Assembly: GCA_019235995.1 (NCBI GenBank)
Contig: JAFAJV010000052.1
Span: forward strand, 1 to 35,167
Length of the DNA: 35,167 nucleotides
DNA from: Vulcanimicrobiota bacterium
GTDB taxonomy: Bacteria; Vulcanimicrobiota; Vulcanimicrobiia; Vulcanimicrobiales; Vulcanimicrobiaceae
Direction: 5' to 3'
The notes beneath the pieces were generated by a model. That model was not told the origin of the DNA. It searched no databases and worked only from the letters and a program-made list of their open reading frames with translations. Made by a program: the position numbers and the translations under genes. How positions within the stretch are numbered: position 1 is the first letter of the stretch; each line of letters starts with the position of its first letter. Shown piece after piece: positions 1 to 35,167 of the stretch.

Positions 1-246
1 ACCAGCGCTTGTGGCCGCGATCCGCTCAAAGCACGCGCCCAACCCATCGCGCGCCTTCCGCTGCGTGTCGGCGAACATGTGCGTGTAAACCGACATTGTC
101 ACGGTGGGCGAGGCGTGTCCCAAAACGTCGGCGGTCGTTCGCGGATCGGCACCGTCAGCGATCACGTGCGTCAGATCTGTGCACGCCTTGGCTTGTATAG
201 CGAGTAGCTCAGGCGAGGCGATTGCGATGCGCTCACGATAGTGCTC
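1..246 (-). pseudogene. Decayed tyrosine recombinase (integrase) C-terminus
   Basis: Read on the minus strand in the frame aligned to position 3n, this stretch encodes a typical C-terminal end of a phage/transposon tyrosine recombinase. It has an ADPRTTADVLGHAS block followed by TVTMSVYTHMFADTQ, which gives the conserved LGH motif and the candidate nucleophile Tyr of the YTH motif. About 30 residues follow to the window edge. Upstream, where the family has HDLRHTH with a catalytic Arg, the frame reads ACTDLTH, so the arginine is missing. Further upstream no recombinase similarity is recognisable, although the frame stays open into the next gene. I read this as the remnant of an integrase, perhaps marking an old island edge. 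Its true 3' end lies beyond position 1. The upper limit given here is approximate; the convincing part is about 1-140. Confidence 0.55.
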
Positions 247-283
247 AGCGGGGCGCCGTGCGCCTATCGCGAACCGCAGCCAG

Positions 284-3049
284 GTGGTGACGCAGGGGGG
301 ACAAGGCCCGGCGTCTTCGGCTCGTCCGATTGGGACGGTTACCTTTCTTTTCTCGGATATCGAAGGCAGCACACAGCATTGGGAAGAGCAGCGCGCAGCG
401 ATGCCGACAGTGCTGCGGCGCCATGACGAGCTTATGCGCGGAGCCATCGAGGCCAACGGCGGCTACGTATTCAAGACGGTCGGCGATGCATTCTGCGCGA
501 CGTTCTGGCGTGCTCCGGATGCCCTAGCAGCGGCTACTGATGCTCAACGCGCGCTCGCCGCAGAAGACTGGACTGCCGTTGGCGGATTGTCGGTCCGCAT
601 GGCGTTGCACAGCGGCACGGCCGACGAGCGCGAGGGCGACTACTTCGGGCCGACGGTGAACCGCGTCGCGAGACTACTTGCCGTCGCTCACGGCGGACAG
701 GTCGTCGTCTCAAGCACGACGGCGCCGCTCTTGCTCGGCGTGATGCCAGAGCAGGCGGAGTTGCGTGACCTCGGCGTGCACCGGCTCAAAGACCTCGTCG
801 AGCCGGAGCACGTGTGGCAACTGGTCGCACCAGGTCTGATCGAGACGTTCCCGCCGCTGCGCTCGCTCGAATCGCTGCCGAACAATCTGCCGAGGCAAGT
901 CACGCCGCTCATCGGCCGCGAGGACGTGCTAGCCGAGGTTGAACCGCTTGTTCTCGAGCATCCGCTCGTGTCGCTGGTGGGCACCGGCGGCGTCGGCAAA
1001 ACGCGGGTCGCGCTGCAAGTCGGAGCGGATCTGCTCGATGGCTCCGGCGAGGGGGTGTGGTTCATCGATCTGGCGCCGTTGAGCGATGAGTCGTTAATGG
1101 TCAATATGACCGCGTCGACGTTCGGATTGCGCGAACAGGGTGAGCGTCCGATGCTCGAATTGCTGCTGCAGTATCTGCGCCCGCGTCACCTTCTGCTGAT
1201 CTTGGATAACTGCGAACACCTGATCGAGGCAGTGGCGCACGTTGCCAATGCGATCCTGCGCGCCGCGCCGCAGGTGCGGTTGCTCGCAACGAGCCGCGAA
1301 CCTTTGCGGATCGAGGGCGAGCACGTCTATCGGATGCCGTCGCTTGCCGTGCCGCCGGCCGGCGATTCGCTCAGTGCCGATGAAGCGCTCGAGTATGGCG
1401 CGGTTGCTTTGTTTGTTCAGAGGGCTGAGGCTTCCGACACGAAGTTCAAGCTAACTGACGAGACCGCACCGACAATAGGCGAGATTTGCCGGCGTCTCGA
1501 CGGCATCGCGCTTGCAATCGAATTAGCAGCTGCGCGGGTCAACGTCTTTGCACCACATGAGCTCGCGCAGAAGCTTGGCGACCGCTTTCGGATACTGACC
1601 GGTGGGAGCCGCACGGCCCTCCCGCGCCAGCAGACGATGCGCGCGCTCATCGATTGGAGCTACGAGCTGCTCTCCGATCGAGAGCAGCAGCTTTTCCGGC
1701 GCGTCGCGATCTTCGTGGGCGGCTGGACTTTGGAAGCGGCCGAGGCGGTAGCGAGCAACGCAACGTTAGAGGCGCTCGACATCGTCGATGTGATGTCATC
1801 GCTCATCGAAAAGTCGCTCGTCATTGCAGAGACTGACGAGGGCCGCTCGCGATACCGGTTGCTCGAGTCGACACGCGCTTTTGCGCTGGAGAAGCTCGGA
1901 GCGAGCGCAGAGCGTGGCACGCTTGCACGCCTGCAGGCCCAGTGGGTCGCCACTTTGGCCGACCGCGCGAAGGAAGCGATGGACGCAGCGCCGGGACGGC
2001 CACAATGGGTTTCGGAGTACCTGCCTGAATATGAAAATGCACGCTCGGCGATTAACTGGGCGCTTTCACAGAACGAGATAGTTGTCGCGGCACGAATAGC
2101 TACGGTCTTTTCGCGACTTTCTCTACATCTCGGCATGTACGGCGAACTGCGAGGCTGGCTTGAAGCGGTGCTCGCCAGGCTCGACGACGACAGGCAGCCC
2201 GAGCTTGCGTCACAGGCCTGGGATAAGCTCGCGAGCATTACGCCTTTCGGGTCACGGAACATCGAGGCGGTTCAACGTGCCGTCGAGCTCAGCGAGCGCT
2301 GCAGCGATCCAGCCTTAACGGCGTGGACCTTGTCAGACCTGGCCCTTGGACTCGCCCTAGGGGGGCGCCTCGAGGAAGCGCAAGTGGTAAGTGATCGCGC
2401 GTTCCAACTCGCGAACGAGAAGGGCCTGAATCAGGGGTCTACTCGTGTAGGCATACTAATGGGCGCCGGGACGGTAGCGTACTGTCGAGGCCGTTTCGAC
2501 GAGGCGTTGCAATTGTACGAAGAAGGGCTTGCACTTGCGACCGCGCTTGGCAACGAAATTATTGCGGGAGCATTTCGCGTTAATTTGGCCGAGATTGAAT
2601 ATAGAATCGGGAACCCGGCGCGGGCGCTCGAGCTCGTGTCGGTGATAAAGACCGAGGCTGGGCGCGGACCTATCCGTTTGACTGCGTGGAGCAATTCCGC
2701 GGCGTACAAAATCGCGCTTGGCGATATCGCCGGGGCGCGCATCGACGCCCGCGAAACGCTGCGACTCGCACGCGGGGCAGTTTGGATTTCTACTACGAGT
2801 GCGCTTCAGCATCTTGCCACCGCCGCGGCGCTCAGCGGCGACCCTCGCCGCGCAGCGCGACTGCGCGGATACGTCGATGCTTCGTGTTGCAGCGCAGGTT
2901 ATGAGCGCGGCCCCGCCGACGCCCACTCGTACGAAATCCTGACGAACGCACTGCGCGAGAAACTCAACGACGCGGAGATCGAAGCGCTCGCTGCCGAGGG
3001 CGCGCAGCTTTCTGAAGATCAGGCTGTTGCCGAGGCGCTTGCTGTGTGA
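284..3049 (+). CDS. Class III cyclase domain / NB-ARC-like ATPase / TPR regulator
   Basis: The product has 921 residues. Residues about 18-182 form a class III adenylate/guanylate cyclase homology domain: FLFSDIEGST carries metal-binding Asp25, KTVGDAF carries the base-contacting Lys64 and metal Asp68, and TVNRVARL carries Asn126 and Arg130. The catalytic set therefore looks complete. From about 205 follows an AfsR/LuxR-type STAND ATPase with Walker A GTGGVGKT (233-240) and Walker B LLLILDNCEH (303-312). The C-terminal half is alpha-helical and fits TPR-like repeats. Such proteins are common in Actinobacteria and Chloroflexi-like soil bacteria and are presumed signal-dependent NTPase switches; the ligand is unknown. 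The start is a GTG (GTG GTG ACG) with no clear Shine-Dalgarno; a later start is possible up to the first cyclase strand. By eye it is less GC-rich than the purine genes and it abuts integrase debris, so recent acquisition is possible. Confidence 0.85.
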   Translation: MVTQGGQGPASSARPIGTVTFLFSDIEGSTQHWEEQRAAMPTVLRRHDELMRGAIEANGGYVFKTVGDAFCATFWRAPDALAAATDAQRALAAEDWTAVGGLSVRMALHSGTADEREGDYFGPTVNRVARLLAVAHGGQVVVSSTTAPLLLGVMPEQAELRDLGVHRLKDLVEPEHVWQLVAPGLIETFPPLRSLESLPNNLPRQVTPLIGREDVLAEVEPLVLEHPLVSLVGTGGVGKTRVALQVGADLLDGSGEGVWFIDLAPLSDESLMVNMTASTFGLREQGERPMLELLLQYLRPRHLLLILDNCEHLIEAVAHVANAILRAAPQVRLLATSREPLRIEGEHVYRMPSLAVPPAGDSLSADEALEYGAVALFVQRAEASDTKFKLTDETAPTIGEICRRLDGIALAIELAAARVNVFAPHELAQKLGDRFRILTGGSRTALPRQQTMRALIDWSYELLSDREQQLFRRVAIFVGGWTLEAAEAVASNATLEALDIVDVMSSLIEKSLVIAETDEGRSRYRLLESTRAFALEKLGASAERGTLARLQAQWVATLADRAKEAMDAAPGRPQWVSEYLPEYENARSAINWALSQNEIVVAARIATVFSRLSLHLGMYGELRGWLEAVLARLDDDRQPELASQAWDKLASITPFGSRNIEAVQRAVELSERCSDPALTAWTLSDLALGLALGGRLEEAQVVSDRAFQLANEKGLNQGSTRVGILMGAGTVAYCRGRFDEALQLYEEGLALATALGNEIIAGAFRVNLAEIEYRIGNPARALELVSVIKTEAGRGPIRLTAWSNSAAYKIALGDIAGARIDARETLRLARGAVWISTTSALQHLATAAALSGDPRRAARLRGYVDASCCSAGYERGPADAHSYEILTNALREKLNDAEIEALAAEGAQLSEDQAVAEALAV

Positions 3050-3182
3050 GGACACGCGATTGCCAGCTATCAACGACGACGGCTGCCGCGCGACGCGGGC
3101 ACGGCGGGCCAGACCGGCGTATGCTTGGGGCTGCGAGCGGCTGCTTGCAGGGGCCCCCGGACGGTTGTCGCACATGCTACTC

Positions 3183-3201
3183 GCCCAGTAACCAACTGGG
3201 C
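3183..3201. terminator. Perfect 7-bp stem-loop between cyclase and lipoprotein genes
   Basis: GCCCAGT, loop AACCA, ACTGGGC forms a perfect 7-bp hairpin in the 220-nt gap between 3049 and 3270. A short T-containing stretch (CTCTTTCGG) lies about 8 nt after it but there is no real T-run. It is the only strong dyad in this gap and may end the transcript of the upstream regulator, or may be an operator of the lipoprotein gene. The rest of the gap holds no recognisable gene. Confidence 0.35.
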
Positions 3202-3269
3202 CATCGGCTCTTTCGGCGAATAGCTGCCTACCCTAAGCCGGTCAGGTGCGCGAAAAAGGGGGAGATACC

Positions 3270-4244
3270 ATGAAACGGTTAGCCTGTATCGTCGGCGCGT
3301 GTTTTAGCGCGGCGCTCTTAGCAGCGTGCGGCGGAAGCGCCGCAACGATAACGCCAAATGGGTCCATCGACGCTTCGTCAGCGAAGACGCCAAAAGGACG
3401 CATCGAAGCTTCGGGGTCGCGAACCTTCCATTACACGGGCGCTGGGCAAACCTTCACAGTGCCGGGCGGCGTGACACAGGTGACGATCACGGCGAAAGGC
3501 GCTAGGGGTGGCGCGGCTGGCGGTCGCGGTGCATCAGTGACAGCTACGATTCCGATTCCGTTCCTGACGCGCAAACTAGCAATTTTTGTGGGCGGTGCGG
3601 GCCATAGCAACGGTGGAGTCTGCTGCGGCGATGGCGGACCGGGCTACAATGGTGGTGGGCGCGGCGCCCAGGACGCAGGCGGGGCAGGAGGTGGTGGGGG
3701 CGCCTCGGACGTGCGCCAGGACGGTGTCGGTTTGACTCAACGCGTGCTCGTCGCCGGCGGGGGTGGAGGCGGCGGCGGCGGCCACGACTCCCGTATCAGC
3801 GGCGGCCCTGGAGGCGAGTCAGGTAGCGGCGGTGGCAACGGCTCTGGATGCGGTCCTCCCTGCGGGGGAGCCGGCTACGGCGGCGCGGCCGGTGGCACGA
3901 GCAGCGGCGGAGCTGGTGGCGCCGGAGGGGTCGGCGGTGGCTCCAACGGCAGTCCAGGCTACGCGGGAGGAGGCGGAGTTCTTGGCGTCGGCGGAGACGG
4001 CGGCTACGGCGGGAGTGTGAACTGCTCGGAATTTCCCTGTGGTGCTGATGCCGGCGGAGGCGGCGGCGGCTATTACGGTGGCGGCGGAGGTGGCGGCGGA
4101 GGCTCCGGTAGTGCAGGTGGCGATGGTGGCCCGGGCGGCGGTGGAGGCGGCGGTTCGTCGTATGCCGAGCCCGGTGCCACGAACGTCACGATAATCCAAG
4201 GGGGTGCCGGGCCTCGAAACGGCGTTGTCGTGATCTCTTGGTAG
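3270..4244 (+). CDS. Glycine-rich surface lipoprotein
   Basis: The product has 324 residues. The ATG follows a strong AGGGGGAG Shine-Dalgarno with 6-nt spacing. Residues 1-19 are a lipoprotein signal peptide ending in the lipobox LAAC, so the mature protein should be lipid-anchored. After a Ser/Ala linker comes a beta-rich segment (RTFHYTGAGQTFTVPGGVTQVTI), and then about 200 residues of Gly/Ala/Ser-rich sequence with long Gly runs and a few paired Cys. The chain ends in a short beta segment (GVVVISW). The layout resembles the glycine-rich domain seen in ALK-type receptors and many bacterial surface proteins. Function is unknown; adhesion or envelope matrix is only a guess. The low-complexity DNA also gives spurious open frames on both strands. 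Confidence 0.8.
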   Translation: MKRLACIVGACFSAALLAACGGSAATITPNGSIDASSAKTPKGRIEASGSRTFHYTGAGQTFTVPGGVTQVTITAKGARGGAAGGRGASVTATIPIPFLTRKLAIFVGGAGHSNGGVCCGDGGPGYNGGGRGAQDAGGAGGGGGASDVRQDGVGLTQRVLVAGGGGGGGGGHDSRISGGPGGESGSGGGNGSGCGPPCGGAGYGGAAGGTSSGGAGGAGGVGGGSNGSPGYAGGGGVLGVGGDGGYGGSVNCSEFPCGADAGGGGGGYYGGGGGGGGGSGSAGGDGGPGGGGGGGSSYAEPGATNVTIIQGGAGPRNGVVVISW

Positions 4245-4286
4245 TTTCTTTTTTCGGCGCGATCGGTTTCGCAGTCGAGACTCGCC

Positions 4287-4330
4287 CAAGCGTCGCGCCT
4301 AGGGCACTCCCCCAAATTCCGCGACGCTTG
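4287..4330. terminator. 11-bp inverted repeat between convergent genes
   Basis: CAAGCGTCGCG (4287-4297) is perfectly repeated in inverted form as CGCGACGCTTG (4320-4330), with a 22-nt spacer. It sits between the lipoprotein gene ending at 4244 and the GloVer gene ending at 4359 on the other strand, where a bidirectional terminator is expected. There is no T-tract on either side of the stem, so the mechanism is not obvious. A T-run at about 4248-4254 lies before the stem rather than after it. Confidence 0.45.
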
Positions 4331-4358
4331 CCCTCGCGTCGTAGTTAGTGAGGAGCGC

Positions 4359-5582
4359 CTACGGCGCAAACGCGAAGACCGTCCCGTTTCCGGTCGGATA
4401 GGCGAGCGCGGCATCAGATGCCGTACCGTAGAGCGCCCCGCGCGAGAGGATCAAACCGGCAAACGGATTGGCGCCGTCGGCGCGATCTTGAAAGCGATAG
4501 ACGACCGCTTCGCTTCCCTGCGGCGTGATTCGATAGATTGTCCCGTTCCGATGCGTGCTCGAGGAACCGATACCGCCGAAGTATGTCGTGCCGTAGAACG
4601 CTCCGTTGAGCTCGACCAAGCCGCCGTAGGGCGTTGCCCCGTCGTCGTAGGCCTTGAAGCGGTAAAGCACCTTCTCTTTCCCCGACCTGTTCACTTGGAA
4701 GACGGTCCCGTTGCTAACGCTGGAATTGCCGCCGCCGTAAACCGTCGTACCATAGAGTCGTCCTTTGGCGTACAGTAGCGTGGTGTCCGGAATCTCGCCG
4801 TCGCTTCCGCCTCTGAAGCTGTAGAGCACTCGCTCCGAACCCGACACTGTTATCGAATACACCGTGCCGCGAGTGTGCCGGCCGCCGCCCGCGGTAACGC
4901 CGTAAAACGCGCCGCCGACCGCGATCAACCCCGAGAGCGGCGCTCTGCCGTCGGGCGAATTGCCGAAACGGTAGATGACGCTCACAGCGCCCGCCTTCGA
5001 CAGCGAAAAGACGGTACCGTTGACACCGTTGCCCCCATATGCCGTAGTCCCGTAGAACAGGCCGTGGTAATAGAGCAACTGGCCAAATGGATTCGCGCCG
5101 TCAGGGGGCCCCTCAAAGCGGTGAAGCACGCGCTCGTTGCCGCGCGGCGTCACGTCGAAGATCGTCCCCTTGCCGCCGCTGCCGCCGGTACCTCCGTTGA
5201 CCGTTGTGCCGTACAGCTTGCCGTCGACGAAAACGAGCGAAGCTTGAGGGTTCGCTCCGTCGCTTCCGCCTTTGAATCGATAAATCACGCGCTCCTTGCC
5301 GCTCACGTCGATAGCGAACACTGTTCCGCATCCGTGCGAGCAGGAGCCGCCACCGCCCTTGGCCGTCGTCCCGTAGAGCGTTCCATCGTGCATGGTCAAA
5401 CCCGCCAACGGATCTTCGCCATCGGGCGAGCCGGCGAAGTCGTAGATGGTTTGAAACGTTCCGCTCGAGCCGCCGCGCTGCTGCATGTTCGCTCCGTTCG
5501 CCTGGGACGGCAGTCCATCGAACGAGCGGGAGCACCCTACGAGCGCGAAAACAACGAAGAAGATGGCGACGACGACACGCAT
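4359..5582 (-). CDS. GloVer-repeat (choice-of-anchor) lipoprotein
   Basis: The product has 407 residues. It begins with a short hydrophobic signal and the lipobox LVGC (Cys17), so it is a predicted lipoprotein. The rest is seven tandem repeats of about 50 residues, each following the pattern F/YRF-x-SPDGANP-x-L-x-LYGTT-x-GG-x-GTVF. This is the repeat of the choice-of-anchor tandem-repeat GloVer family (TIGR03803). Seven repeats would suit a seven-bladed propeller, but that is inference. The ATG overlaps the stop codon of the upstream purN fusion by one base (TAATG), so translation is probably coupled to the last gene of purine block A. The family has no known catalytic function; extracellular binding is the usual assumption. 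Confidence 0.85.
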   Translation of the reverse strand: MRVVVAIFFVVFALVGCSRSFDGLPSQANGANMQQRGGSSGTFQTIYDFAGSPDGEDPLAGLTMHDGTLYGTTAKGGGGSCSHGCGTVFAIDVSGKERVIYRFKGGSDGANPQASLVFVDGKLYGTTVNGGTGGSGGKGTIFDVTPRGNERVLHRFEGPPDGANPFGQLLYYHGLFYGTTAYGGNGVNGTVFSLSKAGAVSVIYRFGNSPDGRAPLSGLIAVGGAFYGVTAGGGRHTRGTVYSITVSGSERVLYSFRGGSDGEIPDTTLLYAKGRLYGTTVYGGGNSSVSNGTVFQVNRSGKEKVLYRFKAYDDGATPYGGLVELNGAFYGTTYFGGIGSSSTHRNGTIYRITPQGSEAVVYRFQDRADGANPFAGLILSRGALYGTASDAALAYPTGNGTVFAFAP

Positions 5583-6694
5583 TAGCCTGAGCGTTCGTAG
5601 AGCCAGCGCGTAATTCCGGCTCGCACGACGCCGCGTTCGATTGCATGCACGCGCTCCATCAGGTGCGCTTCATCTTCTCCAGGCCGTACGCGCAGCGGGC
5701 GACGCGCCATGACCGGCCCGCGATCGGTCGCGGCGGTAACGCGGTGCAGCGTCGCGCCGACCCACTGCGCCGACGCGTTGAGTGCGTCGCGAACCGCGCG
5801 CGGCCCGCGAAAGGCCGGAATGCGCGTACCGTCCGGCAGCACGACGTCGTCGCGCGCGGGATCGAGTGGAAGAAACGCGGGGTGCAGGTTGAACATCTCG
5901 GGAAACGCGGCGACGAACGGCCGCGAAAGCAGATGCATCCAGCCCAGTAACAGTACGAGGTCCGGGCTTTCGGCCGAGGCCGCCTCGAGGAGGCGCGCGT
6001 CGTACTCTGCGCGCGGTTCGCGCTCGCGATTCCAGCTCACGATCGTCGCGCGAATGCCGGCCCCGCGAGCGCGCTCGATTGCGTGCGCGGCCTCGCTGTT
6101 GACGATCAGTCCGACGATCTCCAGCGGGATCGCCCCCTCGCGCGCCGCGTCGAGCACCGCCTGAAAGTTGCTCCCGTTCCCCGAGGCCATCACCAACGTG
6201 CGGCGCTGCGGGCGCAGCAGCGTCGCACAATCGAAGCGCTCCGCGAGCTCCGCGTTCGAGCATCGCGCGTAGTAGCGCGCGAGTCGCTCGTCGCCGACGG
6301 CGGGAATGATCGCGCGCCTATACCCGCTCACGCGCAGCTCGCCGAGCGCGCGCCCCAGCAGTGTACGACCGACACCCTTGCCTCGCTCCTCCGGCGCGAC
6401 GCCGAACGGCCCGAACACGCCCACGCCGGGCTCGCGTGCCAGCCCTTCGAGCCATGAATACGTCAGTCCGTGCGGCTCGATCGTCGCAAAGCCCACCGGC
6501 GAACCGGCGCGACGGGCGACGATGCTGCGGCCGGCGGCGGCCTCCGAGCTCCACGCACCGCCGAACGTCTCGTCGATCCACGCCAGCGTTCGTTCGTCCG
6601 TTCGTACCGGCGCGCCGATCTCGACGCCCGCGGGCGCGGGCGAGTTCATCCGTTCGCGCGCGAGGTCGACGACGAGATTGAGTATCTCGTGCAA
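5582..6694 (-). CDS. purN: GNAT acetyltransferase-PurN fusion (GAR transformylase)
   Basis: The product has 370 residues. Residues about 17-160 are a GNAT-like domain with the acetyl-CoA loop EERGKGVG near 102-109. Residues 165-370 are a phosphoribosylglycinamide formyltransferase. SGNGSNFQ (171-178) matches the phosphate loop, NLHPAFLP supplies the conserved Asn269 and His271, and TDRGPV supplies Asp324, so the N-H-D formyl-transfer set is present. Ordinary PurN is about 200 residues. An insertion (about 278-295, LDPARDDVVLPDG) replaces the usual KYPGLH segment. It transfers formyl from 10-formyl-THF to GAR, step 3 of purine synthesis. The start used is TTG, one base after the GAF gene stop; an ATG at 6649 would trim 15 residues. 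It ends block A after purM and the GAF gene. Confidence 0.88.
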   Translation of the reverse strand: MHEILNLVVDLARERMNSPAPAGVEIGAPVRTDERTLAWIDETFGGAWSSEAAAGRSIVARRAGSPVGFATIEPHGLTYSWLEGLAREPGVGVFGPFGVAPEERGKGVGRTLLGRALGELRVSGYRRAIIPAVGDERLARYYARCSNAELAERFDCATLLRPQRRTLVMASGNGSNFQAVLDAAREGAIPLEIVGLIVNSEAAHAIERARGAGIRATIVSWNREREPRAEYDARLLEAASAESPDLVLLLGWMHLLSRPFVAAFPEMFNLHPAFLPLDPARDDVVLPDGTRIPAFRGPRAVRDALNASAQWVGATLHRVTAATDRGPVMARRPLRVRPGEDEAHLMERVHAIERGVVRAGITRWLYERSG

Positions 6695-6695
6695 G

Positions 6696-7100
6696 CTAGT
6701 CGTAGAGCGGCCGGAGCACCGCGGCGCAGTCTTCCAAGAACGAAACGTCGTCGGGCGTAAGGTCGCGTGAGCCGTCTGCTTCTGCGTCGAGCGTCCCGAT
6801 AACCACGCCGCTTTCCGCGCCGAGGATCGGGACGACCGCCTCGCCGGCGGCGAGCACCGTCGCCCGCGTACTCGCCGCCTCGCCGTTGGGGCCGGAGCTG
6901 ACGGCGATCCGCTCTTCCTCCGGATCCGGCGAGCCGGCGTATCCGAGCAGCGCGATGTACTCGTCTCCTACGTCGAAGATCCTTACGCGGCGCAACGCGC
7001 CGCCCTCGAGAATCATCGCCGCAGCGAGGCCCGCGCGCGCCTCGCGTGCAGCCTCGGTGTCTACGGCGCGCGCGAGCTCGCCGGCGATCGAGCGCGTCAT
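6696..7100 (-). CDS. Small GAF-domain protein
   Basis: The product has 134 residues. The ATG overlaps the purM stop (ATGA), which fixes the start at 7100. The chain reads as a single GAF-like domain: helix (RSIAGELARAVD), strands with MILEGGALRRVRIFD, a core VVPILGAESGVVIGTLDAE typical of GAF strands, and a closing helix (DVSFLEDCAAVLRPL). There is no output domain, so it is either a free small-molecule sensor or an accessory subunit. GAF domains commonly bind cyclic nucleotides or other purines, but no ligand can be read from this sequence. Its position between purM and purN suggests a role tied to purine synthesis. Confidence 0.75.
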   Translation of the reverse strand: MTRSIAGELARAVDTEAAREARAGLAAAMILEGGALRRVRIFDVGDEYIALLGYAGSPDPEEERIAVSSGPNGEAASTRATVLAAGEAVVPILGAESGVVIGTLDAEADGSRDLTPDDVSFLEDCAAVLRPLYD

Positions 7101-8131
7101 GAGTCGCGTGCGGGATGAACGACGACGCGCGGCTCGTCGGCCACTCGTTCTTCGATCCACCCGACGACCTTTGCCCCGCGCGCCGCCTCCGTCGCGGCGG
7201 CGGCGTCCGCAAGCGGGACGATCAACGTGTAGCCGATTCCCATGTTGAAGACGCGATATCGTTCTTCTTCTCCGAGCTTCCCGCGCCGCACCAGCTCGCG
7301 CAGGATCGGCGGCACGCTCCAGCGCCGCTGCTCGAACACCGCCTTGAGGTTTTCGGGAAGCGTGCGCGACACGTTTTCGAGCAGTCCTCCCCCCGTGATG
7401 TGCGCCATTGCCTTTACCTCCGCGACGGCCTGGATCGCGCGCACCTCGCGATAATATGAGGGGTGCTCGGCGAGCAGCGCGTCCGCGTAGGTCATGCCGC
7501 CGAAAGGCGAGTTCCACTCTTCCGGCGCTATCAGCGCACGCGCGAGCGCGTAGCCGTTCGTATGAAGACCGACGGCCGGCAGACCGATAACGGCATCGCC
7601 GGCGGCGACGCTCTCTGCCTTCGGGATCGCGTCGATCTCTACGACGCCGACGATCGTGCCCGCGAGGTCGAAGTGATCGGCGTGATACACTCCCGGCATC
7701 TCCGCCGTCTCGCCGCCCAGCAGCGCGCAGTCGTGACGCCGGCAGGCCTCCGCACAGCCTTCCACGATCTCGGCGGCAACCTCGGGATCGAGCCGGCCGA
7801 CCGCGAGATAGTCCAAGAAGAACAGCGGCGTCGCATTGGAGACGAGGATGTCGTTCACGCAGTGGTTGACCAAGTCGGCGCCGACTTGACCGTAACGCCG
7901 GAGCGCGGCCGCGATCATGACCTTCGTGCCGACTCCGTCGGTCGAGGCCACGAGCGCACGCCGCTCATCGCCCGGCATGGCAAAGAGTCCGGCGAAGCCT
8001 CCGATCGCACCGAGCTGGCCTGCGTGACGCCATCGTCCCAGTAGCTCACGATAGCGCGCGACGGCCTCGTTGCCCGAAGCCACGCTCACGCCGGCACGGG
8101 CATAGCTGTCGGCGCCTTTTTGCTCAGACAC
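7097..8131 (-). CDS. purM: Phosphoribosylformylglycinamidine cyclo-ligase (AIR synthetase)
   Basis: The product has 344 residues, the normal length for the family. It catalyses ATP-dependent ring closure of FGAM to AIR, step 5 of purine synthesis, in the cytoplasm. Family motifs seen are DGVGTKV near residue 66, GADLVNHCVNDILV, LLGGETAEMPGVY and HITGGGLLENVSRTLP, in the order expected for the PurM/PurL ATP-binding fold. The start is GTG at 8131, preceded by a GGGAGA Shine-Dalgarno about 7 nt away. It is the first gene of block A and diverges from pepA with only 60 nt between the two starts. Confidence 0.95.
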   Translation of the reverse strand: MSEQKGADSYARAGVSVASGNEAVARYRELLGRWRHAGQLGAIGGFAGLFAMPGDERRALVASTDGVGTKVMIAAALRRYGQVGADLVNHCVNDILVSNATPLFFLDYLAVGRLDPEVAAEIVEGCAEACRRHDCALLGGETAEMPGVYHADHFDLAGTIVGVVEIDAIPKAESVAAGDAVIGLPAVGLHTNGYALARALIAPEEWNSPFGGMTYADALLAEHPSYYREVRAIQAVAEVKAMAHITGGGLLENVSRTLPENLKAVFEQRRWSVPPILRELVRRGKLGEEERYRVFNMGIGYTLIVPLADAAAATEAARGAKVVGWIEERVADEPRVVVHPARDS

Positions 8132-8191
8132 GAGGATTCTCCCAGCTTTGCGCCATAGGCTGGCAGTAGTTCACCGTCCGAAAGGTCCACC

Positions 8192-9754
8192 ATGCAAGTT
8201 GGTCTTAGTCACGATGCGCCGCTTGGCGTCCGCGCCGGAGCGCTCGTCGTTCCCGTCTTCTCCGACACTCCGCTCGAAGGCACGGCCAAGGAGGTCGATG
8301 CCGCGCTCGGAGGCGTCATCGCCGACGCGCTGGCGTCGGGTGAAATTCGCGGCCGCCTCGGCGAGCACGTGCTGGTCTATGCCAAGGGCCAACCGTATCG
8401 CCGCGTGCTGGCCGTTTCGCTCGGCGAGCACGCGAAATTCGAGCCGTACTTTCTCGCCCGTTACGCCGGAACCGCCGTCCGCTATCTCGGCCGTCGTAAC
8501 CTCGACGACATCGCGATCGTTTTACCCGAACAGGCGCGCGGCCACGAGGCATTGGCGGCGGCAATGGTCGCGGAGGGAGCGATCACCGGATCGTTTGACA
8601 CGACGATCTATCAAGCGAAGCCCGACGTGCGCGTCGCCACCGCGACGGTGAGCGTCATCGCGCCGGGACTCGATCAGACCGAGGCCGAGCGCGGCATCGC
8701 GCGCGGCACGATCCTCGGCGAGGCCGTCAACTTCGCGCGGCGGCTCGCGGTGACGCCGGCAAACGACATGACGCCCAGTCATTTAGCCGAAGAGGCGGCG
8801 GCGGTCGCGAAGCAGAGCGGGCTCGAGATCGAAGTTTTCGACGAGGCGCGGGCCCGCCAAGAACGCATGGGATCGTTCCTCTCCGTCGCGCAGGGGAGCG
8901 TCCAGCCGCCAAAGTTCATCATTCTGCGTTACAACGGCGACCCGTCGAGCAAAGAACTGCTCGCGCTCGTCGGTAAGGGCATCACCTTCGACAGCGGCGG
9001 CATCTCGATCAAGCCGGCCGAGCGCATGGAGGAGATGAAATACGACATGTCCGGCGGTGCCGGCGTCATCGCGGCGATGTCCGCGATCGGGAAGTTGAAA
9101 CCGAAGATCAACGTGGTCGGTCTCGTCCCGGCGACTGAGAACATGCCGGGCGGCAAGGCGACGAAACCCGGCGATATCGTAGCGGCGATGAACGGCAAGA
9201 CCATCGAGGTGATCAACACCGACGCCGAAGGACGGCTCATCCTCGCCGACGCGCTCTGCTACGCGAACAAGCTCGGCGCGACGCGGATCGTCGACGCCGC
9301 CACGCTCACCGGCGCCTGCGTCATCGCGCTCGGCCACGCGAGCTCGGCCGCCGTAACGAACGACGACGCGTTTGCCGCGCAGTTTCTGGCCGCGGCCAAG
9401 CCGACCGGCGAACGGTACTGGCAGATGCCCTACTACGAAGACTACACGACGCAAATGAAGAGCGACATCGCGGATCTGAAGAACACGGGCGGCCGCCCGG
9501 CCGGGACGCTGACCGCCGCGGCCTTCCTCAAGGAGTTCGTCGCGAACACGCCCTGGATTCATCTGGACATTGCAGGCACCGCCTATCTCGACACGGAGTT
9601 TGCGTGGCAGGCGAAGGGACCCACGGGGACGCCGGTGCGCGCCTTCGTCGCGCTAACAGAGGCACTCTCTGATTGTCATCCTGAGCGGAGCCGCAAAGCG
9701 GCGGAGCCGAAGGAGCACCCCAACGGCGCGCGAGGTTCCGAGCTGCGGGTGTGA
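8192..9754 (+). CDS. pepA: Leucyl aminopeptidase (M17), C-terminally extended
   Basis: The product has 520 residues: an N-terminal macro-like domain (about 1-150) and the M17 metallopeptidase domain. Active-site and metal residues are visible: Lys262 and Asp267 in GKGITFDSGG, Asp285 in YDMSGG, and Asp344, Glu346 and Arg348 in NTDAEGRL. It removes N-terminal residues from peptides using two divalent metals. The ATG is preceded by AAAGG at 7 nt. The usual C-terminal sequence ends near FVALTEAL; the last 27 residues (from about 494) are encoded by a REP-like repeat and its flank, so the native stop has been lost or displaced. The stop overlaps the GTG of panB (GTGA), so the two are co-translated. 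Confidence 0.93.
   Translation: MQVGLSHDAPLGVRAGALVVPVFSDTPLEGTAKEVDAALGGVIADALASGEIRGRLGEHVLVYAKGQPYRRVLAVSLGEHAKFEPYFLARYAGTAVRYLGRRNLDDIAIVLPEQARGHEALAAAMVAEGAITGSFDTTIYQAKPDVRVATATVSVIAPGLDQTEAERGIARGTILGEAVNFARRLAVTPANDMTPSHLAEEAAAVAKQSGLEIEVFDEARARQERMGSFLSVAQGSVQPPKFIILRYNGDPSSKELLALVGKGITFDSGGISIKPAERMEEMKYDMSGGAGVIAAMSAIGKLKPKINVVGLVPATENMPGGKATKPGDIVAAMNGKTIEVINTDAEGRLILADALCYANKLGATRIVDAATLTGACVIALGHASSAAVTNDDAFAAQFLAAAKPTGERYWQMPYYEDYTTQMKSDIADLKNTGGRPAGTLTAAAFLKEFVANTPWIHLDIAGTAYLDTEFAWQAKGPTGTPVRAFVALTEALSDCHPERSRKAAEPKEHPNGARGSELRV
9674..9721 (+). repeat. REP-like dispersed repeat inside the 3' end of pepA
   Basis: The segment starts TGTCATCCTGAGCGGAGCCG and includes the hairpin GCCGC-AAA-GCGGC (9690-9702), then GGAGCCGAAGGAGC. 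This pattern (CATCCTGAGCG, small GC hairpin, GAAGGA) is a familiar intergenic repeat in many soil-type bacterial genomes. Here it is read in frame as CHPERSRKAAEPKE. No second copy was seen in this window, so the repeat assignment rests on recognition of the consensus. Confidence 0.6.
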
Positions 9755-10599
9755 AGACGCAGCATGGCGTGAGGTCGCGTAACGGTATCGAGAGCGCTCG
9801 CCCCTACGAGCCCGAGAAGAACCCGGCGATCCGCCGCCTCACGGCAGGCGCCATCAAGCGACGCAAGGGAAAGACGCTCTTCCCGATCGCGACGGCGTAC
9901 GACGCGCCGTTCGGCCAGTTCGTGGAACAGGCGGGCATCGACGTGATCCTTGTTGGCGACAGCGTCGGCAACGTCGTGCTCGGGTTCGATGAGACGACGC
10001 CGGTCACGATGGACAGCATCCTCTACCACACGCAGGCCGTCACGCGCGGAACGACGCGCGCGCACATCATGGCCGACATGCCGTTCGGCTCCTATCAGGT
10101 CAGCAACGAAGAGGCGCTGCGCAACGCCATCGCGCTCGTGAAAGAGGGCGGCGCGTGTTCGGTCAAGCTCGAGGGCGGCCGCGATCAAACGGAGCGCATC
10201 CGCGCCATCACCGGCGCGGGCATCCCCGTGGTCGGGCACATCGGGGTGACGCCGCAAACGGCCGGCCTCGGGCCGGGCTTCAAGATGCGGACGCATCGCG
10301 ACCGCCTGATCGACGACGCGCGCGCCGTCGAAGCGGCCGGCGCCTACGCCATCGTGCTGGAGGTAGTCGACTTCGAGATCTCGCGAGAGATCACGGAGAT
10401 GCTATCGATCCCGACGATCGGCATCGGTTCGGGCCCGCACTGCGACGCGCAGGTGCTCGTGCTTCACGACATCCTGGGGATGTATCCACACTCGCCGAGC
10501 TTCGCGAAGCGCTATGCCGAGATCGGCAGCCTCGCGACCCAGGCGCTGAGCGCCTACGCGCAAGAGGTACGCGAGCGAGCTTTCCCTCGCGCCGATTAG
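9751..10599 (+). CDS. panB: 3-methyl-2-oxobutanoate hydroxymethyltransferase
   Basis: The product has 282 residues. It makes ketopantoate from alpha-ketoisovalerate and 5,10-methylene-THF, the first committed step of pantothenate synthesis. The metal and substrate residues lie in VGDSVGNVVLG (first Asp), HIMADMPFGSY (second Asp), VKLEGG and the IVLEVVDFEI segment carrying the general Glu. IGIGSGPHCDAQVLV and LHDILGM are also family-typical. The start is a GTG overlapping the pepA stop. The first 30 residues are poorly conserved, so GTG could in principle be replaced by a later start near the TAGAIKRRKG segment. It shares folate one-carbon metabolism with PurN but is otherwise unrelated to the purine genes. 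Confidence 0.93.
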   Translation: MKTQHGVRSRNGIESARPYEPEKNPAIRRLTAGAIKRRKGKTLFPIATAYDAPFGQFVEQAGIDVILVGDSVGNVVLGFDETTPVTMDSILYHTQAVTRGTTRAHIMADMPFGSYQVSNEEALRNAIALVKEGGACSVKLEGGRDQTERIRAITGAGIPVVGHIGVTPQTAGLGPGFKMRTHRDRLIDDARAVEAAGAYAIVLEVVDFEISREITEMLSIPTIGIGSGPHCDAQVLVLHDILGMYPHSPSFAKRYAEIGSLATQALSAYAQEVRERAFPRAD

Positions 10600-10621
10600 A
10601 GTGCCCACCACCTGGCACTCT
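10598..10621. terminator. Perfect 8-bp hairpin after panB
   Basis: AGAGTGCC, an 8-nt loop, then GGCACTCT form a perfect 8-bp stem that starts inside the panB stop codon. No T-tract follows. It lies between the convergent panB and XRE-regulator genes, so it could end both transcripts. Confidence 0.5.
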
Positions 10622-10675
10622 GCGGTGCTATCGTGGGGGCTATGTTGGAACAGGACGATGGATCCGATCCGTTGG

Positions 10676-11209
10676 TCATCGCGACGCGCGCTTTCGAGCG
10701 CGTCCTTCTTGAGTGCGGCGCCACGCTTCGAGCGTATCGAGACGCCGCCGAAGCTCCTCCAGCGCCTCGACGAGGGCGAGACCGCCCGCCGCCAGGTCAC
10801 CGGCCTGCGCGGGCGGACGTGATTCCTCTGCGTCGCCCCCGCTAGCGCTGGGTATTTCGCGCACGCGAGCGCCGGCACGTTCGAGGGCATTCGTAATAAG
10901 ACTCTGCGCGCGGCTGCGCGCCGAATCGCTGAGCTTGCGCCCGAGCGGACGAATCGTAACGAGCGTCGAGAGCTTGTTCGCCTCGACCACGAGCTGCGCA
11001 CCCTCCTCGCGCTCGATGCCGTAAAGCGCCTCGGCCGTCGTGCCGAGCGCGACCGCGATTTGGACGACGAGGCCGATCGAAGGGCTGAGCCGCTGACCGC
11101 TTTCGATTTTATAGAGCGTCGGATGATTCACGCCGGCGCGCCGCGCGAGCTCGTTCTGCGACAATCCCAAGGCGAGGCGCCGCGCGGCGATTCGTTTCCC
11201 AAGCGTCAC
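10676..11209 (-). CDS. XRE-family transcriptional regulator
   Basis: From the GTG at 11209 the product has 177 residues; an in-frame TTG at 11227 would add six. Residues about 3-60 are a classical XRE helix-turn-helix (GKRIAARRLALGLSQNELARRAGV, NHPTLYKIESGQRLSP, ALGTTAEAL). The middle (about 65-115) is an unfamiliar mixed segment, and the C-terminus (130-170) is a charged helix that may form a coiled coil. GTG is preferred because a -10-like TACAGT lies 8 nt upstream of it, the same spacing as at purF and the BI-1 gene. It follows purF by about 60 nt and is the last gene of block B, so regulation of purine genes is plausible but unproven. Confidence 0.8.
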   Translation of the reverse strand: MTLGKRIAARRLALGLSQNELARRAGVNHPTLYKIESGQRLSPSIGLVVQIAVALGTTAEALYGIEREEGAQLVVEANKLSTLVTIRPLGRKLSDSARSRAQSLITNALERAGARVREIPSASGGDAEESRPPAQAGDLAAGGLALVEALEELRRRLDTLEAWRRTQEGRARKRASR

Positions 11210-11224
11210 GCATCTGGACTGTAG

Positions 11225-11246
11225 CAAGGGCCAATCCAGGCCCTTG
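11225..11246 (-). promoter_or_regulatory. Perfect 8-bp inverted repeat upstream of the XRE gene
   Basis: On the minus strand CAAGGGCC, a 6-nt spacer, then GGCCCTTG form a perfect inverted repeat. It lies just upstream of a -10-like TACAGT (11218-11223), which is 8 nt before the GTG at 11209. Position over the promoter suggests an autoregulatory operator. It could also be a purF terminator, but no T-tract follows. Confidence 0.4.
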
Positions 11247-11269
11247 AACCATCCGGTCGTGCCAGTTGG

Positions 11270-12640
11270 CTAAGCTTCGGCTCGCTGCAGGCGGTGGGCC
11301 GCGGGGACGTTAGGGTACTCGCCGATAAGGCAGCCGAGGCACATCTCCTCCCGGCTGCGCCCGACCGAGGCGATCAGTCCGTCGAGGCTGAGATATCCGA
11401 GCGAATCCGCGCCGGTGCGCTGACGAATCTCCTCGACGGTGTAGTTCGCGGCGATGAGCTCGTCATACGTCGCCATGTCCACGCCGAGGTAGCACGGATG
11501 CTTGATCGGCGGCGAGGTGATCCGCAGGTGCACCTCGCGGGCGCCGGCCTCGCGCAGTAACGCGACGATGCGCGGGGTCGTCGTGCCGCGCACGATCGAG
11601 TCGTCCACGACGATGACCCGCTGGTCGCGCAGGTTCTCGACGAGCGGGTTAAACTTGAGGTGAACGCCGCGCGAGCGCATGCGCTGATCCGGACTGATAA
11701 AAGTGCGCCCGATGTAGCGGTTCTTGATGAGCCCCTCGATGTACGGCAGGCCGCTCTCCGCCGCGTAGCCGATGCCGCCGGCGACGGCCGAGTCGGGCAC
11801 CGCCATCACCACGTCGGCCTCGACCGGATGCTCCCTGGCCAGCTCACGCCCCATCGCGTAGCGCGCCATGTACACCGAGCGGTCGTTGAGCTTCGAGTCG
11901 GGGCGCGCGAAATAGATGTACTCGAACATGCACAGCGCCGGCTGCGCCCTTTCCACCTCGGTGCGATGCGACTCGAGGCCCTCGGGACCGATGCGCAGGA
12001 TCTCGCCGCGCTCGATCTCCCGCAGATACTGCGCGCCGACCGTCCCCAGCGCGCACGACTCCGACGCCACGACGTATCCGTTGTCGCCGAGCTTTCCGAG
12101 ACAGAGTGGCCGCACGCCCCAGGGATCGCGAAACGCATAGAGCTCGTTCTGCGTGCAGAGCACGATCGAGTACGCGCCTCGCGCCGACGCGAGCACGGAC
12201 TTGATTCGATCGAGCATGGAGCCCTTGGACTCGACGATCAGCTTCGCGAGCACCTCGGAGTCCGACGTTGCCTGCAACACCGTCGTCGGCGCGAGATGCT
12301 CGCGCAGCTCATCGGTGTTGGTGAGATTCCCGTTGTGCGCGAACGCGAAGTCGCCGAGCTCGGTCCGTTCGAGCAGGGGCTGTGCATTGACGACGATGGA
12401 CGAGCCGGTGGTCGAGTAGCGCGTATGGCCGAGCGCGATGTGGCCGCTGAGCTGGCCCAGGATATCTTCGTCGAAGATAGCGCCGAGCAGGCCCATCTCC
12501 TTGTGCGAGCGGATTGTGCCGCCGTCAGCCGCGGCGATGCCGGCCGATTCCTGTCCGCGATGCTGGAGCGCGTACAATGCAAAGAACGCGAGTCGGGCGG
12601 CGTCGCGTCCCGGTGCGAAGACCCCGGTTATCCCGCACAT
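11270..12640 (-). CDS. purF: Amidophosphoribosyltransferase
   Basis: The product has 456 residues and catalyses the committed step, PRPP plus glutamine to phosphoribosylamine. It starts MCGITGVF, so the nucleophile Cys2 needs only Met removal and there is no propeptide, unlike the Bacillus enzyme. The class II glutaminase domain fills the first half. The PRTase loop VIVVDDSIVRGTTT follows. Cysteines in ALCMFEY, KHPCYLG and CLGC match the four ligands of the [4Fe-4S] cluster in the B. subtilis-type enzyme. It has its own promoter with an extended -10 only 9 nt from the ATG, so purF can be expressed separately from the upstream genes. The XRE gene follows. Confidence 0.96.
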   Translation of the reverse strand: MCGITGVFAPGRDAARLAFFALYALQHRGQESAGIAAADGGTIRSHKEMGLLGAIFDEDILGQLSGHIALGHTRYSTTGSSIVVNAQPLLERTELGDFAFAHNGNLTNTDELREHLAPTTVLQATSDSEVLAKLIVESKGSMLDRIKSVLASARGAYSIVLCTQNELYAFRDPWGVRPLCLGKLGDNGYVVASESCALGTVGAQYLREIERGEILRIGPEGLESHRTEVERAQPALCMFEYIYFARPDSKLNDRSVYMARYAMGRELAREHPVEADVVMAVPDSAVAGGIGYAAESGLPYIEGLIKNRYIGRTFISPDQRMRSRGVHLKFNPLVENLRDQRVIVVDDSIVRGTTTPRIVALLREAGAREVHLRITSPPIKHPCYLGVDMATYDELIAANYTVEEIRQRTGADSLGYLSLDGLIASVGRSREEMCLGCLIGEYPNVPAAHRLQRAEA

Positions 12641-12649
12641 CGTATGGCT

Positions 12650-12680
12650 ATTATACCAGAAAGGCCCGCTGGCCAGCGGG
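12650..12680 (-). promoter_or_regulatory. purF promoter: extended -10 with 16-bp palindrome
   Basis: On the minus strand TGGTATAAT (12658-12650) is a perfect extended -10. Only 9 nt separate TATAAT from the purF ATG, so the transcript should start within 2-3 nt of the start codon, and no Shine-Dalgarno is present. The -35 position holds no TTGACA-like hexamer but overlaps a perfect 16-bp palindrome, CCCGCTGGCCAGCGGG (12665-12680). The palindrome may be a regulator site or the terminator of the upstream BI-1 gene, whose stop is 4 nt away. Confidence 0.7.
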
Positions 12681-12684
12681 AAGT

Positions 12685-13356
12685 CTAGTCGCTCGCCCGC
12701 CTCCCGCCGAAAATCTGCAGCAAAGCGAGGAAGATGTTGATAGCATCCAGATAGATGCTCGTGGCCATCAGGACGGGCGTAAGCCCGTCACCGCCGGCGC
12801 GCAGGCGCGCGAAGTCGATCAGCACCAAACCGGAAAAGATCACGAGCGTGATCCACGCGTACGTCTCCGGATGGATGAAACGGACGAACATCGAGACGAT
12901 GCCGACGACGATGAGGCCGAGCAGCGCGATCATGAAGATGCCCTGGAAGCGGCGCAGGTCGAGGCCGGTCGCATAGACGATCGCGGCGAGGGCGAACATG
13001 CCGAGGCCGGTCGTCAGGGCGGCGTTCACGACGACGTCCGGCCCGAACGCCCGAACGTACTGTCCGATGACCGGCGCGATGCCGACGCCCTCACAGAAGG
13101 TGAACGCATAGAACAGCAACAGCGAGAGGCCCTCGTTGCGCCGCACCGCGTAGATCGAGAACAGCAGGATCAGCCCGAGGATCATGGCCATCAGACCGAT
13201 GCCGGGGCTGAGGTCCTGGAAGAGCCACGCCGCGAGCGCCGTGACGCACAGGCCGAGCGCCGTGATGCCGAGCACCTGAGCAAGCATCGAGTGCGCAGGG
13301 ACCGCGGGCGCGACCGGCCCGCCGTAGCGATTCTGCGGTTGTAAGCCGTAAGCCAT
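12685..13356 (-). CDS. Bax inhibitor-1-like membrane protein
   Basis: The product has 223 residues with seven predicted transmembrane helices. Recognisable pieces are LGLCVTALAAWLF, LILLFSIYAVRR, LLLFYAFTFCEGVGIAPV, VVNAALTTGLGMFALAAIV and the C-terminal YLDAINIFLALLQIFGG, which is diagnostic of the BI-1/YbhL/YccA (UPF0005) family. Family members are membrane proteins linked to calcium leak or to protease modulation; the role here is unknown. It has its own promoter-like TATAAG only 8 nt before the ATG. It lies between the MFS gene and purF, and no functional link to purines is evident. Confidence 0.88.
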   Translation of the reverse strand: MAYGLQPQNRYGGPVAPAVPAHSMLAQVLGITALGLCVTALAAWLFQDLSPGIGLMAMILGLILLFSIYAVRRNEGLSLLLFYAFTFCEGVGIAPVIGQYVRAFGPDVVVNAALTTGLGMFALAAIVYATGLDLRRFQGIFMIALLGLIVVGIVSMFVRFIHPETYAWITLVIFSGLVLIDFARLRAGGDGLTPVLMATSIYLDAINIFLALLQIFGGRRASD

Positions 13357-13364
13357 GACGCTTT

Positions 13365-13393
13365 CTTATAACCCCCGTCCGCTCACGGGGTTA
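13365..13393 (-). promoter_or_regulatory. -10 element and dyad upstream of the BI-1 gene
   Basis: On the minus strand TATAAG (13370-13365) lies 8 nt before the ATG at 13356. It is overlapped by an inverted repeat, TAACCCCGT, 6-nt loop, ACGGGGGTTA (13369-13393, one bulged G). The arrangement predicts a near-leaderless transcript. The dyad may be an operator, or a terminator for the MFS gene. The remaining gap up to 13474 shows no gene. Confidence 0.45.
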
Positions 13394-13474
13394 CGCCGAG
13401 CGCGCTCCCGGCCCATGCCCCTAAAGGGACGCAAGCAGGCTAAGAGGGTCCAGGGGTTCGAGCGGGGCCGACCG

Positions 13475-14614
13475 CTAGCGTCTAATGCGAATCCGCCCGA
13501 GCCCAAACGCGAGGAGCGCCGCGAACGCCGGCAGCACGCCCAGATACCTAGGATTTGCACCGATGATCGCCGACCCGGTCGCCGGCCCCAAGATCATCGC
13601 GAGGCCATTGATCGAGTCGCTGACGCCCATCACCGCGCCGCGCTCGGACGGTTTTGCCCGAACGGATAGCAGCGCCGTCAGCGTCGGCTCGACCATGGCC
13701 GATCCTACCGCCCAAACGATCAGCACGATCGCGAAAACCCAGAGCTCCGAAACGAACGATAGCAGGCCGTAGGCGAGGAAGCTTGCGAGCAGGCCGATCT
13801 GCGCGACGCGGCGATCCCCGAGCCGCGCGGCCAGCGGCGACACCACGAAGATCAACGCCGCTCCTCCGACCACGCCCGCTCCCGCGAGAAGCCAGCCGAC
13901 CTCCGATACGGGCGAGCCGAGCACGTGGTGGAGATAGAGCGCGAAGTTCGCGAGAAAACACACGATTGCGAAGATCGCGAGGAAGTGCCGGATCAGCACG
14001 AGTCGCACCCCGGGCACGTTGACCGCCTGCAACGACGCCTTGATGCTCGTCTGGCTCACCCGCTGCATCCGCGACGGCAGCAGCAACACGGTCATCAGGA
14101 TCGTTATCAGCTCGATGCCCGCCGCGACGTAAAACGGCAGCGACAAACCGCGATGGATCAAAAACCCCGACGTGACCGGACCCACGATGAACGCCATGCC
14201 GAAGACCGCGCCGTAGAGCGAGTACGCCAGGTCGCGCTGATCCTCGGTCGTCACGTCCGCGATGTACGACTGGACGGCCCCGAGCGCGCCGCCGCCGCAT
14301 CCGGAGATGATGCGCGAGACGAAGATCCAGAGCAGCGACGGCGCCGTGGCCTGCAAGAGGTAACCCGCCAGCGTCAGCACCTGCGCGATCAGAATGATCG
14401 TCTTGCGCCCCAGGCGGTCGCTGAGCTTCCCCCACACCGGGGCCGCGATCATCGAGCAGAGGGCCGGAACACTCAGCAGCGCGCCCACCATCACGTCGGA
14501 CGCCCGATACTGCTGCACGATCGCCGGCAGCAGAGGGATCATCAGCGTATAGCCGAGCGTCTCGACCAGCGTCGTGCCATAGATCGGCAGCAGCGCTCGG
14601 GGTAGGCGTTGCAA
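13475..14614 (-). CDS. MFS transporter, TetA/MdtG-like
   Basis: The product has 379 residues with about twelve hydrophobic helices. It carries the MFS motif A GKLSDRLGRKTIIL between helices 2 and 3 (about residues 61-74), SRIISGCGGGALGAVQSYIADVT in helices 4-5, and a G-rich motif C-like helix (GMAFIVGPVTSGFL). These features point to a drug/H+ antiporter-type exporter. The start is TTG at 14614, two bases after the purD stop; no ATG lies nearby. Because it sits inside the purine operon it could export a nucleobase, nucleoside or an analogue, but the substrate cannot be read from sequence. Confidence 0.85.
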   Translation of the reverse strand: MQRLPRALLPIYGTTLVETLGYTLMIPLLPAIVQQYRASDVMVGALLSVPALCSMIAAPVWGKLSDRLGRKTIILIAQVLTLAGYLLQATAPSLLWIFVSRIISGCGGGALGAVQSYIADVTTEDQRDLAYSLYGAVFGMAFIVGPVTSGFLIHRGLSLPFYVAAGIELITILMTVLLLPSRMQRVSQTSIKASLQAVNVPGVRLVLIRHFLAIFAIVCFLANFALYLHHVLGSPVSEVGWLLAGAGVVGGAALIFVVSPLAARLGDRRVAQIGLLASFLAYGLLSFVSELWVFAIVLIVWAVGSAMVEPTLTALLSVRAKPSERGAVMGVSDSINGLAMILGPATGSAIIGANPRYLGVLPAFAALLAFGLGRIRIRR

Positions 14615-14616
14615 TG

Positions 14617-15885
14617 TTACGGGAGCTGGGCGATGTCGGTGCGGTACGTAAGAGCGTCGGTGCCGAGGCGTCCCGCGAGTTCCTTCACGCTCGCGTACGC
14701 ACGCGCGCGCGCCTCCGCGAGGTCGTCACCGAGCGCCGTGACCGTGAGCACGCGACCGCCGCCGGTCGAGACGGAGCCGTCCGAGAGCTGCGATCCGCCC
14801 CAGAACGCGCGGCATCCTTCGGCCAGCGACACATCCGCATTCAGTCCAACCAGGGCGGTGTTGCTCCGCGGATAATCCTGCGTCGCCAGGACGACGCCGA
14901 CGCAGTGCCGATTCGAGACCCTCGCGAGCGAGAGATCCATCGCGCCGTCCGCGACGGACTTCAGCAGCGCCGCGAAGTCGCCCGCGAAACGCGGCAACAG
15001 CACCTGCGCCTCGGGATCGCCGAAGCGCGCGTTGAACTCGATGACGCGCGGCCCGTCCACGCCCCACATCAACCCGCAATACAGCACGCCGACGTACTCC
15101 TCGGCCTCGGCGAGCAGTCCCCGCAGCAGCGGCGCGAGGATGCGCTCGCGCACCATGTCGTCGAGGTCGTCGGGAAAACCGGCGGGCGGCGAATACGCGC
15201 CCATACCGCCGGTGTTGGGTCCTGTGTCGCCGTCTCCGGCGCGCTTGTAGTCGCACGCCGACCCGATCGGCACGATCGCGCGCCCGTCGCAAAGGGCGAA
15301 TACGCTGACCTCGCGCCCTTCCAGACGCTCTTCGAGAACGACGTCGGAGCCGCCGCCGGGGATCGCGTTATGCCCGTACCATGCGGTCAGGACGTCGCGC
15401 GCCGCGCCGGCTCCGGCCGCGACGACGACGCCCTTGCCTGCGGCCAGCCCGTCGGCCTTCACGACGACCGCGCCGCTCCATTCGTCGAGCGCTTTTCTTG
15501 CCGCGTCGAACGAGTGCACGACGGCGGCGCGGGCGGTGGGAATGCCGTGGCGCTCCATGAAGCGCTTCGCGAAGATCTTGCTCGATTCGAGACGGCCGCC
15601 GGAGCGGTTCGGTCCGAACACCGCGAGGCCGGCATCCCGCATGCGGTCGCCCACGCCGGCCGCGATCGCGGTCTCCGGCCCGAGCACCACGAGATCGACG
15701 TGCTCGGCCAGCGCGCGCTGCGTCAGGCGCTTACCGTCGGTTGCCGCGATATCCCAGTTTTCGCCGCGCGACGCGGTACCCGCGTTTCCCGGCGCCGCGA
15801 AAATCGCCTCGCACGACGGCGATTGCGCGATGCGCCACGACAGCGCGTCCTCGCGCGCGCCGTTACCGACGACGAGAACCCGCAT
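14617..15885 (-). CDS. purD: Phosphoribosylamine-glycine ligase
   Basis: The product has 422 residues, standard for the family. It joins glycine to phosphoribosylamine with ATP (step 2). It starts MRVLVVGNGAREDALSWRIA, the N-terminal signature. The ATP-grasp loop is GLAAGKGVVVAAG, followed by NTGGMGAYSPP and the metal-binding VIEFNARFGDPEAQVLLPR. A strong AGGAGG Shine-Dalgarno overlaps the stop codon of guaA, showing tight coupling. Confidence 0.96.
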   Translation of the reverse strand: MRVLVVGNGAREDALSWRIAQSPSCEAIFAAPGNAGTASRGENWDIAATDGKRLTQRALAEHVDLVVLGPETAIAAGVGDRMRDAGLAVFGPNRSGGRLESSKIFAKRFMERHGIPTARAAVVHSFDAARKALDEWSGAVVVKADGLAAGKGVVVAAGAGAARDVLTAWYGHNAIPGGGSDVVLEERLEGREVSVFALCDGRAIVPIGSACDYKRAGDGDTGPNTGGMGAYSPPAGFPDDLDDMVRERILAPLLRGLLAEAEEYVGVLYCGLMWGVDGPRVIEFNARFGDPEAQVLLPRFAGDFAALLKSVADGAMDLSLARVSNRHCVGVVLATQDYPRSNTALVGLNADVSLAEGCRAFWGGSQLSDGSVSTGGGRVLTVTALGDDLAEARARAYASVKELAGRLGTDALTYRTDIAQLP

Positions 15886-15895
15886 AGGGAACCTC

Positions 15896-17440
15896 CTACT
15901 CCCACTCGACCGTGGCGGGCGGTTTCGTCGTGATGTCGTAGGCGACGCGGTTGACGCCTCGCACCTCGTTGACGATGCGCGATGAAATCCGCTCGAGGAG
16001 CTCGTGCGGCAGGCGCGCCCAGTCGGCCGTCATTCCGTCCTCGCTCGTGATGGCGCGGACGGCGACGAGGTTCGCGTACGTCCGTCCGTCACCCATCACG
16101 CCGACGCTCTTGACCGGCGTGAGCACGGCGAAGTACTGCCACGGGTGCGGATCCAGCTCGGCGCGGTCGATCTCGGCGCGGACGATGGCGTCGGCGCCGC
16201 GAACGACCTCGAGCCGCTCTTGCGTGACGTCGCCGATGATGCGCACCGCCAAGCCCGGCCCCGGGAACGGCTGACGCTCGACGATTGCGGCGGGAAGCCC
16301 GAGCGCGCGCCCGAGCGCTCGAACCTCGTCTTTGAACAGCGCGCGCAGCGGCTCGATCAGCGACAGGCCCATCTGTTCGGGAAGGCCCCCGACGTTGTGA
16401 TGCGACTTTATCTTGTGGCCGGCCTTGCTCTGCGGCGTCTTCGACTCGATCACGTCGGGATAGAGCGTCCCCTGGACCAGATGCTTGACGCCGGGAATCT
16501 TCGCCGCCTCGGCCTCGAAGACGTCGATGAACTCGTGTCCTATGACGATCCGCTTGCGCTCCGGGTCCTCGATGCCACGCAGCTTCGCGAGAAAGCGCTG
16601 GCCGGCGTCCACCGCGACGACGTTCAGGTGCAGGATCTCGCGGAATGCCGCCAATACTTCTTCGGCCTCGCCCTGCCGGAGCAGCCCGTGATCGACGAAG
16701 ATGCAGGTGAGCTGCTCGCCGATCGCGCGAGCGACGAGCGTCGCCGCCACCGCGGAGTCCACGCCGCCCGAGAGCGCGCAGATCACCTTGTCGCTGCCGA
16801 CGCTCTGCCGGATCGCTGCGAGGCTCTGCTCGAGGAACGACTCCACCTTCCAGTCGCGGCGAAGCGCGGCGATTTCGCCGAGAAAGTTCTCGAGGACGGC
16901 ACGCCCATACTGCGTATGCACGACCTCGGGATGGAACTGGGTGGCGTAGATCTTCTTCTTGGGGTCGCCCATCGCCGCGACGTGGCAGCGCTCGGTGGAG
17001 GCGAGTGCGCGATAGCCGCGCGGAAGCTTCACCACCGTATCGCCGTGCGACATCCACACGCGCGACTCGTTGGGCACGCCGTCGAACAGCGGCGTGTCGC
17101 GGTCGCCGACGATCAGCGTCGCCGGCCCATACTCGGCGTGATCGAGCTTGACGAGCTCCGCGCCGATCTCCCGGGCGAGCAACTGCATCCCGTAGCAGAT
17201 GCCGAGCATCGGCACGCCCGAGTCGAGGATCGCCGAGTCCATCTCCGGCGCGTCCTCGACGAGCGCGCTCTCCGGACCGCCCGAAAGGATCAGCGCCGCC
17301 GGACGCCGCGCGGACAGCGCGCTCCACGGCGTGTCGTACGGGACGATCTCGCAGTAGACCCCAAGCTCGCGCGTGCGCCGCGCGATCAGCTGACTGTACT
17401 GCGCGCCGAAATCGAGAACGAACGCGGTCTGCGTCATCAA
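15896..17440 (-). CDS. guaA: GMP synthase (glutamine-hydrolysing)
   Basis: The product has 514 residues. It converts XMP to GMP. The N-terminal class I amidotransferase domain has [11 protein letters not shown] with the Cys nucleophile and FHPEVVHT with the His/Glu pair. The ATP-pyrophosphatase domain has the P-loop [14 protein letters not shown], and the C-terminal dimerisation domain ends in the canonical [13 protein letters not shown]. All parts are intact. It follows tpx by 3 nt. guaB, which supplies XMP, is not in the window. Confidence 0.97.
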
Positions 17441-17443
17441 TCC

Positions 17444-17983
17444 TTAGGCCACGGCGGCCGCCGCCTGCAGGGCGCGGTCGTAATCCGGCTCCGCAGCGAT
17501 CTCCGGGACGATCTCCACGTACGAGATCGTGCCGTCCTTCGCGACGATAATGACCGCGCGCGCCAGAAAGCCCAGCTCGCGTATCATCAAGCCGTAGTTC
17601 AATCCGAAGCTGTGATCGCGATAGTCGGAGAGCATCTGCAGCTTCACGTCGCCCTGTGCGGCGCACCAGCGCGCCTGAGCGAAGGGCAAGTCCATGCTCA
17701 CGACGGCTACCGCGACGTCACCCGGAATCTCGCCAAGGCGCTGATTGAACTTCTGCGATTCGAGCGAGCAGACGGGCGTGTCGAGCGACGGGACCGCAAT
17801 CAGCAGCGCCGCGCGACGTCCTTCGTCGAGCAGGATCTCGCGGGTGACGTTCGAGAGATCGCCGGTGGTCAGCGAGAATTCCGGCGCCGGGTCGCCAATG
17901 CGCGGCTCCGGTCCGAGCAGCGTGATCGGCTGGCCCTTGAACGTCACGGCGCCGGTGCGTTCTTGCAGGTTGTCGACGGTCAT
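17444..17983 (-). CDS. tpx: Thiol peroxidase (atypical 2-Cys peroxiredoxin)
   Basis: The product has 179 residues. The Tpx signature is clear: VPSLDTPVCSLESQKFN carries peroxidatic Cys72 and its Thr/Pro, and MDLPFAQARWCAAQG carries resolving Cys107. The C-terminus has the ARAVIIV and YVEIVPEIAAEPDYD segments of the family. It reduces hydroperoxides with thioredoxin. The ATG follows an excellent AAGGAGAG Shine-Dalgarno, unlike most neighbours. A peroxidase inside the purine operon may protect oxygen-sensitive steps such as the Fe-S PurF; that is inference. Confidence 0.93.
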   Translation of the reverse strand: MTVDNLQERTGAVTFKGQPITLLGPEPRIGDPAPEFSLTTGDLSNVTREILLDEGRRAALLIAVPSLDTPVCSLESQKFNQRLGEIPGDVAVAVVSMDLPFAQARWCAAQGDVKLQMLSDYRDHSFGLNYGLMIRELGFLARAVIIVAKDGTISYVEIVPEIAAEPDYDRALQAAAAVA

Positions 17984-18014
17984 GGTTCTCTCCTTAAAAA
18001 GGCGGGTGCGATGG

Positions 18015-19157
18015 CTATGTCAACACATCTTCGAGACGCTCGGTGTCGCGCGCCATGACGACCTCCATGGCGATCCGCTCGCCTACCGAGACGTCGCGCC
18101 CCCAGCGATACGCGGAATACGGCGTGTAACGCGTCCCCGGAGATCCGGGGATGCGCAGCGACACGTCGTAACAGACGAGTTCCTTGGGCGGCCCGGCCGC
18201 CACGACGCACTGCAGCGCGAAAGGCCCGATCACTCCGGGCGGACAAAGCTCGCGGCTCGCGGCAACGAAACGCTCGCCCATTTCGAATGCCCCCTCCAGC
18301 ATCGACTCCAGGATCGTGGCGGCTACGTGCCCCGCCTCCTCCATGCGCATCGTCACGCCGCGCAGCGCATCCTGCGCGCTCGGCGGCACGTTGCGAAACC
18401 CCTCGAGGTTCGTCTGGCGGCGGGTGTCCGTTCCCGAGAGCTCGAGCTCGCACAAAACGGGCGAGTAGAAGAAATTCAGGTTGACGGACGGCCCCAGCGC
18501 GTACTCCTCGATGCGCGCGGATTCGAGGGCCGCCGGGGTCAGCACGCCGTCGGCGATGAGGCGTTCGGCGGCGGCGCGATACTCTTGCGGCGACGACGCA
18601 AGAAAGAACGCCCGCTCGAAACTGACCCGCGCGTGCGGCGCCTTCACGATCACGAGCCCATCGATCTCATCCGCCGCCGCGTACTCGCGCGGATGCCGAA
18701 TCCCGGCCCTCCGCAGCAACGCGTACTGGTCCACCTCGGTCTCTCCCCTTTCCTCGGCTCTTAGCAGGCGGCGGTTACCGAAGAACGGCACGAGCATCTC
18801 GCGCTCGATCGCATCATAGCCGTGGTGCTGGCGCAGGTACACCTCGAAGGAGCGATTCGCCACGAAGAGGACGCTGCGATCGAGGAGCTTCTCCTGGACG
18901 TCCGCGCGCAGGATGTCCGCAAAGGCGTCGAGCTGCAGCACCTCGTCCACGCAGCCGCGCGGCACGGGATCCTCGCGCACCGCGAAGTGCCGCGCGTACG
19001 TTTGCTCGCGTCCCTTTGCGGTAACGACCAGGTTGCGCAACCCCTGCGCGCGGGCGCCATATGCCACCTCGAGCGCCGAGTGGCTCCCGATCGAGCAGAG
19101 GGTAAGGCCCGATCGATCGTAGACGGCGAGCGCGCGAGCGACGTACTCCGTGCTCAC
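18015..19157 (-). CDS. Divergent PurP paralogue with altered nucleotide loop (PurP-2)
   Basis: From the GTG at 19157 the product has 380 residues. It aligns along its whole length with archaeal PurP (FAICAR synthetase): LCSIGSHSALEVA, MLVPFFGNRRLLR, EIDGLVIVKAPHAR, ARIEEYALG, NFFYSPVLCELELSGTD, and a C-terminal RYTPYSAYRWG with VSVGERIAMEV. The glycine-rich ATP loop (GARGGRGYF in archaeal PurP, GAKGGKGYM in PurP-1) is replaced by HARVSFERA. The VPHGSF motif reads VANRSF, and the metal-binding EMSAR segment reads DVSLR. Catalysis as PurP is therefore doubtful; a regulatory or partner subunit of PurP-1 is possible. An ATG at 19286 would overlap the upstream gene by 124 nt and is less likely. 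tpx follows after a 31-nt gap. Confidence 0.85.
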   Translation of the reverse strand: MSTEYVARALAVYDRSGLTLCSIGSHSALEVAYGARAQGLRNLVVTAKGREQTYARHFAVREDPVPRGCVDEVLQLDAFADILRADVQEKLLDRSVLFVANRSFEVYLRQHHGYDAIEREMLVPFFGNRRLLRAEERGETEVDQYALLRRAGIRHPREYAAADEIDGLVIVKAPHARVSFERAFFLASSPQEYRAAAERLIADGVLTPAALESARIEEYALGPSVNLNFFYSPVLCELELSGTDTRRQTNLEGFRNVPPSAQDALRGVTMRMEEAGHVAATILESMLEGAFEMGERFVAASRELCPPGVIGPFALQCVVAAGPPKELVCYDVSLRIPGSPGTRYTPYSAYRWGRDVSVGERIAMEVVMARDTERLEDVLT

Positions 19158-19162
19158 CGGCG

Positions 19163-20278
19163 TTACGTGCCGAGCAGCTTTCGAGCTTGCGGGCTGTCTT
19201 GATATTCGATGGTCAGTATCGCCTTGAGGCGACGCGCTCCCTCGCGCGACTGCGCGTCGGTCATGCGCTGCAGCGTCGTGTAGCACCAGTACATCAGCAT
19301 CGGAAGATCGCGATCGCGCGGATACACCTTCTGCATCGCCACGATCGAGTTGACCACGTTGGATGCCGGATCACTCTCTTGGTTTCCGTAGTCGTAGTCG
19401 AGCATGAAGTTGATGTGCTTGAGGCGGTTCTCGATCTCGAGAATCGACATGCCCATCTGCCCGAAGTACTCATCCGCGGGAGCGAGCGTGCTGAGATAGA
19501 CGTCGTGCGGCAACGCGGTGACCGATGCGATCACGCGGATCGGGTCGACGGCCTTCAGGCGCGCGATGAAGGCCTCCGCGTTCTGCACGTCCGCCTTTGA
19601 GTAGCCGTCGGCGGTCGAGGCCCGATTGGCCGCGGCCACGAGCTCGTTGCCCCAGTTGGTCGGCAGGTGCGCGACCGGAAAATTCGCCGCCGCCGCGCGC
19701 GCCAGCGCGAGCGAGCGCCACTGCGGATCGTGCGTCAGCAGCCACGCGCGCCAGTCCGCCTCGACGCGTATGAGCAGCGCGTCGATGTCTCCAGGATAGG
19801 CCATCACGTTGGCGTTCGCGTCCTGGTCCGCGAGGCGCGCAAGCAACGCCGGATCGTCTTCGGAGTTGACCCGCTGGAGCAGCGCCTGCGCCTGTCCGAG
19901 GAGCTGCACGTCTTCGGAGTGCTTCGAAACCCAGTCCGCCGCCTCTCGGACCCACCACACCGCGGCGTCGTGATTCGTGAGCGGGTTGTAATGCAGGCCC
20001 GTGCCGATGCTCACGGTCAGCGTGGCGAGCTCGCCGTACGCCGGATCTTCCGGGTATTGCAGCGAGTACGCGCGCCCGGCGTTGAAGATGGTGGAGAGAT
20101 AGGTCGCCTCGGCGCGAAAGTTCCAGCCTTCCGCGTCGCCCTTCGCATACGCGTCCTTCATCTGTTGATAGAGGACGGCCGGATCGACTTCCAGCGTGGC
20201 CCTCACCGCGACCGGCGTGGCCGCCGCCGCGGCCGCGAAGAGCAGCACCGCTGCCAGCTTAGAGAACGCTCGAATCAT
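19163..20278 (-). CDS. Exported protein of unknown function between two purP genes
   Basis: The product has 371 residues. The first 27 form a clear Sec signal peptide (MIRAFSKLAAVLLFAAAAAA then AVRA), so the mature protein acts outside the cytoplasm. The rest is rich in Ala, Leu and aromatic residues and reads as mostly helical, with a segment (VRVEADWRAWLLTHDPQW is typical of it) suggesting helical repeats. No family was recognised and no catalytic motif is evident. The ATG overlaps the end of purP-1 by 20 nt, and the gene ends 6 nt before the GTG of purP-2, so all three are probably one translational unit. An exported product in the middle of a cytosolic pathway operon is unexpected. Confidence 0.75.
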   Translation of the reverse strand: MIRAFSKLAAVLLFAAAAAATPVAVRATLEVDPAVLYQQMKDAYAKGDAEGWNFRAEATYLSTIFNAGRAYSLQYPEDPAYGELATLTVSIGTGLHYNPLTNHDAAVWWVREAADWVSKHSEDVQLLGQAQALLQRVNSEDDPALLARLADQDANANVMAYPGDIDALLIRVEADWRAWLLTHDPQWRSLALARAAAANFPVAHLPTNWGNELVAAANRASTADGYSKADVQNAEAFIARLKAVDPIRVIASVTALPHDVYLSTLAPADEYFGQMGMSILEIENRLKHINFMLDYDYGNQESDPASNVVNSIVAMQKVYPRDRDLPMLMYWCYTTLQRMTDAQSREGARRLKAILTIEYQDSPQARKLLGT

Positions 20279-21281
20279 CCAACACCAGGCGAAGGTTATT
20301 GGTTAGCAGCGCGTTCTTCAACTCCCTTGCGATCCGGCGCCCGGTAGACATCGGCTCCGAGTAATTCAGGTAAGAATATGGTGAGCCGTCGATGAAGAGG
20401 TTCGTTCCGGCGACGATCCGCGCGGAAATCTCCATGATGTAGAATTGGATGTCCGGCGTGATGATCGTCTCGATGCAGAACGCGCCGAACAGCCCCTTCG
20501 GACCGCAGATCTCCTTGCTGACCCGAACGACGTCGTCGCCCATCCGCAGCGCCTCGGCAAGCATGGACTCTCGCAGCGAGACGGGCTGATTCCCGACGAC
20601 GACGTAGGAGGGGCTCACGTCCATGCCCTCCTGAGCCGCCGCCGGAATGCGTCCGAGGGAGTCAACATTGGTCTCGTAGCGCCGGTCCATCGACATGATC
20701 TCGAGCTTGTCTTGCAGCGGCGAGTAGAAGTAGTGGATGTAGAGCGGCACCCCGATGATGTATTCCTGGATCGTATACTCCGCCTTGAGATGGGCCGCGC
20801 GCGCCTCGAAGTCGTGGGCGTCGCGGATGAACATGTAGCCCTTGCCGCCCTTGGCACCGTAGAGTTTCACGATCACGGGCCGGTCGATCTCGGCGCCGCT
20901 GCGGAACTGCCGCGGGAGCTTCAGACCCGCGCGAGAGAGCCACTCCCGTTGCAGCTCGCGGCTCGCCTCCCAGTCCAGCACCGCCTTGTTGCCGAAATAC
21001 GGGATCGTCATCTTCTTGTGCTCTTCCAGCGACAAGTAGGCGACGAACGAGCCGTGCGGCACAATGATGACCTTGCGCTTTTGCAACTCGGAGATCAGGC
21101 TCATGAACTCGGAGTAGTTGTTGAGCGCGATCACCTCGTCGACAAATGCGAACGAGCGGTAGAGCCGCTCCGTGTCCCGGTTCGAGATCGCGAGCGTACG
21201 AAATCCCTCGTCGTGAGCCCCTTTCAGGATCTGCAGCGCCGAATGGGAGCCGAGCGTCGCGATCGTATAGGGACGATTCAT
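20259..21281 (-). CDS. purP: PurP-type FAICAR synthetase (formate-dependent)
   Basis: The product has 340 residues, close to archaeal PurP. The ATG overlaps the purS stop (ATGA), fixing the start. Diagnostic pieces in order are IATLGSHSALQILKG (7-21), IVPHGSFVAYL (73-83), PYFGNKAVL (94-102), VIVKLYGAKGGKGYMF (136-151, the ATP-grasp loop), IQEYIIGVPLYIHYFYSP (171-188), MDRRYETNVDSLGRIPA (198-214), SYVVVGNQPVSLRES (225-239), FGAFCIET (265-272), MEISARIVAGTN (283-294). In archaea PurP converts AICAR to FAICAR with formate and ATP, replacing the PurH transformylase. All recognised motifs are intact. Its place in an otherwise bacterial purine operon, with no purH in the window, implies the same job here. 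Confidence 0.93.
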   Translation of the reverse strand: MNRPYTIATLGSHSALQILKGAHDEGFRTLAISNRDTERLYRSFAFVDEVIALNNYSEFMSLISELQKRKVIIVPHGSFVAYLSLEEHKKMTIPYFGNKAVLDWEASRELQREWLSRAGLKLPRQFRSGAEIDRPVIVKLYGAKGGKGYMFIRDAHDFEARAAHLKAEYTIQEYIIGVPLYIHYFYSPLQDKLEIMSMDRRYETNVDSLGRIPAAAQEGMDVSPSYVVVGNQPVSLRESMLAEALRMGDDVVRVSKEICGPKGLFGAFCIETIITPDIQFYIMEISARIVAGTNLFIDGSPYSYLNYSEPMSTGRRIARELKNALLTNNLRLVLDDSSVL

Positions 21282-21685
21282 CTGGTCCCCTCGGTGACGG
21301 CTCGATCGATCGCGGGATTGCACAAGAGCCGCTCGACCGCCGCCGCCAGCACCGACCTCTCGACGGGGGCGCCCGCTTCGTCGAGAAGCCGCCACGCCAC
21401 CGCGGCGGGAGCGCCCTTCGAGGCGATCAGCGGTTCGATCCACACCTCACCGCGGCGCGGGGCGCCGCGATCGAGCACCGCGAGGCGGTGTTTGTTCGGA
21501 TTGAAGATTGCTTCGTCGGCGGCGACGCGCGCCGCGAGCGCGGTTCGATCGGCGCCGTCCTCGAAGAAATACACGTCGCTGCGTTCCACGCGCGCAACGG
21601 CGACGCCCAACCGGCGCAGCGCGACGAGCGCGGTGTACGCCGTGTTGTCGGGAATCTTGAGGCTGATCGCGACGGCGCGCTTCAC
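21278..21685 (-). CDS. purS: Long PurS, FGAM synthetase small subunit
   Basis: The product has 135 residues from a GTG that overlaps the purQ stop (GTGA); typical PurS has about 80-85. Residues 5-70 follow the PurS layout: strand AVAISLKIP, helix TAYTALVALRRLGV, strand VERSDVYFFE, helix, and a FNPNKHRLAVL end. A further part (about 80-130) has another strand (EVWIEPL), helices, and a second PurS-like ending ERLLCNPAIDRAV. It could be a partial tandem duplication acting as a fused dimer. PurS bridges PurQ and PurL in FGAR amidotransferase (step 4). The gene lies between purQ and purP-1. Confidence 0.8.
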   Translation of the reverse strand: MKRAVAISLKIPDNTAYTALVALRRLGVAVARVERSDVYFFEDGADRTALAARVAADEAIFNPNKHRLAVLDRGAPRRGEVWIEPLIASKGAPAAVAWRLLDEAGAPVERSVLAAAVERLLCNPAIDRAVTEGTR

Positions 21686-22446
21686 GCCAACGCCTGCACG
21701 AAGCTGCGGAAGACCGCGGAGCCGCCCGACGGCGCGAGCACGTCGTCTCCCTCGATCAGATCGAGGTGGTTGAAGTTCCAGGCGTCGCGTTCGGGGTGCG
21801 GCATGATCGCGAGCACGTTCCCGTCCCGGTTGACCAAGCCGGCGCAGCCGAGGGCGGAGCCATTGGGGACGGCCTCGGAGTCGACCGTACCGTCGGCGTG
21901 CGCGTAGACGAACGCCACGTGCCCGCCGGATACGATCTCTTCGAGACGTTGCGGCGTCGCGGCGAGCCGGCCCTCGGCGTGCGCAGCCCACGCGGGAATG
22001 AGGGCGCCGGACGGCAGCGCCGCGGTAATCGCGCAGCGGCCTGGCTCGAGTGCCAGCCTGAGGTGCACGTGGCGGCAGATGAAGTGCGCCGACGGAGCGT
22101 TCTTTGCAAAGGCGGCCGTCGGTCTGCGCGCAGGACCGGTGCCCGGCACGAGTCCCGCCTCCAAGAGGATCTGCGCGCCGTTGCAGATTCCGAACACGAG
22201 CTTGCCCGCGTCCGCGGCGGCAATGACGAGGTCCATCATTCGGTCGTGCGCGGCGACGGCACCCGCGCGAATGCGATCCTCGTACGCGAACCCCCCGGAG
22301 AGCACGTACGCGTCGAACTGCCGGAGGGCGTCGGGTTCCGACCAGTGGACGAGCTCGGCGTCTCCGCCGCAGTCGCGCAGCAGGCGGACCGTCTCGTCCT
22401 CGGAGTTCGTTCCCGGAAACACCGGAACCGCGATGCGCGCGCTCAC
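21682..22446 (-). CDS. purQ: FGAM synthetase glutaminase subunit
   Basis: The product has 254 residues, slightly longer than the usual 225-235. It is a class I glutamine amidotransferase that feeds ammonia to PurL. FGICNGAQILLEAGLVPG carries the Cys nucleophile, and IMPHPERDAWN carries the His and Glu of the triad. It starts MSARIAVPVFPGTNSEDET, a standard PurQ N-terminus. The ATG overlaps the end of purL by 4 nt and the stop overlaps purS, so purL, purQ and purS are translationally coupled subunits of one complex. Confidence 0.96.
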   Translation of the reverse strand: MSARIAVPVFPGTNSEDETVRLLRDCGGDAELVHWSEPDALRQFDAYVLSGGFAYEDRIRAGAVAAHDRMMDLVIAAADAGKLVFGICNGAQILLEAGLVPGTGPARRPTAAFAKNAPSAHFICRHVHLRLALEPGRCAITAALPSGALIPAWAAHAEGRLAATPQRLEEIVSGGHVAFVYAHADGTVDSEAVPNGSALGCAGLVNRDGNVLAIMPHPERDAWNFNHLDLIEGDDVLAPSGGSAVFRSFVQALA

Positions 22447-24647
22447 GGATAGAGCTCCTCAAGCGGCTGCGACCAGACGTCGTAGAGGCGTCGAACGTCG
22501 AAGCGCACGCCGTTGACGATCAGCTCGCGGCGGTCGTTGGTTTCGCCCACCCGCAGCACCCCGGTGAGGTCAATGGCGCCGGCGTCGCTCACCTCACAGA
22601 GAAAACCCCCGCCCTCACAGAGCGGATTGCCGAAGTCGATCTCCGCGCCGACCGTGCGGCCGCGCAGCATCGCGTCAAACGAAAGCCGGGCGAGCGCCGT
22701 CAGCATTCCGCCGTCGCGCACGGCGCGGCAGGATCGCAGCACGCCGCGCGCGATCGCCTCGTGCACGATCGCCACCGCAGCTCGCTCGGCGCCGTAGGAT
22801 AGCCCCGGCAGCGGACCCTCGATGCCCAGCACGTCGGCGAGCACGGAGCCGCCGACGACGAGCTCGCGGCTGCCGATCCACAGCAGAGTGGAACCCGGCT
22901 CCTTCAGGCCGGGCGTGACCGCGTCGCCGACGTTATCGAACGCTCCGATCGCGGCGACGATCGCCGAGGCCGGGACGGCTAGGCCGTCGCCCGACTCGTT
23001 ATAAAGGCTGACGTTTCCCGAGACGAAGGCCAGGTCGAGCTGCGTCGCGGCGTGCGCGAGACCGTCGACGGCCGCGACGAACGCGCCGTACTGATCGGGC
23101 TTACGCGGATTCCCGAAGTTGAGGCAATCCGTGAGGCCGATCGGCCGCGCGCCGACGGCGACGACTCGCCGCATCGCCTCGAGCACAGCGTGCTCCGCGG
23201 CATAGCGAGGATCGATGCGCCCGTAGCGTGGATTGCCGGCGACGGCCAGCGCGACCCCGAGCCGCGATCCCGGAATCGGCGCGAGTACGCCTGCATCCGC
23301 GCGTCCGCGCGGCAGCACGGTCGCCCCGCGCACGACCGCGTCGTACCTCCGGTAGAGCGGCTCGCGCGAACACACGTCGCGATGCGCCAGCACCTGCGGG
23401 AAGATCGCCTCCACGTCCACCGCCGGCAACTCGTCGACGGCCCCCTCGTGACGTATCACCTCGGTGTACGGCAACTCGTCGCGGATGGAGCCGGTGAGAA
23501 ACTCGCTCTCCACGTCCATCACGACCTCGCCGCGATGGCGCATGACGTAACGCCGCTCCGCGGTGACCTGCCCGATCACGCCGGCGCGCGCGTTGTACGC
23601 GACGTCGGGCAGCGTGAAGACGTCGTTGTAAATCCTCAGTACCTCGGGCGCGATCTCCGGCGGAACCACCCACAGCAGGCGCTCCTGCGTCTCCCCGGCC
23701 GCAATCACCTGGGGCGCCATGCCCTCGACCGCGACGTTGACCGCGTCGAGATCGATCTGCGCGCCGTAGCCGCCGTGGGCCGTGATCTCCGCCGAGCAGC
23801 CCACGATGCCGCCGGCGCCGAGATCCTTGAATCCCGCGGGGATCGCGAGTTGACGCAGCAGCCGCAACACGTGGTAGCTCGCGCGCATCAGCACGTTTTC
23901 CAAGAAGGGATCGGGCACCTGAACCGCCCCCTTGTTGAGCTCGGCGTCTTCCGAGTCGAGCGAGAGCGACGAGAACGAGGCGCCGCCGAAACCGCTCGGG
24001 TCGGTCGCCTTGCCGACGAGCACGATCTGCCATCCGTCCGCGTTCTTCGGCGCGAACGAGTGGACGATCTCGTTCTCGTTGACGATGCCGAGCGCCACGA
24101 CGTTGACCAGGCAATTCTCGTCGAAGCCGGCGTCGAAGTAGACGTCGCCGGCGACGTTCGGAACGCCGATCGCGTTACCGTAGGCTCCGATGCCGTCCAC
24201 GGCGCTCGTTGCGACGTACGCCTGATGCGCGCCCTCCACGGAACCGAACCGCAACCCGTCGGCGAGACCGATCACTTCCGCTCCCATGCAGAGCACGTCG
24301 CGCACGATGCCGCCAACGCCGGTCGCCGCCCCCTCGAAGGGAACGACCTGCGACGGATGGTTGTGCGACTCGTGTGCGACGACCACGCCGTAGCGCTCGC
24401 CTTCGTGGACGCCGAGATGCAGGATGCCCGCATCCTCGCCGGGTCCCAACACGACCCCCGCACCGCTGGTGGGGAGGCGCTTCAGATGGTGGCGGCTCGA
24501 CTTATAACTGCAATGCTCGCTCCACTGCGCATCGAACGCGTGGAGCTCGACGGCCGAAGGCGCGCGACCGAGTCTCTCTTCGATCCGCGCCAGCTCGTCG
24601 TCGCGCAACGCGACGTTGGCAGTTCCGGATACGCCGGAACTAACCAA
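22443..24647 (-). CDS. purL: FGAM synthetase large subunit
   Basis: The product has 734 residues, the size of the short (Bacillus-type) PurL that needs separate PurS and PurQ. It shows the family blocks SEHCSYKSSRHHLKRLP near residue 46, VVAHESHNHPSQVVPFEGAATGVGGIVRD, and KDLGAGGIVGCSAEI in the first half. The second half has LTDCLNFGNP and VSGNVSLYNE. It uses ATP and ammonia to turn FGAR into FGAM (step 4). The start is TTG at 24647, overlapping the purC fusion by 8 nt; no better start is seen upstream of LRDDELARIEERLG. Confidence 0.96.
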   Translation of the reverse strand: MVSSGVSGTANVALRDDELARIEERLGRAPSAVELHAFDAQWSEHCSYKSSRHHLKRLPTSGAGVVLGPGEDAGILHLGVHEGERYGVVVAHESHNHPSQVVPFEGAATGVGGIVRDVLCMGAEVIGLADGLRFGSVEGAHQAYVATSAVDGIGAYGNAIGVPNVAGDVYFDAGFDENCLVNVVALGIVNENEIVHSFAPKNADGWQIVLVGKATDPSGFGGASFSSLSLDSEDAELNKGAVQVPDPFLENVLMRASYHVLRLLRQLAIPAGFKDLGAGGIVGCSAEITAHGGYGAQIDLDAVNVAVEGMAPQVIAAGETQERLLWVVPPEIAPEVLRIYNDVFTLPDVAYNARAGVIGQVTAERRYVMRHRGEVVMDVESEFLTGSIRDELPYTEVIRHEGAVDELPAVDVEAIFPQVLAHRDVCSREPLYRRYDAVVRGATVLPRGRADAGVLAPIPGSRLGVALAVAGNPRYGRIDPRYAAEHAVLEAMRRVVAVGARPIGLTDCLNFGNPRKPDQYGAFVAAVDGLAHAATQLDLAFVSGNVSLYNESGDGLAVPASAIVAAIGAFDNVGDAVTPGLKEPGSTLLWIGSRELVVGGSVLADVLGIEGPLPGLSYGAERAAVAIVHEAIARGVLRSCRAVRDGGMLTALARLSFDAMLRGRTVGAEIDFGNPLCEGGGFLCEVSDAGAIDLTGVLRVGETNDRRELIVNGVRFDVRRLYDVWSQPLEELYP

Positions 24648-25839
24648 CGGCGGCTCCGGTAGGCATCGTCGTCGGCTGCTGCAGCGAGGCGTCCGCGTGA
24701 AGCACCGAGGAGCGCGCGTTCGCCTGCATCAAGAGAGTGCGCCCAAAAAGCACCGTGTCTTCGAGCCCGAAGAGTTTGGCACACTGCATCGCCAGCGGCT
24801 GCGTCGCCGTGCGGCCGTCGAGCACGGGTGCCGACGAGCTCGCGTCCAGCATCGACCGCAGCAGGTCGTTCTCGCCCACGGCGACGACGATCAACCGCGC
24901 GAAGCTCGCCTCGAGCTGCTGGAGCAGCTGGAGGATGTAACCCGGGGTCGTCGCCGGGCTCGCCACGTGCCGGACCGTCGGCAGCCCGACCTGCCCGAGC
25001 GCGGTCACGATCTCGTTCGCGCGTTCTACCTGGGGCGGCGCGTCGGCGATGACCGCGACCATCCCGGGGCGCATCACCGGAAACGTGCCGACCAAGTCGG
25101 CGACGCGCTCGTACGCGCGCTTGACGTTTTCGAGCGCGGCCTCGTCGACCTCCGCAAGGTTGCGGTACATCTGCTTGTCGAGCATCAACTCTTCCCTGCC
25201 CTGGGGCCAGATGCGCCAGGAATCATTGTCGACGACGTCCGCGATCACTAGCTGGCCCTGATTCTCACCGCCCGCGAGGCGTCCGAACTCGATCTTCAGA
25301 TCGACGAGCAGCACGTCGCGCTTACGCCACGCGTGAGAGAGGATATCGAACGTCAGCCGAGCGAGCTCCGTCATCACGCCGATCTCCTGCGGCGCGGCGA
25401 TGCCTTGCGCGACGATCTGATCGGGAGAGATCATCGGGTCGTGCTGCGCATCGTCTTTGAGGAAGAACTCGATGACGCGCGGAACGAGCAGCGTGCCGCG
25501 CTGGATGCCGGGGTTGCGCTTTGCGAACGATCCCGCCGCGACGCCGCGCGTGACGACCTCGAGCGGGATCATGTTCGCGCGGCGGACGACCATCTCGTTG
25601 TCGTCGTCGTCTTCGCCACCGTTGAGATAGTGCGTCGGGAGACCGCAGAGGTTCAGCAGCCGAAAGACGCGCGCCGTCGTCTGTGCCGCGAGGCGTCCCT
25701 TCCCCGCGATGACGTGCCTGCGTGCACCGTCTCCGGCGGAAATCTGGTCGGTCTGCGCGACGACGAGCTGGTGCGGCTGGCCGGGATTTTCGTACAGCAC
25801 CTTCGTCTTGCCGCGCGCGATTTCGATTCCTTTGTTCAC
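24640..25839 (-). CDS. purC: SAICAR synthetase fused to a degenerate PurE-like domain
   Basis: The product has 399 residues. Residues 1-250 are a PurC of the animal PAICS type: ARGKTKVLY (8-16), ISAGDGA (33-39), EVVTRGVAAGSFAKRN (94-109), DVLLVDLKIEFG (175-186), IADVVDNDSWRIWP (199-212). It ligates aspartate to CAIR. Residues 260-385 match the AIR carboxylase half of PAICS in layout and in its end (AKLFGLEDTVLFGRTLL resembles the animal C-terminus). However, the nucleotide loop GS(T/D)SD reads ADAPP (265-269), SAH(R/K) reads SPAT (294-297), and the AGxxxxLP-type loop reads VGENDLLRS. The second domain therefore looks catalytically dead. The GTG start overlaps the purB stop; the stop overlaps purL. 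Confidence 0.9.
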   Translation of the reverse strand: MNKGIEIARGKTKVLYENPGQPHQLVVAQTDQISAGDGARRHVIAGKGRLAAQTTARVFRLLNLCGLPTHYLNGGEDDDDNEMVVRRANMIPLEVVTRGVAAGSFAKRNPGIQRGTLLVPRVIEFFLKDDAQHDPMISPDQIVAQGIAAPQEIGVMTELARLTFDILSHAWRKRDVLLVDLKIEFGRLAGGENQGQLVIADVVDNDSWRIWPQGREELMLDKQMYRNLAEVDEAALENVKRAYERVADLVGTFPVMRPGMVAVIADAPPQVERANEIVTALGQVGLPTVRHVASPATTPGYILQLLQQLEASFARLIVVAVGENDLLRSMLDASSSAPVLDGRTATQPLAMQCAKLFGLEDTVLFGRTLLMQANARSSVLHADASLQQPTTMPTGAAVG

Positions 25840-27254
25840 GTGAGGCGTACCTCAGTCTGGCGCGGGAATGCTTGCAAGTTTCCGATCCGGTCCGCGAGGA
25901 GGCGGGCGCGCTGCGGCGCCGTGCCGACATAGCCACTCGGGTCGAGCAGCCGCCGTATCTCGGCGGGGTCGACGAAGGCGGTCAATTCTCGTTCCTCGGG
26001 GAGCAGAGCGGACAGCGGGTTGTCTTCTCCACGTCCGACCGCCGCCCACGCCTCCATCGATGCACCGCGCAGAGCTTCGTGCAGGCGTTGCCGGTCTCCG
26101 CCGGCTCGTACGGCCTCCATCATCACGGTCTCCGTTCCGGCAAAGGGTGCGTACGCGCGAAGGTTCGCGGCGATGCGACGTTCGTCGATCCGCAGCCCCT
26201 CGATCACCGTGCGAGCGAGCGTCACGATCTCGTCGGCGCAGAGGAGCGCTTCGGGCAGGACGATTCGGCGGTTGGCGCTGTCATCGAGCGTGCGCTCGAG
26301 AAAGTTGGTCGCGGCGTTGTTCCACGACACGTCGGCCAAAGACGGCAGCAGCCGCGCCAGCGAGCAAATTCGTTCCGAGAGGATCGGATTGCGCTTGAAC
26401 GGCATGGCGGAGCTTCCGACCTGCGACCGCCCGAACGGTTCCGCGACCTCGCCGAAGCCGGGGCTGCTGAGAATGCGCACGTCGGCCGCGAACTTCGAAA
26501 GCGAGGCGCCCAATCCGGACAACGCCGCGAGCAGAAGATAGTCGAGCTTCCTGGGGTACGTCTGCGTGCTGACCTCGCGAGCGCGCAGCCCGAAGGTCTC
26601 TAAGACATATGCTTCCGCCTTCGCCGAGCCGCCCGGCTCGTTCGCCAGACGCTCGTACGACGCTGCGGTCCCCACGGCTCCGCGCAGCCCCTTCGTCGTG
26701 AGATTCTCGAAGACGAAGCGCAGATTTTCGTCGTCGACCAACAGGTCTTGCGCGTACGAGGCGAGGCGATAGCCCAGCGTCGTCGGCTCGGCGGGCTGCA
26801 GATGAGTGAACCCCATACAGACGAGATCGGCGTACGCGCGAATCTTATCGCCGAACGCGGCAAGCAGAGCGTTGACGTTCTCACCGACTTGGGAAAGGGC
26901 GAGGCGGAGACGATACGTCTCGACGGTGTCCTCGACGTCCATCGACGTCGCGCCGAGATGGAGTTTCCCGCCTCCGAGCTTTGCCTGCTCGGCGAAGACG
27001 CGAATCTCGGCCATGAGATCGTGCTGAATCGTCCGCTCTATCTCGAGCGCGGCTTCGATGTCGACGTTTGCGGCGTTCGCGCGCAGATCGTCGAGCTCGG
27101 CCTCCGCGACGAGACCCTGTGCGGCTTGGGCTTCCGCCAACGCGACCCATACGGCTCGCCACAGTCGCCGGCGCGTTTGCTCCGAAAAGAGCGAGCGCAG
27201 CTCCGCACGGCCATATCTCCAGGAAAACGGCGAGGCGTACGTGCTATAGTCCAT
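25836..27254 (-). CDS. purB: Adenylosuccinate lyase
   Basis: The product has 472 residues of the fumarase/aspartase superfamily. It cleaves SAICAR to AICAR and adenylosuccinate to AMP. The superfamily signature GSSAMPFKRNPILSE is present (about residue 280), with LGATSMDVEDT carrying the earlier conserved region and FTHLQPAEPTTLGYR carrying the conserved His. It starts MDYSTYASPFSWRYG and is the first gene of block B. Only 60 nt separate its ATG from the divergent ABC-lipoprotein gene; no convincing promoter could be picked out in that gap. Confidence 0.96.
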   Translation of the reverse strand: MDYSTYASPFSWRYGRAELRSLFSEQTRRRLWRAVWVALAEAQAAQGLVAEAELDDLRANAANVDIEAALEIERTIQHDLMAEIRVFAEQAKLGGGKLHLGATSMDVEDTVETYRLRLALSQVGENVNALLAAFGDKIRAYADLVCMGFTHLQPAEPTTLGYRLASYAQDLLVDDENLRFVFENLTTKGLRGAVGTAASYERLANEPGGSAKAEAYVLETFGLRAREVSTQTYPRKLDYLLLAALSGLGASLSKFAADVRILSSPGFGEVAEPFGRSQVGSSAMPFKRNPILSERICSLARLLPSLADVSWNNAATNFLERTLDDSANRRIVLPEALLCADEIVTLARTVIEGLRIDERRIAANLRAYAPFAGTETVMMEAVRAGGDRQRLHEALRGASMEAWAAVGRGEDNPLSALLPEERELTAFVDPAEIRRLLDPSGYVGTAPQRARLLADRIGNLQAFPRQTEVRLT

Positions 27255-27314
27255 GGACTGTTGCGTGCGTTCGCCTTACGGGAAGCCGCGGCCTCGTCAC
27301 CGTACTGCACCAGC

Positions 27315-28943
27315 ATGAAGCGGACGCAGGCATGTCTGTTAGCTGCCGCGCTTGCAATTGCGGCCTGCTCGCGAAGCGGGATCACTACGAACGGACGTCA
27401 CTCGTGGACGAAACCGGGCGTGCTGCGCGTCGCAATCGGTTTCGAGCCGAAGAACCTCAATCCGCTTCTCTTCGGTACCACTGGAGAGGGCTTCATCGAT
27501 CGCCTCATGTTCGAGCCGCTGCTCTCCGCCGATCGGCTAGGAAATCCCGTGCCGATGCTCGCGACGACCGTGCCGACGCAGGCGAATGGCGGAATCAGTC
27601 GGGACGGCCTGACGGTTCGCTACTCCATGCACCGCGGCGCGCGGTGGAGCGACGGAGTGCCGGTCACCTCTCGCGACGTCGTCTGGTCTTGGCGAGCCAT
27701 CATGAATCCGAACAACGACGTCGTGTCGCGTCACGGCTACGATGACATCCGGTCGATCGAGGCTCCCGATCCGCAGACCGTCGTCGTCCACTTGACTAAG
27801 GCCTTCGCCCCGTTCGTCAACACCTTCTTCGCCGAGAGCGACCAGCCGTACGAGGTTTTGCCCGCCCATGTCCTGGCTCGCTATCCGGACATCAATCGCG
27901 TCCCGTTCGACAGCGCTCCCACGGTGAGCGACGGACCGTTTCGCTTTGCGGCATGGCGGCGCGGCGACAGCATCCTGCTCACCGCAAACGCGACGTTCTT
28001 CGAAGGGAAGCCCGGCCTCAAAGCGATCGAGCTTCGCGTCGTACCCAACGAGGACACCGCGATCAATCTCCTGCGCACGCACACCGTTGACTACTTCTTT
28101 GAGCCGACGCTGCAAACGTATCCCGTTCTGCGATCGGTTCCGGACACACGCATCGTGTGGGTGAACAACAACGGATACGAAGGCGTAATGTTCAATCTCA
28201 CGCATCCCATACTCGGCGATCCACTCGTACGGCGCGCGATCGCGGCCGCGGTCGACAAGGCCTCGCTGACGCGGCAACTGACGTACGGCCAAGTAACGGT
28301 TGCGACCGAGGATCTGCCGAGCTGGATGTGGGCCTTCGATCCGGCGGTCAAAGGAGTGCCGTACGACCCCGCGGCGGCGCGGCAGCTCCTCGCACGGGCG
28401 GGCTGGGCTGCAGGGCCCGACGGCGTCGCGAGAAAGCAGGGACGACCGCTCGAACTCCTACTCGTCACCGATACGCAAACGGCTCTGCATCGCTCGGAGA
28501 GTCTCTTGATTCAGGCTGCGTTGCGACGCATCGGGATCGTCGTCGAGATCAAGTACTTCCCGATGGACATCCTCTACGCGCCGCAAGGCATGGGAGGCAT
28601 CATGCACGGCGGCAAGTTCGACCTGATCCTCTACCCGTGGGTCTCCGGGATCGATCCCGACGATTCGTCGCAGTTCACCTGCGAGAATCAGCCGCCTCAC
28701 GGCTACAACGACAGCCGCTACTGCAGCGCCGCCATGGACGCCGCTCAGACCGCGGCGCTGACAAACTACGGTCGCGCCGCGCGAAAAAGCGCGTACTCGC
28801 GCATCGAGCGGCTGCTCTCCGTCGATAACCCGCTCGTCTTCTTCTGGTGGCAGCGCTCGCAGGAAGCGATCAGCACCGACTTCCGGGGATTCGACCCGAA
28901 CCCGACAAACGAAGCCTGGAACGCGTGGAAGTGGAGTATTTAA
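27315..28943 (+). CDS. ABC transporter substrate-binding lipoprotein (peptide/nickel family)
   Basis: The product has 542 residues. It begins MKRTQACLLAAALAIAACS: a signal peptide with lipobox IAAC, so the mature protein is lipid-anchored outside the cytoplasmic membrane. The rest is a family 5 extracellular solute-binding protein (SBP_bac_5): LRVAIGFEPKNLNPLL, FEPLLSADRLGNPVPMLA, RYSMHRGARWSDGVPVTSRDVVWSW and PLVRRAIAAAVDK are typical blocks. Family members bind oligopeptides, nickel or other solutes; the ligand cannot be told here. No permease or ATPase gene is adjacent, so it works with components elsewhere. It is divergent from purB and convergent with the hydrolase gene. Confidence 0.9.
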   Translation: MKRTQACLLAAALAIAACSRSGITTNGRHSWTKPGVLRVAIGFEPKNLNPLLFGTTGEGFIDRLMFEPLLSADRLGNPVPMLATTVPTQANGGISRDGLTVRYSMHRGARWSDGVPVTSRDVVWSWRAIMNPNNDVVSRHGYDDIRSIEAPDPQTVVVHLTKAFAPFVNTFFAESDQPYEVLPAHVLARYPDINRVPFDSAPTVSDGPFRFAAWRRGDSILLTANATFFEGKPGLKAIELRVVPNEDTAINLLRTHTVDYFFEPTLQTYPVLRSVPDTRIVWVNNNGYEGVMFNLTHPILGDPLVRRAIAAAVDKASLTRQLTYGQVTVATEDLPSWMWAFDPAVKGVPYDPAAARQLLARAGWAAGPDGVARKQGRPLELLLVTDTQTALHRSESLLIQAALRRIGIVVEIKYFPMDILYAPQGMGGIMHGGKFDLILYPWVSGIDPDDSSQFTCENQPPHGYNDSRYCSAAMDAAQTAALTNYGRAARKSAYSRIERLLSVDNPLVFFWWQRSQEAISTDFRGFDPNPTNEAWNAWKWSI

Positions 28944-28959
28944 CTCAGTGCGATCCCGG

Positions 28960-30357
28960 CTACAGGTATCGAAATCGGCCCGCCGTTGCCGCCTGTCCGG
29001 AGGACTGCACCTCTAACGCGCCGGTGGAAATACGGTCGAGGAACGCGAGAGCCTTCGGCCACATGCTCGCATCGGCCCGCGCATAACCGGAAGCCGTTCC
29101 ACCCAACGCGAGCCGGAAGCTTCCCTCATTGAAAACCGCGAGGTCGCCCGTCGGCATATATGGCACGTCGATTTCATGTCCCGCCTGCGGAAAAATCAGC
29201 AGTTCGTCCCTAAACTTCAGGGCGTTCGCCTTGCGAGTCGCTATTATGCGTTCGGCGAAAACGTCGGATGGCCAAAGCTGGTCATCGGCGCCCGCGACAA
29301 GGAGGAGTGGTCCGGCGATTTTTTGGACTGCAATGGTGCTCTCCGGCTTCGGGGGCGTTGCGAGCGCCATATATTGAGCGCGGAACGAAACAGCGCGCTT
29401 TGCGGCGCGATCTGCCTTGATTTCCGCTTTCACCTGTGGCGGGATCGGATTGTCGGCATATGCCAGTGGCGTGCCGGAGATCGTCCAAGAGGCGCGTTGC
29501 ACACCTTGCTTCGTGGAAAATCCCTCGAACACGCTACTGGACGGTGCGAACGCTACAACTCCTCGGACGAGTGGTTCACGAGCGGCGACGAGCAGCGCCA
29601 GCTCGGCGCCTTTTGAATCACCTTCAAGGATGATCGGAAGATTGCGGGTCTCCGGTCGTTCGTGAACCCACGCGATCGCACGCTGAACGTATTCAAGCGG
29701 AATATTCGCCAGCTCGGATGGCAGGCCGTCCGCACCAAAATATGCAAGCGCCAGCGTCTCGAAACCATGCGAGGCGATTATGGCGGCGCGGTTCTCGTCC
29801 ACGCCGCCTTCGGATCCCCCCAGCACGATGACGACTCCACGCGCGATGCCTTTCTTCGGCCGAAAAAGCGTCCCGACGATCGACTCGCCGTGAAGTGCGA
29901 TGCGGGTTACGCCTGGCCCGATTCGCGAGCGCGTTACGACCACGCTTCTCGAGCCCGCTTTCGTATAGACCGTTAGCCGAATATGGATTGGATCGAGCGA
30001 CGCCGGCACATAGCCATGGCTCTTAATCGTGACCATCGACCAGAACAGTCCCATGGGATCCACTCCGCTGTACGTCCCGCGCAGCGGCGCAACGCGGGCC
30101 AGGTCGACGGCGCCCGAAGCATCCGTTAGAAAGGAAGCCCAGCTCCGGTACGTCGTTCCGTCAATATCGCCGCTGGCCTCGAGGGTGACGGGGACGTCCG
30201 GCGTTTTCGTCTTCACTCGTACGTCCACCGCGGTATCGAACAGCGCGCTTTCCGGCCTCACAACTAGTTGCGGGTCGTCAGGGGCTAGACGCGCTTGGGC
30301 ACTCCAGCCGAGCATCCCAGCCGTGAGCCCGGCAACCAATAAAAGACGGTGAGGCAC
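28960..30357 (-). CDS. Secreted BAAT-type alpha/beta hydrolase (acyl-CoA thioesterase family)
   Basis: The product has 465 residues from a GTG with a GAGGG Shine-Dalgarno 7 nt upstream. Residues 1-23 look like a Sec signal (LLLVAGLTAGMLGWSAQA). Residues about 30-140 form the beta-sandwich seen at the N-terminus of bile-acid-CoA/acyl-CoA thioesterases (YRSWASFLTD, GTYSGVDPMGLFWSM). The C-terminal alpha/beta hydrolase has GDSKGAEL with nucleophile Ser248, GADDQLWPS with the acid at Asp358/359, and QAGHEID with His394. Family members cleave acyl thioesters, but an exported copy probably acts on another ester. By eye it is less GC-rich than its neighbours and has its own promoter, so it may be a transferred single-gene unit. 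Confidence 0.85.
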   Translation of the reverse strand: MPHRLLLVAGLTAGMLGWSAQARLAPDDPQLVVRPESALFDTAVDVRVKTKTPDVPVTLEASGDIDGTTYRSWASFLTDASGAVDLARVAPLRGTYSGVDPMGLFWSMVTIKSHGYVPASLDPIHIRLTVYTKAGSRSVVVTRSRIGPGVTRIALHGESIVGTLFRPKKGIARGVVIVLGGSEGGVDENRAAIIASHGFETLALAYFGADGLPSELANIPLEYVQRAIAWVHERPETRNLPIILEGDSKGAELALLVAAREPLVRGVVAFAPSSSVFEGFSTKQGVQRASWTISGTPLAYADNPIPPQVKAEIKADRAAKRAVSFRAQYMALATPPKPESTIAVQKIAGPLLLVAGADDQLWPSDVFAERIIATRKANALKFRDELLIFPQAGHEIDVPYMPTGDLAVFNEGSFRLALGGTASGYARADASMWPKALAFLDRISTGALEVQSSGQAATAGRFRYL

Positions 30358-30394
30358 AACTACCCTCGGAGCGGGTTACAACTAAATATTTAAG

Positions 30395-30423
30395 AGTATA
30401 GCAGTCGCCGCTCTGAGCGTCAA
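30395..30423 (-). promoter_or_regulatory. Near-consensus sigma-70 promoter of the hydrolase gene
   Basis: On the minus strand TTGACG (30423-30418), a 17-nt spacer, and TATACT (30400-30395) form a near-perfect housekeeping promoter. It lies 37 nt upstream of the GTG at 30357, in a locally A/T-rich stretch. This leaves a leader of about 30 nt containing a GAGGG ribosome-binding site. Confidence 0.85.
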
Positions 30424-30431
30424 CTATTGAT

Positions 30432-31451
30432 TTAAGAGCGAGCTAGCCGTGAAAGCTCTACGGTGATGCGGTCGACGAGCGTGCGGTAATCCTCCGGATC
30501 GCTGCCGGCGCGGCCGGTGACGACGGCCTCGAGGCCGCGCACCGCGCGTTCGTATGCTATCCGGGCGCGCCGCTCGCCGACGCGGCGCGCGACGGGACGA
30601 AGGAAACGCTCGCGCCAGCGGGCCCGCGACGGCAGCTCGCCGCCGGCTCGCGCCAGCTCCCACAGATAGCTGCACTCCGTCGCGAGGGCGGAGAGCAGCG
30701 GCACGACCGCACCGCGTGGATCGTTGGAAAAAGACTCATGCGCGATCGCCAGTGCCTCTGCGACCCGGCCTTCCGCGAGCGCGCTCGCGTATTTGTACGC
30801 CTTCGGATCTTCGATGGCCAGTGCCTCACGCTCGAGATCCTTGATCGTGATCCGCTTGCCCGCGAGTCCGAGCTTCTCGAGATCGTTACGCACGGCGGCA
30901 AGATCGGCTTGGCTGCGCGAGAGCTCGTCGACGACGCGCGGGTCCGCCTTCGCGCCGAGCCGCGCGAGCGTTTCGCGCACGAAGCGCTCGCGTGTCTCCT
31001 CTCCGGCGGTCGTGTCGATGCGCAGGGCCGCGCGTCCGGCCATTGCGCCGAACGGCGCCGGCCGTTGCGCGCGCGGCGACAGCAGATCGAGAAGCACGAG
31101 CGTGTTGCCGTCGGGCACATCTTGCGCGGCGTCCCAGAGCTCCTTGCGCGGCGCCGAGCGCATCATCTGCGTGTCGGTTACGGCGACGACGCGCCGCTCC
31201 GCCAAAAACGGCATCGCGTTGAGCGCCTCGCGCACCGGCGCCACGTCCACGAGAGCCTCGGCGGTGAAGCGCGAGAGGTTCAGATCGCGCACCTCGAGCG
31301 GCAGCACTCGGTCGAGCACGACCTCCAGCGCGCGATCGGCCAGCACGCGCTCCGTGCCCTCGACGATCACGAGCTTGCCGATCGCCGGCTCTTTATCGAG
31401 AAAGTCGTAGAACTTCAGGTGCCATCTCCAGGTTCGGAATCGTCTCCGCAT
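30432..31451 (-). CDS. holA: DNA polymerase III delta subunit
   Basis: From the ATG at 31451 the product has 339 residues; from a CTG at 31418 it has 328. It matches the clamp-loader delta subunit: a starting segment LKFYDFLDKEPAIGKLVIVEGTE, LVLLDLLSPRAQR, then the helical lid (VDELSRSQADLAAVRNDLEKLGL) and the collar domain with KYASALAEGRVAEALAI and ATECSYLWELARAG. It opens the sliding clamp in the replisome. The ATG version overlaps mtnA by 59 nt and adds an Arg/Trp-rich leader (MRRRFRTWRWH) unusual for the family. The CTG is preceded by GGAG at 7 nt and gives the expected N-terminus. Confidence 0.88.
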   Translation of the reverse strand: MRRRFRTWRWHLKFYDFLDKEPAIGKLVIVEGTERVLADRALEVVLDRVLPLEVRDLNLSRFTAEALVDVAPVREALNAMPFLAERRVVAVTDTQMMRSAPRKELWDAAQDVPDGNTLVLLDLLSPRAQRPAPFGAMAGRAALRIDTTAGEETRERFVRETLARLGAKADPRVVDELSRSQADLAAVRNDLEKLGLAGKRITIKDLEREALAIEDPKAYKYASALAEGRVAEALAIAHESFSNDPRGAVVPLLSALATECSYLWELARAGGELPSRARWRERFLRPVARRVGERRARIAYERAVRGLEAVVTGRAGSDPEDYRTLVDRITVELSRLARS

Positions 31452-32403
31452 AGGGCGGCCGCACGATGCCGGCCTCCGTGACGAACGCCGTCACGAGGTG
31501 GCCCGGCGTCACGTCGAACGCGGGGTTGTACACGACCGCGTCCTCGGGCGCCGCGCGCGTGCCGGCGAAGGAGGCCACCTCTTCGGCGGCGCGCTCCTCG
31601 ATCGGGATCGCATCGCCCCTCTCGAGGCTGAAGTCGAACGTCGAGCGCGGCGCCGCGACGTAGAACGGTATGCCGTGGTGCGCGGCCAAGATCGCCAGCC
31701 CATACGTCCCGATCTTGTTCGCGGTGTCACCGTTGCGCGCGACGCGATCGGCGCCCACGATGGCTAGATCGATCCGTTGGCGCTTCATGGCGACCGCGGC
31801 CGCGGCGTCCACCATCAGCACCGCATCGACGCCGGCCATGCGCAGCTCGAGGTAGTTCAGGCGCGAGCCTTGCAGCAGTGGACGCGTCTCGTCGACGAAC
31901 ACGCGCGGCCTCTTCCCTGCGCGATGCGCGGCGATGATGACCCCGAGTGCGGTGCCGGACCCCCCGGTCGCGAGCGGCCCTGTGTTGCAGTGGGTGAGAA
32001 CGCGCGCGCCCTTCGCGAACAGCTCGATACCATGTGCGCCGATCGCGTCGTCGATCGCCTTCTGCTCTTCGTGAATCGCGCGGGCTTCCTCAAGCGGATC
32101 GGTCGCCGCGAGCACTCGGTCGACCGCCCACGCCAAGTTGACCGCCGTCGGACGCGCCTCGCGGACGCGCCGCGCGGCGCGAGCAAAACCCTCATCGTCA
32201 ACGATCGTGCGGCGCAGCAGCGCCGTGCCGTACGCGGCGAATACACCGATGCACGGCGCTCCGCGCACTGCCAGACCCCTAATCGCACTCTCGATGTCGT
32301 CGACGGTTTGAGCGCGCTCGTGGCGCACCTCGTGCGGCAATAAACGCTGATCGAGATAGAGCACGGCGTCGCCGTCCCATTCGACGGGCGCGAAGGCCTT
32401 CAT
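31393..32403 (-). CDS. mtnA: S-methyl-5-thioribose-1-phosphate isomerase
   Basis: The product has 336 residues, the usual size. It isomerises MTR-1-P to the ribulose form in methionine salvage. Family motifs are RGAPCIGVFAAYG, LTHCNTGPLATGG with the catalytic Cys, AIVGADRVARNGDTANKIGTY with the catalytic Asp, and GIPFYVAAPRSTFD. The ATG overlaps the ribH stop (ATGA). Paralogous eIF2B-like proteins exist, but the intact Cys/Asp pair favours MtnA. No other mtn gene is nearby. Confidence 0.93.
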   Translation of the reverse strand: MKAFAPVEWDGDAVLYLDQRLLPHEVRHERAQTVDDIESAIRGLAVRGAPCIGVFAAYGTALLRRTIVDDEGFARAARRVREARPTAVNLAWAVDRVLAATDPLEEARAIHEEQKAIDDAIGAHGIELFAKGARVLTHCNTGPLATGGSGTALGVIIAAHRAGKRPRVFVDETRPLLQGSRLNYLELRMAGVDAVLMVDAAAAVAMKRQRIDLAIVGADRVARNGDTANKIGTYGLAILAAHHGIPFYVAAPRSTFDFSLERGDAIPIEERAAEEVASFAGTRAAPEDAVVYNPAFDVTPGHLVTAFVTEAGIVRPPYAETIPNLEMAPEVLRLSR

Positions 32404-32891
32404 CGAAAGCCGGCGCGCGGAATGTCCGAGGTCACGCTCAAGAGTGCGGCGGCCGCGAGCGCCGCCGCATACCCTTTGTTTCCGCGCTTCGGATCGGCCC
32501 GCTCGTGCGCCTGAGCCAAATTTTCCGTAGTCAGGATGCCGAAGCCGATCGGCACTCCCGTCGCGAGCTGGACGTCCATGATTCCCCGCGCGCACTCGCC
32601 CGCGACGAATTCGAAATGCGGCGTCTCGCCGCGAACGACGGCGCCGAGCGCCACGAGCGCATCGAAGCGGTCGGTCTCGATCAGGTTCCGGCAGGCCACC
32701 GGAATCTCGAAGCAGCCCGGCACGTCGTAGACGCTCACGCGATCGTCGGCAACGTGACAGGCGCGCAGCCCGGCCCGGGCGCCCTCGACGAGGCGGTCGG
32801 CGATCTCCGGATAGAATCGTGCCGCCACGATCGCGAAGCGGCGTTCGGCACAATCCGGCGCCGGCGGCGTGCGCGCGCCGTTGCCCTTCAC
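32400..32891 (-). CDS. ribH: 6,7-dimethyl-8-ribityllumazine synthase
   Basis: The product has 163 residues. It condenses the RibB product (dihydroxybutanone phosphate) with the pyrimidine from the GTP branch to make lumazine. The family motifs are RFAIVAARFYPEIADRLVEGA, VYDVPGCFEIPVACR, GAVVRGETPHFEFVAGE with the catalytic His, and FGILTTENLAQAHERA. The ATG overlaps the ribBA stop by 4 nt, so the two enzymes feeding this step are made together. ribD and ribE are not in the window. Confidence 0.95.
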   Translation of the reverse strand: MKGNGARTPPAPDCAERRFAIVAARFYPEIADRLVEGARAGLRACHVADDRVSVYDVPGCFEIPVACRNLIETDRFDALVALGAVVRGETPHFEFVAGECARGIMDVQLATGVPIGFGILTTENLAQAHERADPKRGNKGYAAALAAAALLSVTSDIPRAGFR

Positions 32892-34297
32892 GATGCAGCC
32901 TCCTCGTCCAACATGTGACCGAGCTTCGAGCGTTTCGTCGCGATGTAGTGCTTGTTGTGCGCCGTCGGCGTCGTCTGCAGCGGCATCCGGCCCACGATCT
33001 TGAGCCCGTATCCCTCGAGGCCGAAGATCTTCTTGGGATTGTTCGTGATCAACCGCATCTCGCGCACGCCGAGGTCTGCGAGAATTTGCGAGCCGATGCC
33101 GTAGTCGCGCTTGTCGGCCGGCAGCCCGAGCGCTAGGTTCGCCTCTACGGTGTCGGCCCCGCGGTCCTGAAGCTCGTACGCGCGCAGCTTATTGGCGAGG
33201 CCGATGCCGCGGCCTTCCTGGCGTAAGTAGAGAAAGACGCCGCGACCTTCGCGAGCGATGAGGCTCATCGCTCCGTCGCGCTGCGCCGCGCAGTCGCAAC
33301 GAATCGAGTGCAGCGCGTCGCCGGTCATGCACTCCGAATGCACGCGAACGAGAATTTCCTTGCCCTGACCGATCTCGCCCATCACGAGCGCAACGTGGGT
33401 GTTTTCGTCGATGCTCGTTGTGTAGGCCACGCCTTTCCACTGCCCGAGCGTCGTCGGCAGGTCGAACTCGGCGATCCTGTTTACGAGCTTCTCCGTGCGC
33501 ATGCGATGCGCGATCAGATCCTTGACGGTGATGAGCTTGAGCCCGTGGCGGTCCGCATAGCTGCGTAACCCCTCAAGGCGTTCCATCGTGCCGTCCTCGG
33601 CCATGATCTCGCAGATGACGCCCGCAGGATACAGCCCGGCGAGCCGCGCGAGGTCTACCGAGGCTTCGGTCTGGCCCGCGCGCACGAGGACGCCTCCCTC
33701 GCGCGCCCGTAACGGAAACGTGTGGCCCGGGCGCAGGAAGTCGGCGGCCTTCGCCTCCGGATCCAACAGTCGCTTGATCGTGGCCGCGCGATCGTGCGCC
33801 GAAATCCCCGTCGTCGTCATCCCGCGCGCCTCGACCGACACCGTGAAGGCCGTTTCGTGAACGGCCGTGTTGTCGCGAACCATTTGCGGAATGTGAAGCT
33901 CGTCTAGCCGGGCCCCGACCATGGGCACGCAGATCAATCCGCCCGCGTGCTTGCGCATGAAGTTGATCGTAGCCGGAGTGACCAGCTGGGCGGCCATCAC
34001 GAGGTCGCCCTCGTTCTCGCGATCCTCGTCGTCGAGCACGACCACCATCTTTCCGCCGCGGATATCCGCAATCGCGTCCGAGATCGAGTCGAAAGGCGCA
34101 CGCGAGCCCAGCGGCTGCTCGCCGAGCGTCGGCAGCACCTGACTCAGGCGCTGCAACGTCCGGTACGAGGGCTCGCGGCGTCCCGCCCGCAGCAGCGATA
34201 TGGCCGACTCGGTGAGGCCCGAGCTCTCGGACAGCTCGGCAGCCGACAGGCCCGCCTGTTCCAACGCGGCGTTGAGGACCTCGGCAAAGCTGGTCAT
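32888..34297 (-). CDS. ribBA: XRE helix-turn-helix / RibB / RibA fusion
   Basis: The product has 469 residues. Residues about 3-58 are an XRE-type helix-turn-helix (FAEVLNAALEQAGLSAAELSESSGL, ESAISLLRAGRREPSYRTLQRL). Residues 70-270 are DHBP synthase with VVVLDDEDRENEGDLV and TTGISAHDRAATI. Residues 275-469 are GTP cyclohydrolase II with VRVHSECMTGDALHSIRCDCAAQ (zinc cysteines) and LRQEGRGIGLANK. Both enzymes look intact, so the protein starts riboflavin synthesis from ribulose-5-phosphate and GTP. The HTH is in the same frame from a clear ATG at 34297. No space exists for an FMN riboswitch (32 nt to the next gene), and an imperfect dyad covers the promoter, which suggests self-regulation. 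Confidence 0.93.
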   Translation of the reverse strand: MTSFAEVLNAALEQAGLSAAELSESSGLTESAISLLRAGRREPSYRTLQRLSQVLPTLGEQPLGSRAPFDSISDAIADIRGGKMVVVLDDEDRENEGDLVMAAQLVTPATINFMRKHAGGLICVPMVGARLDELHIPQMVRDNTAVHETAFTVSVEARGMTTTGISAHDRAATIKRLLDPEAKAADFLRPGHTFPLRAREGGVLVRAGQTEASVDLARLAGLYPAGVICEIMAEDGTMERLEGLRSYADRHGLKLITVKDLIAHRMRTEKLVNRIAEFDLPTTLGQWKGVAYTTSIDENTHVALVMGEIGQGKEILVRVHSECMTGDALHSIRCDCAAQRDGAMSLIAREGRGVFLYLRQEGRGIGLANKLRAYELQDRGADTVEANLALGLPADKRDYGIGSQILADLGVREMRLITNNPKKIFGLEGYGLKIVGRMPLQTTPTAHNKHYIATKRSKLGHMLDEEAAS

Positions 34298-34305
34298 AGG
34301 CCTTA

Positions 34306-34333
34306 AGCCTACCCGCTACTTTACAAATGTCAA
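34306..34333 (-). promoter_or_regulatory. ribBA promoter with overlapping dyads
   Basis: On the minus strand a consensus -35, TTGACA (34333-34328), is followed after 16 nt by a weak -10, TAGGCT (34311-34306). Eight nt then separate it from the ATG at 34297, so the mRNA would be nearly leaderless. An imperfect dyad, TTGACA-TT-TGTAAA (34333-34320), covers the -35, and a second one, AGGCTTAAGGCCT (34310-34298), sits between the -10 and the ATG. The TGA stop of the upstream methyltransferase lies within the -35. Confidence 0.55.
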
Positions 34334-35148
34334 GCCGCGGCCGTCGGGGTGCGGCACCAGGCCCCCACAAGCCCGATCCAGGGCACGACCGTGTTCGATT
34401 GTGCGACTTCTTCGCGCAGCCGCTGTTCGAGGGTCTCGAGGTCGCCCAAGGCCCCAAGCGAGAGCGCGAACCTGCGAAACTGGGGCAGGACGCTCTGCAC
34501 GCAGTCGGCGCCCCAGCGGACGAAATCGGGATCGCAGCCGAGCTCCATTTCCAAGCGCATCTTCGGCGCTGGCAGCCCGGCGGCTTGAAAGACCTGGTAC
34601 TGATCGATGCCCATCTCCACGTTCACACCGGCACGGAGCGCAGCTTCGCGCAGCAGCGAGACGACCGCGGACCAAAGCGGCAACGACGCCGAAAGCGCGA
34701 CGAACGGCGTCCACGAGCCCTCTTGAAATGCTACGACGCCGCCTGGACGCACGTTGGCCGCGAGACTGCGCAGCACTGCGACGGGATCGGGAAGAAACTG
34801 CAGGACGTAACGGCCGACCACGGCGTCGAGAGGTGTCTGCGGCGAATACTCGGCGACGTCGGCGCGCACCAACGCGACGTTATGGAGATTCGCTTCCGCC
34901 GCGCGCCGGCGGGCGCGCTCGATGGACCGCTCGTCCCGCTCGATGCCGACCACCTGACCTCCCGGTCCCACGAGCTTCGCCGCAACCATCGCAACGTCGC
35001 CAACCCCGGAACCGACGTCGAGGACGCGTTGCCCCGGCCCTATTCCGGCATCGCGGAAGAACCGTTCGGTGACGCGAGCGAGCCGCTGCGCCTGACGGAT
35101 CAGCCGCTCGTGCTCGGTATCGCTGTATCCGAGATGATATCCGCCCAG
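34330..35148 (-). CDS. SAM-dependent class I methyltransferase
   Basis: The product has about 272 residues if translation starts at the CTG at 35148. Motif I is VLDVGSGVGDVAMVAAKLVG, followed by VVGIERDE (ribose-binding acidic residue), ALVRADVAEY and VVGRYVLQFLPDP, which together define a Rossmann-type methyltransferase. The first ATG (34989) falls after the start of motif I and would destroy the SAM site, so the gene must begin upstream. The frame is closed by TAG at 35152-35154, leaving only CTG as a plausible start, with GGAG 6 nt before it. The segment YHLGYSDTEHERLIRQA matches the usual family N-terminus. The substrate is unknown. A frameshift or assembly error near the window edge is an alternative. 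Confidence 0.8.
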   Translation of the reverse strand: MGGYHLGYSDTEHERLIRQAQRLARVTERFFRDAGIGPGQRVLDVGSGVGDVAMVAAKLVGPGGQVVGIERDERSIERARRRAAEANLHNVALVRADVAEYSPQTPLDAVVGRYVLQFLPDPVAVLRSLAANVRPGGVVAFQEGSWTPFVALSASLPLWSAVVSLLREAALRAGVNVEMGIDQYQVFQAAGLPAPKMRLEMELGCDPDFVRWGADCVQSVLPQFRRFALSLGALGDLETLEQRLREEVAQSNTVVPWIGLVGAWCRTPTAAA

Positions 35149-35167
35149 CGGCTACTCCAAGCTACCC

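Follow-up and report, generated by a model that had tools for sequence, protein, structure and literature searches.

The GNAT acetyltransferase and the PurN encoded by one reading frame of this Vulcanimicrobiota genome form a genuine fusion, conserved and specific to its lineage, of two enzyme kinds that are each already known. The window, by which we mean the whole stretch of 35,167 nucleotides analyzed, carries the fusion gene on its minus strand at positions 5582..6694, where a single frame of 370 amino acids is read from a TTG start codon at 6692-6694. Both domains are found by Pfam: Acetyltransf_1 matches residues 50-145 above its cut-off (6.3e-9), and the Formyl_trans_N match starts at residue 165 (6.1e-30). 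The claim of an earlier sequence-only reading that a GNAT is fused to PurN is thereby borne out. The chain probably carries two enzymes, PurN and a small-amine N-acetyltransferase that has kept an older job.

All features of the locus described here lie on the minus strand, in the order purM (7097..8131, assigned by Pfam, NCBIfam and synteny), a small gene of 134 amino acids (6696..7100) and the fusion. The small gene is GAF-like by a GAF_2 match that falls below the cut-off; its start overlaps the purM stop, and the TTG codon of the fusion lies 1 base past its own stop. A GAF-like gene occupies this place in 9/70 loci of the window's family, in genera g1, g10 and g13, and none was detected in other g1 members. 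Elsewhere in the window, positions 4359-5582 (minus strand) encode a 407-amino-acid protein with a lipoprotein-like start, repeated YGTT motifs and no Pfam match, and positions 3246-4244 (plus strand) hold a 332-amino-acid frame that is extremely glycine-rich and also has a lipoprotein-like start.

The GNAT domain comprises residues 1-155 (6230..6694), including a conserved N-terminal strand, NLVVDL, as delimited by Pfam, by alignment with stand-alone homologues and by a structural model with a pLDDT of 93.8. The RGKGVG loop named in the sequence-only reading is present as the acetyl-CoA pyrophosphate loop R104-G-K-G-V-G109 (6368..6385), and it fits the motif A loop Q/R-x-x-G-x-G/A of the GNAT superfamily; among relatives, R/Q104 and G109 are mostly kept and the middle Gly107 varies. 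W48 and E51 (6542..6553) belong to an F-x-G-x-W-x-x-E motif that also occurs in GlmA. Tyr142 (6269..6271), identified by alignment and conservation as the canonical GNAT tyrosine, aligns with GlmA Tyr297. Modelling of the full-length fusion gives a single confident unit (pLDDT 96.1, pTM 0.93, with pTM as the sole gauge of inter-domain confidence).

The PurN domain comprises residues 164-370 (5585..6205) and is supported by Pfam, NCBIfam and solved-structure matches. The solved structures closest to the fusion model are the PurN entries 3auf and 3p9x, at 1.7-1.8 angstrom over 204 columns. Alignment locates the catalytic set at Asn269 and His271 (5882..5890) and Asp324 (5723..5725). These three residues were correctly described as intact by the sequence-only reading, and they are conserved in 70/70 PurN sequences of the family and in all 20 other PurN sequences of the phylum that were aligned. 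Compared with PurN as defined by the equivalog TIGR00639, the fusion protein has the same fold, the same N-H-D set and the same position beside purM, but adds an N-terminal GNAT and a phylum-wide insertion of 17 residues after the NLHPAFLP motif. The TIGR00639 cut-off is not reached (129.1 vs 150.1 bits, with the match in two stretches), plausibly because the insertion splits the match. As the catalytic set and the fold agree with PurN while the score falls short, we call the domain PurN-type and infer its activity. No PurT above the cut-off was found in any of 60 genomes, in which full-length matches to the PurT profile reach 188.6 bits against a cut-off of 502 bits and probably represent PurK. 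PurN is therefore probably the sole enzyme for the formylation of glycinamide ribonucleotide (GAR), and the C-terminal half very probably serves the cell as its GAR transformylase.

The insertion itself (about residues 277-293; 5816..5866) was established from alignments with solved and phylum PurN proteins, and its length of 17 residues is relative to three solved PurN structures with printed alignments; against one solved PurN alignment, the window PurN profile breaks at this place. The spacing from HPxxLP to [FYL]RG is 18 residues in the stand-alone PurN of 13/13 loci of one sister family (f3), 4/4 of another (f2) and two others, and 17 in one more. Since PurN proteins that stand alone in this phylum carry the insertion as a rule, it has no link to the fusion and can be dismissed as its partner. 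The unusual insertion of the sequence-only reading is thus real, but it is not special to the fused protein. In the vertebrate trifunctional GARS-AIRS-GART protein, as described in a review, a PurN-type domain is likewise part of a larger chain; its partners there are pathway enzymes, whereas the GNAT partner here is not known as one.

The window's family of soil bacteria (f1) is represented by 99 genomes assigned to Ca. Eremiobacterota/Vulcanimicrobiota, with f2 (4 genomes) and f3 (14 genomes) as sister families. It appears to correspond to the Baltobacteraceae/Vulcanimicrobiaceae group. The fusion is conserved among these relatives: a one-frame fusion is present in 87 of the 88 f1 genomes with a readable junction, and one has PurN alone. 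This count combines a first set of 70 genomes (loci L004-L033 and L127-L166; 69 fused and G135 with PurN alone) and a second set of 18 (L175-L192), all of which run through the junction. Within the second set, the reads of G099, G009 and G011 hit a contig end yet cross the junction, and in G012, outside the 88, the contig ends inside the GNAT. With the frame crossing the junction in so many genomes, an assembly artefact or chance is ruled out. Ten f1 genomes yielded no PurN, GNAT or strong PurM match (G015, G030, G043, G045, G056, G105, G106, G107, G124 and G127). Because these genomes have no strong purM either, either the assembly missed the entire locus or the entire locus has been lost, and purine synthesis with it; G030 is 94% complete though without the fusion or a strong purM match, and G045 has only a weak purM match. 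G025 has the fusion with all five GNAT motif positions kept. No second strong GNAT copy was found in f1 genomes, apart from fragments in G001. There, two overlapping contig pieces of the fusion (L069 and L101) are 96% identical over 144 residues, and they are more likely strain variants than two genes.

Across the phylum, GNAT-profile matches occur in 112/149 genomes and PurN-profile matches in 142/149, both counts including weak matches to related families. A contig scan with a single degenerate motif returned 58 loci (49 fused and 9 GNAT-only, L088 among the latter being cut by a contig end), and the titled records holding GNAT relatives are Candidatus Eremiobacterota MAGs, also titled Vulcanimicrobiota, Eremiobacteria or WPS-2, together with some titled only 'bacterium'. 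Apart from these last, the titles of the 58 loci point to no phylum but this one, within the limited sensitivity of one degenerate motif. Vulcanimicrobium alpinum WC8-2 is described as a cultured member of the candidate family Baltobacteraceae (PMC9758169); we infer that this strain belongs to the window's family.

In the sister families the two halves are encoded apart. GNAT and PurN are separate genes in 4/4 f2 genomes; in f3 the GNAT is a stand-alone gene in 10/14 genomes and was not found in the other 4. The GNAT gene of these families is distant from the PurN gene, and none of their 17 PurN loci has a GNAT within the PurN frame; the 14th f3 genome, G078, is outside these 17 loci and has no GNAT-profile match. 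Separate genes in relatives, which the sequence-only reading had set down as a sign against the fusion, do exist, but the fusion in f1 stands, and the sister families therefore date it rather than undo it. PurM directly precedes the fusion or PurN in 67/70 f1 loci, the other three contigs ending first, and adjoins PurN in 4/4 f2 loci and 10/13 f3 loci. The f3 exceptions are two loci of one genus with PurM 1.5-2 kb off and one contig end. At three more distant loci (f5, f9 and f12), PurN follows purF instead.

A GNAT between purM and purN, joined to PurN, is confined to f1. Because GNAT and PurN are apart in the sister families while purM and purN are mostly adjacent there, the GNAT entered between purM and purN. 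In a quick tree of the GNAT sequences, a single branch with support 94 separates the 66 fused rows from the rest, and the stand-alone rows of f2 and of f3 each lie on a branch of their own; the PurN tree likewise groups f1 (support 90). Given the synteny, both trees and the lack of a second strong GNAT, the comparison of sequences indicates that a single insertion in the ancestor of f1 explains the data.

The GNAT half is largely maintained. Among 69 fused genes surveyed for their residues, 67 had a complete motif region, and in 58 of these 67 W48, E51, R/Q104, G109 and Tyr142 are all intact (57 with Arg104 and one, L147, with Gln104, counted as intact). In 35/86 fused rows another residue takes the place of the middle Gly in the acetyl-CoA loop. 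The Trp, Glu, loop-end and Tyr residues are likewise retained in homologues that stand alone. Asp41 is near-invariant in fused copies (66 of the 67 read) and mostly Arg in stand-alone ones (10/15), so this position could mark a contact with PurN. Motif changes occur in nine fused loci from nine genera (L128-L131, L134, L135, L141, L150 and L153), and the GNAT of L128 is nearly unrecognizable. In G135 (L127, 2070-2783), PurN without a GNAT follows straight after purM, a secondary loss of the GNAT half. As the GNAT has decayed in nine lineages and been lost in one while PurN was kept, PurN can do without the GNAT. The sequence-only reading had asked about orthologues whose GNAT does not bind acetyl-CoA; on the residue evidence, this could apply only to the minority with lost motif residues.

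Selection on the two halves was compared in hand-chosen pairs, 18 fused and one stand-alone, and the pN/pS figures are rough because many pS values are high. In 14 fused pairs without a decayed copy, pN/pS was 0.10-0.49 for the GNAT and 0.10-0.36 for PurN; in the pair L025-L160 the GNAT was clearly looser (0.36 vs 0.10). Where one member of the pair was decayed (four pairs), the GNAT gave 0.88, 0.61, 0.41 and 0.39 against 0.45, 0.58, 0.42 and 0.40 for PurN, and just one of these pairs stands out.

The GNAT model is closest to the C-terminal domain of GlmA (Foldseek 4.6e-9; Z 15.5 over 154 residues, rmsd 2.8), and this fold together with the Acetyltransf_1 profile places the domain in the GNAT superfamily. 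Next by fold, with Z 13.0-14.2, are a Drosophila protein, a mycobacterial tandem GNAT, the acetyltransferase region of RmNag (a fungal glucosamine acetyltransferase, Z 13.9), a Sphaerobacter GNAT, the mycothiol synthase MshD (Z 13.5) and VipF. Sequence profiles also rank GlmA first (7.3e-11), followed by MshD and RmNag. GlmA shares with the fused GNAT the common fold of its C-terminal domain, the F-x-G-x-W-x-x-E motif and the Tyr297 position. Asp287 and Tyr297 of GlmA, which are altered in mutants of solved structure (D287N and Y297F), are presumably central to its mechanism, judging from PDB titles and general background. The position of Asp287 (Pro131 in the window) holds Pro in 54, Ala in 10, Gly in 4 and Thr in 1 of 69 fused rows, and Pro in 9, Gly in 5 and Ala in 1 of 15 stand-alone rows. 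Since Asp287 is not conserved, GlmA chemistry was not simply inherited. GlmA and MshD are moreover tandem GNATs, whereas the window protein has a single GNAT domain of about 155 residues. The domain is therefore not classed as GlmA, given the replacement of Asp287, despite the conserved Tyr297, and the single-domain build. A mycothiol synthase is also rejected in spite of the related fold: the window member has no match to TIGR03448 at 0.01, and the family matches are too weak (6/27 members, the best at 0.00018). RmNag (4ZM6), a GH3 enzyme with a glucosamine N-acetyltransferase region, offers a parallel in architecture, as there too a related GNAT is joined to an enzyme from a different class. 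It differs in that its partner is a glycosidase, its domain order is reversed and its GNAT is tandem. Both fused parts are reported to be active, with two separate activities, and the authors of that work speculate that the connection of the domains is only structural (PMC4680927).

The surroundings of the free GNAT genes name no substrate or single function. No purine genes were found near stand-alone homologues in the loci read; neighbors vary between clades and include AstE/AspA-like, GH125, S13 peptidase, MFS and metallophosphoesterase genes, and in f2 a peptide-binding protein and aroA. Homologues of an f5 copy (L068), at 48-50% identity among the matches listed, lie 16-24 bases upstream of a GH3 gene followed by ABC-transporter genes in three Rhizobium plasmid records, one of which names the transporter oligopeptide ABC; a fourth record, from Ensifer, is unannotated at that place. 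This adjacency suggests that the wider GNAT group deals with amino sugars or wall fragments. The GH3 context was not repeated beside free GNATs in the representatives scanned within the phylum. Presence of GH3 does not discriminate either: it occurs in 94/99 f1 genomes, including 9/10 with a decayed or lost GNAT, and does not track the decay. The one decayed-GNAT genome without GH3, G039, proves nothing.

These data bear on what the GNAT half does. The sequence-only reading suggested that it could couple acetyl-CoA status to purine flux, or acetylate a purine intermediate or a partner enzyme. In a coupled enzyme, either the amine of GAR or phosphoribosylamine would be acetylated, or acetyl-CoA binding would gate PurN and carbon status would set purine flux. 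That the GNAT is fused in frame to PurN, probably the sole GAR transformylase, and has stayed so across f1 is consistent with such coupling, and because the fusion model is confident as one unit, room for it remains in the predicted two-domain structure. MshD, kin by fold and profile, transfers acetyl to the amine of an aminoacyl group carried by an amino sugar; GAR, for its part, consists of a sugar phosphate bearing a glycyl amide. However, the idea finds no direct support: free homologues lie away from pur genes in the loci read, PurN persists in the nine lineages with a decayed GNAT and in the one without it, the nearest solved relatives include enzymes on glucosamine-type amines, and N-acetyl-GAR would be a dead end. 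We consider a coupled enzyme unlikely. A GNAT acting on a purine intermediate, or as an acetyl-CoA gate on PurN, would give a built-in acetyl-CoA link to the first purine formyl transfer, for which our literature search found no described counterpart; such a link appears improbable.

A GNAT half that is no longer catalytic, and instead senses acetyl-CoA or helps the protein to fold, stay stable or dimerize, would account for the variable middle Gly of the loop, for Pro, Ala, Gly or Thr at the Asp287 position and for the loss of motif residues in nine lineages. Intact motif positions in 58/67 fused proteins, pN/pS near that of PurN in most chosen pairs and retention of these Trp, Glu, Tyr and loop-end residues in stand-alone homologues argue against this, as does the fact that the half can be deleted (G135), and we regard it as unlikely. 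A protein acetyltransferase modifying PurN or neighboring purine enzymes would fit the tethering, and VipF, also near by fold, is described as a protein-modifying effector (PMC10936415); a review mentions lysine acetylation of E. coli PurB, PurH, PurT and IMPDH (PMC10912719). Yet small amines are the substrates of the nearest solved relatives, and the stand-alone copies lack a purine context, which makes this very improbable.

The GNAT half is most likely an acetyl-CoA-dependent N-acetyltransferase of a small amine, a reading of sequence and fold that we adopt because the nearest solved relatives include enzymes on glucosamine-type amines. In the two-enzyme account, the C-terminal PurN would pass a formyl group from 10-formyl-tetrahydrofolate to glycinamide ribonucleotide, and the N-terminal single-domain GNAT would move an acetyl group from acetyl-CoA to a small-molecule amine, perhaps an amino-sugar-like one, by means of its R-x-x-x-x-G loop and Tyr142. 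A GNAT gene that had been free-standing, as it still is in the sister families, would have landed in frame between purM and purN on a single occasion in the f1 ancestor, and the enzyme probably kept its older job. The fusion would then mainly tie the two halves in expression and amount. The account builds on the observed architecture, synteny, conservation, predicted fold and single origin on the tree, from which catalytic activity, class of substrate and absence of metabolic coupling are deduced.

Our literature search found no paper on a GNAT-PurN fusion, and the main text of a fusion survey (PMC4921024) contains no purN, purine, formyltransferase, acetyltransferase or GNAT. The locus offers a clear, datable example of an independent enzyme that came to sit in frame within a conserved pair of purine genes and was then retained in nearly all readable f1 genomes, and the losses reveal which half is essential. 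For annotators it is a reason against reading acetyl-CoA control into the fusion ahead of an assay. It also provides a natural test of whether a long-lived enzyme fusion means metabolic coupling or merely shared expression.
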